64,000 bases of DNA from Halobacterium salinarum DSM 3754. Lineage in GTDB: Archaea; Halobacteriota; Halobacteria; Halobacteriales; Halobacteriaceae. The notes under the pieces are model-generated. The model did no database searches and was not told the DNA's origin. It worked only from the letters and a program-made list of their open reading frames with translations. Of this stretch, positions 1 to 64,000 are shown one piece after another. The stretch is taken from assembly GCF_008124605.1 (NCBI RefSeq), contig NZ_VRYN01000002.1, positions 372,001-436,000 of the forward strand, given 5' to 3'. Numbering within the stretch: position 1 is the stretch's first letter; each line of letters starts with the position of its first letter. Position numbers and translations under genes: made by a program.

Positions 1-704
1 TCGGCAACGAGTACATCCAGCACAACGAGCCGTGGAACCTCGACAGCGAGGCGGCCGCGCCGGTGATGCGGGACTGCGTGCAGCTCGTGAAGGCGGTTGC
101 AGTGCTCCTGCAGCCGTTCCTGCCGGAGAAGACCGAGACCCTCTGGGCGCAGCTCGGTGAGGACGGGCGTGTGAGTGACGCGACGATCGCGGACTGCCTG
201 CAGGCGCCGCCCGCGGAGTTCGGGGAGCCCGCGGAGCTGTTCGAGAAGATCGAGGACGACCGGGTCACCGAGCTCGACGAGGCGCTGGCCGCGAAGATCG
301 AAGCTGCTAGTAGCGAGGACGCCGATGGGGAGGGTATGGCCGACGAGACAGCCGACGACGGGATCGAGCTCGAACCGCTTGCCGAGGACGATATCAGCTT
401 CGAGGAGTTCCAGGCGCTGGATCTGCGGGTGGGGGAGGTCGTCGAGGCCGAGGGCATCGAGGGCGCTGACGATCTGGCGCGCCTCGAAGTCGACATCGGC
501 CACGAGGTGCGCCAGATCGTCGCCGGCATCAAGCAGCTCCACGACCTCGACGCGCTGCCGGGGACGCGGGTGGTGGTGGTGGCGAACATGGAGCCGTCGG
601 AGCTGTTCGGCGTGGAGTCCAACGGGATGGTGTTGGCGGCCGGGGAGGACGCCGACCTGCTGACGACCCACGAGGACAGCGAGCCCGGCACGAAGGTGAT
701 GTAG
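1..704 (+). CDS. metS: Methionyl-tRNA synthetase, C-terminal part (5' end outside window)
   Basis: The reading frame is open from the left edge and ends at TAG; 233 residues are visible. The first part is the end of the anticodon-binding helical domain of a class I synthetase (visible start GNEYIQHNEPWNLD, then the helix with LLQPFLPEKTETLW). An acidic linker follows, and from about base 390 to the end lies an OB-fold tRNA-binding domain of the MetRS C-terminal/Trbp111/Arc1p type (FQALDLRVGEV, VANMEPSELFGVESNGM). The enzyme charges tRNA-Met in the cytoplasm. The fused C-terminal tRNA-binding domain is usual in many archaeal and bacterial MetRS. The catalytic HIGH and KMSKS regions lie outside the window and cannot be checked. 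The ATG at base 66 and the alternative start at 63 are internal. Confidence 0.93.
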   Translation, partial: GNEYIQHNEPWNLDSEAAAPVMRDCVQLVKAVAVLLQPFLPEKTETLWAQLGEDGRVSDATIADCLQAPPAEFGEPAELFEKIEDDRVTELDEALAAKIEAASSEDADGEGMADETADDGIELEPLAEDDISFEEFQALDLRVGEVVEAEGIEGADDLARLEVDIGHEVRQIVAGIKQLHDLDALPGTRVVVVANMEPSELFGVESNGMVLAAGEDADLLTTHEDSEPGTKVM

Positions 705-762
705 GGCGGGCGGCCACCGCCCCGCACGCGAATGGAACTCAGTATCGAGTAAAGAGCGTGGG

Positions 763-767
763 TTTTT
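763..767 (+). promoter_or_regulatory. T-tract promoter box of pyk
   Basis: Five T residues begin exactly 30 nt upstream of the pyk ATG. The position fits a haloarchaeal TATA element for a leaderless transcript. It is one of many such boxes in this window. Confidence 0.5.
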
Positions 768-792
768 GCCGGGCGGCGGTGTACCGTCGCGT

Positions 793-2532
793 ATGAGAAA
801 CGCGAAGATCGTCTGTACGCTCGGCCCCGCGACCAACGACGACGCGTCGGTGCGGGCGCTCGCGGACGCCGGCATGACGGTAGCACGGATCAACGCCAGC
901 CACGGCGACGCGGCCGCGCGCCGGGAGCTCATCGAGACCACGCGGGCCGTCGACGCCCAGACCGACAAGCCGCTTGCGGTGATGCTCGACACCCAAGGCC
1001 CGGAGGTCAGGACCGCACCGATCGACGACGACGGCACCATCCACATCGAAACCGGCAGCGACGTGGCGTTCGTCGAGGGCGACACCGCGACCCCCGATCG
1101 GATCGGGATCTCCACCAGCATCGCGGCCGCCGAACCCGGTGACACGGTGTTGCTCGACGACGGCCGCATCGAGGCCGACGTCGACCGCGTCGCCGGCGAC
1201 ACGGTGCACGCCACCGTGGTGTCCGGCGGGAGCCTCGGCAGCCGGAAGGGCGTCAACGTGCCGGGCGTCGAGCTGGACGTGGACGTCGTCACCGAGAAGG
1301 ACCGCCGCGATCTGGCGTTGGCCGCCGAGCTGGACGTCGATTACGTGGCGGCGAGCTTCGTCCGGGACGCCGACGACGTGTTGGCCGTCAACCGCGTCCT
1401 GGAGTCCCACGGTGCCGACATCCCCATCGTGGCGAAGATCGAGCGGGCGGGTGCCGTGGAGAACCTGGACGGCATCATCGACGCCGCCCAGGGCGTGATG
1501 GTGGCGCGCGGCGATCTCGGCGTGGAGTGTCCGATGGAGGACGTGCCGATGATCCAAAAGCGCATCATCGCGCAGTGCCGGGACGCGGGGGTGCCGGTGA
1601 TCACCGCGACCGAGATGCTGGACTCGATGGTGCACGCCCGGCGTCCGACGCGCGCGGAGGCCAGCGACGTGGCCAACGCGGTCCTGGACGGCACCGACGG
1701 CGTGATGTTGTCCGCGGAGACCGCGGTGGGGGACAACCCCACGCGGGTTGTCGAGACGATGGACCGCATCGTGCGGGAGGTCGAAGGCAGCGCGGAGTAC
1801 AGCGAGCGCCAGGAGCAGGCGGTGCCGACGGCCGACGGGACGGCGAAGACGGACGCGCTGGCGCGGTCGGCGCGGTATCTGGCCCGCGACATCGACGCCA
1901 GCGCGGTGGTGGTGGCCTCCGAGTCGGGGTACACCGCCCGGAAGGCCGCGAAGTTCCGGCCCAGCGTCCCGGTGGTCTGTGCGACGCCGTCCCACGACGT
2001 GCGCCGGCAGCTCGCGCTCAACTGGGGGGTCCACGCCAACTACGCGGCGGTCGCGGAGGGCGACGCGACGACGGTCGTCGAGCGCGCGGTGCAGGCGGCC
2101 GTCGACTCCGGCGTGGTGGCGAGCGGCGACACCGTGGTGGTGCTCGTGGGCATGATGACGGAGCTTGAGGGCGCATCGACGACGAACACGCTGAAAGTGC
2201 ACGTGGCCGCGGAGACGCTCTCGACCGGGCGGGCGGTCGTCGACGGGCGGACGACCGGCCGGACGTACCGTGCCGACAGCGGGGATCTCAGCGACGCCCC
2301 GGAGAACGCGGTGGTGCTGTTGGCGCACGGGTTCGACGGCGAGTTCGACGGCGATCTCTCGAAGATCGGGGCGATCGTGAGCGCGGACGCCGGGCTGACC
2401 GGGTATCCGGCGGTGATCGCGCGCGAACTCGACGTGCCGATGGTCGGCGATGTCGACGTGGACGCGGTGCCGGCTGGCGATCTGGTGACCGTGGACGGCG
2501 AGCGCGGCGTCGTCTACGAGGCCGATCAGTGA
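793..2532 (+). CDS. pykA: Pyruvate kinase with extra C-terminal PEP-utilising-type domain
   Basis: It converts phosphoenolpyruvate and ADP to pyruvate and ATP in glycolysis. The 579-residue protein starts RNAKIVCTLGPAT, carries the substrate loop MLDTQGPEVRT, the beta-barrel and B domain, and the signature IVAKIERAGAVENLDGI with catalytic Lys and Glu, followed by MVARGDLGVE and ITATEMLDSM. At about 100 residues longer than the E. coli enzymes, it ends with a small domain resembling the PEP-utiliser mobile domain (GAIVSADAGLTGYPAVIARELDVPMV), as in Bacillus-type pyruvate kinases. Here the phosphohistidine TxHAA-type motif reads TGYPA, so the added domain is not expected to carry phosphate. The start at 793 is chosen because family alignment begins there and a T-tract lies 30 nt upstream; an in-frame start 27 nt earlier is less likely. 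Confidence 0.96.
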   Translation: MRNAKIVCTLGPATNDDASVRALADAGMTVARINASHGDAAARRELIETTRAVDAQTDKPLAVMLDTQGPEVRTAPIDDDGTIHIETGSDVAFVEGDTATPDRIGISTSIAAAEPGDTVLLDDGRIEADVDRVAGDTVHATVVSGGSLGSRKGVNVPGVELDVDVVTEKDRRDLALAAELDVDYVAASFVRDADDVLAVNRVLESHGADIPIVAKIERAGAVENLDGIIDAAQGVMVARGDLGVECPMEDVPMIQKRIIAQCRDAGVPVITATEMLDSMVHARRPTRAEASDVANAVLDGTDGVMLSAETAVGDNPTRVVETMDRIVREVEGSAEYSERQEQAVPTADGTAKTDALARSARYLARDIDASAVVVASESGYTARKAAKFRPSVPVVCATPSHDVRRQLALNWGVHANYAAVAEGDATTVVERAVQAAVDSGVVASGDTVVVLVGMMTELEGASTTNTLKVHVAAETLSTGRAVVDGRTTGRTYRADSGDLSDAPENAVVLLAHGFDGEFDGDLSKIGAIVSADAGLTGYPAVIARELDVPMVGDVDVDAVPAGDLVTVDGERGVVYEADQ

Positions 2533-2543
2533 CCCCGATGCTT

Positions 2544-2561
2544 TTGGCCGTTGACGGCCAA
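2544..2561. promoter_or_regulatory. Perfect 18-bp interrupted palindrome at the promoter of the 2570 gene
   Basis: The sequence TTGGCCGT-TG-ACGGCCAA is an 8-bp inverted repeat with a 2-nt centre. It begins 12 nt after the pyk stop codon and ends 9 nt before the next ATG. It overlaps a TTTT box placed 28 nt upstream of that ATG. It could be an operator for a dimeric regulator or, as RNA, a hairpin at the end of the pyk transcript; the sequence alone does not decide. Confidence 0.5.
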
Positions 2562-2569
2562 CCCGGGGT

Positions 2570-2746
2570 ATGAGTCAGACGGACGACGACCGCGAGTGGC
2601 GGTTCACGCTGAACGAGGTGGGCGAGGACGCCACCACCAGCCCGGAGACGATCGAAGCGGGGTCGCCGGCCGCGGAGAACGTGGCGTTTTTCGTGCTCGG
2701 CGTCGCCACGATGGTGGGCGCGATCGGCCTGCTGTTGTTCGGGTAA
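2570..2746 (+). CDS. Small haloarchaeal membrane protein (58 aa)
   Basis: This 58-residue protein has an acidic N-terminal half (MSQTDDDREWRFTLNEVGED) and one C-terminal membrane segment (about residues 38-58, FFVLGVATMVGAIGLLLFG). Similar tiny proteins occur in haloarchaea as a domain of unknown function; I believe DUF7312 but cannot confirm. It is followed 32 nt later by a NfeD-like gene in the same direction, so the two may be linked in membrane organisation. A TTTT box lies 28 nt upstream, inside a perfect palindrome. The function is unknown. Confidence 0.7.
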   Translation: MSQTDDDREWRFTLNEVGEDATTSPETIEAGSPAAENVAFFVLGVATMVGAIGLLLFG

Positions 2747-2778
2747 CGGTTTTCACTGCGGTAGCCTAACGCACGGGT

Positions 2779-3288
2779 ATGGAGGGCGTGTTCGGTCAGT
2801 CGCTGTCGTTCGTGCTCGTGGTGATCGGGGCGGTGTTATGCATCGCCGAGGCGTTGGCACCCGGCGCGCACCTCATCGTGTTGGGCGTGGCGTTGCTCGC
2901 CGCCGGGCTGGCCGGGATGTTCGTGTTGTCCGGCGCGACGGCGTTCCAGCTCGCCGGCCTGGTGTTAGTGGTGGGGATGGTGGCGCTGTACGTCTACCGC
3001 TACTACGAGATCTACGAGGGCACGGGTAGCGGGCAGACCCAGTCCTCAAGCGACCTGCGCGGAAAGCGCGGGTACGTCGTCGACCCCGTGACTCCGCGTG
3101 AGGGGCGCGTCGACCTCGAACACGGCGGCTTCGATTCGTCGTACGCGGCGCGCACGACGACCGGCACGATCCCAGCGGACACCGAGGTCGTGGTGGTGGA
3201 TCCGGGCGGCGGGAACGTGGTGACCGTCGAGCCGGTCGCTGACGCCGCAGCCGCGGGCAACGACGCCGAAGACGGGGTCCCGGGCTGA
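2779..3288 (+). CDS. NfeD-like membrane protein
   Basis: The 169-residue protein has two to three membrane helices in its first 75 residues (about 7-25, 30-52 and 56-73) followed by a soluble region of about 75 residues (RGKRGYVVDPVTPREGRVDLEHGGFDSS) resembling the OB-fold of short NfeD proteins. NfeD proteins usually pair with SPFH/stomatin proteins, and the next gene is exactly that, starting 39 nt downstream. Known NfeD-stomatin pairs act in membrane microdomain organisation and membrane protein quality control; that role here is an inference. The TTTT box lies 26 nt upstream of the ATG, so the gene probably has its own promoter. Confidence 0.8.
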   Translation: MEGVFGQSLSFVLVVIGAVLCIAEALAPGAHLIVLGVALLAAGLAGMFVLSGATAFQLAGLVLVVGMVALYVYRYYEIYEGTGSGQTQSSSDLRGKRGYVVDPVTPREGRVDLEHGGFDSSYAARTTTGTIPADTEVVVVDPGGGNVVTVEPVADAAAAGNDAEDGVPG

Positions 3289-3291
3289 GGC

Positions 3292-3306
3292 GAACACTTA
3301 TTGTGT
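3292..3306. promoter_or_regulatory. GAACACTTATTGTGT promoter element of the SPFH gene
   Basis: The element contains the inverted repeat ACAC-TTATT-GTGT and covers the TATA position (about 30 nt upstream of the ATG at 3328). A closely similar element, GAACACTTTTGTTC, covers the TATA position of the winged-helix gene at 4562. Confidence 0.4.
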
Positions 3307-3327
3307 AGTCGCCGGACGGTTGAGACG

Positions 3328-4506
3328 ATGTATACAGCACTCAGTGTCGGCACCGCTGGCGCGGCGGCCGCCGACGCGCTCCCGGCAGCGATCTTCGGCG
3401 GATCGTTGACGACGGTGGTCGGGCTGTTGTTGCTCGTGTTACTCGCGGTGGTCGTCTACGAGACGGTGCAGATCGTCGACGCCTACGAGAAGCAGGCGCT
3501 GACGGTGTTCGGCGAATACCGGGGGTTGCTCGAACCCGGGATCAACGTCATTCCGCCGTTCGTCTCCCGGACGTACACCTTCGACATGCGCACGCAGACG
3601 ATCGACGTGCCCCGCCAGGAAGCCATCACGCGGGACAACTCCCCGGTGACCGCGGACGCGGTCGTGTACATCCGGGTTCGGGACGCCAAGCGCGCGTTCC
3701 TGGAGGTCGACGACTACAAGACCGCCGTGTCGAACCTCGCGCAGACGACGCTGCGGGCGGTGCTGGGTGACATGGAGCTCGACGACACGCTGAACAAGCG
3801 CCAGGAGATCAACTCCCGGATCCGCACGGAGCTCGACGAGCCCACCGACGAGTGGGGGATCCGCGTCGAGAGCGTGGAGGTCCGTGAGGTCAACCCGAGC
3901 CAGGAGGTCCAGCAGGCCATGGAGCAACAGACCAGCGCGGAGCGCCGCCGCCGCGCGATGATCCTGGAGGCCCAGGGTGAACGGCAGTCCGCCATCGAGA
4001 ACGCGCAGGGTGACAAGCAGTCGAACATCATCCGGGCGCAGGGGGAAAAGCAGTCCCAGATCCTCGAAGCACAGGGGGACGCCATCTCGACGGTGCTCCG
4101 TGCGAAGTCCGCGGAGTCGATGGGCGAGCGCGCCATCATCGAGAAAGGAATGGAGACCCTGGAGGGGATCGGCGAGGGCGAGTCCAACACGTTCGTGCTC
4201 CCCCAGGAGGTCACGAGCCTCGTCGGCCGGTACGGCAAACACCTCGCGGGCAGCGATGTCGGCGACGGTGGCTCCGATCTGGAGAGCATGGCCTTCGACG
4301 AGGAGACGCGCGAACTCATCGGCCTGGACAACATCGACGAGATCCTGAACCAGATCACCGAGGAGGCGGACGTCGACCCGGCGGACTTGGAGGAGAAGGC
4401 CGAGGCGGTGCAGCGCGGCGAGGACGCGGGACTGCAGGACGCCGGCGAGGTGATCGAGGAGATGGACGCGGAACTCGACGACGGCACCGAGGACACCGGC
4501 GCGTAG
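3328..4506 (+). CDS. SPFH/band 7 (stomatin/prohibitin-like) membrane protein
   Basis: This 392-residue protein has an N-terminal membrane segment (about residues 20-45, TTVVGLLLLVLLAVVVYETV). An SPFH domain follows (AYEKQALTVFGEYRGLLEPG, DMRTQTIDVPRQEAITRDNSPV), then a coiled-coil with flotillin-like repeats (ILEAQGERQSAIENAQGDKQSN, IIRAQGEKQS, ILEAQGDAIS) and a long acidic tail. Such proteins form oligomeric membrane scaffolds and commonly pair with NfeD proteins; the NfeD-like gene sits directly upstream. The start at 3328 is supported by an AT-rich box at 3298-3302 and by the membrane segment position; the earlier in-frame TTG would overlap that box. Confidence 0.9.
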   Translation: MYTALSVGTAGAAAADALPAAIFGGSLTTVVGLLLLVLLAVVVYETVQIVDAYEKQALTVFGEYRGLLEPGINVIPPFVSRTYTFDMRTQTIDVPRQEAITRDNSPVTADAVVYIRVRDAKRAFLEVDDYKTAVSNLAQTTLRAVLGDMELDDTLNKRQEINSRIRTELDEPTDEWGIRVESVEVREVNPSQEVQQAMEQQTSAERRRRAMILEAQGERQSAIENAQGDKQSNIIRAQGEKQSQILEAQGDAISTVLRAKSAESMGERAIIEKGMETLEGIGEGESNTFVLPQEVTSLVGRYGKHLAGSDVGDGGSDLESMAFDEETRELIGLDNIDEILNQITEEADVDPADLEEKAEAVQRGEDAGLQDAGEVIEEMDAELDDGTEDTGA

Positions 4507-4524
4507 CGCGGCGCTGGCGGTACG

Positions 4525-4538
4525 GAACACTTTTGTTC
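4525..4538. promoter_or_regulatory. GAACA-CTTT-TGTTC element over the promoter of the winged-helix gene
   Basis: This is a 5-bp inverted repeat with a 4-nt spacer whose centre contains the TTTT promoter box 31 nt upstream of the ATG at 4562. It resembles the element upstream of the SPFH gene. It could be a binding site for the regulator encoded immediately downstream (autoregulation), which is an inference. Confidence 0.4.
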
Positions 4539-4561
4539 ACAGCTATCGTACAGCGATTTGA

Positions 4562-5173
4562 ATGGGTGTCGACGAGGACAAGCGCGCGACCCTGCGTCGG
4601 TTCGCGGCGGTGGGTGCGGCGGGGCCACTGGCGCGACTGGCGGGCGGTGATTCCGACGACGACGGGGCGTCGGGAAGTGACGTCCGGGACGCGATCACGG
4701 GCTACCTTGCGAGGACGCCGGGCGCACACTTCTCGAAGCTCCGGGACGATCTCCAACTGGGGACGGGGGAAACCCAACACCACCTGCGGCGGCTGTGTGC
4801 GGACGGCGTCGTCGAAAGCGTCCGCGACGGGGAGTACAAGCGGTTCTACCCCGCCGGCCGGTTCTCGGCGTTCGAGCGGCGCGCGCTGGGGTATCTGCGC
4901 CGGGAGACCGCGCGCGGGATGATCCGTGAGTTGCTGTCGAACCCTGACGCGTCGGCGGGCGCTGTCGCCGATGCGCTGGACGTGTCACCCGCGACGGTGA
5001 GCAAGTACGGCGCCGAGTTAGAGGCGGCGGGCGTGCTTTCGCGGGCGGACGGCTACGAGATCCAGGAGCCGGAGACGCTCGTGGTGTTGCTCGTGCGGTA
5101 CGCCGACTCCTTCGACGCGGCGACGGTGGCGTTCGCCAGTGAGGCCGCGTCGATGGTCAGCTACGATCCGTAG
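4562..5173 (+). CDS. Double winged-helix transcriptional regulator
   Basis: The 203-residue protein has two winged helix-turn-helix modules. The first is at about residues 40-100 (HFSKLRDDLQLGTGETQHHLRRL, then the wing VRDGEYKRFYP). The second is at about 105-165 (IRELLSNPDASAGAVADALDVS, ATVSKYGAELEAAGVLSRADGYEI). This tandem arrangement is widespread among haloarchaeal regulators of unknown ligand. The N-terminal 25 residues (RATLRRFAAVGAAGPLARLAGG) look faintly like a Tat leader but the segment is weakly hydrophobic and interrupted by Arg. Its promoter contains an inverted repeat shared in part with the SPFH gene upstream, suggesting that the regulator controls itself and that gene. The target is unknown. 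Confidence 0.85.
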   Translation: MGVDEDKRATLRRFAAVGAAGPLARLAGGDSDDDGASGSDVRDAITGYLARTPGAHFSKLRDDLQLGTGETQHHLRRLCADGVVESVRDGEYKRFYPAGRFSAFERRALGYLRRETARGMIRELLSNPDASAGAVADALDVSPATVSKYGAELEAAGVLSRADGYEIQEPETLVVLLVRYADSFDAATVAFASEAASMVSYDP

Positions 5174-5182
5174 CGCGCGGAG

Positions 5183-5425
5183 CTACGCGCTGGCGACTTT
5201 CCACGTGGTCGAGGAGGAGTACCCCCACCGCTCCACGTCGAGGTCGTGATCGGCGTCCTCGATGGCGGGCATGTTCGCACCGACTTCTTTCGCCGAGAGA
5301 TCGAGTTCGTCGCCGATGAGCCGCGATTTGAAGTACGTGCGCTCGTCGGCGTGGTCCTGCAGGTACGAGAGGATGCGGTGCTGTTTCGGGGTGAGTGTCC
5401 GGCTCGCCGCCGTGGTCGCGCTCAT
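5183..5425 (-). CDS. Small haloarchaeal winged-helix-like protein (DUF7123-like)
   Basis: This 80-residue protein begins SATTAASRTLTPKQHRILSYL and has a helix-turn-helix-like core (FKSRLIGDELDLSAKEVGANMPAIE) followed by a short end (DVERWGYSSSTTWKV). It resembles small haloarchaeal proteins annotated as DUF7123; the family name is from memory. The fold suggests DNA binding but no function is known. The start at 5425 gives the conserved N-terminus; an upstream extension in the same frame has untypical composition. It is convergent with the upstream regulator, with 9 nt between stops. Confidence 0.75.
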   Translation of the reverse strand: MSATTAASRTLTPKQHRILSYLQDHADERTYFKSRLIGDELDLSAKEVGANMPAIEDADHDLDVERWGYSSSTTWKVASA

Positions 5426-5628
5426 GAGTGGGTAGACGGTGTGTCGACCCAAGAGGGATTTGGTACGGCTGGTAAAACCCGTCGCTGTCTTGCGATTCTG
5501 CGGGGTCCAGTGGGGGCGCACGACCGGGAAAACAGCCGGCGTTGGTAGACACTGGAAAGGACGCGTCCCGGGCTGTGAGCGCGTGGATACAGAAGGTACT
5601 TACAGTGAGCTAGCCGACAGTGCTGGCA

Positions 5629-7473
5629 ATGAGCGAGACGGCCGTCGAGGTGAGTGTCGTGCTGCCGGCGTACAACGAGGCCGACACCATCGACGCGACG
5701 GTGCACACCACGGTGGAGACGCTCGCCGGGTTTCTGCCCGCGGGCAGCTTCGAGGTCATCGTGGCCGAGGACGGCTGCGACGACGACACGCCGGCGCGTG
5801 CCGACGCGCTGGCCGCCGAGCAGTCCGCGGTGCGACACCTACACAGCGAACAGCGGTTGGGCCGTGGCGGGGCGTTGAACGCCGCGTTCGACGTGGCGGA
5901 CGGCGACACGCTGGTGTATTTCGATACGGATCTGGCGACGGACATGCGCCACCTCGAAACGCTCGTGGAGCGCGTGCGCACGGGGTCGGCCGACGTCGCC
6001 ACCGGGTCGCGGTGGATGCCCGGCGAGACCGCCGATCGGCCGGCAAAGCGCGGCATCCCCTCCCGGGTGTTCAACGGGGCGGTGCGGACGCTGCTGGGGT
6101 CATCGGTTCGGGACCACCAGTGTGGGTTCAAGGCGCTCAGCCGGTCGGCGTTCGAGGCGCTGGTCGACGACGTGGCCGACGAGCATTGGTTCTGGGACAC
6201 GGAGCTGCTCGTCCGGGCGCAGCGCCAGGGGTTCGACGTCGAGGAGTTCGCCGTCGACTGGACGCCGAAAGGCGACTCGAAGGTCGATCTGGTGCGCGAC
6301 GTCTTCGGCATGGGGAGCCAGATCCTGCGGTGTTTCTGGGAGTTCTCCGTGCGTCCGTACGCCAACCGGCGGACGGGGTTGGCGGTGGGCAGCCTGCTGT
6401 CGGTGGTCGCGTTCGCGTTGATGTTCGTCTACATCGACGTGGAGGCGTTCGTCGACGCAGTGGCGAACGCCGATCCGGTGTTCGTTGCGGCGGGCGCGGT
6501 CGTGTACGCGCTGTCGTGGCCGCTGCGGGGGCGTCGCTACGGCGACATCCTGGCGGAGCTCGGCTACCGCGAGGACGTGTGGTTTCTCACGGGCGCGGTG
6601 TTCATCAGTCAGACCGGGAACCTCGTGATCCCCGCGCGGGCGGGTGACGCCATCCGCGCCTACGTCGTGAAAGCGCGGCGCAGCGTGCCCTACACCACGG
6701 GGTTCGCGTCGTTGGCGGTCGAGCGGGTGTTCGACTTGCTGACGATCACCGTGCTTGCGGGGGGTGTGCTGGTCGCGCTGTCGGCGTTCGCGCCGTCGAC
6801 GGTGACCGAGTTGGCCGCGACCGCAACCGGAGACAGCCTCACCGGGCCGGCGTCGGCGGCCGTCCAGCAGGCGACCGTGGTGTCGACGGTCGTCGGCGCG
6901 ATCGCGGTGAGCACGGTCGCCGTGATCGTGTGGTCGGCGCGGACCGACACCAACTACGCGCGCCGCGTGGTGGCGTGGACCAGCGACGACTCCTACGTGG
7001 AGCTCGTGGCGAGCGTCGTCGAGCAGTTCGTCGGCGACATCCAACAGGTCGCGGTGAACGGCCGGGCGTTCGCGTGGATCGGCGTCTCGAGCGTCGTCAT
7101 CTGGACGATCGACGTGGCGACGGCGTTGCTGGTGTTCGTGGCCTTCGGGCTCGACCTCTCGGCGGTGGGGCTGGTCGCGGTCGGGTTCTTCGCCGTGAGC
7201 GTCGGCAACCTCTCGAAGGTGATCCCGGGGCCGCCCGGCGGGGTCGGCGTCTACGAGGCCGCGTTCGCCGCCATCGTGTCGACGCTGTTGCCGGTGTCGT
7301 TCGGGACGGCGGTGGGGATCGCCATCGTGGATCACATCGTGAAAAACGTCGTGACCGTGGCGGGCGGCGCGGTGTCCATGATGACGCTGAACGTGTCGCT
7401 GACCGAGGCCGTGGACGGGCGTGATGCCGACCTCGTCGCGGACCGGGAGTCGGCGGTGGGCGTCGACGACTGA
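5629..7473 (+). CDS. aglD: AglD-like dolichyl-phosphate hexose synthase (GT2 plus flippase-like membrane domain)
   Basis: The 614-residue protein has two parts. Residues 1-235 form a family 2 glycosyltransferase (VSVVLPAYNEADTIDATV, EDGCDDDTPA, catalytic FDTD with Asp99 and Asp101, DHQCGFKALSR, EHWFWDTELLVRAQ). Residues 250-600 form a multi-pass membrane domain of the lysylphosphatidylglycerol-synthase/UPF0104 type (GNLSKVIPGPPGGVGVYEAAFAAIV). Haloferax AglD has this arrangement and charges dolichol phosphate with the terminal hexose used in S-layer N-glycosylation; the same role is inferred here. The start at 5629 fits a box GTACTTACAG about 33 nt upstream; an in-frame GTG three codons earlier is possible. 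It ends 1 nt from the convergent gene's stop. Confidence 0.85.
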   Translation: MSETAVEVSVVLPAYNEADTIDATVHTTVETLAGFLPAGSFEVIVAEDGCDDDTPARADALAAEQSAVRHLHSEQRLGRGGALNAAFDVADGDTLVYFDTDLATDMRHLETLVERVRTGSADVATGSRWMPGETADRPAKRGIPSRVFNGAVRTLLGSSVRDHQCGFKALSRSAFEALVDDVADEHWFWDTELLVRAQRQGFDVEEFAVDWTPKGDSKVDLVRDVFGMGSQILRCFWEFSVRPYANRRTGLAVGSLLSVVAFALMFVYIDVEAFVDAVANADPVFVAAGAVVYALSWPLRGRRYGDILAELGYREDVWFLTGAVFISQTGNLVIPARAGDAIRAYVVKARRSVPYTTGFASLAVERVFDLLTITVLAGGVLVALSAFAPSTVTELAATATGDSLTGPASAAVQQATVVSTVVGAIAVSTVAVIVWSARTDTNYARRVVAWTSDDSYVELVASVVEQFVGDIQQVAVNGRAFAWIGVSSVVIWTIDVATALLVFVAFGLDLSAVGLVAVGFFAVSVGNLSKVIPGPPGGVGVYEAAFAAIVSTLLPVSFGTAVGIAIVDHIVKNVVTVAGGAVSMMTLNVSLTEAVDGRDADLVADRESAVGVDD

Positions 7474-7474
7474 G

Positions 7475-8188
7475 TCAGGTGGCGTGGAGCTGGCCGGCGA
7501 GCAGTTCGATGCCGTCGATCAGCCGGGGGCTCGGCTGGTTCAGGAGGCTGTCGTCGACGACGTGGACGGCGGCGTCGAGGTCCCAGCGTGTGACCGGGTC
7601 GGCGTCGGTCTGCCGGCCGGCACCACAGATGTGGACCACAACGTGGTCGGGGGCGGCGACGCGCACAGCCGCGGCGTCGATTTCGCGGGAGCGGGCACCG
7701 GCATCGACGAACGGGTAGTGCCCGCCGGCCGCGTCGACGGCGTCGGGCACCCAGTTGCCGGCTGCCATCGGCGGGTCCGCCCACTCCTCGCAGTAGACGG
7801 TCGGCCCGTCCGCCGGGGTGGCGTCACGGACGCCGGCGAGGCGTCGCCGACAGTCGGCGGCGAGCGCGTCGCCGGCGTCGGGCCGCCCGACGGCGTCGCC
7901 GATGTCGGCGAACGACGCGAGCACGTCGTCGAGTGTCGCTGGTGCGGTGTGGTGGACGTCGAACCCGCGGCTCCGGAGGGCGTCCCGGATCTCGGCCTGG
8001 AGGGCGTCGCTGGTCAGGACGACGTCCGGGTCGAGGTCGACGACGCGGTCGTAGTCGGGGGTCAGCCAGCCCCCGACGGCCGGCGTGTCGGGGGCGTCGC
8101 AGTGGGTTGTCGTGCCGACCAGGCGGTCGGACGCGCCCAGGGCGGTGACGACGGCGGTGGCGCTGGGTGCAAGCGAGACGACGCGCAT
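7475..8188 (-). CDS. BtuF/FepB-like helical-backbone metal or cobalamin-binding protein
   Basis: The 237-residue protein has the class III periplasmic-binding-protein signature (RVVSLAPSATAVVTALGASDRLVGTTTHCDAP, then PDYDRVVDLDPDVVLTSDALQAEI). It closely resembles BtuF-type cobalamin-binding proteins. It has no signal peptide or lipobox, so it may be cytoplasmic or a soluble relative of the ABC-transport component; no permease or ATPase gene is nearby. Haloarchaea need cobalamin and salvage corrinoids, so a corrinoid-related role is plausible but unproven. An AAAA tract (TTTT on the coding strand) lies 28 nt upstream of the ATG. Confidence 0.75.
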   Translation of the reverse strand: MRVVSLAPSATAVVTALGASDRLVGTTTHCDAPDTPAVGGWLTPDYDRVVDLDPDVVLTSDALQAEIRDALRSRGFDVHHTAPATLDDVLASFADIGDAVGRPDAGDALAADCRRRLAGVRDATPADGPTVYCEEWADPPMAAGNWVPDAVDAAGGHYPFVDAGARSREIDAAAVRVAAPDHVVVHICGAGRQTDADPVTRWDLDAAVHVVDDSLLNQPSPRLIDGIELLAGQLHAT

Positions 8189-8261
8189 ACGTGGGTGTGG
8201 CGTGGCGGGCGGAAAACGCTCGTGGTGGCGGTTCCCGGGGCGGCGTGTGATCGGTCAAACG

Positions 8262-8314
8262 AAACCCTATAATAATAGTTCCTAAACAATACGTTAGTTC
8301 CAGCGCGGCGCTGG
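8262..8314. other. AT-rich stretch followed by a GC-rich palindrome in a 290-nt non-coding gap
   Basis: The gap between the BtuF-like gene and the TFB gene (8189-8478) holds no convincing coding region. It contains a marked AT-rich segment (CTATAATAATAG at about 8266-8277, then TAAACAATACGTTAG). A perfect 15-nt hairpin palindrome CCAGCGC-G-GCGCTGG follows at 8300-8314. This could be a distal promoter for the TFB gene with a leader of about 180 nt, or the start of a small RNA. Confidence 0.4.
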
Positions 8315-8478
8315 CGAACAGATCGAGCACCGCCGCGCCCGCATGCGGCTGTGTCTGTCGGCCTAGCGGCCGTGTTGTCTCATCTCGGACCGCGACCGAA
8401 TACACAACTGTTAAGAGGGAACTGGGTAAATAACTTGGCTACGACTCATCCGGGTTTTTCCGGGGGGCTGTACGCTAC

Positions 8479-9438
8479 ATGACAGACGCACGAATGCGTT
8501 CCCGAGAGCAGGAGCGCACGGACGAGACGGAATCGGAATCGACGGACGGCTGCCCAGAGTGCGGTGGCCTCGTGGTCAACGACGAGGAGCACGGCGAGTC
8601 GGTGTGTGCCGACTGTGGGCTGGTCGTCGAGGAGGACGGCATCGACCGCGGCCCCGAGTGGCGCGCGTTCGACTCCAAGGAGAAAGACGAGAAATCCCGC
8701 GTCGGTGCCCCGACCACGAACACGATGCACGACAAGGGGCTGTCCACGAACATCGACTGGCGGGACAAGGACGCCTACGGGAACAGTCTCTCCAGCAACC
8801 AGCGCCAGAAGATGCAGCGCCTGCGCAAGTGGAACGAGCGCTTCCGCACCCGAGACGCCAAAGAGCGCAACCTCAAGCAGGCGCTCGGCGAGATCGACCG
8901 GATGGCCTCCGCGCTCGGGCTGCCGGACAACGTCCGGGAGACCGCGTCGGTGATCTACCGCCGCGCGCTCGGCGAGGACCTGCTGCCCGGGCGCTCCATC
9001 GAGGGCGTCGCCACGTCCTGCGTGTACGCCGCCGCGCGCCAGGCCGGCGTTCCCCGCAGCCTCGACGAGATCGCCGACGTGTCCCGCGTCGAGAAGGCGG
9101 AGATCGCGCGCACGTACCGCTACGTCGTCCGCGAGCTCGGCCTGGAGGTCGCGCCCGCCGACCCCGAGAGCTACGTGCCGCGGTTCGCAAGCGACCTCGG
9201 GCTCAGCGACGAGGCCTCCCACCGCGCCCGCGAGCTCCTGAAGACGGCCAAAGACAAGGGCGTCCACTCCGGCAAGTCGCCGGTCGGGCTCGCGGCCGCA
9301 GCGGTGTACGCCGCGGCGCTGCTGACGAACGAGAAGACGACGCAGGCGAAAGTCTCGGAGGTCGCGGACATCTCCGAGGTCACCATCCGCAACCGCTACC
9401 ACGAGCTGCTGGAGGCCGAAGACACTATTCCGGTGTAG
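8479..9438 (+). CDS. tfbF: Transcription initiation factor TFB
   Basis: This archaeal TFIIB homologue recruits RNA polymerase to TBP-bound promoters. The 319-residue protein has a zinc ribbon (Cys25, Cys28, Cys43, Cys46), a B-reader/linker (VGAPTTNTMHDKGLSTNIDW) and two cyclin repeats (about 115-210 and 215-315), ending in [15 protein letters not shown], the second-repeat helix-turn-helix that reads the BRE. Halobacterium salinarum has several TFBs; from its neighbours I believe this is the one named tfbF, but the letter is from memory of gene order. A second TFB gene lies at 45857. Possible TATA sequence lies at about 8424-8432 (GTAAATAAC), giving a leader of about 25 nt; a T-tract at 8455 is only 24 nt upstream. 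Confidence 0.93.
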   Translation: MTDARMRSREQERTDETESESTDGCPECGGLVVNDEEHGESVCADCGLVVEEDGIDRGPEWRAFDSKEKDEKSRVGAPTTNTMHDKGLSTNIDWRDKDAYGNSLSSNQRQKMQRLRKWNERFRTRDAKERNLKQALGEIDRMASALGLPDNVRETASVIYRRALGEDLLPGRSIEGVATSCVYAAARQAGVPRSLDEIADVSRVEKAEIARTYRYVVRELGLEVAPADPESYVPRFASDLGLSDEASHRARELLKTAKDKGVHSGKSPVGLAAAAVYAAALLTNEKTTQAKVSEVADISEVTIRNRYHELLEAEDTIPV

Positions 9439-9468
9439 ACGTCACACCCCGCTCGGAGGTGTCCCACC

Positions 9469-9473
9469 TTTTT
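9469..9473 (+). promoter_or_regulatory. T-tract promoter box of aroD
   Basis: TTTTT begins 30 nt upstream of the aroD ATG, between the TFB stop codon and aroD. It suggests that aroD has its own leaderless promoter and is not simply read from the TFB gene. Confidence 0.45.
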
Positions 9474-9498
9474 GCCACTGGCCGCGTGTGAGCCGGGT

Positions 9499-10179
9499 AT
9501 GGAGTTCCAGGATTTTCTGCTCGCCGCGTCAACCGGCGATCTCGGCGCCGCGCCAGCGGCCCCCGAACACGTCGACCTCGTCGAGTTCCGCATGGACCTG
9601 GCGGCCGACCCGCTGGCGGCCCTCGACGACTACGACGGAGTGTTGCCGGTGTTGGCGACCAACCGCGCCGACTGGGAGGGCGGGGCTGCGGCCGACGGCG
9701 GCGACCGGATCGACGCCCTCGCGGAGGCCGCAAGGACCGACTGCGTCGCAGCCGTCGACATCGAGCGCAGTGCGCTCGTGGACGACGACACCGCCGACGG
9801 CGCGGAGGCGCTTGCGGCGGCGCGTTCGACAGACACCACAACGGTGGTGTCAGCCCACGACTTCGACGGGACGCCGTCGCTGTCCGCGATGGCGGATCTG
9901 CTCGGGGAGGCGTGCTCGCTGGGCGACGTGGGGAAGCTAGCGGTGACCCCCCAGGACCGCGGTGACGCGCTGGACGTGATCCGTGTGACACACGAGTACA
10001 GCGCCGCGGGGATGACCGTGGCGACCATGGGCATGGGCGATCTGGGCCGACACACGCGGGCCGTAACCCCGCTGTACGGGTCGAAGCTCGGATACGCGCC
10101 GGTTGCCGACGGGGAGACGACCGCGCCCGGGCAGTACGCGCCGGCGGCGCTACAGGCGCTGATCGCCGACCTACAGTAG
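9499..10179 (+). CDS. aroD: 3-dehydroquinate dehydratase, type I
   Basis: It dehydrates 3-dehydroquinate to 3-dehydroshikimate, the third step of the shikimate pathway, by a Schiff-base mechanism. The 226-residue protein shows the type I features: the substrate-binding Glu in [13 protein letters not shown], the catalytic His in [12 protein letters not shown], the Schiff-base Lys in VGKLAVTPQ, and a late [24 protein letters not shown]. Other aromatic pathway genes lie within 6 kb on the opposite strand (dehydroquinate synthase, AroA'-type aldolase, trpCBA). The ATG at 9499 is chosen because a T-tract box lies exactly 30 nt upstream and the protein alignment starts there. Confidence 0.94.
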
Positions 10180-10226
10180 GTGGCCGCGTTCGGTGGGTTT
10201 ACCATTGGGGCCGACAGACATCCACT

Positions 10227-10637
10227 GTGGCTAACAGACGTGGACTGCTGGCTGGTGTGCTGGCGTTCGTCTACCCGGGGCTCGGACACATCTATCTGCG
10301 GGCGTGGGTGCGGGCCATCGCGTGGTTCGGGCTGTCGATGGCGGTTGCCGCGCTGGTCATCCCGGATGCCGCATACCAGGCGATCGAGGCGCGTGGGGTA
10401 CAAGGTGCGATCGACGCGGGCGCGACCATCGGACCGAGAGTGATGGTGAGCCTGCTTGCCGTACGGGTGTTCTGCACGCTTGACGCGTACATCCTGGCTG
10501 TCAAGGAGTCGTCGCCGGCGGCGGCAACCGACGACGACGCGGCTGTGTGTCCGGCCTGTGGGAACGAACTCGACGAGGAGCTGGAGTTCTGTCCGTGGTG
10601 TACGCAGCGCCTGGAGCGTCCCGGGGAGCTGGACTGA
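10227..10637 (+). CDS. Membrane protein with C-terminal zinc ribbon
   Basis: This 136-residue protein has a GTG start. Hydrophobic helices at about residues 7-24 (LLAGVLAFVYPGLGHIYL), 30-47 and 70-90 are followed by a linker and a zinc ribbon (CPACGNEL, then CPWCTQRL). The opening, with its YPGLGHIYLR motif, resembles TM2-like small membrane domains found with zinc ribbons in haloarchaea. No function is known. It is convergent with the dehydroquinate synthase gene, 6 nt between stops. No in-frame ATG precedes the GTG. Confidence 0.75.
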   Translation: MANRRGLLAGVLAFVYPGLGHIYLRAWVRAIAWFGLSMAVAALVIPDAAYQAIEARGVQGAIDAGATIGPRVMVSLLAVRVFCTLDAYILAVKESSPAAATDDDAAVCPACGNELDEELEFCPWCTQRLERPGELD

Positions 10638-10643
10638 CCGCGG

Positions 10644-11807
10644 TTACTGCTCGATGATGCGCTCGTCGATGGCCTCCCCGAAGTGGCGGCCGCCGTCCTG
10701 AAGGAAGACGTGGAGGTCGTCGCCGACGGACAGGTCCGTGACGGCCGTGCGGCCGTTGGGGGTTGCGACCTTGATCGTTTCGGCGTTCTGCAGGAGGGTT
10801 TCGATGCGGTCGCCGTCGTCGGTTTCGGCTTCCACGCGGAACATCGGCCGTTTCTCGATTTTCGCGCGCCCGACGACCGCCGAGCGGGTGCGCCCGTCGC
10901 CGTCGACGACCTGGACTTCGTCGCCGCTGCCGAGCTCCGCGAGGTATTTGGTGCCGCCGTCGGGCGTCCGCACGTAGGCGTGGACTGCGCCCGCGTTCAC
11001 GCGGAACGGCCGCGCGGCGACGTACGGCGACTGGGCGGTTTCGGCGTGCACGAAGAACAGCCCGCGGCTCATCGAGCCGACGAGCATCCCCTCGTCGTCG
11101 GCCAGCAGGCTGCCCGTGTCCACGCAGACGCGGTCGGCGCTGCCGGCCTCCTCGATGGTGGTGATGGTGGCCGTCGAGAGGGCGAGGTGTTCGCGGTCGG
11201 CGGCGTCCCGCACGGACACCGTGCGCCGGATCTCGTCGGGATCGTCGCTGTCGAGGAGGACGGCGTCCGCGCCGATGTCCAGCGTCTCGAAGGCGGTTTC
11301 GGCTTCCGCGGCGGATTCGACGCCGGCGACGAGCGTGGTTTCCTCGCCGATGCGCGCGATGAGGTTCTCCAGGGGGATGATCGTCCAGTCGTCGCCGACG
11401 ACGATGGTGTGGTCGGCGACCTCGGCGGCGGCCTGCGCGAACGGCTCGTACTCCTCGTCGCGGATGCGGACGTACGCCGTGTCGGCGTGCCCGCGGCGGA
11501 GCGCCGAGAGGTCGGCGCTCCCCGAGAAGTCAGCGGGGAGATCGACGGTGCCGTCGCCTTCGCCGTCCTTCCCGGCGACGTAGGCGTCGGGGTCGGCGTC
11601 GGTGCCTTCGGCGTCCTCGATGACGTTCGCGTCGTCGGTGGAGAACGCGGCGACGTTCACCGAGCCGAGTTCGCGGACGCGGGCGACGTCCGCGCGGTCG
11701 ACGAGCACCCAGTCGACGCCGGCCTCCAGGCCGGCGGTGATGCGGCGTTTGCGGGTCTCCCAGTCGCCGACTTCGTCGTCAGCTTTCAGCCAAACGGACC
11801 GTGTCAT
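10644..11807 (-). CDS. aroB: 3-dehydroquinate synthase II (archaeal AroB')
   Basis: In the archaeal variant of the shikimate pathway this NAD-dependent enzyme oxidatively deaminates and cyclises 2-amino-3,7-dideoxy-D-threo-hept-6-ulosonate to 3-dehydroquinate. The 387-residue length and the motifs SVWLKADDEVGDWETRKRRIT, LVDSDDPDEIRRT, DTGSLLADDEGMLVGSMSRGLFFVHAE, PFRVNAGAVHAYV and LAELGSGDEVQVVDGDGRTR are typical of the family (COG1465). The partner enzyme making its substrate is encoded at 12212-13009 on the same strand, with a short opposite-strand gene between. The box CTTTAGG lies 29 nt upstream of the ATG. Confidence 0.94.
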   Translation of the reverse strand: MTRSVWLKADDEVGDWETRKRRITAGLEAGVDWVLVDRADVARVRELGSVNVAAFSTDDANVIEDAEGTDADPDAYVAGKDGEGDGTVDLPADFSGSADLSALRRGHADTAYVRIRDEEYEPFAQAAAEVADHTIVVGDDWTIIPLENLIARIGEETTLVAGVESAAEAETAFETLDIGADAVLLDSDDPDEIRRTVSVRDAADREHLALSTATITTIEEAGSADRVCVDTGSLLADDEGMLVGSMSRGLFFVHAETAQSPYVAARPFRVNAGAVHAYVRTPDGGTKYLAELGSGDEVQVVDGDGRTRSAVVGRAKIEKRPMFRVEAETDDGDRIETLLQNAETIKVATPNGRTAVTDLSVGDDLHVFLQDGGRHFGEAIDERIIEQ

Positions 11808-11909
11808 TGCCGGATGGAGGCGGCACGCGGCCTAAAGCGTACCGGAGCGGCTGACGCGTGGCATACCAGAAGCGGGCGATTTATTCGTCGGTGGCGTCGT
11901 AGCTGCGGT

Positions 11910-12215
11910 ATGGCAACCCGCGAAGGGGAACAGAGCTTCCTTGCTGATCGGATGCCGCTTCCCGTGGACGCTGCACAGTCGCTGAGCTGGGCGCTTGGCA
12001 GCGAGATCGCGGCGGAGAAGCCCGAGTGTGCGCGCCTCGAACACGCCGACTGGAGCTGCTCGGTGACGGTGTTCGAGGCGACACCGAACACCGTGATCGC
12101 GCGGTTCCGGACGGCCGTCGGCCGGGAGTCGTTTTTCGGGCTGGCGAGGGCGGACGTCGAGGACGTGCTCGCGCGTGCGCCGGGCGGGTGGCAGGTGACT
12201 GACGCCGAGCGTTAG
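11910..12215 (+). CDS. Conserved haloarchaeal hypothetical protein (101 aa)
   Basis: The protein starts ATREGEQSFLADRMPLPVDA, is soluble and mixed alpha/beta in appearance, and has one Cys-containing patch (ECARLEHADWSCSV). I do not recognise a domain. It lies on the opposite strand between the two genes that make dehydroquinate, and its stop overlaps the AroA'-type gene's stop by 4 nt (TTAG shared). A box GATTTATTCG (about 11878-11887) lies about 28-32 nt upstream of the ATG, supporting the start. Its position suggests a link to aromatic biosynthesis but nothing in the sequence shows it. Confidence 0.7.
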   Translation: MATREGEQSFLADRMPLPVDAAQSLSWALGSEIAAEKPECARLEHADWSCSVTVFEATPNTVIARFRTAVGRESFFGLARADVEDVLARAPGGWQVTDAER

Positions 12216-13009
12216 GCGTCGACGACGAGACCGGCCCGGGCGAGCGCCGCTTCGGGGTCGGCGTCGTCGTGGACGACCGCCGAGATGGCGGCGGTCATCG
12301 CGCCGGGAGTGGCGTGTTGGAAGACGGTGCGGCCAGTGGAGACGCCGGCCGCGCCGGCGTCCATGGCGTCCCGGATGCCCTGCAGTGTTTCGCGGTCGCC
12401 GGCGGGGTCGCCGCCGGCGATGATGACTGGCTTGGCGGTGGCATCAACGACGCGCTGGAAGCTCTCGGTGCTGCCCGAGTAGGCGGTTTTGATGACGTCC
12501 GCGCCGACTTCCTCGGCGAGGCGGACGGCGTGACCGAGGTTCGCGGCGTCGTGTTCGTCGACGCCGGGGCCGCGGGCGTACGCCATCGCGAGCACGGGAA
12601 CGCCGAGGCGGTCGGCGTCGGCGGCGACGTCCGCGAGCGCGGTGATCTGGTCGGGTTCGTGGTCGCTGCCGACGTTGATGTGGAAGGAGACGGCGTCCGC
12701 GCCGGCGCGGACCGCGTCTTCGACGGTGCCGGTGCGGCGTTTGTCCGTCTGGTCGGGGCCGAGGGTCGTTGAGGCGTTGAGGTGGACGATGTAGCCGGCG
12801 TCGCCCTTGTTGGGGTGGACGCGGGGGGCGATGCCCGGCTGGGTGAGGACGGCGTCGGCGCCGTTGGCTGTGACCTCACGGATGGTGGCTTCGATGTCCA
12901 CGAGGCCGTCGATCGCGCCGAGGGTGATGCCGTGATCCATCGGGATCGTGAGGAGTCTGTCGTCGGTGCTGATGCGGTTGAGTCGTGCGGTTTTCCCGGC
13001 GTCAGTCAT
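12212..13009 (-). CDS. aroA': 2-amino-3,7-dideoxy-D-threo-hept-6-ulosonate synthase (archaeal AroA')
   Basis: This class I aldolase-fold enzyme (FbaB/DhnA type) makes the first intermediate of the archaeal shikimate route, used by the AroB' enzyme encoded nearby. The 265-residue protein shows LLTIPMDHGITLGAIDGL, the region VSFHINVGSDHEPDQI, the Schiff-base Lys in DVIKTAYSGSTESF, and phosphate-binding VIIAGGDPAGDRETL and AGAAGVSTGRTVFQH. It belongs to the fructose-bisphosphate aldolase family, but the pathway context argues for the aromatic role. It lies immediately downstream of trpA on the same strand (24-nt gap to the trpA stop), so it may be read from the trp transcript as well. Confidence 0.92.
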   Translation of the reverse strand: MTDAGKTARLNRISTDDRLLTIPMDHGITLGAIDGLVDIEATIREVTANGADAVLTQPGIAPRVHPNKGDAGYIVHLNASTTLGPDQTDKRRTGTVEDAVRAGADAVSFHINVGSDHEPDQITALADVAADADRLGVPVLAMAYARGPGVDEHDAANLGHAVRLAEEVGADVIKTAYSGSTESFQRVVDATAKPVIIAGGDPAGDRETLQGIRDAMDAGAAGVSTGRTVFQHATPGAMTAAISAVVHDDADPEAALARAGLVVDA

Positions 13010-13033
13010 TGGTACTGGCTAGCAAACGTTGGG

Positions 13034-13864
13034 CTATTTGTGTTCCGGTTCCGGCACGCCCCGAGCGGCGCCGGCCTTCAGCTCGGCGGCGAGGTCCCGC
13101 AGGCGATCGGCGACCACGCTGGGGGGGTCGTCGTCGGCAACACCGTCGGCGACCGTGTCGACGTACGCGCTCCCCACGATGACGCCGTCAGCACCGCTGG
13201 CCGTGATCTCGCGGGCCTGCTCGCCCGAGGAGACGCCGAACCCCACGGCCTTCGGGATGTCCGTGTGCTGGAGGGCCGCGAGCGCGTCCGGCGTCGCCGC
13301 GCTGACTTCCTCACGGGCACCCGTCGTGCCGACCCGGCCCTGCACGTAGACGAACCCGGTGGTCAGATCGAGCATGCGCTCGCGGCGGTCGGCGGTGGTC
13401 GTCGGCGCAACGACGAACACGAGATCGAGGCCGTGGGCGCGACACGCCTCCCGGAGCGGGCCGGACTCGTCGACGGGCAGATCCGGAACCACGAACCCGG
13501 AGACGCCCGCCTCGGCCGCCGCGGAGACGAACGCCGCGGGCCCGGCGCGGTCGCCGTACTGGAACAGGAGGTTGTAGTAGGTCATACAGACAACCGGCAC
13601 GTCGGCGTCGATGCGCGCCACGAGATCCAGGTAGGCGTCGGGCGTCATGCCGGCATCGAGCGCGCGCTTGATCGCGTTCTGGATGGTTGTCCCCTCCGCG
13701 ACGGGTTCGCTGAACGGCAGCCCGAGTTCGATCACGTCCGTGCCGCCGTCCACGAGCGCGTCGATGTACTCGGCGGTCGCGGCGGGCGTCGGATCGCCCG
13801 CGACCACGTACGACACCAGCGCCGGGCCGTCGTCGAAGGCCGCGGCGAGGTCGCTGCGGGTCAC
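13034..13864 (-). CDS. trpA: Tryptophan synthase alpha chain
   Basis: It cleaves indole-3-glycerol phosphate to indole and glyceraldehyde 3-phosphate and passes indole to the beta subunit. The 276-residue TIM-barrel protein has [11 protein letters not shown], the catalytic Glu in [11 protein letters not shown], and the phosphate-binding [14 protein letters not shown] and [10 protein letters not shown]. The residue matching the second catalytic acid (Asp60 of the Salmonella enzyme, in LADG) is Glu in this protein (VAEG), a conservative change I also recall in other haloarchaea. The GTG start at 13864 overlaps the trpB stop (GTGA), so the two genes are translationally coupled; the open frame upstream is a shadow of trpB. 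Confidence 0.95.
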
Positions 13865-15153
13865 TGCTCGAACACCTCCATGTCCGGCGCGGCGTCGATG
13901 TCGTTGGCCGCCGACGCCTCGATGACGGTGTCCAGATCCTTGTCCCCCCGGCCGGAGACGTTCACCACCACGGGACCGTCGCCGTCGTACTGGTCGAGGG
14001 CGGCGACCGCGTGGCTCGTTTCGAGGGCGGGGATCACGCCCTCGTCGCGCGACAGCCGGTGGAACGCCGCGAGCGCGGCGTCGTCGTCGACGTTGGTGGG
14101 TGTGATGCGGCCGGTGTCGACGAGGTGTGCCAGCTCCGGGCCGACCCCCGCGTAGTCGAGGCCGGCGGACACGGAGTGTGATTCCACGATCTGGCCGGTC
14201 TCCGTCTGAAGGAGTTTCGTGCGCGCGCCGTGCAGGACGCCCTCGGTGCCCGTCGAGAGGCTGGCGGAGTTCGGCGCGTACCCCGCGTCGTCGTCGACGC
14301 CGAGGCGCGAGCCGCCGGCTTCGACGGCCAGCAGGTCCACGTCGGGGGCCGGCTCGTGTGTGCCCGCCGGAGCCCCCGGCAGGCTGGCGCTCCCGACGAA
14401 CGCGCCGAACGCACCCATGGTGTTCGAGCCGCCGCCGGCGCACGCGATGACGGCGGCCGGGAGTTCGCCGAGCTGCTCGCGGGACTGCGCGCGCAGCTCC
14501 TCGCTGATGATCGCCTGGAAGTCCCGCACCATCGACGGGAACGGGTGTGGGCCGACGACCGACCCGATGACGTAGTGGGTGTCCGCGACGTTCGTCGCCC
14601 AGTCACGCATCGTCTCGTTGATGGCCTCTTTCAGCGTCCCCGAGCCGACGGTCACCGGGTTCACGTCGGCGTCGTGCAGCCGCATCCGGAAGACGTTGGG
14701 GCGCTGGCGGTTCACGTCGGTGCGCCCCATGTAGATCTCGCATGGCATCTCCAGGGCGGCACAGGCCATCGCGGTTGCGGTGCCGTGCTGGCCGGCCCCG
14801 GTCTCCGCGACGATGCGGTCTTTGCCCATGTATTTGGCGAGCAACACCTGCCCCAGGGCGTTGTTGAGTTTGTGCGCGCCGCCGTGCAGGAGGTCCTCGC
14901 GTTTGAGGTAGACGTCGACGCCGTGGCGCTGGCTGAGCGTCGGGGCGTGGGTCAGCGGCGTGGGCCGCCCGCCGAACGAGCGGATTCGCTGGCGGAAGTC
15001 GTCCACGAAGCCGTCCTCGTTGTCCAGGACGTACCGCTCGTAGGCGTCGGTCAGTTCCTCGACTGCGGGCATCAGTACCTCGGGGACGTACTGGCCGCCG
15101 TAGTCCCCGAACGTTCCGTCCGTCCGTGTCGTGTCGTCGGTGTTCGTGCTCAT
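13861..15153 (-). CDS. trpB: Tryptophan synthase beta chain
   Basis: This PLP enzyme condenses indole with serine to give tryptophan. The 430-residue protein begins with an acidic haloarchaeal lead, then [20 protein letters not shown]. It carries the PLP Lys in [11 protein letters not shown], the mobile [12 protein letters not shown] loop, the phosphate-binding [12 protein letters not shown] and the C-terminal NVSGRGDKD. It is the canonical TrpB1 type that pairs with TrpA. Its start overlaps the trpC stop by 4 nt (ATGA at 15150-15153) and its stop overlaps trpA by 4 nt, giving a tight trpC-trpB-trpA operon. Confidence 0.97.
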
Positions 15154-15905
15154 GCAGTGACAAGCCTCCGTGTGGTGTCGCGTACCGGGCCGTCCATGAT
15201 CGCGCTCCCGACGAGCAGTCCGTCCGCGCCCGCCGCCCGCATCGTGCGGGCGTCGGTGGGCGTCGCGATCCCGGATTCGGCGACGAGCGTAACGTCAGCC
15301 GGCGCCTCGGGGGCGACGGCACCGAACGTGTCGAGATCAACCGTGAGGGCGGTGAGGTCGCGGTTGTTCACGCCGATGATGTCCGCGTCGGCGTCGACGG
15401 CGCGCGCCAGCTCCCGGGGGCTGTGGACTTCGACGAGCGCCTGGAAGCCGCGGTCGCGGGCGGCCGCGAGCATGTCGCCGAGGTCGTCGCCGAGGAACCG
15501 CGCGATGAGCAACACGGCGTCGGCCGCGACGGCGTCCAGTTGGGGTTCGGTCAACAGGAAGTCCTTGCGCAACACGGGCACGTCGACGGCGTCCCGGATC
15601 GCGCGCAGCGCGTCCGTGCTGCCGTCGAAGTGGTGTGGCTCGGTGAGCACGGAGACGGCTGCCGCGCCGCCGGCGACCATCTCGCGGGCGAGCTCTGCGG
15701 GGTCGCCGCTGTGTTCGGTGTCGGTGGTCGGGCTGGTGGGTTTCACCTCGGCGATGATCGGCGTGCGGCCGTCGGCGGCCGCGCTGTGGAGGGCGGCGGG
15801 CAGCGAGCGCGCCGAGACGGTGCACCGCCGTGTCGGTGGGTCGCGGCGGCGGGCGGCCGCCAGGATCGACTGGACCGGGGACGCCAACGACGAACTGTCG
15901 TCCAT
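15150..15905 (-). CDS. trpC: Indole-3-glycerol-phosphate synthase
   Basis: It closes the indole ring in tryptophan synthesis. The 251-residue TIM-barrel protein has the family Lys residues in [11 protein letters not shown] and [12 protein letters not shown], then [10 protein letters not shown], the Asn in IIGVNNRDL and [28 protein letters not shown]. It is the first gene of trpCBA. The promoter upstream has a TATA element (CTTTATG on the coding strand) and two TGTACA palindromes, one overlapping the TATA box and one only 4-9 nt before the ATG. This implies a leaderless, repressible transcript. The other trp genes (E, G, D, F) are not in this window. Confidence 0.96.
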
Positions 15906-15908
15906 TGT

Positions 15909-15938
15909 TGTACATCAATGCATTACTCTGTACATAAA
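15909..15938 (-). promoter_or_regulatory. trpC promoter with two TGTACA operator-like palindromes
   Basis: TGTACA occurs at 15909-15914 and 15929-15934, exactly 20 bp (two helical turns) apart. On the coding strand the distal copy overlaps the TATA element CTTTATG, about 30 nt upstream of the trpC ATG; the proximal copy covers the expected start site. TGTACA is the TRP box bound by TrpY in Methanothermobacter (established); its use here is inferred. Confidence 0.6.
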
Positions 15939-15989
15939 GCTTGCGTCAGCCGGGACGCTCAAGGCCCACACGACCAACCGGCTACGCAC

Positions 15990-16439
15990 ATGGGTCCGAC
16001 CGGAGTCTACGCACGCAGCATCGACGGCATCGGCACCGTACAACTGGGCATCGCGGGCGACCGCGTCATCAGCGTCTCGTTCCCCACCCACGCGCCCGAG
16101 GACGCCGCCACCCACCCGCTGCTTGACCGCATCGCGGACTACGCGGCCGGTAGTGCCGAGGACTTCCGAGACGTCCCCATCGGCCTCACGCTCCCAACCC
16201 CCCAGCGCCGCGTGCTCGAAACCATCCGATCGGTCCCCTACGGCGACCGCGCCGACGTGGAACTGGCAGCCCGCATGACCGCCGGCATCGACCACACCAC
16301 CACGGACGGCCACAACACGGTCAGGACTGCCCTGGAAGCGAACCCGGTCCCGCTGCTGGTCCCCGATCACCGCGTCGAGAACGCGCCGTCGAGTGCACCC
16401 CCACGCGTCGCAGAAACCCTCCGCAACCTCGAACGCTGA
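15990..16439 (+). CDS. Alkyltransferase-like (MGMT/Ogt family) protein lacking the acceptor cysteine
   Basis: The 149-residue protein matches the DNA-binding domain of O6-alkylguanine-DNA alkyltransferases: TLPTPQRRVLETIRSVPYGD (residues 68-86), the GHNTVRTALEANPVPLLVPDHRVEN block (about 107-131). The motif that is PCHR in active enzymes is PDHR: Asp126 (codon GAT at 16365) replaces the alkyl-accepting Cys. It therefore cannot work by Cys alkyl transfer. Alkyltransferase-like (ATL) proteins lacking Cys flag damage for nucleotide excision repair, but usually carry Trp or Ala at this site. It is divergent from trpC with about 84 nt between, so its promoter adjoins the trp operators. Confidence 0.85.
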   Translation: MGPTGVYARSIDGIGTVQLGIAGDRVISVSFPTHAPEDAATHPLLDRIADYAAGSAEDFRDVPIGLTLPTPQRRVLETIRSVPYGDRADVELAARMTAGIDHTTTDGHNTVRTALEANPVPLLVPDHRVENAPSSAPPRVAETLRNLER

Positions 16440-16494
16440 CCCGCAGGCGGCGCTGCGAACACGCGCTCCGGGAGAAAAGACGCCGCGACCGCGG

Positions 16495-18603
16495 CTACTG
16501 CGGGCTCGGATTGCCGCCCGTGGTGCCGGAGTCGGACGCGCTGTCGAGCGCCTTGCCGGTGATTGACTTGAGGCGGTCGACCAGCGAATCCTTCTCGGGT
16601 TCGCCGACCAGCGCCACATCGAGCACTTCGCTGATGTGTGTCACCGGAATGATCTCGATCTGCTCCTCGTACTCGTCCTCGATCATCACGTCGTCCTCGT
16701 TGGCCTTCGGGATGATGACCCGCTCGCAGCCGGCCTTGGCGGCGGCCTCGATCTTGTGCGTGACGCCGCCGACCGGCAACACGTCACCGCGGACCGAGAG
16801 GCTGCCAGTCATCGCCAGCTCCTGGGCGACGGGGATGTCCTCCAGGGCGCTGATGACGGCGGTGGCGACCGTGATCGACGCCGAATCGCCGTCGACCCCG
16901 CCCTCACCGGCCTGCACGAACTGAATGTGCGTGTCCTTCTCGGACATGTTCTCGTCGCTGAACTTCTTGATGATCGCCGAGACGTTCTCGACGGCCTCCT
17001 CGGCCATCTCTTTGAGCTGGCCGGTGGCGTAGATGCGGCCCTCCTCCTGGCTCTGTGCGGGCGTGATCTCCGCCATCACCGGCAGCATGATGCCGGAGTC
17101 ACCACCCATCACCGCGAGCCCGTTGACCCGGCCGACGGCCTCCTCGCTGGTGGTGCCGAGCTCGTAGTCCTTGCGGCGCTGGATGTAGTTGTCCACGAAC
17201 TGCTGTTCGATGGAGCGCGAGCGCTTCTTGGCTTCGAGGACGTCCGACCGCTGCGTGAGGTCGTGGCCCTCCGAACGCGCGATGTCGCCGGCAACCCGGA
17301 CCAGCCCGCCGAGATCGCGCAGCTTCAGCGTGAGGCTGTCCTTGCGGCCGGCGCGGCGCTTGGCCTCCAGGATGAGTTCGCGGATCGCGTCGGGGGCGAA
17401 ATGCGGGAGGTTCCCGTCCTTCTCGACCTCCTGGGCGACGAACCGCGCGTACTTGCGCCGCATGTCGGGGGTGTCCTCGATGGTGTCGTCCATGTACACC
17501 TCGTAGCCGTACCCCTTGATGCGGGAGCGCAGCGCCGGGTGCATGTTCTCCATGGCGTCCATGTTCCCGGCCGCGACCATGATGAAGTCACACGGCACCG
17601 CCTCGGTCTGGACCATCGCCCCCGAAGAGCGCTCGCTCTGTCCCGTGATCGAGAACTCGCCCTCCTGGATGGCGGTCATCAGCTTCTGCTGGGACCGCAC
17701 GTCCAGCGTGTTGATCTCGTCGATGAACAACACGCCCTTGTTGGCTTTCTGGATGGAGCCGGCTTCGACACGCTCGTGGCTCGGCGTCGCCATCCCGCCG
17801 GACTGGAAGGGGTCGTGGCGAACGTCGCCGAGCATCGCGCCGGCGTGTGCGCCGGTCGCGTCCTCGAAGGGCGCGACCTGTCTGTCGGCGTTGTTGATGA
17901 GGAGCTTCGGCACCATCGCGTCGCTGCCGCGGTTGGTGTACCGGAACAGGAGATAGATGCCGGCTGCCGAGAGCAGCGCCAGCAGCGGGCGCGCCGGCGT
18001 CGCGATCAACAGCGCGTAGCCGACCGCGAGCAGGATCATGATCCACATGAGGAACGACCGCATCTGGTTGCGCTTGCGGGCTTCCTCCTTGTGGGCGTCA
18101 ACGATTTGCTCACCCTTCCCGGCCGGGACGGTCCTGACTTTCGGCTCGTTGGAGTCGTCGGGGTTGTGGTAGACGAGCACGTCCTGCAGGCTCTCTTTCG
18201 GGAGCAGCCGGCTCATCGCTTTGGCCAGCAGGGATTTGCCCGTACCCGGCGACCCGATCATCATGACGTGGCGGTGCTGTTTGGCCGCACGCTTGACGAT
18301 CTCGCGGGCCGCCTCCTGCCCGATGACCTGGTCGACGAGCCGATCCGGAACTGTGATGTCCGACGTGTCGTCGATGCGCAGGCCGCCAAGCAAGTCGTCC
18401 TCGGCGTTGTCTTCGTCGATAGACACATCACCCTCAACGCCCACGTCGCTCCCGAGGTTCTCCAGGTCGTCGACCTCCCCAGCGTCGTCCACGCTGTCGG
18501 CGGGGTCGTCCTGGAGCCCGTCGGTGTCGTCGTGATCGACGGACGGCTCGGGGTCGTCGGGGTCGTCGTCGGGCGGCGCGTCGTTCGTCGATTCGTTGCT
18601 CAT
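16495..18603 (-). CDS. lon: Archaeal Lon protease (LonB, membrane-anchored)
   Basis: This ATP-dependent protease degrades damaged and regulatory proteins at the inner face of the membrane; LonB controls carotenoid synthesis and is essential in Haloferax. The 702-residue protein begins with a very acidic region of about 75 residues. It has the Walker A motif GSPGTGKS (residues 117-124), two membrane helices inserted in the AAA+ domain (about 195-235, [15 protein letters not shown] and [14 protein letters not shown]), Walker [10 protein letters not shown], and the Ser-Lys dyad of the protease domain ([16 protein letters not shown] and [14 protein letters not shown]). The start at 18603 gives [10 protein letters not shown]; upstream box AAAGTATATC lies at about 18643-18652. 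The gene is divergent from nadM. Confidence 0.97.
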
Positions 18604-18779
18604 AGAAGTTGGTTCGACACGAAAAAACACGGGTGGGCAACTGATATACTTTCTCCCTTGAAACGCCGTCTAATCGGCCGTATTCTCCGCGTTTCGGGGC
18701 CATACTACGGGTTCCGCGATTCGTATCGAGGCGAACTCGCCATTCTTATGGTCGCCGACCAGATTCGTCTACGCGAGAG

Positions 18780-19313
18780 ATGACTCGCGGGTTCTATATC
18801 GGTCGCTTCCAGCCGTTCCACACCGGCCACCGCCGCGTTATCGAACAGATCGCGACTGAGGTCGACGAGCTGGTGGTGGGGATCGGGAGTGCGGGGGACT
18901 CCCACTCGGCCAGAAACCCGTTTACGGCCGGCGAACGGATCATGATGATCACGAAGGCGCTGGTCGAGTTCAACCTCGTGACGTATGCGGTCCCCATCGA
19001 GGACCTCGAACGCAACGCCGTCTGGGTGAGCCACGTGCGGTCGATGTGCCCGAAGTTCGAGGTCGCGTACTCGAACAACCCGCTGGTGATTCGGCTGTTC
19101 AACGAGGCCGCCGTCGAGGTGCGCCAGCCGCCGATGTACGACCGGGACGTTCTGGAGGGGGCGGAGATCCGTCGCCGCATGGCCGACGGCGACGACTGGG
19201 AGAGCCTGGTGCCCGACGCCGTCGCGGATGTCGTCGCGGAGATCGACGGCGTCGAGCGCATCCAGCACGTGGCCGACACCGACGCCAACGGCCACGACTC
19301 GGGGCTGCGGTAG
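18780..19313 (+). CDS. nadM: Nicotinamide-nucleotide adenylyltransferase
   Basis: It joins ATP and nicotinamide mononucleotide to give NAD+. The 177-residue protein has the archaeal NadM signature GFYIGRFQPFHTGHRRVIEQI with the T/HxGH nucleotidyltransferase motif, GIGSAGDSHSARNPFTAGERIMMI, VAYSNNPLVIRLFNEAAVEVRQPP and the late EIRRRMADGDDWESLVP region replacing ISSTxxR. The product is normally hexameric in archaea. The TATA-like box TTCTTATGG lies about 30-38 nt upstream (18742-18750), so the transcript is nearly leaderless. It is divergent from lon. Confidence 0.95.
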   Translation: MTRGFYIGRFQPFHTGHRRVIEQIATEVDELVVGIGSAGDSHSARNPFTAGERIMMITKALVEFNLVTYAVPIEDLERNAVWVSHVRSMCPKFEVAYSNNPLVIRLFNEAAVEVRQPPMYDRDVLEGAEIRRRMADGDDWESLVPDAVADVVAEIDGVERIQHVADTDANGHDSGLR

Positions 19314-19333
19314 CCCGCCCGGGACAACGGGCG

Positions 19334-19338
19334 TTTTT
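19334..19338 (+). promoter_or_regulatory. T-tract promoter box supporting a GTG start
   Basis: TTTTT begins 30 nt upstream of the GTG at 19364, which fixes the start of the downstream gene in the absence of a suitable ATG. Confidence 0.45.
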
Positions 19339-19363
19339 GTGCACGCCGGACGACACGGAGACC

Positions 19364-20128
19364 GTGATCACGCTGAGCTCTGACTTCGGCTCGCCGTACC
19401 CGGCAGCGATGAAAGGCGTGGTGTTGCAGACGACTGACGCCAGGCTCGTGGACATCGCCCACGACCTCCCCCGCCAGGACGTCCGCGCGGCGGCGTTCTG
19501 GCTGCGGGAGGTGGTGCCGTACTTCCCGCCGGCCGTCCACCTGGCGGTCGTCGATCCCGGCGTCGGAACGGACCGCAGCGCCGTCGTGGTGCGGGCGGGA
19601 AGCCACGCCATCGTCGCGCCGGACAACGGCGTGGCGGTGCCGGCCGCGCGCCGCATCGCAGGCGACGCCGCCGACATCGACGTGTTCGAGATCGACGTCG
19701 AAGACCCCGCGAGCGCGACGTTCCACGGGCGGGACGTGTTCGCGCCGGCGGCCGCCGACATCCACGAGCGTGGCGTCGACACGTTCGACCAGTACCCCGA
19801 GTACGAGCCGACCGCCGACTACGAGCGCGTGTCGTTTCCCGCGCCGGCGGTCACCGACGGCGGGGCGGCCGGCACGGTCATCGCCGTGGACGGGTTCGGG
19901 AACGCCATCACGAACCTCCCGGGGGAGATCGTCGCCGACCGGGTCGGGGACACCGTCGAGGTCGACGGCGTCGCCACGCCGGTGCGGCGGTCGTACGCCC
20001 ACACCGACCCCGGGCAACGCCTCCTCACCGTGGGCAGCCACGGGAACGTCGAGTTGGCGGTGAACCGCGGCCGGGGCGACGACGCGTTCGGCGTGAGCGC
20101 CGGCGATGAGGTGACGGTGGTGTGGTGA
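19364..20128 (+). CDS. SAM hydroxide adenosyltransferase (DUF62 / COG1912 family)
   Basis: The 254-residue protein resembles the archaeal DUF62 enzymes that hydrolyse S-adenosylmethionine to adenosine and methionine, relatives of fluorinase and chlorinase. Visible motifs are ITLSSDFGSPYPAAMKGV with the conserved Asp, VDPGVGTDRSAVVV, IVAPDNGV, TFHGRDVFAPAAA and VIAVDGFGNAITNL. The Asp-Arg-His triad associated with water activation appears present as D in SSDFG, R in GTDRS and H in TFHGRD. The start is a GTG at 19364, backed by a T-tract box 30 nt upstream. The stop overlaps the next gene's GTG start (GTGA). Confidence 0.88.
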   Translation: MITLSSDFGSPYPAAMKGVVLQTTDARLVDIAHDLPRQDVRAAAFWLREVVPYFPPAVHLAVVDPGVGTDRSAVVVRAGSHAIVAPDNGVAVPAARRIAGDAADIDVFEIDVEDPASATFHGRDVFAPAAADIHERGVDTFDQYPEYEPTADYERVSFPAPAVTDGGAAGTVIAVDGFGNAITNLPGEIVADRVGDTVEVDGVATPVRRSYAHTDPGQRLLTVGSHGNVELAVNRGRGDDAFGVSAGDEVTVVW

Positions 20129-20748
20129 CGGCGTTCGGCGTGATGAACGCGGTCGGCCTGGTGGCGTTCGCCACCGTCGGCTCGCTGAAGGCGATCGACG
20201 CCGACTTCGACGTGCTCGGGGTCGCGGTGCTCGGCGTGCTGACGGCGCTGGGCGGCGGCGCAACCCGTGACGTGCTCGTCGGGTCGGTGCCGGCGATGTT
20301 GCAGTCCACCACCGACGTGGGGTTCGCGCTGGCTGGCGTGGTGGTGGCGGTCGTGGTGGCGCGACGCGTCGGCACCGAGGTGCTTGCCCACCCGGTCGTG
20401 GACGTCCCGGACGCCGTCGGGCTGGCGGCGTTCGCGGCGTCGGGCGCGCTGGTCGGCGTCGGGGCGGACGTGTCGCCGTTCGGGGTGGTCGTGCTCGGCA
20501 CCACCACGGGAGTCGGCGGGGGGCTGGTGTCCGACGTGCTGTTGCAGCGCGTGCCGTTCGTGCTCACGGAGGACCTGTACGCGACGTGCGCGATCGCCGG
20601 GAGCACCGTGTTGTGGGTCGCCACCGCGTCGGGGCTGGGGGCCACGATCGCGGCGGCGGCGGGCGCGGGGGTCACGCTCGCGGTGCGGCTGCTCGCGATC
20701 CGCTTCGAGTGGGCGCTGCCGACGGTCCGGCTCAACGCCCCGGCGTGA
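20125..20748 (+). CDS. TRIC/YadS-family (UPF0126) membrane protein
   Basis: The 207-residue protein is almost entirely hydrophobic, with about seven membrane helices in two repeated halves. Each half carries a glycine-rich signature: LGVLTALGGGATRDVLVG and LGTTTGVGGGLVSDVLL. This matches the prokaryotic TRIC / YadS (UPF0126) family; members act as trimeric cation channels or glycine transporters. The GTG at 20125 overlaps the previous stop by 4 nt (GTGA); a GTG three bases earlier and an ATG at 20143 are alternatives. Coupling to the SAM hydroxide adenosyltransferase gene suggests co-expression. Confidence 0.82.
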   Translation: MTAFGVMNAVGLVAFATVGSLKAIDADFDVLGVAVLGVLTALGGGATRDVLVGSVPAMLQSTTDVGFALAGVVVAVVVARRVGTEVLAHPVVDVPDAVGLAAFAASGALVGVGADVSPFGVVVLGTTTGVGGGLVSDVLLQRVPFVLTEDLYATCAIAGSTVLWVATASGLGATIAAAAGAGVTLAVRLLAIRFEWALPTVRLNAPA

Positions 20749-20819
20749 CGGCGTGTCCCGGCCGGCGGGCGAACGCGCGCACCGCCAGACCGAAATAGCC
20801 AGCCGGCAAGCACTCCAGC

Positions 20820-21638
20820 ATGCTGGAGTTGGAGCACGGGTTCCGGGTCGTGGACTGTCACGCGCGGCTCCACGCCGGCCCGGGGCGTCCCAGTCGCGGC
20901 CGCACCATCGAGGGGGAGGCCTTCGAGCGCGAGATGCATCAGGCGGGCATCGTGCGCGCCGTGGTGTTCCCCGGCCCGCGGAAGGGCGAGCAGGGGTATC
21001 TGCGCGCGAACAACGCCGTCGCCAGGGAGGCGGTCAAGCGCCCGTTCGTGGCGTTCGCGCGCATCGACGGCCCCCGGGATCCCGGCCGGGGCGCGGTCGC
21101 GGCGGTGCGGAACGTCGCCGCGTCACGGGACGACTGGCAGACCACCCCCGAGGACATCGAGCAGTACGCGTACGACGACCGCTTCCACGGGTTCAAACTC
21201 GACCCCGCACAGGACGGGCTGCCGGATGCGGATGTGCTGGACGTGTTGGACGACGTTGGACTGCCGGTGCTCGTCGACGGCGGCCGCCAGTTCACGCCGG
21301 CCGCGCTGGCGGAGACGCTGCTGGATCGCGAGTTCCCCGTCGTGCTGGGGCATTTCGGGGGCCATCCACTGGATCGTGAGTTGATGACGGCCGCGGTGGA
21401 GCTGTTGGAGTCGCACGAGTCGCTGTACGTGGACACTGCGGGCGTCCGGTACCGGGAGATCCTGGAGCGCGCGATCAGGGAACACCCCGACCGGGTGGTG
21501 TTCGGGTCCGGCGCGCCCGCGACACACCCGAACGTCTCGCTGATGGAGGTGTTGACCCTCGATGTCACCGAGGACGCCATGGCGAAGGTGCTCGGCCAGA
21601 ACCTCGCGCGGATCCTGCCGGCGGCCGCCAGCGGCTAG
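20820..21638 (+). CDS. Amidohydrolase-family (ACMSD/TatD-like TIM barrel) protein
   Basis: The 272-residue protein has a TIM-barrel amidohydrolase pattern: FRVVDCHARLHAGPGRP (usually DxHxH; here DCHAR, so the second His is replaced by Arg), RAVVFPGPRKGEQGY, FHGFKLDPAQDGLPD, VVLGHFGGHPLDRELM, LYVDTAGVRY and VVFGSGAPATHPNV. The loss of the second metal-binding His in the first motif and the Ala in GSGAPATHP (often GSDxP) suggest altered or absent metal chemistry. The substrate is unknown. Its stop overlaps that of the convergent glycosyltransferase gene (shared CTAG). Confidence 0.75.
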   Translation: MLELEHGFRVVDCHARLHAGPGRPSRGRTIEGEAFEREMHQAGIVRAVVFPGPRKGEQGYLRANNAVAREAVKRPFVAFARIDGPRDPGRGAVAAVRNVAASRDDWQTTPEDIEQYAYDDRFHGFKLDPAQDGLPDADVLDVLDDVGLPVLVDGGRQFTPAALAETLLDREFPVVLGHFGGHPLDRELMTAAVELLESHESLYVDTAGVRYREILERAIREHPDRVVFGSGAPATHPNVSLMEVLTLDVTEDAMAKVLGQNLARILPAAASG

Positions 21639-22552
21639 TCGTGGCGGGCGTGCACGCGGTCCATGCGGGTCGACACGCCGTTGGGATTGCGGGTGGTGGT
21701 GCGGTCGGCGACGCGCGCCGACAGGCCGGCCTGGCTGCCCCGCCAGAGCCCGGGGAGGACGGCCAGCCCCGCGCCCACCCACGTCGAGAGGTCGGCGTCG
21801 CCGCGCAGGACAGCGCCGCCGACGCTGGCGGCGTCGCCGACCGCGTGGCGCAGAACGCGGGCGGTGATGGCGGCGGTTGCGCCGTAGTTCTTCGTGAGGC
21901 GGTAGGCGAGCGCGCGGTATTTCAACCCGCGGGCGGAGCTGTCGGCGTCCTCGGGCAGCCGGTGGATGACGTCGTCGGCGTCGGTGCGGAGCACGCAGGC
22001 GTTGGGGGCCCACGCCACCCGGCGATCCATGCCCGCCAGCCGGTGTGCGGCGTCGCGGGCGGCACCCGTCTGGAGCGCCTCGTCGAAGCCGTCGAGTGCG
22101 CGCAGCGCTCGGCGAGTGATGGCGACGTTTGCGCCGTCGAAAAACGTCACGTCGCGGCCCGAGACCGTCGCCTCGTCGACCGATTCGGTGGTGACACCGC
22201 CTTCGACAGTGCGGTGGACGGGGCCGGTGACGGCGTCGGCGCCGTCGGCGATGGCGTCGGCGACGGCGTTCGTCCACCCCGGCTGGATGTGTGTGTCCTG
22301 GCCGATGAACGCCACGACGGTGCCGTTGGTGGCGGCGATGCCGGCGTTCCGGGCGGCGTTGAGGTTGCGCTCGGAGAGTTCAAGCAGCGTGTCGACGGCG
22401 TCGTGGTCGCGCACCGTGCCGGAGGTGCCGTCGACCGACGGGCCGTTCGCGACGACGACCTCGGCGGCGGGTGCGTGGGCTGCGAGCGCGTCGAGCGCGT
22501 CGAGGAGGGCATCGCGCGCGTTCAGGGTGGGCACCACCACCGAGAGGTCCAT
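21635..22552 (-). CDS. Family 2 glycosyltransferase
   Basis: The 305-residue protein has the GT-A start SVVVPTLNARDALLDALDAL, the sugar-nucleotide region VANGPSVDGTSGTV, LNAARNAGIAATNGTVVAFIGQDTHIQPGW with the metal-binding acid in GQDTH, and FFDGANVAITRRALRALDGFDEAL. The C-terminus has amphipathic stretches but no clear membrane helices. It resembles haloarchaeal Agl-type transferases that extend lipid-linked glycans, but acceptor and sugar cannot be told. A T-tract box (coding strand) lies 30 nt upstream of the ATG. Confidence 0.8.
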   Translation of the reverse strand: MDLSVVVPTLNARDALLDALDALAAHAPAAEVVVANGPSVDGTSGTVRDHDAVDTLLELSERNLNAARNAGIAATNGTVVAFIGQDTHIQPGWTNAVADAIADGADAVTGPVHRTVEGGVTTESVDEATVSGRDVTFFDGANVAITRRALRALDGFDEALQTGAARDAAHRLAGMDRRVAWAPNACVLRTDADDVIHRLPEDADSSARGLKYRALAYRLTKNYGATAAITARVLRHAVGDAASVGGAVLRGDADLSTWVGAGLAVLPGLWRGSQAGLSARVADRTTTRNPNGVSTRMDRVHARHD

Positions 22553-22604
22553 ACGGTGTCAGTTCGGAGCCGGCGGTAAAAACACCCCGCCTCGCTGGCG
22601 CGGG

Positions 22605-23309
22605 TCAGAGGCGAACGTCCCAGTAGGAGACCGACGCCAGCGGCTCGCCGAGCGGCGTGTCACCGAGCGTCACGTCGGCGTTCCGGAAGGGGCGCGCGAT
22701 CCAGTCCGGAACCTCCCGGTAGAACCCGTAGGGGGCGATGAAGTCGTGGTCGGCGTCGGCCAGCGTGAGGCCGGCACCCGACACCAGCGCGCGCACCTCA
22801 CGCGAGCCGTACAGCCGCGACCCCATGGGGAGCAGCCAGTTGTACAGCGACCGCGTGCTGAACCGGTTGAACGTGTCGAAAAACACCTGTTGCTTGGAGA
22901 CACGCGCCATCTCGCGGAGATACGTCGCCGGGGAGTCCGCGAGGTGGAAAAACCGCATCGCGAAGACGCTGTCGAAGTGGTTGTCGGGGAACGGCAGCCG
23001 GCCGGCGTCCCCGCGCATGAACTCGATTGTGTCCGCGACTCCCGCCTGTGCGGCCTTCTGGCGGCCTTCCTGGAGCATCGGCCCGGAGATGTCGAGCCCG
23101 GTGATGTCCGCGCCGCGCTCCGCGAGCATCACGGTGAACCGACCGGTGCCGCAGGCGATTTCGAGGACGCGGTCGCCGTCCACGCGTCCGAGCGCGTCAA
23201 GTACTGCCCGCTTCTCGCGGCGGTCGATGTAGCGGCCGCCCCGAGAGAATCGCTTCTCGTCGTACTCTTCGGCGACCTCGGTGGCCTGGTACCACTCCTG
23301 TCCCTTCAC
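22605..23309 (-). CDS. Class I SAM-dependent methyltransferase
   Basis: The 234-residue protein starts from GTG (KGQEWYQATEVAEEYDEKRFS) and has motif I VLEIACGTGRFTVMLAERGA, motif post-I GLDISGPMLQEG, the acidic loop MRGDAGRLPFPDNHFDSVFAMRFFHL and a UbiE-like C-terminal half. It resembles UbiE/COQ5-type enzymes, which methylate quinone precursors, but haloarchaea have several such proteins and the substrate is unknown. Coding-strand TTTT lies about 35 nt upstream. The gene is divergent from the small MarR-like regulator. Confidence 0.82.
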   Translation of the reverse strand: MKGQEWYQATEVAEEYDEKRFSRGGRYIDRREKRAVLDALGRVDGDRVLEIACGTGRFTVMLAERGADITGLDISGPMLQEGRQKAAQAGVADTIEFMRGDAGRLPFPDNHFDSVFAMRFFHLADSPATYLREMARVSKQQVFFDTFNRFSTRSLYNWLLPMGSRLYGSREVRALVSGAGLTLADADHDFIAPYGFYREVPDWIARPFRNADVTLGDTPLGEPLASVSYWDVRL

Positions 23310-23423
23310 GCTTATACGGCCACGTCGTGGGCGGGGATGTAAAACCGTACTGGAACGCCGCGGGACTCGTGGCGGGTCCGTGAGTCGGCGACTGCGGGGT
23401 GCTGAACGGCGGTGGAGCGGCCA

Positions 23424-23470
23424 TAATATAATATAAGGTGTTTAGTTGCACGGGGGGACAACACTTACCT
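23424..23470. promoter_or_regulatory. AT-rich promoter region of the small winged-helix gene
   Basis: The 184-nt gap between divergent genes contains ATAATATAATATAA at about 23424-23437, the most AT-rich tract nearby, and a second box AACACTTACC about 30 nt upstream of the ATG at 23494. The second box is the likelier TATA element; the first may be an upstream element or serve another transcript. Confidence 0.4.
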
Positions 23471-23493
23471 GCGACGGTGTGTCACGTCCTGAC

Positions 23494-23763
23494 ATGAGCG
23501 CGTCCGCGACCGAAGACAAGCCGGCCCCTGTCGACGACGAGGAGTTCCGGAGTCGACTGCAGGAGCTCCCGCCGAGCGCGAAACTCGTTGCGAAGGTCCT
23601 CGAAATCGACTCCCCGCTGTCCCAGGGCGAGCTCGCCGACGAATCGCTGTTGCCCGACCGCACAGTCAGGTACGCGCTCAACCGACTCGACGAACAACAC
23701 CTGGTTGACTCCCGGTACAGCTTCGAAGACGCCCGCAAGCAGGTGTACTATCTCGCCGGCTGA
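23494..23763 (+). CDS. Small MarR-like winged-helix protein (89 aa)
   Basis: After an acidic start (SASATEDKPAPVDDEEF), the protein has a winged helix: LPPSAKLVAKVLEIDSPLSQGELADESLLPDRTVRYALNRL in consecutive helices, then the wing VDSRYSFEDARKQVYYLA. It resembles haloarchaeal MarR/HTH_20-type mini-regulators that are nearly all DNA-binding domain. Its target is unknown. It precedes an MBL-fold gene by 37 nt, and that gene has its own T-tract box. The ATG at 23494 gives the acidic N-terminus typical of the family; the frame extends upstream without family similarity. Confidence 0.82.
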   Translation: MSASATEDKPAPVDDEEFRSRLQELPPSAKLVAKVLEIDSPLSQGELADESLLPDRTVRYALNRLDEQHLVDSRYSFEDARKQVYYLAG

Positions 23764-23800
23764 CCCAGGGTTTTCCTCGCTGCCGCCCGTGAACGCGACC

Positions 23801-24583
23801 ATGATCGAGCGGTACCCAGTAGACGGTGCCACTCGTGCACCCCACGGCACGACCAACGCGTACCTCGTAGACGGCCAGGCCCGCGTGCTCGTCGACCCCG
23901 CCGGGCGGACGGCCGCCCTCGATGCAGCCGTCTCGCAGGGAGTGGATCACATCGTCGTCACGCACGCCCACCCCGACCACGTCGGTGCCGTGGACGCGTA
24001 CGCGGCCGCGACCGACGCCACCGTGTGGGCGCACGCCGCGTTCACGGCGCGCTTCGAGCGCGAAACCGGCGTGGCACCCGACCGCGTGTTCCGCCCGGGG
24101 GACGCGATTGGCGACACAGCGCTCACCGTCACGGACACCCCCGGCCACGCTCCCGACCACGTGGCGGTGCTCGCCACCGTGGACGGCGAGTGCAACGCTA
24201 TCAGCGGGGACCTCGTGTTCGCCGACAGCAGCGTCTTCGTGGGTGCCGTCGACGGCGACATGCGCGCGTATCTCGCGTCCCTGCGCCGGCTCGCAGCCGG
24301 CGCGCCGGCCCGACTCCAGCCCGGACACGGCCCCACGATCGAGCAGCCGGCCGATCGCCTGCACGCGCTGTACGCACACCGCCGCGACCGCGAGCGCCGC
24401 GTCCTCGACGCGGTCGCCGCGGGCTGTGAGACGGTCGACGCCATCCTCGATGCGGCCTACGACAAGGACCTGGCGGGCGTCCGCGACCTCGCCGGGCAGA
24501 CCGTGCGCGCGCACCTCGACAAGCTCGCCCGCGAGCAGCGCATCCACTGGAACGGGTCCCGCGCGACCCACCAGCCTGCGTGA
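23801..24583 (+). CDS. Metallo-beta-lactamase-fold hydrolase with C-terminal winged helix
   Basis: The 260-residue protein has the full metal-binding set: THAHPDHVG (HxHxDH), DTPGHAPDHV, SGDLVF and a final LQPGHGPTI. The last 60 residues (AGCETVDAILDAAYDK, VRAHLDKLAREQRI) form a LACTB2-like winged helix. This architecture is shared with LACTB2-type and glyoxalase-II-like enzymes; RNA or small thioester substrates are possible. A TTTT box lies 30 nt upstream of the ATG, which fixes the start. Confidence 0.85.
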   Translation: MIERYPVDGATRAPHGTTNAYLVDGQARVLVDPAGRTAALDAAVSQGVDHIVVTHAHPDHVGAVDAYAAATDATVWAHAAFTARFERETGVAPDRVFRPGDAIGDTALTVTDTPGHAPDHVAVLATVDGECNAISGDLVFADSSVFVGAVDGDMRAYLASLRRLAAGAPARLQPGHGPTIEQPADRLHALYAHRRDRERRVLDAVAAGCETVDAILDAAYDKDLAGVRDLAGQTVRAHLDKLAREQRIHWNGSRATHQPA

Positions 24584-24628
24584 GCCGCGGGCGCGTGACT
24601 TTTGCGCGTCGGTGCCCTGGACGCGAGC

Positions 24629-25291
24629 ATGCAGGACCTCGAAGCCGAACTGGAGCGCGCACGCGAACTCGACGTGGCCACGCTGGCGGACGCCATCGAG
24701 ACCATCGGCTTCGAATGCACGCGGTGTGGGGCGTGCTGCAAGAGCGAGGCCGACGACCCCCACACGGCGACCGTCTTCCCCGACGAAGTCCGAGACGTGC
24801 AGGCCGCCGCCGGTGCTGAAACGGACCGCGACTGGCGGGACGTCGCGCGCCCGATGCCGTACGGCCTCGACGAGGACGGCGCGGGTGAGACCTTCGAGTG
24901 GGCGCTGCAGGCGGACTCCTGTGGCGACTGCACGTTCTACCGGGAGGACGACGACGGCACCGGCGCGTGTTCGGTGCACGGCAGCCGCCCGCTCATCTGC
25001 CAGACGTACCCGTTCAGCGTGGCCCTCGGCGGAACGAGCCAGCCCATGGGCGAGGCCGTCGACGAGGCGGAGATGGTGCGCGCACACGAGTGTGAGGGGC
25101 TCGGCCGCGACATCTCGCGGGCGGACGCCGAAGAGCTCGCCGGCGCGCTCAAAGCGCGTGCGATCCGCGAGCTCGAGGAGGCAATCGACGTGCGGGAGGC
25201 GTACGCGCCGGCGAACCCGGAGCCCAGCGCGACGGTGGTGCACGATTCGGAGGGCGCAAAACGGCCGGACGGGTCGGCGTACCCCAACTGA
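24629..25291 (+). CDS. YkgJ-family cysteine cluster protein
   Basis: The 220-residue protein carries the YkgJ/Fe-S type cluster: ECTRCGACCKSEADDPHT (CxxCxxCC), DSCGDCTFY, and GACSVHGSRPLICQTYPF. These Cys residues bind a metal, described in the family as a zinc or iron chelating domain. The N-terminal 30 residues form an acidic helix (QDLEAELERARELDVATLADAI). The function is unknown; some relatives sit with flagellar lysine methylation genes, but none are here. A TTTT box 29 nt upstream supports the ATG at 24629 over the in-frame start 27 nt earlier. Confidence 0.83.
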   Translation: MQDLEAELERARELDVATLADAIETIGFECTRCGACCKSEADDPHTATVFPDEVRDVQAAAGAETDRDWRDVARPMPYGLDEDGAGETFEWALQADSCGDCTFYREDDDGTGACSVHGSRPLICQTYPFSVALGGTSQPMGEAVDEAEMVRAHECEGLGRDISRADAEELAGALKARAIRELEEAIDVREAYAPANPEPSATVVHDSEGAKRPDGSAYPN

Positions 25292-25367
25292 ACACCCCCG
25301 TGCGTCGCCGTCGCTGTGACAACGACTAAGTGGCGAGGGGGTGACACACCGATGGAGGTATTCGACA

Positions 25368-25793
25368 TTGGAGATATCTGACGAACTGCTCTGTCTGTTC
25401 AACGCCGAGGTAACGGTCAAAGACGACGAGTACGTGGTTGAAGTGCCGAAAAGCGAGATCGAGACGGGATCCGTCGATCCGGGCGACGTCTACCGTGTCG
25501 CGCTCATCGAACGTCATGGCGACGCGGACAACACCTCGACGACGTCTTCGGCGTCGTCGTCATCCTCGACGTCGACTGGGGCGTCGTCGGAACCCCAGCC
25601 GCCGGTCGAGGAGGGTGAGATCCGCTACGTCGAGATCGAGGACATCGGCAAGCAAGGCGACGGGATCGCGCGCGTCGAGCGCGGATACGTCATCATCGTG
25701 CCGGACGCCGAGATCGGCGAGCGCGTCAAAGTCGAAGTGACGGAAGTGAAGTCGAACTTCGCGGTCGGCGAGATCATCGACGAGGAGTACTGA
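25368..25793 (+). CDS. TRAM-domain protein with Ser/Thr-rich linker
   Basis: The 141-residue protein has an N-terminal module of about 45 residues (EISDELLCLFNAEVTVKDDEYVVEVP), a linker of about 25 residues made almost only of Ser and Thr, and a C-terminal TRAM domain (EDIGKQGDGIARVERGYVIIVPDAEIGERVKVEV). TRAM domains bind RNA; free-standing archaeal TRAM proteins act as RNA chaperone-like factors. The TTG at 25368 gives the N-terminus (EISDELL) usual in haloarchaeal homologues; a GTG at 25341 is the alternative. Box GACTAAG lies about 45 nt upstream. The linker is unusually long. Confidence 0.8.
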   Translation: MEISDELLCLFNAEVTVKDDEYVVEVPKSEIETGSVDPGDVYRVALIERHGDADNTSTTSSASSSSSTSTGASSEPQPPVEEGEIRYVEIEDIGKQGDGIARVERGYVIIVPDAEIGERVKVEVTEVKSNFAVGEIIDEEY

Positions 25794-25902
25794 CCGCGGA
25801 CGCCACGCGTCCCTCTCGACATCCGCGTGTAACACGGCGCGATCGGGCCGCAGGCTCGATGAGCGCCGACGCAAGATACGGAGTTAGCGGTCGTTCCAAA
25901 CC

Positions 25903-26151
25903 ATGTCCAGTGTAAGTACCGACCTCAGAGGCGGCGCAAAGACGGTGGCTATCGCTGTCGTGCTTCTCGGCTCCACAGCGATAACTGCCCGAATACTTGA
26001 GCGAGGACTGGTGTCTCTCGGGTTCGGGGGGTTAACCACTGGAACCGCAGGTGTCGGCCTCTTCGCGGGTGCGTTCACACTGGCTTTCGCGGCGCTGCTC
26101 GGCGGGATTGCGCTGTGGCAGTCCAGACGCCCGACTAACGAACGGGGCTGA
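25903..26151 (+). CDS. Small membrane protein (82 aa)
   Basis: The protein has two predicted membrane helices (about residues 14-33, TVAIAVVLLGSTAITARIL, and 50-73, AGVGLFAGAFTLAFAALLGGIALW) and a positively charged tail (QSRRPTNERG). I do not recognise the family. Its base composition is visibly less GC-rich than the neighbours, which may point to recent acquisition or relaxed constraint. The 133 nt after it up to the next gene hold nothing I can assign. Confidence 0.65.
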   Translation: MSSVSTDLRGGAKTVAIAVVLLGSTAITARILERGLVSLGFGGLTTGTAGVGLFAGAFTLAFAALLGGIALWQSRRPTNERG

Positions 26152-26284
26152 CCACGGGATCAACGCCGACGGCAGGGCGCGCGCTCAGCGTGCGGCCCCG
26201 TCACTGTGTCGGAGCCACGCGTACGACGACCCGAGTCGTCCGTCCTGTGGGTCGTATTCTCCGGCCTGGCGCGGTGGCGCTCGC

Positions 26285-27979
26285 CTACTGCGTGAACTTC
26301 GCGAGGTCCGCGTCGGCAACGGTCGGCGCGGAGTCGTGGGGGCGGGCGACCAGGATGTCGCCGGCAGTGCTGGAGCCGATGCCGGGGATCGCAGTGAGTT
26401 CGTCCATCGACGCGTCGTTCAGGTCGAGCGGGTGCGGGACGCCCGTGACGGAGCGGTAGCCGTGGTCCGTGATGGCGACGTCGATGGTCTGTCCGAGTTC
26501 GCGTTCGCCCGGGATCGCGACCAGCAGCGAGTACGTGCCGAGCTGGCGGCCGAACGTCTTGCCGTCCTGGTGGTATTCGAGGGTGACGTCTTTCAGCACC
26601 GTGCCCGGCGGGACGACGCGCTGGAGCATCGCGTTGTCGATGGTCTCGCGCACGTCGGTTTTGTACTGTTTGAACAGCTGTTTGTGGTTCTGCGCGAGGT
26701 CGACGCCGGTGTCGGCCATCTCGGTGCCCTCGAAGGCCATGACCTGCCGGATGTTGATGCGCCGCACCATCAGCCCCTCGTCGAGCAGGGAGTGGAGGAA
26801 CTGCTTGTTGTGCTCGAAGGTTTCGGCGCGCTCGCCGGTGAGGCCGTGGAGGAGGTTGATGCCTGGCAGCAGCTTCGGGAGCCGGTCGGGCGACCCCTCG
26901 CCCCACGACGGCGCGTCGGCGGGGGATTCGCCGGGCCGCCACCCGCCCACTTCGTTGACGATGCGGACCGCCTCCAGGCATTCCTCGGCGCTCACCAGGA
27001 GGTGGTTCTCCTCTTGGACCAGCGGGTCCGCGGACTCCAGGCCGAAGGCCGCGGTGTCGCCGGGCGTGTTGTGCTCGGCGATGACGCGGATCGCGTCCCG
27101 TGATTTCTCGGGGTAGTCCACGATCGTCACCGGGTTCATGTTGTCGAGGTGCAGCGTCCCCAACTCGGGGGCGACCTCTCGGATGCCGCCGTAGAGGTCG
27201 CGGAGCGCGTCCGGGTTGGGTGCCTCGCCGTCGCCGCCGAACGCGAGAATGTCGGCCTGCCTGCCGAGCCGGAAATGCCGGGCGCCGTGGGCGTAGAGTT
27301 CGCCGACCTCCGTGACGACGGCGTCCGCAGACCGGAACGAGGGGTCGCCGTACATTGGCTCGGTACAAAACGAGCACCGGTACGCACAGCCCCGCGAGGT
27401 CTCCATCTCGCAGATGAGGTATTCGGGGTAGTTGGGGTGTTGTTCGACGACGAACGCGCCCTTCGCGGCCCAGCGGTTGATCTCCTGGTTGTCCCGGTAG
27501 CGGTCCTCGAACCCCTCCAGTCCGTTGTCCACGAGGTCGTAGGCGGCCGCCTCGATGTCCGCCATCGCGAGGAAGTCGAAATCCAGGTCCGAGCGCTCCA
27601 TCTCCTGTGCGCCGGCGTTCTCCTCGCCGACGCCGAACCGGACGGGGCCGCCCATCACGCTCGTGCCGTCGGCCAGCCACGCCAGCTCGCGGACTTCGTC
27701 GGGTTCGGCGGGCGTTCCGCCGACGTACTTGCCGGGCACAGTCATCCCGCCCACGTAGACGAACAGGTCGGCGTCGGCAACGTCGTTGAACTTGGCGGTG
27801 TCGCCGCGGAGTTCGTCGATGGTGTGGTAGGTGACGTTGGCGGGGTCGACGCCCGCGTCGACGAGCGCGCCGGCGGTGTACCGGGGGTACGTCGAGATGT
27901 ACGGCGGCACCCCGAAGTGGGCCGGCTCGTCGACGTAGCCGTCCACGAGCGTCACGTCGAGGTCCTCGGGGGCGATCAT
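26285..27979 (-). CDS. B12-binding-like radical SAM protein with C-terminal helix-hairpin-helix
   Basis: The 564-residue protein has an N-terminal cobalamin-binding-like Rossmann region (LDVTLVDGYVDEPAHFGVPPYISTYPRY), the radical SAM cluster motif CAYRCSFC (Cx3Cx2C) at about residue 200, and TIM-barrel elements (HLDNMNPVTI, FGLESADPLV). A TRAM/OB-like segment follows, and the last 65 residues contain a helix-hairpin-helix (DASMDELTAIPGIGSSTAGDILVARP). This is the archaeal COG1031 family, function unknown; the HhH suggests nucleic acid binding, so RNA modification is one guess. The start at 27979 fits a TTCTTACGG box about 31 nt upstream. Confidence 0.85.
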   Translation of the reverse strand: MIAPEDLDVTLVDGYVDEPAHFGVPPYISTYPRYTAGALVDAGVDPANVTYHTIDELRGDTAKFNDVADADLFVYVGGMTVPGKYVGGTPAEPDEVRELAWLADGTSVMGGPVRFGVGEENAGAQEMERSDLDFDFLAMADIEAAAYDLVDNGLEGFEDRYRDNQEINRWAAKGAFVVEQHPNYPEYLICEMETSRGCAYRCSFCTEPMYGDPSFRSADAVVTEVGELYAHGARHFRLGRQADILAFGGDGEAPNPDALRDLYGGIREVAPELGTLHLDNMNPVTIVDYPEKSRDAIRVIAEHNTPGDTAAFGLESADPLVQEENHLLVSAEECLEAVRIVNEVGGWRPGESPADAPSWGEGSPDRLPKLLPGINLLHGLTGERAETFEHNKQFLHSLLDEGLMVRRINIRQVMAFEGTEMADTGVDLAQNHKQLFKQYKTDVRETIDNAMLQRVVPPGTVLKDVTLEYHQDGKTFGRQLGTYSLLVAIPGERELGQTIDVAITDHGYRSVTGVPHPLDLNDASMDELTAIPGIGSSTAGDILVARPHDSAPTVADADLAKFTQ

Positions 27980-28014
27980 ACACCGGGGTTCGGTGTCGAT
28001 CCGTAAGAACGTGA

Positions 28015-28842
28015 CTACACGTAGATGTGGCCGGTCAGTGAGGACGGCTCGTGGCCCCAGGCGTCGCGGCACCCGGAGACACCCAGCGCCGCCAGCAGGC
28101 TGTCGAGGGCGTCGCCGCCGGTGTCGTCGCGGTAGGTCGCCCGGATGGCGTCCGGGACCGCCACGCTGGACTGGTCGGCGAGACCGTCGAGGATGCGCAC
28201 GCGGCGCTGTGTGTGGGCCTGCTCGGTGCCCTTGTACTCCGTTCGGGGGAGGCCACGCGCGTCCAGCACGCCCGCCGGATACGTTTCCGCGACCACCGGA
28301 CCGCCGGCGGCGGGCGGGTCGAACGGAACGATCCGGGCGGCACCGTCGAGGGGCGCGAGCACGCTGGCGATGCCGTGGTAGGTCTGGTGTGCGACGAAGA
28401 AGTGGTACGGGGAGAGGGCGTCGTGTTCGCGGTCGGTCGCCCGCCGCAGGTAGGTCGCGCCGTCGGCGTTGGCGGTCGCCCACTCGACGCACGTCGCGGC
28501 GAAGTCGTCCCCGTCGTCGTGGGCGGCGACCGCGGCGACGACCGCCCCGTGGGTGGTCGCGCCGAGGGCGTCGGTGGCGATGGCGCGCGGAACCGCAAAC
28601 GGGAAATCGAGGCCGAAGACGGCGTCGGGATGGCTGCGGATGAACGAGACGAGCGCGGCCAGCGTCGGCGCCCGGTCGGTCGTCGGGGGGCCGTCGTAGT
28701 GGGCGGCCAGGAAGTCATCGGCGCGCGCGCAGTCCCGGACGCGGAGCGTGCCGGCGTCGGCGTGCGCGCTGGTCACCCAGATGGTTCGGCCCGCGGTCGC
28801 GGCGCCGCTGAAATCCACGCCGTAGCAAGTGTGGGCAGCCAC
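28015..28842 (-). CDS. DUF429-type RNase H-fold protein
   Basis: The 275-residue protein begins CYGVDFSGAATAGRTIWV, with the acidic Asp of an RNase H/actin-like fold, and has VFGLDFPFAVPRAI, VVAETYPAGVLDARGLPRTEYKG and DDTGGDALDSLLAAL, all typical of DUF429. The predicted fold resembles nucleases and resolvases, but no substrate is known. The start is GTG (28842). It ends 35 nt upstream of the radical SAM start on the same strand, and may share its transcript. Confidence 0.78.
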   Translation of the reverse strand: MAAHTCYGVDFSGAATAGRTIWVTSAHADAGTLRVRDCARADDFLAAHYDGPPTTDRAPTLAALVSFIRSHPDAVFGLDFPFAVPRAIATDALGATTHGAVVAAVAAHDDGDDFAATCVEWATANADGATYLRRATDREHDALSPYHFFVAHQTYHGIASVLAPLDGAARIVPFDPPAAGGPVVAETYPAGVLDARGLPRTEYKGTEQAHTQRRVRILDGLADQSSVAVPDAIRATYRDDTGGDALDSLLAALGVSGCRDAWGHEPSSLTGHIYV

Positions 28843-28904
28843 AGCGCCCGCTTCGGGCTGGCGCGGCGTAGCTGTTGTGGGCCGGAGCCGCCGCAGCCAT
28901 CCCC

Positions 28905-28909
28905 TTTTT
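28905..28909 (+). promoter_or_regulatory. T-tract promoter box of the zinc-ribbon/Hsp20 pair
   Basis: TTTTT begins 30 nt upstream of the ATG at 28935 in an otherwise GC-rich gap. Confidence 0.45.
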
Positions 28910-28934
28910 GGCTTCGACCGCCCAACGTGGAGGC

Positions 28935-29093
28935 ATGCCCGCTACGTTGGAGGTTCGCTGCGACAACGGCGACTGCGAGATGGACATGTTCGAGTTACAC
29001 TACACGTACGACATGCCGGACAGCGTCGGGGTGTCGGATTTCTCGTGTCCGTACTGTGGGACGACCGAGGAGCTCGCGGAGATCCAGCTATGA
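28935..29093 (+). CDS. Small zinc-ribbon protein (52 aa)
   Basis: The protein (PATLEVRCDNGDCEMDMFEL... to ...FSCPYCGTTEELAEIQL) has two Cys pairs, CDNGDC and CPYC, that can bind one zinc. Short haloarchaeal homologues are known as an uncharacterised family. The ATG is supported by a T-tract box 30 nt upstream. Its stop overlaps the start of the Hsp20-like gene (ATGA at 29090-29093), so the two are translationally coupled and may act together. Confidence 0.75.
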   Translation: MPATLEVRCDNGDCEMDMFELHYTYDMPDSVGVSDFSCPYCGTTEELAEIQL

Positions 29094-29524
29094 ACGGTCG
29101 GGAGTTCGCGGACTGCGTGGGCGCCGGACTCTTAGAGCGGGCGGGGCGCGCCGCCGGCCGGGTCCAGGAGAACGCGCCGCTGCCCGTCGACGTGCTGGAG
29201 AGCGACGACGAGTACCTGCTGGTGTTCGATACGCCCGGCGCGGACGCAAGTGACATCGACGTGACCTACGAGGGCGACAGCGTCCACGTTCGGGTGGATC
29301 GGTTCCGCGAGTTCGACGCGGACTTCGAGGTGGTGTTCCCGGGGCGCGGGCTCACCCTGGAGGGGCACGCGACGCTGCCCGCGAACGCCGTGGTGAACGC
29401 CGACGCGGGGCGCGCGGAGCTGAACGAGGACGGCACGCTGCACGTGTTCCTGCCGAAACACGGCACCGCCGAGGCGGACATCCACGTCACGGCGACCGAC
29501 GACAGCGACGACGAGTCGGCGTAG
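29090..29524 (+). CDS. Hsp20/alpha-crystallin-like small chaperone
   Basis: The 144-residue protein has an N-terminal helical segment, then an alpha-crystallin-like domain from about residue 40 (VDVLESDDEYLLVFDTPGADASDIDVTYEGDSVHVRVDRF, LTLEGHATLPANAVVNAD, ELNEDGTLHVFLPKHG). The usual A-x-x-x-n-G-V-L motif appears only as LNEDGTLHVFLP, and there is no C-terminal IxI motif, so oligomerisation may differ from classic Hsp20. It is translationally coupled to the upstream zinc-ribbon gene. Its stop lies 1 nt before the convergent oxidoreductase stop. Confidence 0.78.
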   Translation: MNGREFADCVGAGLLERAGRAAGRVQENAPLPVDVLESDDEYLLVFDTPGADASDIDVTYEGDSVHVRVDRFREFDADFEVVFPGRGLTLEGHATLPANAVVNADAGRAELNEDGTLHVFLPKHGTAEADIHVTATDDSDDESA

Positions 29525-29525
29525 G

Positions 29526-30647
29526 TCACTCGACGATCATGCCTTCGGCGATGGCGAACTGTTCGGTGCCGTCGAAGCGCGTCGGGTCGAACGCGGGAAC
29601 GCCGTCGCCGCCCAGAACGTCGTCGGCGAGCGCCGCTCCGGTCGCGGGGGCGCGCATGAACCCGTGGCCCTGCCAGCCGGCGGCGACGTAGAGGCCGTCG
29701 CGGAGCTCGCCGAGCAGCGGGTCGCGGTCGGGTGTGGCGGTGCAGAGGCCCGCCCACGAGCGCTCGACGGCGGGCTCGTAGCCGGGGAACCGATCCCGGA
29801 GCCGGTCGTCCATCGCGTCGACGAACCAGTCGTCGCCGTCCCGGTCGTAGTCGTCGGGGTCGGCCTCGACCGGTTCGGTGCCGTCGCCGGCGAGCACACC
29901 CTCTGGGTGGGGGCGGACGTAGTAGCCGGCCGTGGCGTCGTAGACCGTCGGCAGCTCTGCGGCGGGCGCGTCGGCGGTCAGCGCCTGCACACGGTAGGGT
30001 TTCAGCGGCACCGGGACGCCGGCGTCGGCGAGCACGCGGGCGGTGTGCGCGCCGGCCGCGACCACCACGTCGTCGTACGCGGTGCCGTTGACCCGAACCG
30101 GATCGGTGGCGACGCTGGCCGGTTCGTGTGTGCGGATCTCGACACCGCGGTCGCGTGCGCGGTCGGCGATCAGGCGGGCGTACGCGGTCGTGTCCGCGAC
30201 CGCGGCGTCCCGCGCGATCGCGGCCGCGACGATGTCCGTGGTGTGGAGCGCGGGGACCGCCGCCGCGAGCGCGTCGGCGTCGGCGTGCTCGACCGCGCGG
30301 CCGTGGCGCTGCATGGCGGCCACCTGCTCGCGGATGGCGTCGGCGGTCGCGCCGGGTTCGGTGGCGAACCAGACGTACGGCGTCTCCGCGACGGTGAACG
30401 CACCGTGGCCGGAGAGCTCGCGGAACCGCTCGATGGCGCGGGCCGCCACGCGGGCGTCGACGGCGTCGGCGAACGCGTCGTAGCAGATGCCGGCCGCGCG
30501 CCCGGTGCTTGCGGCGGCGACGGTGTCGCGCTCGTAGACGGTCACATCGACGCCGCGCTCGGCGAGGTCGTGGGCAGCCGTCAACCCGACTGCGCCGGCT
30601 CCGATCACGGCGACGCGGCGATCCGACGCAGCGTCGGTGCGTGTCAT
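29526..30647 (-). CDS. FAD-dependent D-amino-acid/sarcosine oxidase-type oxidoreductase (DAO family)
   Basis: The 373-residue protein has the FAD-binding Rossmann motif VAVIGAGAVGLTAAHDLAERGVDVTVYER at the N-terminus, GRAAGICYDAF, the conserved VVVAAGAHTARVLADAG, and the C-terminal CTATPDRDPLLGELRDGLYVAAGWQGHGFMRAPATGAALADDVL typical of glycine/sarcosine oxidases. It probably oxidises an amine or amino acid; the substrate cannot be read from sequence. The start at 30647 places the Rossmann motif at residues 10-15; box GTTATCC lies about 28 nt upstream. Confidence 0.85.
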   Translation of the reverse strand: MTRTDAASDRRVAVIGAGAVGLTAAHDLAERGVDVTVYERDTVAAASTGRAAGICYDAFADAVDARVAARAIERFRELSGHGAFTVAETPYVWFATEPGATADAIREQVAAMQRHGRAVEHADADALAAAVPALHTTDIVAAAIARDAAVADTTAYARLIADRARDRGVEIRTHEPASVATDPVRVNGTAYDDVVVAAGAHTARVLADAGVPVPLKPYRVQALTADAPAAELPTVYDATAGYYVRPHPEGVLAGDGTEPVEADPDDYDRDGDDWFVDAMDDRLRDRFPGYEPAVERSWAGLCTATPDRDPLLGELRDGLYVAAGWQGHGFMRAPATGAALADDVLGGDGVPAFDPTRFDGTEQFAIAEGMIVE

Positions 30648-30763
30648 GCTCGCGGGTGGACACCCGACCCGGATAACTGTCGGGGAGGCGGCAACCCGGC
30701 CGGCGGTTTCACTTTCACCGTGGACGGCTGAGGTTGAAGCATGTCGGGGCTGCATCCACGAGC

Positions 30764-30934
30764 ATGCCAGTCCAGACGCGCCACGCACGCCCGGAGGCAG
30801 CGACCAGCGGCCGCCGCGTCGAGGTGTCGGCGATGACGACCGCCGGTGTCGCAGCGTACGCGGCCACCCACCGCACCGAGCACACCTACATCGAGCGCCG
30901 TGGCGGCCGCACGTACGTGGTCACGCGCGAGTGA
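30764..30934 (+). CDS. Small basic protein of unknown function (56 aa)
   Basis: The protein PVQTRHARPEAATSGRRVEV... ends in EHTYIERRGGRTYVVTRE. It has no recognisable domain. It is unusually basic for a haloarchaeal protein. The 3' end overlaps the convergent gene by 14 nt. The start is uncertain (an in-frame TTG lies at 30734). It may be a real mini-protein or a chance frame. Confidence 0.4.
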   Translation: MPVQTRHARPEAATSGRRVEVSAMTTAGVAAYAATHRTEHTYIERRGGRTYVVTRE

Positions 30935-31724
30935 ACGCGTCGAGTCCGCGGGCTGGGTACGCGACCACGTGGTCGGCGCCCGCCGCGCGCAGTCCGGCGA
31001 CGCGCTCGCGGACCGTTTCCGAGTCCCCCACCAGCGCGAAGTCCCGGACGGCCGCCGACAACACCTCGCGAGCGCGGCCGGTGGCGGTGGCGTCGGTGGC
31101 GGCGTCCTCGGGGAGCGCGCGCCGCACCGGCCCTCGGCGGGCGGTGTACGCCCCGACCGCGTCCAGAATGGCGTCCTCGTCGTCGGTCAGCACGGTGGGC
31201 GCGTACACCGCGATGTCGCCGTCGAAGCCCGCGGCGCGCAGGCCGTCGAGGTCGCGCTGGGTGCCCCGGGAGAGGAGTTCGAACTGCGTCCCCCCGGTCG
31301 CCAGGGCGGCGCGTTCGACGCCCTCGGTGCCCACCCAGGGGTCGCCATCGAGGGCGTCGACGGCGGCACCGAGGCGGGGCGCGACGGCGCGCTCGGCGGC
31401 GTCGTCGGAGAGGTATGCGCCGTGGCCGGCGACCAGAACCCGGCCGAGCTCGGGGGGCATGTCGGCGGCCAACGAGTCGTCGCCCAGTGGGTCGAAGCCG
31501 TCGACCCGGACGGGCGTCGTCACGCGGATGGCGCGGCCGTCGTCGACGCACGCGGCGAGCGCGTCGAGGTCGGGCATGTGGGCGTGGCCCTCGTAGTCGA
31601 CGGTGACGGTGCTGACCCCCGCCACGAGGTCGGTGATGCGCCGCCAGTCGTGTTCGGCGGGTTTCACTGCGACTGCGTCAATGCCGGCGACCGCGGCGTG
31701 GGCGTCGCTGCTGGAACTCAGCAC
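30921..31724 (-). CDS. Luciferase-like/flavin TIM-barrel-type haloarchaeal protein
   Basis: The 267-residue protein starts from GTG. Its C-terminal part (RDFALVGDSETVRERVAGLRAAGADHVVAYPARG) is like the end of F420/FMN-dependent luciferase-like monooxygenases, including Mer-type reductases. The rest is shorter than the usual 320-350 residues, and the N-terminus (AVAGIDAVAVKPAEHDWRRI) lacks the standard luciferase start. It may be a reduced or divergent family member without cofactor binding. The function is unknown. Confidence 0.6.
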   Translation of the reverse strand: MLSSSSDAHAAVAGIDAVAVKPAEHDWRRITDLVAGVSTVTVDYEGHAHMPDLDALAACVDDGRAIRVTTPVRVDGFDPLGDDSLAADMPPELGRVLVAGHGAYLSDDAAERAVAPRLGAAVDALDGDPWVGTEGVERAALATGGTQFELLSRGTQRDLDGLRAAGFDGDIAVYAPTVLTDDEDAILDAVGAYTARRGPVRRALPEDAATDATATGRAREVLSAAVRDFALVGDSETVRERVAGLRAAGADHVVAYPARGLDAFTRA

Positions 31725-31839
31725 GACGACCCACCCCCGGCCGCGAGACAGAGTGTAGTACTAGAACAGTGCCGGAACTCGATCCATCGTCTCTGCGACC
31801 ATACCCGCCGTACCACGCCCGCGGGCAAAAGGGTTGCTG

Positions 31840-33465
31840 TCAGGGACGGAGTGTGCGCGCGAACGCCCAGGCGTCGTGGCCCACCTCGCCGGGATGGGGC
31901 AGCCCGAGCTTGAACCGCATGCGGTCCTGGCGTTTCAGGGGGTCGAACGCGCGTGGCTCGGACAACCCCCAGACGTCCACGCGGGGCGCTGCCGCGCCGG
32001 CGGCGTCGAGCACCGCGTTGGCGGCGCGCCGCCCCGCCTCGTTGGCGGCTTCCATCGTCGCGAGATCCGTCTCGACGCGGGCGTAGTCGCCGGCGACCGC
32101 GAGGTTCGGCGCGTCCGTGTCCGGCCGCGGGCGGTGTTGGAGGCTACCGACGGTGTTGATCACGAGCGGGGCGTCGTTGCGCAGCCCGTCGTCGGTTTCG
32201 GCGAGCTCGGGGTCCAGGAAGTGCGCGACGCGGGCCTCGTCGGGCAGCGTGTCCGCGCCGAGGTGGGCCTGGAGTTGCGCCCAGATCTCCGCGACGGCTT
32301 CCTCGCGGGTGCACTCCCGGCCGGGCTTGTCGTAGAGCATGCCGGGCGTGTCCCAGTCGGAGGCGATGACCGACACCACGCCCTGCACGTCGCCGTCAGA
32401 GCGCGCGCCGAGGTCGTGGTCGGTCCAGAACTGGCGCTGGCTCACCGACGTGATCGCCCACGGCGAGTCGGCGTAGACGGCGTGCCCGTTGACGATGGGG
32501 ATGTCCCGGTCGAGGTAGAACTGGACGCCGTTCATCCACGCCGTCCGGATGCGGTCGACGCCGCGCAGCGAGGGGGCGGCGCGCCGCAGCGCGGGCGTGA
32601 GGAGGGCGGGCAGCACGTCCACGGGGAGCGCGGCCACGTAGTGGTCGGCGGTCACTGACTCGCCGTCGATCACAGCCCCGGTGACGCGGTGGCCGTCGCT
32701 GTGGAGTTCGGTCACGGGGCTGTCGAGGCGGACATCGACGCCTTGGGCGTCGAGGTAGTCGTGCCAGTGATCGAGCCACACCTCGCTGGTGGGGCCGTCG
32801 AGGACGCGCTCGGCTGGCGCGCCCGGGTCGAGCTGGCCGAACAGCAACTGCAGGTAGATGGTGCCGACGGTGCGCGCGCTGCCGATCTCGGGGCGAAGCG
32901 CCACCAGCGCCTGCGTGGACTGCGCGAGGTGTTTCCGGTACGCCGGCGACATCGCGTCGGCGTCGATGAACTCCCACCACGACTGGTGTTCGAACGCCTG
33001 CTCGCGGCGGTCCTCACAGCTGGTCAACAGCACCGCCAGCCGGGAGACGAAATGCGCGAGTTCCCGCCGGGGGACCTCCCCGCCGGCGATCTGGGGCTGG
33101 ATGGCGGACACCCACTCGCGGGGGGTGTCGGGGGACTCCGTGGACGCCACCGCGCCGTCACCGTCGGCGCTCGCGATCAGGGTTTCGCTGGTCGACACCA
33201 GGTGGTCGGCGACGGAGCCGCCGGTGCCGTCCGGGATGCGCGCCATCGTCTTCACGACGTTCGTGTAGTACGCCGGGAAGAACCGGAAGCCGTGCTCGCC
33301 GAGCAGGCCGTCGGAGCCGTCGACGGGTATCGAGCGCGCTTTCCCGCCGAGGCGGTCGTTGGCCTCGTAGACGGTCACGTCGAGGCCGCGCTCGGCGAGC
33401 TCCTGGGCCGCGGTCAGTCCTGCGATGCCGCCACCAAGCACGGCCACGCGCTGGGACGCTGTCAT
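31840..33465 (-). CDS. FAD-dependent amine oxidase / desaturase-like protein
   Basis: The 541-residue protein has the FAD motif VAVLGGGIAGLTAAQELAERGLDVTVYEANDRLGGKARSI, then GLLGEHGFRFFPAYYTNVVKTMARIP, ITSVSQRQFWTDHDLG and the C-terminal NLAVAGDYARVETDLATMEAANEAGRRAANAVL. It is of the phytoene-desaturase/hydroxysqualene-dehydroxylase/amine oxidase superfamily. Carotenoid or isoprenoid substrates are plausible in a haloarchaeon, but no crt gene is nearby. No convincing promoter box is seen close to the ATG; the 115-nt gap to the next minus gene holds nothing else. Confidence 0.8.
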   Translation of the reverse strand: MTASQRVAVLGGGIAGLTAAQELAERGLDVTVYEANDRLGGKARSIPVDGSDGLLGEHGFRFFPAYYTNVVKTMARIPDGTGGSVADHLVSTSETLIASADGDGAVASTESPDTPREWVSAIQPQIAGGEVPRRELAHFVSRLAVLLTSCEDRREQAFEHQSWWEFIDADAMSPAYRKHLAQSTQALVALRPEIGSARTVGTIYLQLLFGQLDPGAPAERVLDGPTSEVWLDHWHDYLDAQGVDVRLDSPVTELHSDGHRVTGAVIDGESVTADHYVAALPVDVLPALLTPALRRAAPSLRGVDRIRTAWMNGVQFYLDRDIPIVNGHAVYADSPWAITSVSQRQFWTDHDLGARSDGDVQGVVSVIASDWDTPGMLYDKPGRECTREEAVAEIWAQLQAHLGADTLPDEARVAHFLDPELAETDDGLRNDAPLVINTVGSLQHRPRPDTDAPNLAVAGDYARVETDLATMEAANEAGRRAANAVLDAAGAAAPRVDVWGLSEPRAFDPLKRQDRMRFKLGLPHPGEVGHDAWAFARTLRP

Positions 33466-33503
33466 GGCCGTCTAGTGGGCCTACCCGGACTTCAGGCTAC
33501 CCC

Positions 33504-34109
33504 TCACGAGGTCTCCGGGTAGTCGGGGTCCAGCTCCACGACCGTCGGGTCGCGGTCCGGGGGCGTCCAGCCCGCAGCGAGATCGAGGAACTGCACGAGG
33601 ATGCGCGCCGTTGCCCCCCAGACGGTGTATCCGTCAACGTGGAAGAAATGCACCAACGCCGTCCCGTACTCGGGGTGGATGCGTTTTTCGAGGTCGTAGT
33701 TCGACGGATCGGTCAGCGCCGAAACCGACAGCACGGCGACCTCATCGACTTCGCGCTCGTCGGGGTCGAACTCGCGGTCCGGGACCCGGCCGACGAACGG
33801 CGTCACCGCGTACTCGGTGATGGTGGCGATGTCGTCCAGTTGGCCGGCGAACGCGACCTCGTCGCGGCCCAGGCCGATCTCCTCGTTGGCCTCGCGGGCG
33901 GCGGTGCTGCGGCAGTCGGGGTCGCGGGGTTCGCAGCCACCGCCCGGGAAGCTCATCTGACCCGGGTGGTCGCTGAGGTCGGCGGCGCGCTTCGTGAACA
34001 CGAGCGCCGCCCCGTCGGCGGCGTCGACGACCGGCACGAGCACGGCGGCGGCGCGGTCCTGGTCGGTGACCCGGACCGGCCGGTGTGCAGCCACCCCGGA
34101 GAGGTCCAT
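33504..34109 (-). CDS. Nudix hydrolase (CoA pyrophosphatase-like)
   Basis: The 201-residue protein has MSFPGGGCEPRDPDCRSTAAREANEEIGL. The REUxEExGU core of the Nudix box is intact. The preceding DPxD pattern and HPGQMSFPGG are typical of NudL-type coenzyme A pyrophosphatases. It probably hydrolyses CoA or a CoA derivative to phosphopantetheine and 3',5'-ADP. The start at 34109 is favoured by a GTTAAG box about 30 nt upstream; a GTG 12 nt earlier is the alternative. It might balance the CoA genes at 47.7-49.3 kb. Confidence 0.86.
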   Translation of the reverse strand: MDLSGVAAHRPVRVTDQDRAAAVLVPVVDAADGAALVFTKRAADLSDHPGQMSFPGGGCEPRDPDCRSTAAREANEEIGLGRDEVAFAGQLDDIATITEYAVTPFVGRVPDREFDPDEREVDEVAVLSVSALTDPSNYDLEKRIHPEYGTALVHFFHVDGYTVWGATARILVQFLDLAAGWTPPDRDPTVVELDPDYPETS

Positions 34110-34164
34110 GGTCGACGCCACGGCTGCGACGAACTTAACTCACGCGCCCGCGGCGGCGGCCGGT

Positions 34165-34632
34165 TCAGGCGTCCTCGGAGGGGCCACCGGTGTGGTCGGT
34201 GAGGGTGTTCCGGACGCCGGACAGATCAACGGCCACCCAGGCTTCGGCGTCGTACGTGACGTCGACGAGCCTGCAGGCGTGCTCGCTGCCCGGGTCGGCG
34301 TCGGCGGCCGCCGCGGTGAGGCGCTGGCGGACGGCGTCGGCGCGGGCGGCTGCGGGGACCGTGCGGCGCTCGGTGTCCGCCAAGATGTGTGGCAGGTCCT
34401 CGGCTCCCGCAGGCGGCTCCGGAAACGCTGTCGGCCCGGGGACCAGCACTGTCGTTCCGTCGTGGGCGACCGCGAGCAGTTCGTAGGCGTCCTGTGCCGC
34501 GTCGATGGCGTCGTCCGGGTGTTCGGTTCCGTCGCCGTGCCGGCCCGCGTGCTCGCGGACCGCAGTGCTGAGTTCGGCCCGCGTGAGGCCGCCGAACAAC
34601 GCCACGATGCCGGCCAGTGCGTCACCGTCCAT
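34165..34632 (-). CDS. Conserved haloarchaeal hypothetical protein (DUF7109-like, 155 aa)
   Basis: The protein starts DGDALAGIVALFGGLTRAEL, then a middle region (YELLAVAHDGTTVLVPGPTAFPEPPAGAEDLPHIL) and the end (DVTYDAEAWVAVDLSGVRNTLTDHTGG). The first half looks like a degenerate winged helix. I believe this is the family DUF7109 but cannot verify. It lies 27 nt after the glucosylglycerate-type synthase stop on the same strand, so it may be in the same transcript. Confidence 0.65.
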   Translation of the reverse strand: MDGDALAGIVALFGGLTRAELSTAVREHAGRHGDGTEHPDDAIDAAQDAYELLAVAHDGTTVLVPGPTAFPEPPAGAEDLPHILADTERRTVPAAARADAVRQRLTAAAADADPGSEHACRLVDVTYDAEAWVAVDLSGVRNTLTDHTGGPSEDA

Positions 34633-34659
34633 GTGTCACGGTGGCTGCCCGAAGACGGG

Positions 34660-35754
34660 TCACTCTTCGGTGTCGGCGGCGTCGGCGCGCGCCGCCGCCG
34701 CCACGTCGCCGGGGGTGAGCGAGACCGTCGACCACGCGGGCAGTCGGGTGTCAGCGCCGGGCGGCTGCACCGCCTGTGCGTACGTCGTGATCTGGTCGCG
34801 CTCGCGCTCGGCGTCGTAGCTGAGATCGTTGAACGCGGCGTCGGCGCTGTAGGCGTCCACGAGGCGGGTGGCGTGCTCGCGGTAGCGCTCCCGGACGGTG
34901 TCGTAGGCGATGTCGACGCCGGTGTCCGCGACGGCGCGCAGCAGCGCCGCGCCAACCCCCCGGCTCATCTCCGAGAGCCCCGTCGGGCCGGAGACCGCGC
35001 GGTGGTCGTGCTCGTACCGCCCCAGGTCGACCTGTGCGACGCCGGCCGCGCCCGCCAGCCGGAACGCCTCGCCGAGGGTGCCGACCTCCAGGCCCCACTC
35101 GCGTTGCACCCGCAGTCCGCGCGCAGCCTCGCTGGTGAGCCCACACTCGCCGGCCAGCGCGTACCGGAACGACCCGAGGAAATCGAGCACGTCGTGGTCG
35201 TGGGTGTCCTCAAGCGCCGCCACCAGCGGCGTGTAGAACAGCCGGAACAGCCGCCCGTAGAGCCGGTCGTTCTCCACGCGAGCGTAGTAGCCCTTCGAGA
35301 AGTCGAAGCCGTCGGCGAGCGGGAACAGCAGCTTGTTGACGTCCCGGGCCTCGTAGGTGTCCGTGTCCGCGTCGTGGAGCACGACGAAGTCGTGGCGGGC
35401 CGCGACGCCCAGCGCCAGCCAGACGTCACGCCCCTTGCCTCGGGGGCCGTCGAGGCCGGCGTCGGCGAGCAGTCCCTCGACCCGGGGGCCGTCGCACCAG
35501 AGCAGGGTGAGATCGAGGTCGAAGCCGGCCAGCCACTCCCGGAACGCCGGCACGCGCTCTGCGGGCGCGCGCAACGGCACGACGACCGCTGCGGGGTCGA
35601 CGCGCTCAAGCTCCGAGAAGACGCGCTCGGTCGCGAGGCTGGCGTACTCGCGGTCGGTCATCGGGACGACGACCGCGGCACGGCCTGCCGGGGCGGGCGG
35701 GTCGGCGTCGCCGTAGTCGTGGAGCGTCGCCACGCGCTCCTGGGTGTAGTCCAT
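34660..35754 (-). CDS. GpgS/MpgS-like glycosyltransferase (GT81-like)
   Basis: The 364-residue protein resembles glucosyl-3-phosphoglycerate synthases: the nucleotide-sugar region VVVPLRAPAERVP, GPRGKGRDVWLALGVAA, the catalytic DADTDTYEARDVNKLLFPL with its D-x-D, FSKGYYARVENDRLYGRLFRLFYTPLVAAL, FRYALAGECGLTSEAARGLRVQREWGLEVGTL. Such enzymes make the phosphorylated precursor of glucosylglycerate or mannosylglycerate, osmolytes of halophiles. No matching phosphatase (GpgP) gene is adjacent. The box GCTAATTCC lies 30 nt upstream of the ATG. Confidence 0.82.
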   Translation of the reverse strand: MDYTQERVATLHDYGDADPPAPAGRAAVVVPMTDREYASLATERVFSELERVDPAAVVVPLRAPAERVPAFREWLAGFDLDLTLLWCDGPRVEGLLADAGLDGPRGKGRDVWLALGVAARHDFVVLHDADTDTYEARDVNKLLFPLADGFDFSKGYYARVENDRLYGRLFRLFYTPLVAALEDTHDHDVLDFLGSFRYALAGECGLTSEAARGLRVQREWGLEVGTLGEAFRLAGAAGVAQVDLGRYEHDHRAVSGPTGLSEMSRGVGAALLRAVADTGVDIAYDTVRERYREHATRLVDAYSADAAFNDLSYDAERERDQITTYAQAVQPPGADTRLPAWSTVSLTPGDVAAAARADAADTEE

Positions 35755-35781
35755 ACGTCGACGGCAGTGGCGGCAGGGGAA

Positions 35782-36984
35782 TTAGCTTGCGCCCTGCGGC
35801 AAGCGCCCCGCCCACTGCAGTGCCACGAGGCAGACCGCGAGTACGCCCAGGCCGGCGGCGCCGGTGCGGAAAATGGTGTCGTAGGCGAACCCGGTCCCGC
35901 GAAGCGTGCCCACGACGACGCTGCCGAGCGCCTGCACGAGCATCATCGACGCGCTGTAGCCGGCGTACGCCGACCCGCGGTCGCTGTCGGGGAGGCTGTC
36001 CAGCAGGAAGGTGTCGATGGCGGGAAAGAGGCTGTGGATGGCGTACCCCAGGCAGAGCGAGACGGCGGCGACAGCGAGCGTGGCGTTGACGACCGTGATC
36101 GCGAACAGCGTGACGACGAACGACCCGAGGATGGCGAGCATCAGCGGGACGTGGCGGAACCGGTCGGCGAGCCGGCCCGTGTACCAGAACGCCGGCACGC
36201 CAGCGGCGAACACGACCGTCAGGAGGAGGTTGGCGGTGCGCTTGGTGACGCCTTTCGTCTCGATGAGGTATTTCGGGTAGAAGTTGAAAAAGCCGTTCCA
36301 GACGAGGCCGGTAATGCCGACGGTGACGACGCCGAGCGCGACGATACGGTACTGGCGGCGGACGGACCCGAGGAGGTCGCGGTCGGCTCCAGCGGCGTCG
36401 GGCAGATCGGCGCGCTCGGCGGTGACGTACAACACGACCGTGACGACGGCGGCGGCCGCCGACAGCAGGTAGAACGGCGCACGCCACGTGTAGCGGACGA
36501 GCAGCACGCGGACGACCAGCAGCGGCGCGACCGCGGCCGCGAGCTGCGAGGCCGTGCCGTGGATGCCGATGACGCGACCGACGCGATCGGGGAACAGCTC
36601 ACTCACGAGGGGGCTCGCGGCGACGAAGTAGACGCCCGAGGCCAGCCCGACGAACAGCGCGCCGACCATCACCAGCTCGATCGTCGGCGCAAGCGTCATC
36701 CCCCCCGAGGCGACGGTGAGCAGGCCGCCAGTCCCGAGGACGACCCGATGGCGGGCGACTCGCGTGAGGAGGTAGCCGGCCGGGAGCCGGGGGAGCGCGC
36801 TGCCCAGCCACGCCAGCGTCGCCACCAGCCCGACTGCGGCGTTGCTCGTCCCGACGAAGAACTCCTGGAGCGGCACCACGAGGGGCGCGAACACGACCCG
36901 GCCGAAGTTCACGAGGAAGACGAGCGCGCACAGCGAGCCGAACAGGGGGAGCCGGCGCGCGCCGCTGTCGCTGGATGGGGCCAC
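35782..36984 (-). CDS. MFS transporter
   Basis: The 400-residue protein has about 12 membrane helices, the inter-helix motif RLPAGYLLTRVARHRVVLG between helices 2 and 3 (usually GxLaDrxGrr) and FWYTGRLADRFRHVPLM in the second half. The start is GTG at 36984. Major facilitator proteins exchange small molecules with ions across the membrane; the substrate is unknown. It ends 27 nt upstream of the GpgS-like gene on the same strand, so an osmolyte export or uptake role is conceivable but not shown. Confidence 0.85.
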   Translation of the reverse strand: MAPSSDSGARRLPLFGSLCALVFLVNFGRVVFAPLVVPLQEFFVGTSNAAVGLVATLAWLGSALPRLPAGYLLTRVARHRVVLGTGGLLTVASGGMTLAPTIELVMVGALFVGLASGVYFVAASPLVSELFPDRVGRVIGIHGTASQLAAAVAPLLVVRVLLVRYTWRAPFYLLSAAAAVVTVVLYVTAERADLPDAAGADRDLLGSVRRQYRIVALGVVTVGITGLVWNGFFNFYPKYLIETKGVTKRTANLLLTVVFAAGVPAFWYTGRLADRFRHVPLMLAILGSFVVTLFAITVVNATLAVAAVSLCLGYAIHSLFPAIDTFLLDSLPDSDRGSAYAGYSASMMLVQALGSVVVGTLRGTGFAYDTIFRTGAAGLGVLAVCLVALQWAGRLPQGAS

Positions 36985-37043
36985 ACGGCGGCTTCTCGGC
37001 GGGCAGCAACAACCCTTCGGGTTCCGGCGACCGACGCGCGCCG

Positions 37044-38132
37044 CTACTCGAAGATGGCGTCGAAGGCGTTCGCGCCCAGCGGCTCGAACGTGCCGGCGTC
37101 GGCGTTCTCCGTGACGTGGTCGGCGTCGGTGGTGCCGGCCAGCGCGCTGGTCACGCCGGGCGCGCTGCGCGCGAAGTTCACCCCGCGCTGGGCGGGCGTC
37201 TCCCCCGCCAGTTGGGTGTCGACCGCCGAGGGGATGCCGGACACCACCTCGCCCTGCCCCAGGCTCGCCGACGTGAACACGTTCAGGCCGGCCTCGTGGG
37301 CGTACCAGAGCACGCTCTGGGGGCCGTCGGGGCCCTCCTGGGCGGCGACGGTGAACGCGTCGGCCATGTAGACGTTGAACGGCACCTGGATGGCGCGCAG
37401 GTGGGTGGCCGTGTTCCCGACGGTCTTCGCGGCGGCGCGCGCCCGCGAGATGATCTCGCCGAGGTCCAGGTAGTGGTCGTGATCGGCGGGCACCCGGAAC
37501 GCCTCCCAGGTCGCCACCCCGTAGTGGGTGATGTCGCCGGCCGCCACGCGCTGTTCGAGGCGCTCGAAGGTGGCTTCCAGGTGGTCGTAGACCGCCGACG
37601 CGGGGCGCTCGTCGAGTTGGGTTTCGGGGTTGTGGACGTAGTAGAGGTCGATGGTGTCCACGCCGAGGTTCGACAGCGACCGGTCGACCATGGCGTCGAT
37701 GTACCCGGGCGCGATGCTGTGGCTGCCGGCCGCGAGGTCGTCGCCGTCGACGACGCCGCGATCGACGAACTCACGGCGAACGTACTCGCCGGGGGCGTCG
37801 GGCTGCGCGCCGTCGAACGGCACGAACCCGCCCTTGGTCGCGAGGAACACGGCGTCGCGGGGGATCTCGCTGTCCCGGATCGCGCGCCCGACGACGCGCT
37901 CGCTGCGCTGGTGGCGGTAGTTCACGGCCGTGTCGATGACGTTCACGCCGGCCGTGAGACCGGCGCGCACCGTCTCGTAGAGCGCGTCGTCGACGGCGGC
38001 CGTCGGCGCGCCGAGGTACGTGCCGAGGCCGACGCTGGAGACCGCACAGTCGCCCACGCGCCGGAAGTAGGTGCGGGCGGTCGCGTCGCCGAATCGCTGC
38101 TTGTACTGGAAGGTCGCGTCGGCGGTGGCCAT
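37044..38132 (-). CDS. Aldo/keto reductase
   Basis: The 362-residue TIM-barrel protein has VSSVGLGTYLGAPTAAVDDAL, NVIDTAVNYRHQRSERVVGRAI with the catalytic Asp and Tyr, AVFLATKGGFVPF with the catalytic Lys, VDTIDLYYVHNPETQLDE with the His position, and the NADPH-binding end (PGVTSALAGTTDADHV). It reduces carbonyl compounds with NADPH. The family is broad and no substrate is apparent. The start at 38132 is taken from the domain start; a shadow frame continues upstream over the epimerase gene. Confidence 0.88.
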   Translation of the reverse strand: MATADATFQYKQRFGDATARTYFRRVGDCAVSSVGLGTYLGAPTAAVDDALYETVRAGLTAGVNVIDTAVNYRHQRSERVVGRAIRDSEIPRDAVFLATKGGFVPFDGAQPDAPGEYVRREFVDRGVVDGDDLAAGSHSIAPGYIDAMVDRSLSNLGVDTIDLYYVHNPETQLDERPASAVYDHLEATFERLEQRVAAGDITHYGVATWEAFRVPADHDHYLDLGEIISRARAAAKTVGNTATHLRAIQVPFNVYMADAFTVAAQEGPDGPQSVLWYAHEAGLNVFTSASLGQGEVVSGIPSAVDTQLAGETPAQRGVNFARSAPGVTSALAGTTDADHVTENADAGTFEPLGANAFDAIFE

Positions 38133-38152
38133 GCCGGCAGTTCGGCCGGGCG

Positions 38153-39046
38153 TTACTTGTACTCGCCGCGTTCGTGCGCCCGGATGGCGGCCTGATACCC
38201 CGACCGGAACGTCGGATGCGCGAACGAATACCCCAACTCGGTGAGGCGGGCGTTCGAGCAGCGCTTGCTCGTGCGCAGTCGGCGCTCGGCGGGCGTCGAG
38301 AGGTCGCCGGCGGCGATGCGCTCGGCGACGGTCTGCTTGGCGGGCTGCGGGACGCCCGCCTCGTCGGCGAGCCAGTCGGCGAACGCCCACTTCGAGACGG
38401 GGTCGTCGTCGACCGCCAACAGCACGTCCGCGTCGGCGTCGGTGAGCGCGAACGCCACCACGCCGGCGGCGTCGTCCCGGTGAATCATGTTCAGGTAGCC
38501 CTCCGTCACCGGGCCGTCGAGGTACCGGGTCAGCCGATACCGGTCCGGGCCGTAGAGGCCGGCGAACCGCACCACCGTGGGGTCCAGGCCGTGCTCGGAG
38601 GCGTCGGTGAGCGCGACGCGCTCGGCGTCCACCAGCGCCGCGGTCTTCTCGGTGGTCGGATCGAGGGGTGTTTCCTCGTCCACCCAGTCGCCGTCGTGGT
38701 CGCCGTAGACGCCCGTGCTGGACGTGTAAACGAGCTGCTCCGGAGGGTCGTCGCGGCCGCCGAACTGCTCGACGACGGTCCGCAGGCCGTCGACGTACAC
38801 CTCGCGGGCGGCGTCGGCCCCCCGGCCGCCGGACGACGCCGCGAACACCACCGCGTCGGCGTCCGGGACCGCGGCCAGCGACGCGGCATCGGTGACGTCG
38901 GCGCGCACCGCGGTCGCGCCGGTCTCCCGGACCGCGTCGAGGCTGTCCGGGGAGCGACACACGCCGACAACGTCGTGGCCGGCGGCGAGCAGACGGCGCG
39001 CGAGCGCGCACCCGACGTAGCCACAGCCCAGGATTGCGACCCGCAT
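38153..39046 (-). CDS. NAD-dependent epimerase/dehydratase (SDR) family protein
   Basis: The 297-residue protein has the NAD-binding motif VAILGCGYVGCALARRLLAAGHDVVGV, VVFAASSGGRGADAA, LVYTSSTGVYGDHDGDWVDEETPLDP with the catalytic Ser, but the usual YxxxK is not obvious (VDAERVALTDASEHGL), and VVRFAGLYGPDRY and MIHRDDAAGVVAFAL. It resembles the YeeZ/SDR-a8-like branch of atypical SDRs. The start overlaps the stop of the DUF5791 gene by 1 nt (TGATG), giving coupled translation. Confidence 0.8.
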   Translation of the reverse strand: MRVAILGCGYVGCALARRLLAAGHDVVGVCRSPDSLDAVRETGATAVRADVTDAASLAAVPDADAVVFAASSGGRGADAAREVYVDGLRTVVEQFGGRDDPPEQLVYTSSTGVYGDHDGDWVDEETPLDPTTEKTAALVDAERVALTDASEHGLDPTVVRFAGLYGPDRYRLTRYLDGPVTEGYLNMIHRDDAAGVVAFALTDADADVLLAVDDDPVSKWAFADWLADEAGVPQPAKQTVAERIAAGDLSTPAERRLRTSKRCSNARLTELGYSFAHPTFRSGYQAAIRAHERGEYK

Positions 39047-39477
39047 CAGTAGGGGTTCTGGGCGGCGACGTAGCGGTGGATGCGCGCGTACTCCGCGAGG
39101 GTCATGGGCTGGCGGCCCTCCAGTTTCTGCTGGAGGGGTTTGGCGTCGTGGTCGCCGTCGAGGCCGCGCGCCAGCGCGTCCACGTCGAGCACGGCGGAAC
39201 TCATCTGCAACATCACGTGGTCCTGGAGTTCGGCCTGGAGGGTGTCCGCGGGCGGGTAGTCGTCGCTGGCGGCCAGGATGTCGGCCGCCTCGGTGACCGT
39301 CAGCGTGGGCGAATCGCCGGCTGCGAGCGCGGCGACCGTGTCGGCGTCGATGTCGGCGTGGGCGGCGACGGCGTCCGAGCCGACGGTCTCGATGACGTCG
39401 GCGAGCGTTGCCTCGTACTGCGCCCGGACCGCGTCGGCGGTCGTCTCCGCGGGCGTCTGGATCTCGTCGGTGAACAC
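39046..39477 (-). CDS. DUF5791-like haloarchaeal protein (143 aa)
   Basis: With the GTG start at 39477 the protein is (M)FTDEIQTPAETTADAVRAQ..., with helical core VETVGSDAVAAHADID, AALAAGDSPTLTVTEAADILA, DHVMLQMSSAVLDVDALARGL, RQPMTLAEYARIHRYVAAQNPY. The pattern matches haloarchaeal DUF5791; function unknown, possibly a helix-turn-helix-like fold. The GTG is preferred to an ATG 72 nt upstream because the extra residues have no similarity and a TTGA box lies about 30 nt before the GTG. It is coupled to the epimerase gene downstream. Confidence 0.72.
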   Translation of the reverse strand: MFTDEIQTPAETTADAVRAQYEATLADVIETVGSDAVAAHADIDADTVAALAAGDSPTLTVTEAADILAASDDYPPADTLQAELQDHVMLQMSSAVLDVDALARGLDGDHDAKPLQQKLEGRQPMTLAEYARIHRYVAAQNPY

Positions 39478-39598
39478 GCACGCCGGTACGACCCCGAGGG
39501 TCAAGGACACTGCGCTCCCGGTGTCTGGTCGTGTGTTGCGGCCACACATGTCACCTGCGGGCACAACGTTGATACGGATGCCGTGAATCCCGTGACAT

Positions 39599-40672
39599 AT
39601 GAAGGCCGCCCTCATCGGCGTCGGTCAAGCCGGCGGTAAGGTGACCGAAGCCCTCCTCGCCGAGGACCAGCGCGCGGAGTACGGTGCCGTTCGCGGAACG
39701 CTCGCCGTCAACACCGCGAAGACGGATCTGGAAGGGCTGGACATCGACACGATGCTGATCGGTCAGGAGCGCGTCAAAGGACACGGCGTCGGCGCCGACA
39801 ACGAACTCGGCGCGGAGGTGATGACCAACGACGTCCGGGAGGTCATGGGCGGGCTGGACGGGGTCGTTGACCCACACACCGAAGCGATCTTCGTGATCGC
39901 GGGGCTTGGCGGCGGCACCGGATCGGGGGGCGCGCCGGTGTTGGTGAAAGAACTCCAGCGCGTCTACGAGATCCCCGTCTACGCGCTGGGGATCCTGCCC
40001 GGCCGTGACGAGGGCGGCATCTATCAGGCGAACGCCGGCCGGTCGCTGAAGACGCTCGTCAGGGAGGCCGACTCCACGCTGCTCGTGGACAACGACGCGT
40101 GGCGGTCGACCGGGGACAGCGTCACCGAGGCGTTCGACGAGATCAACAGCCGGATCGCCAGACGCGTGGGCATCCTGCTGGCGGCCGGGGAGAACATCGA
40201 GGGCGTCGGCGAGAGCGTCGTGGACTCCAGTGAGGTGATCAACACGCTGCAGTCCGGGGAGATGTCCGCGATCGGGTTCGCGTCCGCCGAGGCGGCCGCC
40301 GACGCCGGGGAGAACATCAACACCATCACCTCGACGGCGCGCAAGGCCTTGCTGTCGGGAATGAGCGTGCCACAGACCACGGAGGCCGGCGCGGCGCTGG
40401 TGGTCGCCGCGGGGGAAAGCGAGCGCGTCTCCCGGAAGGGCGTCGAGAAGGCGCGGACGTGGGTCGAAGACGAGACCCGCAGCATGCAAGTGCGGGGCGG
40501 CGACTTCCCCTTGGACTCGGATAAGATCGCGGTGCTGGTGTTGCTCGCGGGGATCTCCCGGAGCCAGCGCCTCCAGGAGTTCATGGACCGGGCCAAGGAG
40601 GCAAGCAAGGAGGTCGAGGCCGAACAGGAGACGGAGAACTTCCAGGCGGACGAGCTCGACGACCTGATCTGA
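39599..40672 (+). CDS. cetZ: CetZ tubulin-like cytoskeletal GTPase
   Basis: CetZ proteins polymerise with GTP and control cell shape in haloarchaea, distinct from FtsZ1 and FtsZ2 in division. The 357-residue protein has KAALIGVGQAGGKVTEALL, the tubulin signature GGGTGSG (residues 104-110), GILPGRDEGGIYQANAGRSL, VDNDAWRS and a C-terminal acidic helix rather than the FtsZ conserved tail. It lacks the N-terminal extension of FtsZ1/2. It is divergent from the DUF5791 gene; a GTTGATACGG box lies about 30 nt upstream of the ATG. Confidence 0.93.
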   Translation: MKAALIGVGQAGGKVTEALLAEDQRAEYGAVRGTLAVNTAKTDLEGLDIDTMLIGQERVKGHGVGADNELGAEVMTNDVREVMGGLDGVVDPHTEAIFVIAGLGGGTGSGGAPVLVKELQRVYEIPVYALGILPGRDEGGIYQANAGRSLKTLVREADSTLLVDNDAWRSTGDSVTEAFDEINSRIARRVGILLAAGENIEGVGESVVDSSEVINTLQSGEMSAIGFASAEAAADAGENINTITSTARKALLSGMSVPQTTEAGAALVVAAGESERVSRKGVEKARTWVEDETRSMQVRGGDFPLDSDKIAVLVLLAGISRSQRLQEFMDRAKEASKEVEAEQETENFQADELDDLI

Positions 40673-40688
40673 TCGCAGACAGCGACGG

Positions 40689-42047
40689 TCAGTCGTCGGC
40701 AGTCACGAGGGTGTCGCCGTCGAACTCGCGGCTGTCGTACTGGACGTCCATGAGGTCGAGCAGCGTCGGCGCGATGTCGTAGAGGTTCGTCGACGACGGG
40801 ATCGACACGTCGGGGGCGTCGGTGACCAGCGTCGCGTTCTCGAAGGAGTGCATGCCGTTGCGGGGGCCGTGGCGGAACACGTCGCCGGGCGTCGAGAACC
40901 CGGCTTTGAGGTCGAAGCCGTGGTTCGGGATGGCGACCAGGTCCGGCGCGATGGCGTCGTGGTCGCCGTCGAAGACGGCGTCGCCCTCGACGACACGATC
41001 GACGACCTGCCGGCCGTCCGGCGATTCGAGCGCGGTCAGCGCGTCGCTGACTTCCGCAAGCACCGCGTCGGCGTCGTCGGCGGCGACGCTCCCGCGGGGT
41101 TCGCGGCCCTCGCGGTTGAGGTAGAACCGCCCGGGGATGAACGAGTACACCTGCGTGTCGTCGCTGATGTCGCCGAGCCCCTCCGGATCGGGGCTGTCGA
41201 AGGACAGCCAGCCCTGGTCGGCGAGCCACGAGTTCAAGTGGACTTCGTAGTCCTCGCTGGTGAACCCGTGATCGGAGGCGACCACGAGGGTCACGTCGTC
41301 GGCGATCGCCGCCCGGATCTCGCCGATGTAGCGGTCCACTTTCTCGTAGAACTCGAAGAACGCCGCCTCGTTGTCGCCGTGTTCCTCGTAGTCCTTGAAC
41401 AGGAAGTGGTTGACGCGGTCCGTGGACATGAACACGCCGAAAAAGAGGTCCCAGTCGTCGGCGTCGATGTACTCCAGGAACGCCTCCTGGCGGGCGTCGA
41501 TGGTCTCATGGGCGTCCTCGATGAACGCGGCTTTGTCGTCGTCGTGGCCGAGTTTCGCGTTCACGTCGATGCGGTAGTCGGTGGCTTCGAGGGCGTCCGC
41601 GAACTCGGGGGGGTGGGCGGCCTTCTCGATGTCCGGGGAGAGGAACCCCGAGCTCATGCGCTGGACGTTGCGCTGGGGCGGGAACGTCACCGGGACGTTC
41701 ATCACGGTGGCGTCGCGGCCGGCGTCGGTGACGCGATCCCAGACGCGGGTCGCCTGCACGTCCTGTCCCATGGGGACGTACGTCTCGTAGCTCCCGGTTT
41801 CGCGGTCTTGGAAGCCGTAGACGCCGGTTTCGCCGGGGTTGACGCCGGTCGTCAGCGAGGGCCAGCAGGCGCTGGACTCCGGGGGAACGATGCTCTCGAT
41901 AGCGCCGCCCGACCCCGCGGCCATCGCGTCGTGGAGGTTCGGGAACGTATCGGGATGATCGCGGATGAGGCTGAACGGCACGCCGTCGATACCAACGAAC
42001 GCAACCCGGCCAGCGTCGCTTCCGCGAAGTCGGTCGAACAGACCCAT
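40689..42047 (-). CDS. Alkaline-phosphatase-superfamily phosphodiesterase / nucleotide pyrophosphatase-like
   Basis: The 452-residue protein has RVAFVGIDGVPFSLIRDHPDTFPNL, VPPESSACWPSLTTGVNPGETGVYGFQDR with the likely nucleophile Ser/Thr, DWDLFFGVFMSTDRVNHFLFKD (metal site D-x-x-x-H), LVVASDHGFTSEDYEVHLNSWLADQGWL and NGMHSFENATLVT with His. These are AP-superfamily metal ligands, typical of type I phosphodiesterases. The substrate is unknown (nucleotide, phospholipid or sugar phosphate). A coding-strand TTTT box 29 nt upstream supports the ATG at 42047. Confidence 0.84.
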   Translation of the reverse strand: MGLFDRLRGSDAGRVAFVGIDGVPFSLIRDHPDTFPNLHDAMAAGSGGAIESIVPPESSACWPSLTTGVNPGETGVYGFQDRETGSYETYVPMGQDVQATRVWDRVTDAGRDATVMNVPVTFPPQRNVQRMSSGFLSPDIEKAAHPPEFADALEATDYRIDVNAKLGHDDDKAAFIEDAHETIDARQEAFLEYIDADDWDLFFGVFMSTDRVNHFLFKDYEEHGDNEAAFFEFYEKVDRYIGEIRAAIADDVTLVVASDHGFTSEDYEVHLNSWLADQGWLSFDSPDPEGLGDISDDTQVYSFIPGRFYLNREGREPRGSVAADDADAVLAEVSDALTALESPDGRQVVDRVVEGDAVFDGDHDAIAPDLVAIPNHGFDLKAGFSTPGDVFRHGPRNGMHSFENATLVTDAPDVSIPSSTNLYDIAPTLLDLMDVQYDSREFDGDTLVTADD

Positions 42048-42102
42048 ACCGAACCGTCTCCGCTCCGCCACTAAAACGTTGGTTTCCAGGGACGAACGGC
42101 GG

Positions 42103-43218
42103 CTACGCGTGTTCGAACGCCGAGAACAACGCTTTCCGGGTGCTGGCGTCGATGAGGTCGTCGAGGGTCGCCCTGCGGTCGGCGCTGACGCGACTGAACA
42201 GGCCGAGTGGGACGCGCGCGGTGGCGGTGTCGGTGTCCCCGCCGAGGCCCTCGGGGTGGTCGAACGCCGACGCCAACACGTCCATGGCGCTCGTGCGCAC
42301 GTCGTCGGCGCGACACGCCGTCACGACGGTGTCCTCGTGGACGCCGAAGGCGGCCGCCGACGACACGCCGTCGAGGCGCAACAGGGTGTCGGCGGCCTCC
42401 TCGAGGGAGCTGACTGCGGGGACGGACCCGACGTTCGTGACCGCGAAGCTGGCGCGGCGTTCGCGGTTCTCGATGGCCGCCCCGATCACGTCGAAGGTCT
42501 CCCCGCTCATGCCGGGGGCGCGCAGCGTGTCGATGGTGCCCTGGTCGACGAACTCTTCGAGGAACGTCGCCGCCCGAAAGTCGTCGGCCGACCGGACGCG
42601 GCGGAACTCCCGGGTGGCGGCTCGGATGCCGTGCTGGAGGGCGGTTGCGACGTCCTGGTCGGGGGTGTGGTTGGCGCGCTCGAAGAACCGGGAGACGATG
42701 GTCGCGGTCGCACCGGCGTCGCTGCCGGTGATGACGAGTGGGTGGTCGACGGCCGCGGGGCGGTGGCGGATCACCGCGACGACCGGCGGCTGGTTGGCGA
42801 ACGACGGAACGGTGCCGCCGCCGCCGACCGCGACGGCGCCGTCGTAGTCGTCGAGTGGGTCGTCGGCGATGCCGAGCGTGAGGTCGAAGAGGTTGCAGAA
42901 GGCTTTGGCGTCGTCGCTCGTGACGTCGCCTTCGGCGAACACGCGTCCCGTGACACCCCATTCTTCGCAGAGGTCACAGAGCCCGGTTGCGGCGGCGAGC
43001 GCGTCGACGCTGGGGTTCTCGGGGACGACGAACGCGACGGATTCGACGGAGGCGATGGCGTCGCGGAGTCGCGCGTAGTCGTCGTTGGTGGTGGTGGCCG
43101 CCCGCCGCCGGCGGATCAGGAGACGGACGACGTATGCGCCGATCCCGCCGACGGCGGCGGCGACGCCGGCGAGCACTGCCAGGGAGCGTGGCGCGAGGAG
43201 GCCCACCTCAGGGAGCAT
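42103..43218 (-). CDS. Membrane-anchored DHH-superfamily protein with degenerate active site
   Basis: The 371-residue protein has one N-terminal membrane helix (about residues 14-36, RSLAVLAGVAAAVGGIGAYVV), then a DHH/RecJ-like core. The HNPDxD motif reads PENPSVDALAAATGL, and the signature DHHP reads RHRP in VIRHRPAAVDHPLVITGSDAGATATIVSRFFE. The C-terminal DHHA1-like part is GVSSAAAFGVHEDTVVTACRADDV. With the metal-binding residues replaced, phosphoesterase activity is unlikely; a nucleotide-sensing or structural role is possible. Box CTTAACG lies about 28 nt upstream of the ATG. Confidence 0.78.
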   Translation of the reverse strand: MLPEVGLLAPRSLAVLAGVAAAVGGIGAYVVRLLIRRRRAATTTNDDYARLRDAIASVESVAFVVPENPSVDALAAATGLCDLCEEWGVTGRVFAEGDVTSDDAKAFCNLFDLTLGIADDPLDDYDGAVAVGGGGTVPSFANQPPVVAVIRHRPAAVDHPLVITGSDAGATATIVSRFFERANHTPDQDVATALQHGIRAATREFRRVRSADDFRAATFLEEFVDQGTIDTLRAPGMSGETFDVIGAAIENRERRASFAVTNVGSVPAVSSLEEAADTLLRLDGVSSAAAFGVHEDTVVTACRADDVRTSAMDVLASAFDHPEGLGGDTDTATARVPLGLFSRVSADRRATLDDLIDASTRKALFSAFEHA

Positions 43219-43261
43219 GTGGGCGAGAGTCACCGCGAACCGTTAAGTAGCTTATCCCGGG

Positions 43262-43378
43262 TCAGTGGGTGTGATCGGTGTCCGCGTCGGCGTCGGCGGT
43301 GTCCGCGGCGTCAGCGTCGAAGTTCAGTGGGACGACCGTGGGATGGTCGACGCCGACCGTGGGAGTGTCAGTGCTCAT
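43262..43378 (-). CDS. Putative mini-protein (38 aa)
   Basis: The frame encodes STDTPTVGVDHPTVVPLNFD followed by an Asp/Ala-rich, His-ended tail. The very acidic composition is typical of haloarchaeal proteins. A box ATTACTTGAG lies about 27-35 nt upstream, which supports the start at 43378; a longer frame from 43420 is possible. No domain is recognised. It may be a real small protein lying between the DHH and ppa genes. Confidence 0.45.
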   Translation of the reverse strand: MSTDTPTVGVDHPTVVPLNFDADAADTADADADTDHTH

Positions 43379-43479
43379 TGCGACTGAACGTACGGCTGCA
43401 CGCCTCAAGTAATCGTCCATGCGCTTGACAAATCCGCGCTGGGAGGGAGATGCGCCGGAATAATACGCCGGGGGTGGCG

Positions 43480-44013
43480 TTACGCGAACTGCTCGTCGTA
43501 GAGGTCTTGAGCGTGCTCGATGGCGTCTTTGGCGGCCTGCGCGTCGCCCCAACCGAGCACCGCCGTCTCCTTGTCCGCTTCGAGGTTCTTGTACGTCTCG
43601 AAGAACTCCGCGATCTCGGCTTTCTGCTGGTCGGTGAGGTCGTCGACGTCCTCGACGTCGTCGTAGCGGGGGTCCTCCTCGGGGACGGCGATGACCTTGT
43701 CGTCCTGCTCGCCGTCGTCGTCCATCTCCATCAGCGCGACCGGGCGCGCTTCGATGACGCAGCCGGGGAACGTCTGGTCTTCGACGAGCACGAGCACGTC
43801 GAAGGGGTCGCCGTCGTCGTAGTACGACTGCGGGATGAACCCGTAATCCGACGGGTAATGGACGTTCGAGTGCAGCACGCGGTCAAGCACCACGCCCGGG
43901 ATGTCTTTGTCGTATTCGTATTTGTTCCGCTCGCCTTTGAGACACTCCACGACGGCGTAGATGACGTCCGGAGCGTCGGGTCCGGTTTCGAGGTCTTCCC
44001 AGAGGTTTGCCAT
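43480..44013 (-). CDS. ppa: Inorganic pyrophosphatase (family I)
   Basis: It hydrolyses pyrophosphate from biosynthetic reactions. The 177-residue length matches family I soluble enzymes, and the acidic metal site is intact: SDYGFIPQSYYDDGDPFDVLVLVEDQTFPGC, VIAVPEEDPRYDDVEDV. The protein starts ANLWEDLETGPDAPDVIYAVVECLKGERNKYEYDK. Coding-strand TTTTTT lies about 31 nt upstream, so the transcript is probably leaderless. It is divergent from rosR with 111 nt between. Confidence 0.96.
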   Translation of the reverse strand: MANLWEDLETGPDAPDVIYAVVECLKGERNKYEYDKDIPGVVLDRVLHSNVHYPSDYGFIPQSYYDDGDPFDVLVLVEDQTFPGCVIEARPVALMEMDDDGEQDDKVIAVPEEDPRYDDVEDVDDLTDQQKAEIAEFFETYKNLEADKETAVLGWGDAQAAKDAIEHAQDLYDEQFA

Positions 44014-44094
44014 GCTGTTGGAGGTGTGGGGCGCGCCGAAAAAGGGTTTTCGTATCGCCGTTCGGCCGCGAAACGGGGAGTCAGGTGAGAAGTG

Positions 44095-44100
44095 TTTAAA
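44095..44100 (+). promoter_or_regulatory. TTTAAA TATA box of rosR
   Basis: The sequence GTGTTTAAATG places a TATA element about 25-30 nt upstream of the rosR ATG. The 111-nt divergent region also serves ppa. It contains TTCG-GCCG-CGAA, a short inverted repeat that might be a RosR site, which I cannot verify. Confidence 0.5.
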
Positions 44101-44124
44101 TGTCCGGGCCACTTCACTTCAGCT

Positions 44125-44475
44125 ATGTCAGAGGCGCAACCCGATGCACGGAGTGACGCACGTGACCTGACCGCGTTCCAGAAGAACATCCTGACCGTCC
44201 TCGGCGAGGAAGCCCGATACGGTCTCGCAATCAAGCGCGAGCTCGAAGAGTACTACGGCGAGGAGGTCAACCACGGCCGTCTGTACCCGAACCTCGACGA
44301 TCTCGTCAACAAGGGCCTCGTCGAGAAGTCCGAGTTGGACAAACGGACCAACGAGTACGCGCTCACCAACGAGGGCTTCGACGCGGTCGTCGACGACCTC
44401 GAATGGACGCTCTCGAAGTTCGTCGCCGACGCCGACCGCCGCGAGCGCGTCGAGACCATCGTCGCCGACGACTGA
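44125..44475 (+). CDS. rosR: PadR-family winged-helix regulator RosR
   Basis: I recognise this as the oxidative-stress regulator RosR of H. salinarum, which binds many promoters and is released on oxidant exposure; it lies next to ppa, as in that genome. The 116-residue protein has a PadR winged helix: DLTAFQKNILTVLGEEARYGLAIKRELEEYYGEEVNHGRLYPNL, then the wing KSELDKRTNEYALT and a C-terminal dimerisation helix. The ATG at 44125 fits the TTTAAA box. A poly-T (44497-44501) follows the stop. Confidence 0.93.
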   Translation: MSEAQPDARSDARDLTAFQKNILTVLGEEARYGLAIKRELEEYYGEEVNHGRLYPNLDDLVNKGLVEKSELDKRTNEYALTNEGFDAVVDDLEWTLSKFVADADRRERVETIVADD

Positions 44476-44531
44476 GGACTGGGCATCCCCAGGCAGTTTT
44501 TCCAGCACACACCACACCCCCAGCAGCGGCG

Positions 44532-45083
44532 TTACGCCGTGTCCTCGTCGGTGGTGGCTGCGATGTCGTCGATGATCGCAAGCGACGCCTCGATGGCGGC
44601 GCGCTGGTCGGCGCTGGGCCACGCGTTCCGGGGGAAGAACTCCTCGCGGAACCGCGTGCGCTCCGCGTCGGTCGCGGTGTCCATGGGGCGCGCGTAGTGG
44701 TTGTTCATGAACGCCGCGAACGCGGCCGCGTTCTGGGCGTGCACGTCGTCGTGGGCGGCCGCAACGCGGTCGACGATGGCGGCGTTGCGGGCGGCGGCGT
44801 GCTCGTAGTCGCCCTGTTCGCCGCCGCCGGCGAGCGACCGTTCGACGGCGCGGTCGGGGTCGTCGATGTCGCCGGGGTGGACGGTGCCGTCGGTGAGCCA
44901 GTCGGTGGGATAGCAGACCAGCGTCGCGTCGGCGTCACGGACCCGCGCGAGGAAGCCGTGGTCGGCGAGCAGTTCGTCGCGGCGGTCGCGGTAGGCGTCG
45001 GCGGCGGCGGGGTCGGTGGCGTCGCGGGCGAGCCGCGTGAGTCGCTGTGCCTCGGCGGCCGCGTCGGCTGGCAGCTCAGGCAT
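44532..45083 (-). CDS. Conserved haloarchaeal protein of the rnhA operon (DUF7108-like)
   Basis: The 183-residue, mostly helical protein starts PELPADAAAEAQRLTRLARDA, then YRDRRDELLADHGFLARVRDADATLVCYPTDWLTDGTVHPGDI and FREEFFPRNAWPSADQRAAIEASLAII. The C-terminal part resembles the protein often annotated as the rnhA operon protein in haloarchaea. It overlaps rnhA by 8 nt on the same strand. The function is unknown; the coupling suggests a role with RNase HI. Confidence 0.75.
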   Translation of the reverse strand: MPELPADAAAEAQRLTRLARDATDPAAADAYRDRRDELLADHGFLARVRDADATLVCYPTDWLTDGTVHPGDIDDPDRAVERSLAGGGEQGDYEHAAARNAAIVDRVAAAHDDVHAQNAAAFAAFMNNHYARPMDTATDAERTRFREEFFPRNAWPSADQRAAIEASLAIIDDIAATTDEDTA

Positions 45084-45675
45084 CGTCGAGGGCCTCGTTG
45101 GCGAGGGCGTCGGCGCGCTCGTTGGTCGCCCGTGGCACGTGGGTGATCGACCAGTCGTCGAACCCCGTGAGCAGTTCGCGGGCGCGCACTCGTTTCCGCC
45201 TGAGGTCGGGGTCGTTGGTGTCCCACGCGCCGGTGAGCTGTTTCTCGACGAGCTGGGAGTCCCCCCGGAGTTCGATGTCGTCGAACCCGAAGTCGGCGGC
45301 GGCTTCCAGGGCGGCGATCAGGGCGTCGTATTCGGCCTGGTTGTTGGTGGCGCGGCCGATGGTGTCGCCGCCCTCGGCGACGATGCCGCCGTCGCCGGAG
45401 ACGAGCACCCAGCCGACCGCGGCGGGGCCGGGGTTCCCGCGGCTTGCGCCGTCGAAGTAGGCGTGCACGCGGCCGCCGCGGTCGGGTTGGACGACGGCCG
45501 TGATGTCAGTGGGCGACCCCCCCTGGACGACGAGTTTGTCCGCGTAGGCGACGGCGTGGGCGTCCCCGAGGTCGGCGTGCCACAGTTCGTGCTCGGAGTT
45601 CCCGTCGCTGAACGATGCGCCGGCGTCGGCCAACGCCGCGCGGGCGGTCTGGATGTCGCACTCGACGACTGGCAT
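45076..45675 (-). CDS. rnhA: Ribonuclease HI
   Basis: It cleaves RNA in RNA-DNA hybrids. The 199-residue protein ends in an RNase HI domain with the four acidic residues Asp75 (YFDGASRGNPGP), Glu115 (NNQAEYDALIAAL), Asp139 (ELRGDSQLV) and Asp189 (ERADALANEAL). This agrees with what I recall of Halobacterium RNase HI, the first studied archaeal type 1 enzyme, which can also cut RNA-DNA junctions. The first 67 residues are a separate domain of unknown role. It lacks the basic protrusion of the E. coli enzyme. A CATAAACG box lies about 30 nt upstream. Confidence 0.95.
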   Translation of the reverse strand: MPVVECDIQTARAALADAGASFSDGNSEHELWHADLGDAHAVAYADKLVVQGGSPTDITAVVQPDRGGRVHAYFDGASRGNPGPAAVGWVLVSGDGGIVAEGGDTIGRATNNQAEYDALIAALEAAADFGFDDIELRGDSQLVEKQLTGAWDTNDPDLRRKRVRARELLTGFDDWSITHVPRATNERADALANEALDDA

Positions 45676-45856
45676 TGAAGTCAGGTCACCCCGCGTCCCG
45701 TTTATGGGTTACTGTTCGGGGCGGCGTGCCTGGCGCGGGGAAACGCGGCTGAGCCAGTCGTTCTCGCCGACAACCGCGTGGTATTGTGTTGGATTGAAGA
45801 CCGCTCAATACTGCCAATGGATTTATGAGTGTGCGCGACACTAATATAAAAATGCG

Positions 45857-46828
45857 ATGACACGGTCCACCCGCCAGCGGGAGCGAGAAACGGCGGCAAA
45901 GCAGGAGGAGGAGGAGGACTCCGAGGAGGGGGTGCGGGAGTGCCCGGAGTGTGGCTCGGATAACCTCGTGAAGAGTTCGGACCGCGCGGAATTGGTCTGC
46001 AACGACTGTGGCCTCGTCGTCGAAGAAGAGCAGATCGATCCCGGTCCGGAGTGGCGGGCGTTCAACCACCAGGAGCGACAGGAGAAGTCCCGCGTCGGCG
46101 CGCCGACGACCCAGACGATGCACGACAAGGGACTGACCACGACGATCGACTGGAAGGACAAGGACGCCTACGGCCGCTCTATCTCCTCGAAGAAACGTTC
46201 GCAGATGCACCGACTGCGGAAATGGCAGGAACGAATCCGAACGAAAGACGCCGGCGAGCGCAACCTCCAGTTCGCGCTCTCGGAGATCGACCGGATGGCG
46301 TCGGCGCTCGGCGTGCCCCGGTCGGTGCGGGAAGTCGCATCAGTCATCTACCGGCGCGCGCTCAAAGAGGACCTGATCCGGGGTCGATCCATCGAGGGCG
46401 TCGCCACGAGCGCGCTGTACGCGGCCTGCCGGAAGGAAGGCATTCCGCGCAGCCTCGAAGAGATCTCGGAGGTATCCCGGGTCGAGCGCAAGGAGATCGG
46501 GCGCACGTATCGGTATATCTCCCAGGAGCTCGGCCTGGAGATGAAGCCGGTCGATCCGAAGAAGTACGTGCCGCGGTTCTGTTCTGAACTCGAACTCACC
46601 GAGGAGGTCCAATCGAAAGCCAACGAGATCATCGAGACGACCGCCGAGGAGGGACTGCTCTCGGGGAAGTCACCCACCGGATACGCGGCCGCAGCCATCT
46701 ACGCCGCGAGCCTGCTGTGCAACGAGAAGAAGACCCAACGCGAGGTCGCCGACGTCGCGCAGGTGACGGAGGTCACCATCCGGAACCGCTACCAGGAGCA
46801 GATCGAAGCGATGGGTATTCACGGCTGA
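45857..46828 (+). CDS. tfbG: Transcription initiation factor TFB
   Basis: The 323-residue protein is a TFIIB homologue: zinc ribbon (Cys29, Cys32, Cys48, Cys51), linker [20 protein letters not shown], two cyclin repeats, and the BRE-reading helix [17 protein letters not shown]. Next to rnhA, the position matches tfbG of H. salinarum as I recall. The N-terminus is highly charged ([22 protein letters not shown]). A TATA-like ATTTATGAG lies about 36 nt upstream; a second AT tract, TAATATAAAAA at 45843-45853, lies only 4-14 nt before the ATG and cannot serve this start as a normal TATA box. Confidence 0.93.
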
Positions 46829-46899
46829 GCCCTGGCCGTGGGCCGCCCACGTGGCCCCGTGTTCCGCCGTTTCGGAGGTGAATGGGCGCATCGAAGGGG

Positions 46900-46903
46900 T
46901 TTT
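46900..46903 (+). promoter_or_regulatory. TTTT promoter box of the GGGP synthase gene
   Basis: TTTT begins 30 nt upstream of the ATG at 46930. Confidence 0.4.
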
Positions 46904-46929
46904 GCGGACGCCACGGGAACGCCGTAGAT

Positions 46930-47640
46930 ATGACTGCGCCGTGGGCGGACTGGGATCACGTCCTCAAGATCGATCCGGACAAGTCGCTGGTGGACGGTGA
47001 GACGTTCGACGACATCGCGCAGACGGGCACGGACGCGATCGAGATCGGCGGAACACTCGACGTGACCACCGAGAAGATGCGCCGCGTCATCGACGCGTGT
47101 CGGACACACGAGGTGCCGCTGTATCAGGAGCCGTCGAACCCCGCCGTCGTCGTCGAGGACGAAGCCCTGGACGGCTATCTCGTGCCGGTGGTGTTGAACG
47201 CCGGGGATCCGTTCTGGATCACGGGCGCGCACAAGGAGTGGGTGCGGATCGCGGACCTCGACTGGGAGCGCACCACGACGGAGGCGTACATCGTGATGAA
47301 CCCCGACGCGAGCGTGGCCGAGTACACCGGCGCGGACTGCGGGTTGGACGCCGACGAGGTGGGGGCGTACGCCACCGTGGCTGAGCGGTTGCTCGGCCAG
47401 GAGGTCGTGTACGTGGAGTATTCGGGGACGCTGGGGGATCCGGCGGTGGTCGAGGCGGCCGCCGGCGGGGTCGACGACGCGGCCGTGTTCTATGGTGGTG
47501 GGATCGACGGCTACGACGCGGCGTACCGGATGGGCGCACACGCGGACACGATCGTGGTCGGGGATCTGGTACACGAGGCCGGGGTGGACGCCGTCAGAGA
47601 GACCGTACCGGGGGTCCGGGACGCACAGGCCGAGGAGTGA
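46930..47640 (+). CDS. Phosphoglycerol geranylgeranyltransferase (GGGP synthase)
   Basis: It forms the first ether bond of archaeal membrane lipids, joining geranylgeranyl diphosphate to sn-glycerol 1-phosphate. The 236-residue TIM-barrel protein has [57 protein letters not shown] and [32 protein letters not shown]. These are the substrate and phosphate sites of the PcrB/GGGPS family, group I as in haloarchaea. The ATG is supported by a TTTT box 30 nt upstream; an in-frame start 48 nt earlier is not. It lies 56 nt before pantoate kinase. Confidence 0.94.
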
Positions 47641-47695
47641 GGGGCGCGTGCCGAGACTGTAATGCTTACAGTGCCGCGTCGCCGAGAGCGGTGCA

Positions 47696-48535
47696 ATGAG
47701 CGACGGTGAGTCGGCGGTCGCGTTCGCGCCGGGGCACGTGACGGGGTTTTTCAGCGTGGACACGGGCGCGACCGAGGCGGCGGTCGCGTCGGGGTCTCGG
47801 GGTGCGGGAGTCGCGCTCTCTGCGGGCGTCACCGTCACCGTGACGCGGGCCGAGAACACGGGCGTGGTGTTGAACGGAACGCCGACGGAGATCGCAAGCG
47901 TGCGGGGCGTCCTCGATGCGCTTGGCGTGACCGCGCGCGTGACCGCGGAGACGCCGCTGCCGCTGGGTGCGGGGTTCGGCGTGTCGGGTGCGACCGCGCT
48001 GGCGGCGGCGTTGGCGGCCAACGAGGTGTTCGGGTGTGGGTGCTCGGAGAACGAGTTGGTGCAGGTGGCCCACGTGGCTGACGCCGAGGCGGGCACGGGG
48101 CTTGGCGACGTGGTGGCGCAGGCGCGCGGTGGGCTTCCCGTTCGGGTGGAGCCGGGAGCGCCGCCCCACGGCAGCCTGGACGGGGTGCCGGCGAGCGGGC
48201 GCATCGAGTACGTGTCGTTCGGCGGGCTGTCGACCAGTGACGTGATCGGTGGGGAGACGGACGCGCTGTCGGCGGCCGGTGCGGACGCGCTGGCGGCGCT
48301 GCGCGCGGATCCGACGGTGGCCGAGTTCGTCGCGGCGTCGCGGCGGTTCGCGCGGGCGGCGGGGCTGGTGGATGCGGCGGTCGCGGACGCCATCGCGGCG
48401 GTCCAGGCGGCTGGCGGTGAGGCCGCGATGGCGATGCTCGGGCGGACGGTGTTCGCGCTCGGAACGGGGTTGAGCGACGCGGGGTACGACGCGGCGTCGT
48501 GTGCGATCCATCACGGTGGCGCGTCGCTGCGGTGA
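47696..48535 (+). CDS. Pantoate kinase (archaeal PoK)
   Basis: In the archaeal CoA pathway it phosphorylates pantoate before condensation with beta-alanine. The 279-residue GHMP-fold protein has FAPGHVTGFFSVDTG, TPLPLGAGFGVSGATALAAALAANEVFG (ATP loop), VAHVADAEAGTGLGDVVAQARGG and the late GEAAMAMLGRTVFALG. This matches COG1829. The partner phosphopantothenate synthetase is the next gene, 39 nt downstream. A box TAATGCTTACAG lies about 30-35 nt upstream of the ATG. Confidence 0.93.
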   Translation: MSDGESAVAFAPGHVTGFFSVDTGATEAAVASGSRGAGVALSAGVTVTVTRAENTGVVLNGTPTEIASVRGVLDALGVTARVTAETPLPLGAGFGVSGATALAAALAANEVFGCGCSENELVQVAHVADAEAGTGLGDVVAQARGGLPVRVEPGAPPHGSLDGVPASGRIEYVSFGGLSTSDVIGGETDALSAAGADALAALRADPTVAEFVAASRRFARAAGLVDAAVADAIAAVQAAGGEAAMAMLGRTVFALGTGLSDAGYDAASCAIHHGGASLR

Positions 48536-48545
48536 GAGCGGGCGA

Positions 48546-48550
48546 TTTTT
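48546..48550 (+). promoter_or_regulatory. T-tract promoter box of phosphopantothenate synthetase
   Basis: TTTTT begins 29 nt upstream of the ATG at 48575, in the short gap after pantoate kinase, so the gene can be expressed separately. Confidence 0.4.
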
Positions 48551-48574
48551 GCCCGCCAACGGTGTTGGTGGGGT

Positions 48575-49324
48575 ATGACCGAGATTCCCGAGGACCACCC
48601 GCGACACGACTCGCTGGTGACCCGCCACCGGATCGAGGACGGGGTGGACGACGGTATCACGAGCCGACAGGGGTTGATCGCGCAGGGCCGCGGGGAGGCG
48701 TACGACTACCTGTTGGGCGAGGAAACGATCCCCAGCGCGGACGCCGCCGAGCGGGCGGCCGCCGCGCAGTTGTTGACTGCGGACCACCCGGTGGTGTCGG
48801 TCAACGGGAACGTGGCCGCGCTCGTGCCCGACGCGCTCGTGGCGTTGGCGGCGGCGACCGGCGCGGATCTGGCGGTGAACCTGTTCAATCGGACCGAGGA
48901 GCGCGTCGAGCGGATCGCGGACCACTTGCGCGAGCACGGCGCGAGTGGGGTGTTGGGGACGAAGGCGGACGCGCGGATCCCGGGGCTGGACCACGAGCGC
49001 GCGACCGTCGACAGCGACGGGATCTACGACGCCGACGTGGTGTTGGTGCCCTTGGAGGACGGGGATCGGGCGGCGGCGCTGGCCGAGATGGGGAAGACGG
49101 AGCTGGTGATCGACCTGAACCCGCTGTCGCGGTCCGCGCAGGCGGCGTCGGTGCCGATCATCGACAACGTGGTACGGGCGGTGCCGAACATCACAGCACA
49201 CGCGCGTGACCTGTCAGAAGCAGAGAATGCTGCCCGTGAGGAGTGCATCCAAGAGTTCGACCGGGAGGCCGCCCTGCGGGCGGCAGAGGAGCGAATCAGG
49301 GGCGGTATGAGTGGTGGCGCGTAG
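48575..49324 (+). CDS. 4-phosphopantoate--beta-alanine ligase (archaeal phosphopantothenate synthetase)
   Basis: It joins 4-phosphopantoate and beta-alanine with ATP to give 4'-phosphopantothenate. The 249-residue protein starts EIPEDHPRHDSLVTRHRIEDGV, then GLIAQGRGEAYDYLLGEETI, VVSVNGNVAALVPDALVALA, ADLAVNLFNRTEERVERIADHL, IYDADVVLVPLEDGDRAAAL and VIDLNPLSRSAQAASVPIIDNVVRAVPNIT. All are typical of the COG1701/DUF137 family. Together with pantoate kinase it forms the archaea-specific route in CoA synthesis. Confidence 0.94.
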   Translation: MTEIPEDHPRHDSLVTRHRIEDGVDDGITSRQGLIAQGRGEAYDYLLGEETIPSADAAERAAAAQLLTADHPVVSVNGNVAALVPDALVALAAATGADLAVNLFNRTEERVERIADHLREHGASGVLGTKADARIPGLDHERATVDSDGIYDADVVLVPLEDGDRAAALAEMGKTELVIDLNPLSRSAQAASVPIIDNVVRAVPNITAHARDLSEAENAAREECIQEFDREAALRAAEERIRGGMSGGA

Positions 49325-49349
49325 GGTGAGAGCGCGCTGACGTACACTA

Positions 49350-49401
49350 TTTTTGGTGAGCCAAAAACCGAACGTCTTTTGAATCTTTAGGTTGCCCTAA
49401 A
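49350..49401. promoter_or_regulatory. Two related palindromes upstream of the cupredoxin lipoprotein gene
   Basis: TTTTTGG-TGAG-CCAAAAA at 49350-49367 and TTTAGG-TTGC-CCTAAA at 49386-49401 share the pattern TTTNGG-N4-CCNAAA. Their centres are 35 bp apart. The second ends 4 nt before the ATG at 49406, covering the expected start site of a leaderless transcript. The pattern resembles DtxR-family metal-regulator boxes, which is an inference. Confidence 0.6.
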
Positions 49402-49405
49402 CCCT

Positions 49406-51838
49406 ATGCAGCGACGACGAGAATTCCTACAGGCAACGGGGGCAGCACTCGCCGCAGTCGGACTCGCCGGCTGCAGCGACTCGGGAGGCACGACCGACGG
49501 CGACGCGACGACGGCGGCCGACGCCGGCAGCGGTGACGACGGAGGCGACGACGTCGGCGTCGACGCCGCCGTGGCCGCCCAGTGGAACGTCTACCGTGCG
49601 CGCCTCGCGGACGCCGCCGCGCTGGGCGCACACGGCGCGTCCGACGTGGGCGCACAGCTCGCCGCCACCACGTTCGAACAGGACTTCGAGAACGCCGGCG
49701 GCGAACACGGTGCCCACGAGACCCTCGAAACGACCAGCGAGAGCGCCTACGAGGGCTTCGAGCAGGCCGCGATCGGCGTCCGGGACGCGCTCAGGGAGGG
49801 TGACAGCGCCAGTGCGATCGAGCAGGCCGAATCCGCCGCCGCGAACCTGCGGGACGCCCAACAGCGCCTCGTCGGGGAGACCGCGATGCACGCCCTGGAC
49901 GCGCTGGCGTTCGCCGACCACGCCGCGACCGCGCGCGCGCTCGCCGCCGCCGGTCAGGCCGACGCCGCCGCGGTCGCCGCCAACACCGCCCTCTCGGCGT
50001 TCGAAACCGCGCCCGCCCACGAGGCCATGGAGTCCGCAGCCACGGACGCCTACGAGTCCTTCGAGAGCGGGCTCGGGGACACCCTGTCGGCCGGACAGCG
50101 CGGCAACGCCGACGACGCGAACTCCGCCGCCGCCACTGCCGTGTCGGCGGCCGTCGACGGTGCGTACGCGATCGCCGACACCACCGGCACCGAAGCGGGC
50201 CACATCGCTAGCCTCCAGTCCCGCGCGTACGACGCCGCCGCGCTCAACGCGATGGGTGGCCCGTCGTCGGACTTCGGGCACGCCGCCGTGCTGTCGGCGT
50301 ACCGGGCGCGCGCCCAGGACGCCGCGTGGGTCGCCGACGCCGGCGCGTCGGACGCGGCCGCATCGATGGCGATCAGCGTGCTCGAAGACTTCGAAGGCGC
50401 GGCCGCCCACGAACCCCTCGAAGAGACCGACCACGACGCCTACGAGGGCTTCGAGGGCGGCGTGGAAGCGCTCCAGGAAGCGATCACCGCCGGCAGCGGC
50501 GTTTCGGATGCGCTCTCGCAGGTCGACACCAACCTGGTCGCCGGCATCAAGGCGCTGACCACGGACACCGAAGCGGTCATCCTGGAGACCGGGTTCCTCC
50601 GCGCGCTGCTCGGCGACGCCCGCGAGCAGTACCATCGCGGCAACGCCGAGCGCGCCGCCGCGAGCGTCGAAGCCATGTTCAAGCGCTTCGAGCGCGACGA
50701 GCTGGGCGCACACGAGACCCTCGAATCCACCAGCGAATCCCTCTACGAGACGTTCGAGGACGAACACGTGGGCGCGCTGCCGGCGGCGATGCGGAACGGC
50801 AACGACGATGCAGTGACGACGCACCTCGACGGCGCGCGATCCGCGCTCGCGGAGTTCGCGGCGCAGATCGCGCCGACCGCGCGGGTCGCGGGCGGCGAAT
50901 CGGTCACCATCACCGCCCGCGCGTTCGACGCCGCCGGCGTGGCGGCGCTGGACGACCGGACGCGCGCGGCGACGGTCGCCGACGACGCGATGGCCTACTT
51001 CGAGGGCGGCGCGGGCGGGTTCCACGAGGCCGTCGAAGCCAGCAACGAGGAAACCTACCACGCCTTCGAGGAGGCGCTGGTTGGCGTGTCCTCGACGGCG
51101 AGCGACGGCGGGAGCGTGTTCGACGCCGCGACCGGCTTCGGCGCGCAGTCCAGGACCGCGGTCTACGACGTGATCGGGAACGCGGGCGGCGACCTCACGG
51201 CGGCGGCGGCGGCCGTGGCTCGGGGCGCGCTCCGTGACTTCGAGGGGGCGCGCGCACACGAACCGCTGGAGGAGGCCGACCACGACGCCTACGAGGCGTT
51301 CGAGTCGTCGTTCGAGACGTACGCCAGCGGCCTGGAGTCCGGGACCGGCGACGTCTCCGTGGTGCGGCGGGCGTCCCTGCGGGCGCAGTTCGCGGTGGCG
51401 GGCGACGCCAGCGCGGCCCCGGTCGGCGACGCCGCATCCAGTGGTGAGGGCGACTCCCAGCCCGAGCTGAGCGGCGGGCCGAACGTCGTCTCCGGCGTCC
51501 CCGATGACGCCGACCACGTGATCGACATGAACGCGGTCGCGTACGATCCCGCGGAGCTCACCGTGTCCGCCGGGGACACCGTCGCGTGGACACACGCCGA
51601 CGGCGAGGCGCACTCAGTCACGGCCTACGAGGACGACATCCCTGCGGACGCAACGTACTGGGCGTCCGGCGGCTTCGACAGCCAGGACGCGGCCAAGACC
51701 GGCTGGGCGAACGGCAAGGGCGCGGTCACCGAGGGCGAATCGTACGTCCACACGTTCGAAACCACCGGCGAGCACGAGTACTACTGCATCCCCCACAAGA
51801 ACCTCGGGATGGAAGGCACGATCGTCGTCGAGGAGTGA
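49406..51838 (+). CDS. Halocyanin-like cupredoxin lipoprotein with six HExxE repeats
   Basis: The 810-residue exported lipoprotein has a Tat-type signal with lipobox (RREFLQ at residues 4-9, LAGC with Cys23) and an acidic linker to about residue 53. Six repeats follow, starting near residues 94, 199, 329, 428, 532 and 612, each containing H-E-x2-E-x6-Y-x2-F-E. The C-terminal cupredoxin domain (about 705-810) has type I copper ligands His736, Cys794, His797 and Met802. The repeat region resembles haloarchaeal DUF5059. The His/Glu repeats suggest metal binding outside the cell; the EfeO iron-uptake protein also combines a cupredoxin with a metal-binding helical domain. The promoter has two metal-box-like palindromes. 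Confidence 0.88.
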   Translation: MQRRREFLQATGAALAAVGLAGCSDSGGTTDGDATTAADAGSGDDGGDDVGVDAAVAAQWNVYRARLADAAALGAHGASDVGAQLAATTFEQDFENAGGEHGAHETLETTSESAYEGFEQAAIGVRDALREGDSASAIEQAESAAANLRDAQQRLVGETAMHALDALAFADHAATARALAAAGQADAAAVAANTALSAFETAPAHEAMESAATDAYESFESGLGDTLSAGQRGNADDANSAAATAVSAAVDGAYAIADTTGTEAGHIASLQSRAYDAAALNAMGGPSSDFGHAAVLSAYRARAQDAAWVADAGASDAAASMAISVLEDFEGAAAHEPLEETDHDAYEGFEGGVEALQEAITAGSGVSDALSQVDTNLVAGIKALTTDTEAVILETGFLRALLGDAREQYHRGNAERAAASVEAMFKRFERDELGAHETLESTSESLYETFEDEHVGALPAAMRNGNDDAVTTHLDGARSALAEFAAQIAPTARVAGGESVTITARAFDAAGVAALDDRTRAATVADDAMAYFEGGAGGFHEAVEASNEETYHAFEEALVGVSSTASDGGSVFDAATGFGAQSRTAVYDVIGNAGGDLTAAAAAVARGALRDFEGARAHEPLEEADHDAYEAFESSFETYASGLESGTGDVSVVRRASLRAQFAVAGDASAAPVGDAASSGEGDSQPELSGGPNVVSGVPDDADHVIDMNAVAYDPAELTVSAGDTVAWTHADGEAHSVTAYEDDIPADATYWASGGFDSQDAAKTGWANGKGAVTEGESYVHTFETTGEHEYYCIPHKNLGMEGTIVVEE

Positions 51839-51840
51839 CA

Positions 51841-52605
51841 ATGGTTGGAACCGACCTCGCTACCATCCGCGACCGGCTGGAAGGCCTCGCGGAGTCGGAC
51901 GGCAGATTCGTCGTTGCGTGTGCGCGGACCGGCGAGCAACCGTTCCCCGTGGCGGGGCTTCGGTTCGCCGACCGCGACACGGCAGCCGACGCGCTCTCGC
52001 TGGCGACCGCGTACCGGGAGACGCTGGCGCGATACGACCCCTGGGCCCCCCAATACGACCTGGTCGTCCACGGCGCGCCCGTGCCGTCGCCGACCGACGG
52101 CCCGGACCGCTCGGACATCTGCCACGACATCGTCGGCGCGGTGTTCGAGGCGCTGTCAGCGGCCGACCGCGACGCCGCCGAGCGCGCCGTGCTCGACGGG
52201 TATTTCGCCGCCGCGGAGGCGACCACCGACGTCGACGATCTCTCGATGGTGTTGTTGTCCTGTGCCGCCGACGCCCTGGACGAACACCTCGCGCCGGCGG
52301 CCCAGGAGGCGATCCTCAGCGACGCCGCCGACCGCGTCGACTTCGTGACCACCGACGCCACGCCGGGCGAAGCGCTTGCGACCGTCGCCGCCGCGGACCT
52401 CGCCAGCAGCATCACGTGCACCGACGGCGGGTGGCGGTTCGCCGCCGAATCCACGGGTGACCGCGGCGCAGTGACCCTTCCGGTTGCGGTTGCGCTGCTC
52501 GCCACCCACGCCGTCGACGCGCCCGCGTTCGCGCCGATCGGCGACCGCATCGACGTGCAGCCGTCCGGCGGTCCGGCGGGGCTCGCGACGGCGGCCTCAG
52601 AGTAG
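51841..52605 (+). CDS. Conserved haloarchaeal protein (DUF7551/DUF7552-like) next to the cupredoxin lipoprotein
   Basis: The 254-residue protein starts 2 nt after the lipoprotein stop, in the same transcript. The first 80 residues (GTDLATIRDRLEGLAESDGR, VACARTGEQPFPVAGLRF, AYRETLARYDPWAPQYDLVVHG) form one domain. The rest (DICHDIVGAVFEALSAADRDAAERAVLDGYF..., LSMVLLSCAADALDEHLAP) is helical, with several Cys residues. It has no signal peptide, so it is cytoplasmic. Family names are from memory. Function unknown; the tight coupling suggests it serves the lipoprotein system. Its 3' end overlaps thiR by 9 nt. Confidence 0.78.
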   Translation: MVGTDLATIRDRLEGLAESDGRFVVACARTGEQPFPVAGLRFADRDTAADALSLATAYRETLARYDPWAPQYDLVVHGAPVPSPTDGPDRSDICHDIVGAVFEALSAADRDAAERAVLDGYFAAAEATTDVDDLSMVLLSCAADALDEHLAPAAQEAILSDAADRVDFVTTDATPGEALATVAAADLASSITCTDGGWRFAAESTGDRGAVTLPVAVALLATHAVDAPAFAPIGDRIDVQPSGGPAGLATAASE

Positions 52606-53505
52606 GCCGCGGGCCATCCGCACCGCGTCCGGCGCGTTCTCCGCGAGCACGTAGACGATCGGTTCGACGCCGTAGCCACCGGTCTGATAGAGCACGTCCA
52701 CGGCGTCGGCGTCCCGGACCGCGTCCCGGATGTGGTGGTCGTCGGTCGTCGACTCTCCCTCCGGCTCGAACTCGACCACGGCGTAGCCTGCGTCCGCGAG
52801 CGCGGCGACCGTGTCCGCACTGTACGCGATGTTGAGCGCGGCGTGGGCGTCCACACCGGCGGCGCGCGCGTCCAACAACACCGTTGCGACGTACGCGCTC
52901 ACGCCGAACTCGGGCTCCGCTGGGATCTCGGTGCGTCCCATCACGTCCAGCACCCGACCCGGCACGCCGGCCACGTCCTCGACGGTGTCCGCCTCGGGCG
53001 TACACTCCACGAGGTTCGCGCCGACCGCCGGGATCTGGGTGGCGAAGCCGCTGGTGCGTTCGAGCATGCGCACCCCACGGCGCACCGACGACAACACGTG
53101 CTCGCGCACCCGCACCTCGCTGTCCGCGTCGTGAACGGTGAAATCGCCGTCGTAGTCGGCCAGCGCGGGGTTGGCGGCCTCGTGGCGCTCGGCCAGGATG
53201 TCGCTGCTCGTGGACAGCTCCCGCACGAGAACCTCGGCCTCCACGAGCGCCTGCACCTGGGAGACGTTGCCGGTTGCGAGCCCGCTGCCGGTGCGCTCGA
53301 CGAGTTCCTGGACGCGGTCGTCAGCGGCGATCTCGTCGTCGGTGGTCACGTCGCCGTGGGCGTATTTCGAGACCGCTGACTGGCTGACCCCGAGCAGTTC
53401 GGCGACCTCGTGTTGGGTGAGCCCGCGCTCCCGCAGGTCGGCCGCCAGCAGCGACCGGAACGTCGGCAGGAACTCCTCGACGACGACCTCCTCGATGAAC
53501 TTCAT
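52597..53505 (-). CDS. thiR: HTH-ThiN thiamine-responsive repressor
   Basis: The 302-residue protein joins an N-terminal HTH ([30 protein letters not shown], about residues 23-52) to a C-terminal ThiN domain ([78 protein letters not shown]). Haloarchaeal HTH-ThiN proteins repress thiamine genes when thiamine phosphate is bound (established for the family). The ATG overlaps the dcd stop by 4 nt (ATGA at 53502-53505), an unusual partner. Confidence 0.88.
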
Positions 53506-54089
53506 TGTGTCCCCCCGAACTCGCGGTCCCCCCGAATGCGGGAGGCCTGTGGGCCGTCCTGGTCCTGGTATTTCGACCCGCGCTCGTCGCCGTACGGCCG
53601 GTCGGCGGGGCTGGTGAGTTCCGTGAACACGAGCTGGCTGATGCGCATCTCGGGGGTGAGTGCCACCGGCACCTTCCCGAGGTTCGAGAGTTCAAGCGTC
53701 ACCCGCCCGTTGAACCCGGGGTCGATGAAACCGGCCGTGGCGTGGACCACCACGGCGAGGCGGCCCAGCGAGGACCGCCCCTCGACCTGCGCAACCAGGT
53801 CCCGGGGCACCTCCACGCGCTCTTTGGTGGTGCCGAGCACGAAATCCCCGGGGTGGAGGATGAACTCGTCGCCGTCCTCGACGACGGTCTCGGTGACGTA
53901 CTCATCGACTTCGTCCTCGCGGTTCGGATGGATACAGGGGACGTTGGCGCGCTCGAACTCCAGGAACCGCCGGCCAAGACGGACGTCGACGCTCGCCGGC
54001 TGCACCTGGAGGTCGACGTCCTCCAGGGGCTCGATGGCGAGGTCACCGTCCGCCAGGCGTGCGAGAATGTCCTGGTCGGAGAGTATCAT
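53502..54089 (-). CDS. dcd: dCTP deaminase
   Basis: It deaminates dCTP to dUTP for thymidylate synthesis. The 195-residue protein has [58 protein letters not shown], the trimer motif [36 protein letters not shown] and [12 protein letters not shown]. The catalytic Glu in [16 protein letters not shown] is present. A CCTTTAGG box lies 30 nt upstream of the ATG. The 3' end is coupled to thiR (ATGA). Confidence 0.96.
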
Positions 54090-54122
54090 ACCCGAACAGT
54101 GTGCTCGGGATGCCTAAAGGTT

Positions 54123-54737
54123 TCAGAACAGGGTCAACAGCCAGCTGCCGTAGGCGATCACGCCGCCCGCCAGCCACGGTGCTTCCGAGTCGTCGTCGAA
54201 GGCCACCGCGAGACCGTGGGCGTAGAGGTACGTCTGCCAGCCCGCCACCGCGAACGAGATCGCGGTCCGGACGGCGCTGGTCTGCTGGAGGGTCGCCTGG
54301 AACTGTTCGAGGAACAGCTCCGGCGAGGACACGGTTGCGCCGTCGACGGCGACCGCGAGCGCCACGAACAGTGCCAGTCCGGTCAGCGCTGTCGGCGCGG
54401 TCCCCCACCCCACGATCGCAAACGTCTCCGTGAACCGGCCGTCGTGGCCGATGATGGCGCGCGCGAACACGTGGAGGACGCCCGCGATCAGCACCCACCC
54501 CACGGCCATCGCCAACACGAGGCCGACGATGGACGCCCCGACGAGGGGCCAGATGGTGCTGGCGGCGTCGGCTCCGCCGGCGGCGGCGAGTTTGTTCGAG
54601 AGCAGGACGCCGAAGCCGATGAGCACGAGCGCGAGCGAGAGCGCCGCGACGCCGGCGACGACGGCCGCCGGCCGCAGGTCGAAGCCGTGCTGGTCGAAAT
54701 ACTCGCGGGGGTGGAGGAAGGGCGTGCGGGGAGCCAT
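54123..54737 (-). CDS. Yip1-domain membrane protein
   Basis: The 204-residue protein has a short soluble start ([21 protein letters not shown]) and five membrane helices (about 24-46, 62-92, 118-133, 158-176, 187-204). FYFDQHG-type starts and a helix pattern with [53 protein letters not shown] are typical of Yip1-family proteins in haloarchaea. The role is unknown; family members relate to membrane trafficking in eukaryotes. It ends 33 nt before dcd on the same strand. Confidence 0.8.
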
Positions 54738-54820
54738 GCCGAATGCTGCAGGGTGGACCGACGTAGTGGTTTCGGCCGCGAGTAGCCAGGGCTATGCCGG
54801 AGCCGGCCGTCCGTCCGGCC

Positions 54821-55159
54821 ATGAAACAGGTCATCGCCGCCCGCACGGACATCGGAATGGGGCAGGGAAAGCTCGCCGCGCAGGTCGCCCACGCCTCGCT
54901 GAACGCCTACGAGTACACCGACGATCGCGCCGTCCGCCGGTGGAAAGACGAGGGGCAGACGAAAGTCGTGGTGAAAGTCGGCAGCGAGCGCGAGCTCTAC
55001 GAGCGCTCCGAGGAAGCCAAACGCGCCGGGCTGCCCACGGGGCTCATCTCGGACGCCGGCCGCACCCAACTGGAGCCGGGGACGCCGACGGCGCTCGCCA
55101 TCGGGCCCGCGCCCGACGCCGACGTCGACCAGATCACGGGCGACCTCTCGCTGTTCTGA
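54821..55159 (+). CDS. pth2: Peptidyl-tRNA hydrolase 2
   Basis: It releases peptides from stalled peptidyl-tRNA. The 112-residue protein matches archaeal Pth2: [95 protein letters not shown]. The ATG at 54821 is chosen from homologues; an in-frame ATG at 54794 adds nine atypical residues. The stop overlaps the truD start by 1 nt (TGATG at 55157-55161), so translation is coupled. Confidence 0.95.
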
Positions 55160-56463
55160 TGCGCGAGGCACACCCCATCGAGCGCGCCGTCGGGATGGCG
55201 TACTACGCGAGCGACAGCGACGGCACTGGCGGCCGGCTGCGGGACTCCCCGGCGGACTTCCGCGTGCGCGAACTCGAAGCGTTCGACACCCAGCCGGCGG
55301 ACGCGCCGACCGGCGACTACCCGTGGCTCGTGGTGCGTGCGACCCTCCACGAGTGGGACACCAACGACTTCGCCCGCGAACTCGCCAACACCGTCGGGAT
55401 GAGCCGCGAGCGCGTGCGGTGGGCGGGCACCAAGGACCGCCACGCGGTCACCACTCAGCTGTTCGCCGTCCGCGATCTGGACGCCGCCCAGGTGCCGGAG
55501 ATCCGGAACGCCGACATCGAGGTCGTCGGGCGGGCGGGCCGCGGCCTGGAGTTCGGGGATCTCGCCGGCAACGCCTTCGAGATCGTGGTGCGGGACCCCG
55601 ACGCCCCCGAGCGGGCCGCCGCCGTCGCCGACGAGTTGGCGGCGTTCGGCGGCGGAACCGTCGGCACGCCCAACTACTTCGGCCAACAGCGCTTCGGGAG
55701 CAAGCGCCCGGTCACCCACGAGGTCGGGCTCGCCATCCTGCGCGACGACTGGGAGGCGGCCGCCATGGCGTACCTGGGCGCGCCCACCGAGCACGAACCC
55801 GCGGACTCCCAGCGCGCCCGCGAGTACGTCGCGGAAACGCGGGACTGGACGGGCGCGCTCGCGGAGTTCCCACAGCGCCTGCGCTACGAGCGCACCATGC
55901 TGCACGAGCTGGCCGACGGCGGGAGCTTCCGGGACGCCGTCGAGACGTTCCCGTCGAACCTCCAGCAGCTGTTCGTGCACGCCGCCCAGTCGTACGTCTT
56001 CAACCGAATCGTCTCGGAGCGCATGGCGCGCGGGCTGCCGTTCGGCGAGCCGGTCGCGGGCGACGTGGTGTGGTTCGCGGACAGCGACGCCGACGCCGCC
56101 GTCGCCCAGCCCGACGCCGCACGCCAGCAGCGGGTCACCGACTCCCGGGTGGACGTGATGGCGCGGCACTGCGAGCGCGGCCGCGCGTTCGTCACCGCGC
56201 CGCTCGTCGGCACCGACACCGAGTTCGCGGACGGCGACCCCGGGGAGATCACTCGGGGCGTCCTCGACGACCTCGGCCTTTCGCGCGCGGATTTCGACCT
56301 GCCCGGCGAGTTCGACTCGGCGGGCAGTCGCCGCGCGATACTCCTCCGGCCGGATCTCACGGTCAGTCACGACCCGCTGGCCTTCGAGTTCGCGCTGCCC
56401 TCCGGCAGCTACGCCACGGTCGTCCTGCGGGAGTTCCTGAAACCCAGCCCGCTGGCCCTCTGA
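55159..56463 (+). CDS. truD: tRNA pseudouridine synthase D
   Basis: It converts uridine 13 of tRNA to pseudouridine. The 434-residue protein has [46 protein letters not shown] with the catalytic Asp in [38 protein letters not shown]-like region, the inserted domain ([24 protein letters not shown]), and [24 protein letters not shown], all typical of archaeal TruD. It begins at the stop of pth2. Both serve tRNA metabolism. Confidence 0.94.
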
Positions 56464-56485
56464 GCGGGGTGGCTGAAACACCGGG

Positions 56486-56490
56486 TTTTT
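56486..56490 (+). promoter_or_regulatory. T-tract promoter box of the DUF2103 gene
   Basis: TTTTT begins 30 nt upstream of the ATG at 56516, after the truD stop. Confidence 0.45.
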
Positions 56491-56515
56491 GCGGTCGCGC
56501 CGCGTCCCATCGGGC

Positions 56516-57238
56516 ATGGACTGTTCGCGGTGTGGCACGCCACTGGATAAACCGGGCGACTACTGCCTGGTGTGCCGCACCGAGAACTGCGACGCGGTGG
56601 TGGCTGACTGCGGGCGCGACCGGGCGACGCTGACGTTTCTGACCGACGAGGACGTCGTCGGCCGCACCGACATCACGACCGTGCCCGAGGACGGCGACGA
56701 GACCGGCGTCATCGAGCTGCGGAACTTCGCCGGACGCATCGCGGACGAGATCCGCAGGAAGCGCCCGGAGGACGTCTTCGTCGCGGGCGCTCACGAGGTG
56801 ATCCGGGCGGTGCGCGCGGATCTCCACCACGACGTCTACCGTGTCGAGCCCGACGACCCCGTGGCGTCGGTGCTTGATCGCCGCGGTGACCGCGCCCTGG
56901 ACGTCGTCGAGAAGCCCGTCCGGGAGAAGATCGGTGGCCGCCACTCGACGCTCATCGGCGACCGCGACGGCCAGCAAGCCATCCGCACGATTGCGGGCCA
57001 CCCGAACGTCAAGAAGGTCATTCCCGGCCCCATCGACGCCGGCGGCTCGGGCTCCCGCACTGGCGTCCGCGCGAAGGTCACGCGCGCCGACACCAACGGC
57101 AACCTCCGGCTGCTCGTGCGGGACGGCTCAAGCGTCCAGGAGAACCGCGTGGTCACCACGGCGATGAGCCGCGACACCGGCGAGCGCGTTCGCACCGATC
57201 TCAACGACGCGCTCGAAGACGAATCACTCCGCGAGTGA
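56516..57238 (+). CDS. DUF2103-family zinc-ribbon protein
   Basis: The 240-residue protein starts with a zinc ribbon (CSRCGTPLDKPGDYCLVCRTENC) followed by a domain with conserved VGRTDITTVPEDGD, VIELRNFAGRIADEIRRKRPEDVFVAG, KIGGRHSTLIGDRDGQQAIRTIAGHPNVKKVIPGPIDAGGSG. This matches the archaeal COG4031/DUF2103 family. Nucleic acid binding is suggested by the basic glycine-rich patch. Function unknown. Confidence 0.82.
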   Translation: MDCSRCGTPLDKPGDYCLVCRTENCDAVVADCGRDRATLTFLTDEDVVGRTDITTVPEDGDETGVIELRNFAGRIADEIRRKRPEDVFVAGAHEVIRAVRADLHHDVYRVEPDDPVASVLDRRGDRALDVVEKPVREKIGGRHSTLIGDRDGQQAIRTIAGHPNVKKVIPGPIDAGGSGSRTGVRAKVTRADTNGNLRLLVRDGSSVQENRVVTTAMSRDTGERVRTDLNDALEDESLRE

Positions 57239-57265
57239 GGACGCGGCCGGGAGTGGCCACGGGCG

Positions 57266-57484
57266 CTACGCGAACGCTTCGCGGACGTTCCCGGGGAGGT
57301 CGGTCAGGTACGAGAGCACCGCCAGGATCGGCATGCCGACGGTCAGGACGGCAAGCCCGGGCAGGCCGATCGTGTCGATCGTCCACTCGACGGACACGAA
57401 CAAGGCGACGACGAAGAACGCGCCGACAGCCCACAACGCGATCGTGAGGAGGGAGCCGTAGACGCGAACGAAATCGGAGACCAT
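57266..57484 (-). CDS. Small membrane protein (72 aa)
   Basis: The protein has two membrane helices (about residues 9-32, [22 protein letters not shown], and 40-60, [21 protein letters not shown]), with an acidic end ([12 protein letters not shown]). No family is recognised. A GATTACATC box lies about 30 nt upstream of the ATG on the coding strand. It lies between truD/DUF2103 and the ribosomal cluster in the opposite direction. Confidence 0.7.
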
Positions 57485-57598
57485 GTCAAGTGCAGGTCAC
57501 GACGGCGTCGATGTAATCGTTTCGGTGGGGCAGGGGCGTTGTGTACTCCGAGCCGGTTTGGCGTGGTGCCACTGCGTTCGCCCACACAACTCGTAGCG

Positions 57599-57604
57599 TT
57601 TATG
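57599..57604 (+). promoter_or_regulatory. TTTATG TATA box of the rpl37Ae operon
   Basis: TTTATG in GTAGCGTTTATGTACG lies about 28-33 nt upstream of the ATG at 57632 and drives the operon rpl37Ae-rpoP-pcc1. Confidence 0.5.
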
Positions 57605-57631
57605 TACGCGACGGCGGTAGACGCTGGCACT

Positions 57632-57919
57632 ATGGCTAACCAGAGCTCCACCGGGAGCGCCGGCCGGTTCGGTGCGCGCTACGGGCGCGTCTCGCGCCGC
57701 CGCGTCTCCGACATCGAGGGCACGATGAACGAAGACCACGCCTGCCCGGACTGTGGGTCCGAGGCCGTCTCCCGCGAGGGGACCGGCATCTGGCAGTGCG
57801 GGAAATGCGGCTACAAGTACGCCGGCGGTGCCTACCAGCCCCAGACGCCCAGCGGCAAGACGGTCACGCGCTCGATCCGGACCGCCCTGGGTGAAACCGG
57901 CGACAGCAACAGCGAGTAA
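57632..57919 (+). CDS. rpl37ae: 50S ribosomal protein L37Ae (eL43)
   Basis: The 95-residue protein is a zinc-binding ribosomal protein: [63 protein letters not shown]. The zinc site is CPDCG and CGKC. The order rpl37Ae-rpoP-pcc1-pfdB-DUF3194 is conserved across archaea, tying translation, transcription, tRNA modification and protein folding. The ATG at 57632 fits the TTTATG box. Confidence 0.96.
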
Positions 57920-57927
57920 CAGTTCAG

Positions 57928-58062
57928 ATGTCGTATAAGTGTTCGCGGTGCAAGCGCGACGTCGAACTCGACGAATACGGCGGCGTGCGGTGCCCGTACT
58001 GCGGGCACCGTGTGCTGTTGAAAGAGCGCAGCCGGGACGTGAAGGAAGTCAGCGTCCAGTAA
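57928..58062 (+). CDS. rpoP: RNA polymerase subunit P (Rpo12)
   Basis: The 44-residue protein [20 protein letters not shown], then [23 protein letters not shown], has the zinc ribbon CSRC and CPYC of the archaeal Rpo12 subunit, which stabilises assembly of RNA polymerase. It starts 8 nt after the L37Ae stop. It is too short to show in many gene lists but the Cys pattern and the conserved position leave little doubt. Confidence 0.95.
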
Positions 58063-58067
58063 CCGAC

Positions 58068-58325
58068 GTGCCGTCGCACTCGACGGAGCTCGTTTTCCGG
58101 TACGATTCGACGGCGGTTGCGTCCATCGTCGCCAGCAGCGTCGCCGTGTCGGCGGGCGACATCGACGGCGAGCGCAGCCGGGCGACGGTCAGCCGCGACG
58201 GCGCGACGGTGACCGTGGTCGTCGACGCCACCGACCTGACGGCGCTGCGTGCCGGCCAGAACACGTGGCTGACGCTCGTCGAGGTGGCCGAACGAGCGGC
58301 CGCTCCGTCCGCGGCCGGACCCTGA
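58068..58325 (+). CDS. pcc1: KEOPS complex subunit Pcc1
   Basis: The 85-residue protein begins from GTG (PSHSTELVFRYDSTAVASIV) and has the two-strand plus two-helix Pcc1 pattern: VAVSAGDIDGERSRATVSRDGATVTVVVDATDLTALRAGQNTWLTLVEVAERA. Pcc1 is the dimer core of KEOPS, which makes t6A37 in tRNA with Kae1 and Bud32. It lies 5 nt after rpoP, in its usual archaeal place. The GTG is favoured because the frame is preceded by shadow sequence only. Confidence 0.88.
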   Translation: MPSHSTELVFRYDSTAVASIVASSVAVSAGDIDGERSRATVSRDGATVTVVVDATDLTALRAGQNTWLTLVEVAERAAAPSAAGP

Positions 58326-58418
58326 TTCGGGGCGTAGCGTGGGACGCACGAACCCCATCCGATCCGGCGGCTCGGGCTGTCACACCCCCAGGTCCGGTGT
58401 GCAACCACAAAGCGGGGG

Positions 58419-58423
58419 TTTTT
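58419..58423 (+). promoter_or_regulatory. T-tract promoter box of pfdB
   Basis: TTTTT begins 30 nt upstream of the pfdB ATG, so prefoldin has its own promoter within the ribosomal block. Confidence 0.45.
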
Positions 58424-58448
58424 CCGTTGGGCGCGCAACCGGATACGT

Positions 58449-58826
58449 ATGCAGGGTAACCTACCACCGGAAGCGCAGGAGAAACTCGAGCAGCTCCAGG
58501 ATCTGCAGGAGAAAGCGCAGAACGTCGCCACGCAGAAACAGCAGGCCGAACAGCAGCTGTCCGAGGCCGAAACGGCCCTGGACGCGCTCGGCGACATCGA
58601 GGAGTCGACCACGATGTACCGTGAGGTCGGCGAGTTGCTCGTGGAAACGGAGTACGACAACGCCCACGACGACCTCGACGAGAAGGTCAGCGACCTGGAA
58701 GTGCGCGTCGAAACCCTCCAGAAGCAGGAGGACCGCGTGCAGGAGCAGTTCGAGAGCCTCCAGGAGGAGCTGCAGGACATGCTCGGCGGTGCGGGCGGCG
58801 CGATGGGCGGCGGTCCGGGCGCGTAA
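58449..58826 (+). CDS. pfdB: Prefoldin subunit beta
   Basis: It is part of the hexameric prefoldin chaperone that delivers unfolded proteins to the thermosome. The 125-residue protein has a long helix ([20 protein letters not shown]), a beta hairpin region around [26 protein letters not shown], and a second long helix ([20 protein letters not shown]) with a Gly-rich end. The coiled-coil is obvious from heptads. It precedes the DUF3194 gene by 6 nt. Confidence 0.95.
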
Positions 58827-58832
58827 CGACCG

Positions 58833-59072
58833 ATGCCGAACGATGAGGAGGTCGTGGAAACGGCCGCCGAAGCCGCCGAGGGGCTCGTCCTCGACCGGCT
58901 GCGGACCAGTGACGTGGACGACCTCGATATCACGGTGACGTTCGAGGACGGCGTCCTGGACGTGGACATCTACGTCCGGGCACCGGACGCCGACGCAGAC
59001 GTCGAGCAGGTCGCGGACGACGGCGCGCTCGCCGCGCAAGCAGCCGTCGACGACCTGTTCGCCGACGAGTAG
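58833..59072 (+). CDS. DUF3194-family protein
   Basis: The 79-residue acidic protein (PNDEEVVETAAEAAEGLVLDRL, then DVDDLDITVTFEDGVLDVDIYVRAPDADADVEQVADDGALAAQAAVDDLF) matches the small DUF3194 family that follows prefoldin beta in archaea. It may help folding or tRNA modification, but the role is unknown. It starts 6 nt after pfdB. No membrane segment or Cys is seen. Confidence 0.85.
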   Translation: MPNDEEVVETAAEAAEGLVLDRLRTSDVDDLDITVTFEDGVLDVDIYVRAPDADADVEQVADDGALAAQAAVDDLFADE

Positions 59073-59129
59073 GCGGGGAGAACTTCTCGCCGTTCGCCAC
59101 GCCAACCAGCGGCGGCGTTCGGCTAGCGC

Positions 59130-59840
59130 TCACGGGAGTGCCTCGGCGAGCCGGTCGTCGCCGTCGGGGAGCGGCGGTCCGTGTCCGGGACACGCGTACT
59201 CGAAGGCGGGCGCACGACGACACAGCGACCGCACGCTGGACTCAACCGCGGCGGCGTCGGAGCTCGTGAGCCAGCCAGTGGGCTTCAGCCTGTCGCCGAG
59301 TCCATAGGCGAGGTCACCGAGGAACGCGACGGACAGATCCTCGTGGACGTAGGCGACGTGTCCGGGCGTGTGACCGGGGGTGTGGTACGCGTGGAAGCCG
59401 CCGATATCATCCCCGTCAACGACGGCTCGAATCGGGAGATCCGGCAGGTCGAGCCGGCGATAGTAGAGCCGGTGGAGCGCCCCGATGCCGTTCCGAGCAG
59501 TCCACGGCGGCAGTCGGTCGCCAGCGACGTACGGCGCGTCCCGCTCGTGGACGTACACCGGGGCGTCCAGTGCCGGCGTGAGTCGCGCGAGCGTGCCGAC
59601 GTGGTCGGCGTCGTAGTGGGTCACCAGCACGCGGTCGATGTCGCCGGGTTCGACGCCGGCAGTGTGCAGGCCGTCTCGGACGGTCTGCTCGTCTCCCGGC
59701 CACCCGGCGTCCACGAGCGTCGTCTCGTTGTCGTCGACGACGACGTAGGCGTTCGGCATGTCCAGAGTCGAACAGTCGACGTGTGTCACGCCGGGTGGCA
59801 ACTGCGCCGTCATTGCCGGAACTGCCAGACGGAGTGCCAT
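59130..59840 (-). CDS. Metallo-beta-lactamase-fold protein with altered metal motif
   Basis: The 236-residue protein has TTLVDAGWPGDEQTV, the metal loop VLVTHYDADHVGTLARL, TPGHTPGHVAYVHEDLSVAFLGDLAYGL and CPGHGPPL. The canonical HxHxDH is HYDADH, so the second His is Asp (codon GAC). The other ligands, His in TPGHTPGH, Asp in LGDL and the last His in GHGP, are present. It is therefore a glyoxalase-II-like protein with a changed first metal site. The start may be the ATG at 59813 (TAQLPPGVTHVDCS); the upstream ATG at 59840 lies 15 nt after the DUF2070 stop, suggesting an operon. Confidence 0.8.
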   Translation of the reverse strand: MALRLAVPAMTAQLPPGVTHVDCSTLDMPNAYVVVDDNETTLVDAGWPGDEQTVRDGLHTAGVEPGDIDRVLVTHYDADHVGTLARLTPALDAPVYVHERDAPYVAGDRLPPWTARNGIGALHRLYYRRLDLPDLPIRAVVDGDDIGGFHAYHTPGHTPGHVAYVHEDLSVAFLGDLAYGLGDRLKPTGWLTSSDAAAVESSVRSLCRRAPAFEYACPGHGPPLPDGDDRLAEALP

Positions 59841-59855
59841 GAGTGTTTCGGCGGG

Positions 59856-61730
59856 CTACGTGAGGAAGAAGACGAGGACGCTGATGGTGACCGTGGCGAG
59901 AACGGCGAGTCCCGCGACGGCGCCACCCATCGCGATGACGGCGTTGGCGTGGCTGGCAAGCGTCTCGGTGCGGTCGTTGCCGAAGACGGTGACTTCCGCG
60001 CGCTCGGTGGCCACGCCGGCCTCGACGGGGTCGAGGTCGTCCGTGGCGGCTTCAGTGAGCGCGACGACCACGTCGGTGAGGGCACCCCAGTCGATGGCGG
60101 CACCGACCTGGTTCGAGGACTCGACGGTGTTGACGATGTGCGTGTCCGTGGTCATGACTTCGGCGTGGTCGATGCCGAGGCCGCCGACGGCGTCCAGGAG
60201 GCGCTCGCGGAGCCCCGGTTCCATGTTGTTCCCGTCGATGAGCACGTAGGCGGTGCGCGTGGTGCCGGTTTCGACGACGGCGACGCGGACGCCGAGGGGA
60301 CCGATGCCGTCGCATGGCTGCCAGTCGGTGGGGTCCCAGGCGACCCCCATGCGGAGCGCGTGCTCGGGTGCATCGGCGAGGTCGCGGGCGGCGCTGCCGG
60401 CGGCCTGGATCAGCTGGAACGAGCGCTCGCTGCCGGGGTAGATGTGGCCGAGGTCGTCGCCGTCGAGGCCGTTGTTGCAGTTGTGCGCGTCCGCCAGCAA
60501 CACCGTCTCCAGTCCCGCGACGCGGGCTTCGGCGGCCGCCGACAGGCCGACGGCGTACGAGATGTCGTCGGCGAAGTTGGGGGCGTACGTCGAGACGAGG
60601 AACGCGTCGTCGTCGAAGGCCTGCCCGAAAAGCGTGGCCTCGCCGTCGGTGGCCCGCACCGGCGCGGTCGCGGTGTCGGTGTACGTGATGCGGTCGTGGG
60701 CGTCGGCGGCGGCGTCGACGAGCGTGTCGACCTCGCGCTCGGTGACGAGGTTGAAGTCGTGGCCGGCGGTTGCGTGGGGCGGGAACGCCAGCCCGTCCGT
60801 GGCGTCGGCGACCCGCTGGGGGAGGTTGCCGCCGCCGATCTCGCCCATCGGCCCCGGGTGGATCATCGGCAACACGAACCGCGCTTTCTCGGTTTCGTCG
60901 CTCGTGCGGCGGAACGACAGCACAGTCACGGGGACGACGGCCTCCTCGCCGATCTGCTCGAAGAAGTCCTCGAGCTCCCGAGTGCCCTCGGCGATGTGGC
61001 CGATGAACCCGCCGATGAAGTCGAGCACGCTCACGCCGAGGCTGCGCTGCCACGGGCGGTCGATGACGACGACGAACCCGTAGGCCACAGAGCCGTACAG
61101 CGCGGTCATCGCAACCAACAACAGGAAATCCCGGGGGGCGAACGCGTACTGGATCTCGGGGGGTGCATGCGAGGGCCGCGCGAGGAACGCGCCCAGCAGC
61201 GACCCGCCGCCGGACGTGACGTAGTTCAATGTGCCGCCGTAGACGAACAACAACACGCCGGCGGTGGCGGTTTGGATGCTGGCCGGCAGCACCGACACTG
61301 CCAGCGTGTTCCGCGACACCGCCAGGACGACCAGAAACCGGACAGCGAACACGAGCGCGAGCGCCGCGATGAGCGCGTCGAACACGAAGTTCTGGCTGAG
61401 CCGCGGTGTGAGGATGGCGGCGACGCCGGCGGCGACCAGCACGGTGACGACGACGATCTCGCAGGCAACGGCGAGCAGCGAGGAGCGGTTGTACGTGAGC
61501 TGGCCGCCGAAATGCCGGTCGACGGTCGTCGTTGCCATGCTCGCGACGGCCGTGGGGACGCCGATGAAGAACACGCCCTGCCAGGCGTCCGCCAGGACGT
61601 ACTGGCTATCGAAGGCCGCAACCCCCGCCAGCGCCGCGATGACCAGCGAGAGCGCGACGCTGGAATACCAGCGGGGAGCACGGAAGATGTACTTCGAGAG
61701 GCTGGCCAGTTCGCCCTGGGTTTCGGTCAT
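59856..61730 (-). CDS. DUF2070-family membrane protein
   Basis: The 624-residue protein has about seven N-terminal membrane helices (about residues 22-210), a large soluble domain from about 230 to 590 and a C-terminal membrane helix (about 598-622, AVIAMGGAVAGLAVLATVTISVLVFFL). Conserved stretches are VLPMIHPGPMGEIGGGNLPQRV, HATAGHDFNLVTEREVDTLV, LLADAHNCNNGLDGDDL, ALRMGVAW and YVLIDGNNMEPGLRERLL. This matches the archaeal DUF2070 family, whose function is unknown. It starts 6 nt after the guaAa stop, in one operon. Confidence 0.83.
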   Translation of the reverse strand: MTETQGELASLSKYIFRAPRWYSSVALSLVIAALAGVAAFDSQYVLADAWQGVFFIGVPTAVASMATTTVDRHFGGQLTYNRSSLLAVACEIVVVTVLVAAGVAAILTPRLSQNFVFDALIAALALVFAVRFLVVLAVSRNTLAVSVLPASIQTATAGVLLFVYGGTLNYVTSGGGSLLGAFLARPSHAPPEIQYAFAPRDFLLLVAMTALYGSVAYGFVVVIDRPWQRSLGVSVLDFIGGFIGHIAEGTRELEDFFEQIGEEAVVPVTVLSFRRTSDETEKARFVLPMIHPGPMGEIGGGNLPQRVADATDGLAFPPHATAGHDFNLVTEREVDTLVDAAADAHDRITYTDTATAPVRATDGEATLFGQAFDDDAFLVSTYAPNFADDISYAVGLSAAAEARVAGLETVLLADAHNCNNGLDGDDLGHIYPGSERSFQLIQAAGSAARDLADAPEHALRMGVAWDPTDWQPCDGIGPLGVRVAVVETGTTRTAYVLIDGNNMEPGLRERLLDAVGGLGIDHAEVMTTDTHIVNTVESSNQVGAAIDWGALTDVVVALTEAATDDLDPVEAGVATERAEVTVFGNDRTETLASHANAVIAMGGAVAGLAVLATVTISVLVFFLT

Positions 61731-61736
61731 GCGGCG

Positions 61737-62288
61737 TTACTCGCAGATGGCCACGAAGTTCTCGAAGACCGCCTCGCCCTCCTCGGTGTGTGCGACTTCG
61801 GGATGCCACTGCACGCCGTAGAGGTCGCGGTCGGTGTCGCCCATCGCTTCGACGCCGCAGATGTCGCTTTCGGCGGTGATCGTGAAGCCGTCGGGGACGG
61901 CGACGACTTCGTCGGCGTGGCTCGCCCACACGCGCGTGTCCGGGGCGAGCGACCCCACGAGGGGGTCGTCGGCGTCGCTGATCGAAACCGTGACGTCGGC
62001 GTAGCCGCCGTAGTCGCCGGCTTCGATGCGGCCGCCGAGCTCGTCGGCGATCAGCTGGTGGCCGAGGCACACCCCCAGAATCGGAACGTCGAGTGTGAGG
62101 TACTCCCGGCAGTGGCCGATGTCCGCCATGGTGGGGCCACCGGAGAGCACGAGGCCGTCGGCGTCGATGTCGGCCGGCGGGGTGGTGTTGTCGGTCAGGT
62201 CGACGGTCACGCCATCCATGTCACGGAGCAACCGGTGCTCTAGGTGCGTGAACTGGCCGTGGTTGTCGACGACGAGGATGTGCGTCAT
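61737..62288 (-). CDS. guaAa: GMP synthase, glutamine amidotransferase subunit
   Basis: In archaea GMP synthase is two proteins; this subunit makes ammonia from glutamine for XMP amination. The 183-residue class I amidotransferase has nucleophile Cys74 in GVCLGHQL, His162 and Glu164 in GVQWHPEVAHT. It starts THILVVDNHGQFTHLEHRLLRD. The ATP pyrophosphatase subunit (GuaAb) is not in the window. A TTTTT box (coding strand) lies about 31 nt upstream of the ATG. Confidence 0.93.
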   Translation of the reverse strand: MTHILVVDNHGQFTHLEHRLLRDMDGVTVDLTDNTTPPADIDADGLVLSGGPTMADIGHCREYLTLDVPILGVCLGHQLIADELGGRIEAGDYGGYADVTVSISDADDPLVGSLAPDTRVWASHADEVVAVPDGFTITAESDICGVEAMGDTDRDLYGVQWHPEVAHTEEGEAVFENFVAICE

Positions 62289-62379
62289 TGCCGGCGGGTA
62301 GGCAACACCGGCGTAAAAACCCACTCGTTCGCCGGGCGGCCGGGAGAACGCTTTTCGGGCGCGCCGTCCGACTGCGACT

Positions 62380-62742
62380 GTGCACGTCCGCCACGATCCC
62401 GACGACGGCGACGGCGCGCGAACGCTCGCCACCACCGTCGAGACGGCCGAGTCGTTCCTCTCGCAGGCCCGCGGGCTGATGTTCCGCACGTCGATCCCCG
62501 ACGACTACGCGCTCGTGTTCCCGTTCGGCGACCCCGAGGTGCGGGACGCCCACATGGTGTGTGTGCCGTTCGATATCGACGCCATCTGGGTGGTCGACGA
62601 GGAGGTCCAACACGTCGAGACCATGGCCGCGTGGACGGGGCGGGCGAGCGCGGACTGTGACACGCTGATCGAGTTGCCGGCGGGCGCTGCGAGCGGCGTC
62701 GGCGTCGGCGACCGCGTCCGGGTGACCGAGGAGTCAGCCTGA
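62380..62742 (+). CDS. DUF192-family protein
   Basis: The 120-residue protein starts from GTG and has the family motifs FLSQARGLMFRTSIPDDYALVFPFG, VRDAHMVCVPFDIDAIWVVDEEVQHVETM, DTLIELPAGAASGVGVGDRV, as in ACR/DUF192. The fold is known but not the function. A TTTT box lies 28 nt upstream of the GTG. Its last 9 nt overlap the stop of the convergent protease gene. Confidence 0.83.
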   Translation: MHVRHDPDDGDGARTLATTVETAESFLSQARGLMFRTSIPDDYALVFPFGDPEVRDAHMVCVPFDIDAIWVVDEEVQHVETMAAWTGRASADCDTLIELPAGAASGVGVGDRVRVTEESA

Positions 62743-63804
62743 GGGGCGCGCGCCGAGCTCCACGTCGACGGTTCGGCGGTCGCCGTCCCGAAGCAGCCTG
62801 ACGCTGACGGTGTCGCCGGGACTGGTGTGTAACGCCAGCAGGCTCAACACGTCTTCGAGCGTGTGGACGCGGGTGCCGTTCACCGCGAGCACGATGTCGC
62901 CGCCGACGCGAACGGCACCGCCGTCGACGATGGTCGTGGCGTCGCTGCCCACCAGCCGGCCGGCGGACGGTCCCGAAGGGTCGACGGACATCACGAGGAG
63001 GCCGCGGGACTCCGTGAGCCCGTTGGCGTCCGCGACGGTGGGGGTGACCGGGGTGAACGACACCCCGAGGTAGGCGTGCTCGTAGTCGCCGGTGTCGATG
63101 AGGCTGGGAACGACCCGGTCGGTGAGCGCGGCGGAGATGCCGAACGCGATGTTGTCCCCGCCCCCGGAGTTCACGACCGCGACGACGTCGCCGTCGAGCG
63201 ACACCAGGGGGCCGCCGCTGTTCCCGGGGTTCACCGCGGCGTCGGTCTGGACGGCGTCCGGAATGCGGTAGCCGGTCGGCGCCGGGATGGCGCGGTTCGT
63301 GCCGCTGATGATGCCCGTTGTCACAGTGCCGTTGAGCGCGAACGGGTTGCCGATGGCGACGACCTCCGTGCCGGCGACCGGCGACGCGGTGCGCAACGCC
63401 AGCGGGGTGGCGGCGGCCGGGGTGTCGGTGACGGTGACGGCCGCGAGGTCGCTGTTCGGGTCCGTCCCCCGCACCCGGCCGGTCTCCCAGGTGCCGTCGT
63501 TGAACCGGACGTTGACCGTCTCCGAGCGCCCCACGACGTGGGCGTTGGTGACGAGTGTCGTGTCGTTGTACAGCCAGCCCGTCCCCTGCCCGGACTGCGT
63601 GCGGATCATGACGACGGAGTCGATAACGTCCCGATAGACCGCCGTGTACGGGCTCTCGGAGCGCGAGTCGGTCGTCGTCTCTCGGGTGGTCGTGGCCGCC
63701 GTCTCGGCCGCGGCCACACGGTTCGGTGCAGTGTCGGTGCAGCCAGCGGTGCCTGCGGCCAGCACTCCGGCTCCGAGCCGGAGCACGTCGCGTCGACTCG
63801 GCAT
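62734..63804 (-). CDS. DegP/HtrA-like serine protease lipoprotein
   Basis: The 356-residue exported protease has a Tat-type leader with lipobox (SRRDVLRLGAGVLAAGTAGC; Cys22), a Thr-rich linker, a trypsin-like domain with His89 (TNAHVVG), Asp119 (NSDLAAV) and Ser196 (NPGNSGGPL), and a PDZ domain (AYLGVSFTPVTPTVADANG, LLVMSVDPSGPSA, GDIVLAVNGTRVHTLEDVLSLLALHTSPGDTVSVRLLRDGDRRTVDVEL). It likely removes misfolded proteins outside the membrane. The ATG at 63804 starts the leader. Confidence 0.9.
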   Translation of the reverse strand: MPSRRDVLRLGAGVLAAGTAGCTDTAPNRVAAAETAATTTRETTTDSRSESPYTAVYRDVIDSVVMIRTQSGQGTGWLYNDTTLVTNAHVVGRSETVNVRFNDGTWETGRVRGTDPNSDLAAVTVTDTPAAATPLALRTASPVAGTEVVAIGNPFALNGTVTTGIISGTNRAIPAPTGYRIPDAVQTDAAVNPGNSGGPLVSLDGDVVAVVNSGGGDNIAFGISAALTDRVVPSLIDTGDYEHAYLGVSFTPVTPTVADANGLTESRGLLVMSVDPSGPSAGRLVGSDATTIVDGGAVRVGGDIVLAVNGTRVHTLEDVLSLLALHTSPGDTVSVRLLRDGDRRTVDVELGARPSG

Positions 63805-63917
63805 CGGATCAGTCACGAACGGATCGTACGCGTGAGCGACACGAATAGCTTGTGGGCAGCCCCCTGGCGGCGCGGGGCGAGACGGGGGCACCGCTGTCGG
63901 CGTGGTGGTCCGAGAAG

Positions 63918-64000
63918 CGCCGAGGAGGAGATTTGAACTCCTGAGTCCGTGTGGACAGTTGCTCTCGAAGCAACCGCCTTGGCCAGGCTAGGCTACCTCG
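63918..64000 (-). tRNA. tRNA-Ser(CGA), first two nucleotides outside the window
   Basis: On the minus strand a class II tRNA reads from the right edge: acceptor CGAGG (first GC beyond the edge) pairing with CCTCGGC, D-arm, anticodon stem GTTGC/GCAAC with loop TTCGAGA and anticodon CGA, a long variable arm, and T-arm loop TTCAAAT. The discriminator is G. The 3' CCA is not encoded. Anticodon CGA reads UCG serine codons, which are frequent in this GC-rich genome. Confidence 0.9.

Follow-up and report, generated by a model that had tools for sequence, protein, structure and literature searches.

How iron passes the outer layer of haloarchaea is poorly known, and no gene has yet been assigned to the iron uptake that was measured in Halobacterium (PMC11349517). 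The window that we analysed, a stretch of 64,000 nucleotides of the Halobacterium salinarum DSM 3754 genome, raises the question of whether a surface protein that joins repeated His/Glu motifs to a copper domain could contribute to this process. The gene (49406..51838, + strand) encodes an 810-amino-acid protein identified by its Pfam matches as the orthologue of HVO_1228/hcpE: PF16502 (DUF5059) covers it at full length (1-619/619; 933.8 bits for a cut-off of 25), and a PF00127 match of 59 bits lies downstream of it. None of the NCBIfam models attained its cut-off on this protein, the halocyanin model TIGR03102 scoring 29.7 bits versus the 93.8 required. The original prediction of a poorly described system must be tempered, in that the family has a Pfam entry and that the names hcpE (HVO_1228 of Haloferax volcanii, a model haloarchaeon) and hcpG (H. 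mediterranei) are used in the Haloferax papers; it stands in that no function is given there or elsewhere in the literature examined. In the literature found, which lies outside the earlier archaeal DtxR-regulon surveys, there is no description of how the repeats are arranged, of the five invariant sites, of the duplication that gave two blocks or of the iron-type operators presented below.

The N-terminus MQRRREFLQATGAALAAVGLAGC (49406..49474, + strand) reads as a twin-arginine (Tat-type) signal ending with the lipobox LAGC and the lipid-anchor Cys23, and its residues R4, R5, G22 and C23 are invariant among 22 homologues, in agreement with the predicted export as a lipoprotein. DUF5059 was matched in 77 of the 292 genomes of the class (76 above the cut-off; about 26% of haloarchaea), and, among 345 genomes sampled from the phylum, its matches were confined to the order of the window's own species. 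A profile built on a single repeat gave significant matches in 116 genomes, all in DUF5059 proteins apart from a few marginal single matches (E 0.002-0.009). Among plasmids, one near-full-length copy was found, in Natrinema, the other matches listed covering the cupredoxin region only. In Haloferax massiliensis (L037 / L145) a frameshift breaks the DUF5059 frame into two overlapping ORFs of about 920-930 amino acids each, with partial profile coverage.

The strongest clue to the metal concerned comes from the promoter. A scan of the upstream DNA showed a palindrome directly ahead of the start codon in every homologue. In the window, the proximal operator TTAGGTTGCCCTAA (49387..49400, + strand) ends 5 nt ahead of the start codon, and the distal DtxR/IdeR-type operator is TTTGGTGAGCCAAA (49352..49365, + strand); these are the only two matches to TTWGGNNNNCCWAA in the window, where 0.01 is expected by chance, and both stand ahead of the DUF5059 gene. 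Using the strict pattern TT[AT]GG-N4-CC[N]AA, counted over distinct homologous promoters, the TTAGG-N4-CCTAA-type operator was found in 93 of 93 promoters, starting at -17 to -24, and a second one occurs 33-37 nt further upstream in 77 of the 93, with an A/T-rich stretch between the two. The motif occupies 20 positions of the 2.36-Mb genome versus one for the reversed control, which, together with the 0.01 expectation and the 93/93 promoters, rules out a chance origin of the operators. A third copy stands about 52-55 nt further upstream in several Haloferax-type promoters (L017, L019, L022, L024, L101, L106 and L123). The IdeR half-site has the same form (PMC10317159), and the DUF5059 promoter carries the iron-regulator palindrome by which the DtxR/Idr regulon is recognised; the genome has three DtxR-type C-terminal domain matches, two of them above the cut-off.

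Outside the window, the operator occurs at 17 other places in the genome, eight of which have a clear metal link. It adjoins three genes of siderophore-type binding proteins (Peripla_BP_2), an operon with a Fec/Fhu-type permease, an SBP-permease operon, a ZIP transporter gene, a NifU gene and a diaminobutyrate aminotransferase gene (TIGR00709, 506 bits), which has two IucA/IucC genes on its contig and possesses two tandem operators 35 nt apart, as does the DUF5059 gene. At L066, L069, L071 (site 3998), L073, L077 (site 3030), L078, L079 and L080, the same palindrome has neighbours with no obvious iron link (a CLC channel, a helicase, a FilR1-like regulator, a GMC oxidoreductase and glycosyltransferases); these sites are either further regulon members or chance occurrences. 

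Published expression data point in the same direction. In H. volcanii, HVO_1228 (annotated "DUF5059 domain") is among the top ten risers following endA knock-down (log2 4.2), where genes for siderophore synthesis and Fe(III)-ABC genes rise as well (PMC7714728). In a cas1 fen1 mutant it goes down (log2 -2.92), as do iucA, the gene of an iron ABC protein and diaminobutyrate genes (PMC9051519). HVO_1228 is absent from the main text, the part searched, of the iron-starvation proteome paper (PMC11349517). From the operators and these two data sets we infer that iron control of the DUF5059 gene is nearly certain. The extracellular iron-handling role that had been suggested from the motif thereby gains independent support, because the operators are present in all promoters examined and shared with siderophore genes, and because the Haloferax gene is co-expressed with such genes. 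As the gene carries an iron-uptake operator in every relative examined, we propose that the DUF5059 protein is probably an unrecognised part of haloarchaeal iron uptake. The protein is not indispensable for siderophore uptake, however, since it is present in only about a quarter of haloarchaea and co-occurs only weakly with siderophore synthesis (31 of 76).

The gene neighbourhood proved largely uninformative as a functional clue, no neighbour being common to more than 16 of the 67 DUF5059 loci. Upstream lie coenzyme A and lipid genes, which have no relation to iron. Downstream, a DUF7552+DUF7551 gene (51841..52605, + strand) starts 2 nt past the DUF5059 stop codon and is likely co-transcribed with it; about ten other haloarchaea (L045, L046, L038, L047 and L109 among them) have a homologue of it immediately after their DUF5059 gene, and its product is a possible partner of the DUF5059 protein. 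Some DUF5059 relatives adjoin siderophore ABC transporter genes. Further on, at 52597-53505 (- strand), lies an HTH-ThiN fusion gene, which joins a DNA-binding domain to a thiamine-phosphate synthase domain and likely encodes a regulator of the thiamine pathway.

Turning to the protein itself, the C-terminal region (51518..51832, + strand) is a plastocyanin-like type I copper domain, as predicted, with PF00127 and Foldseek matches (E 2.1e-5 and TMt 0.84 against 2plt) and with ligands H736, C794, H797 and M802 invariant in 47 of 47 homologues. This canonical, fully conserved domain is what one would expect of an iron-sparing electron carrier, i.e. a halocyanin-type copper protein replacing iron proteins, in which the repeats would serve as scaffold or docking surface and their His/Glu/Tyr network would be structural. 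Halocyanins are haloarchaeal one-electron carriers (PMC8305020), and iron control is compatible with iron sparing; in this genome, however, the operator is common mainly to transport and siderophore genes. The copper domain, and the listing of the family under copper machinery (PMC9240420), might alternatively suggest a surface protein sequestering copper at its His/Glu sites. We regard this as very unlikely, given that the operators show the iron-type DtxR/IdeR half-site, that the co-regulated genes are iron genes, and that the sites are rich in Glu and Tyr and, the cupredoxin aside, lack Cys and Met, which favours hard metals.

The repeats are a robust feature of the N-terminal part. The expression HE..E.{6}Y..FE matches the protein six times, at an identical spacing, with the His at positions 104, 205, 335, 436, 540 and 618, and it did not match any of 20,000 shuffled versions of it; the copies use unlike codons, as had been noticed. 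The residues originally given for the repeats (94, 199, 329, 428, 532 and 612) mark the Phe in the conserved "FE", 6-10 residues ahead of each His, and the units of the original prediction therefore begin there. Among 47 homologues sharing 43-52% identity with the window protein, the conserved core turned out to be broader than first described, namely E-H-E-Y-E. The FE Glu, the His, the Glu at H+4, the Tyr at H+11 and the Glu at H+15 are kept in 47/47 sequences (three gaps at one position) in repeat 1 (F94-E119: E95, H104, E108, Y115, E119; 49685..49762), repeat 3 (F329-E350: E330, H335, E339, Y346, E350; 50390..50455), repeat 4 (F428-E451: E429, H436, E440, Y447, E451; 50687..50758; last Glu in 44, plus the 3 gaps), repeat 5 (F532-E555: E533, H540, E544, Y551, E555; 50999..51070) and repeat 6 (F612-E633: E613, H618, E622, Y629, E633; 51239..51304), all on the + strand, and these residues are the ligand candidates. 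At H+1, repeats 3 and 6 show a drift from Glu to Asp. Repeat 2 (F199-E220; 50000..50065, + strand) is intact in the window protein, which keeps all six motifs, but it is degenerate across the family, the position of H205 being His in 29 of 47 homologues and Tyr in 13. The family thus has five constrained sites and a decaying one: selection on the His/Glu pattern is confirmed, five repeats escape the loss of conservation that would have spoken against the motif while repeat 2 does not, and the proposed six metal sites are reduced to five candidates at the level of the family.

The AlphaFold2 model computed from the 47-sequence alignment (mean pLDDT 93.0, pTM 0.64) shows six four-helix units, followed by a disordered linker (about residues 675-686) ahead of the cupredoxin. 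According to its secondary-structure string, rather than its coordinates, the FE Glu ends helix B in all six units, the His and the Glu at +4 lie on a short helix C', and the Tyr at +11 and the Glu at +15 lie on helix C, so that each unit presents a carboxylate at a helix end and, on each of two consecutive helices, an i/i+4 pair. A domain of 600 residues that keeps the same five polar residues unchanged in five of its units exceeds the needs of a scaffold, which makes the iron-sparing carrier an unlikely interpretation. We consider it fairly likely that the role is in iron acquisition rather than iron sparing. The 50 matches listed by Foldseek for the full model are all cupredoxins; a PDB sequence profile search with the helical domain yielded a sole match, a spurious coiled-coil (E 0.003).

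The profile of repeats 1-3 aligns with that of repeats 4-6 over 258 columns (E 3.7e-42), pairing 1 with 4, 2 with 5 and 3 with 6, a single deletion lying between 5 and 6; the helical domain is thus a duplicated three-unit block. Short DUF5059 forms of about 500 amino acids, with three motifs, occur in six genomes (L031-L036) and retain the proximal operator. A repeat tree of weak resolution groups their units with repeats 1, 2 and 6; this grouping speaks against the short proteins as the ancestor of the duplication and makes it more likely that most of them lost repeats 3-5, the Halorutilus copy apart. In that copy (L034) all three motifs are intact and two operators are present.

What could these units bind? 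The Glu/His/Glu/Tyr/Glu set resembles ferric sites such as those of transferrin and FbpA, and for this reason we judge, from the sequence, that the repeats rather likely bind metal. His and Tyr, both found in each unit, are also common haem-iron ligands, and this iron-regulated surface lipoprotein, a few loci of which adjoin a siderophore ABC transporter, could instead use them to ligate haem, a siderophore or another iron complex, like a haemophore or a siderophore receptor. The carboxylate-rich sites are unusual for haem, though, and no haem-uptake family or fold was matched in the Pfam, NCBIfam, fold and PDB searches, making such a binder quite improbable.

The original prediction also implied a kinship with the HxxE (M75) domain of EfeO, and a comparison with M75/imelysin profiles revealed no similarity to the helical domain. 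First, a nine-member M75 profile made of EfeO sequences aligned with it over 17-27 columns only (hhalign E 0.17-0.23, probability <1%), and PF09375 was not reported for the window protein in a Pfam search up to E 1. Second, a model of the short three-repeat form, of modest quality (pLDDT 77), gave a best Foldseek E of 0.3 and matched no imelysin structure. Third, the motifs differ, the His of the window protein being followed by Glu at +1 and +4, in an HExxE...YxxFE spacing, versus Glu at +3 in M75, and GxHxxE being absent. Fourth, M75 was found in 0 of 145 haloarchaeal genomes, and the FTR1-type permease (EfeU) in 0 of 292, this one included. Profile comparison and genome distribution thus rule out a recognisable M75/EfeO kinship. 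A distant member diverged past easy recognition, as might be imagined from the cupredoxin, the duplicating four-helix bundles and the His-Glu motif on a short helix common to EfeO (PMC3143127) and our model, is extremely unlikely in view of these results and of the reversed domain order.

Together, these data lead us to favour, with slightly better than even confidence, a lipid-anchored protein of the cell surface that is induced by iron starvation and captures iron on the outer side of the membrane. In cells with sufficient iron, a repressor that senses the metal, presumably of the DtxR family, would occupy the operators (one or two copies of TTAGG-N4-CCTAA) over the promoter; under iron shortage, the DUF5059 gene would be derepressed along with the genes for siderophores and ferric ABC transport. 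Once exported, the protein consists of six tandem four-helix units derived from the duplicated three-unit block, in five of which (six in this species, apparently) the Glu at the end of helix B, the His-x3-Glu of helix C' and the Tyr-x3-Glu of helix C would form one site, whose carboxylate, His and phenolate groups would suit ferric iron as the putative metal. The tethered blue-copper domain may exchange electrons, either to reduce the iron for release or to oxidise it for capture, and the iron may then be handed to a membrane transporter. In this scheme, the export signal, the repeats, their invariance, the fold class, the duplication, the operators and the surrounding regulon come from the present analysis, and the co-expression with siderophore genes is taken from the cited papers. 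If the sites bind iron, the protein would be a copper-assisted iron binder with multiple sites, and no relative of its sequence was found outside the haloarchaea. More tentatively, it may represent a new, haloarchaea-confined class of extracellular iron-binding proteins, with five to six duplicated four-helix units holding one ferric ion each and blue-copper-driven capture or release, convergent with EfeO and transferrin in a group without EfeO or FTR1. A domain of unknown function becomes a specific candidate for iron acquisition, with the operator in every promoter examined.

Regarding known systems, the operators recall those of IdeR/DtxR in actinobacteria and of Idr/SirR/TroR in haloarchaea, TTAGG-N4-CCTAA corresponding to the two-repeat IdeR half-site, except that two separate half-sites stand here 33-37 nt apart around an A/T-rich stretch instead of one 19-bp box. 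The C-terminal domain resembles the halocyanins and plastocyanins (PF00127) in its H, C, H and M ligands and in its export as a lipoprotein, whereas halocyanins lack the 600-residue helical repeat domain. The PF16502 proteins hcpE/HVO_1228 of H. volcanii and "hcpG" of H. mediterranei have the same domain order, with a C-terminal cupredoxin. Finally, EfeO of the bacterial EfeUOB system is likewise exported and iron-regulated, and combines a cupredoxin, N-terminal in its case and C-terminal here, with duplicated four-helix bundles in which a short helix carries the conserved His-Glu motif (PMC3143127). EfeO has two units versus six in the window protein, for which the 292 haloarchaeal genomes offer no EfeU/FTR1 partner; by analogy, the DUF5059 protein may nevertheless work like EfeO, the likeness being one of design only.
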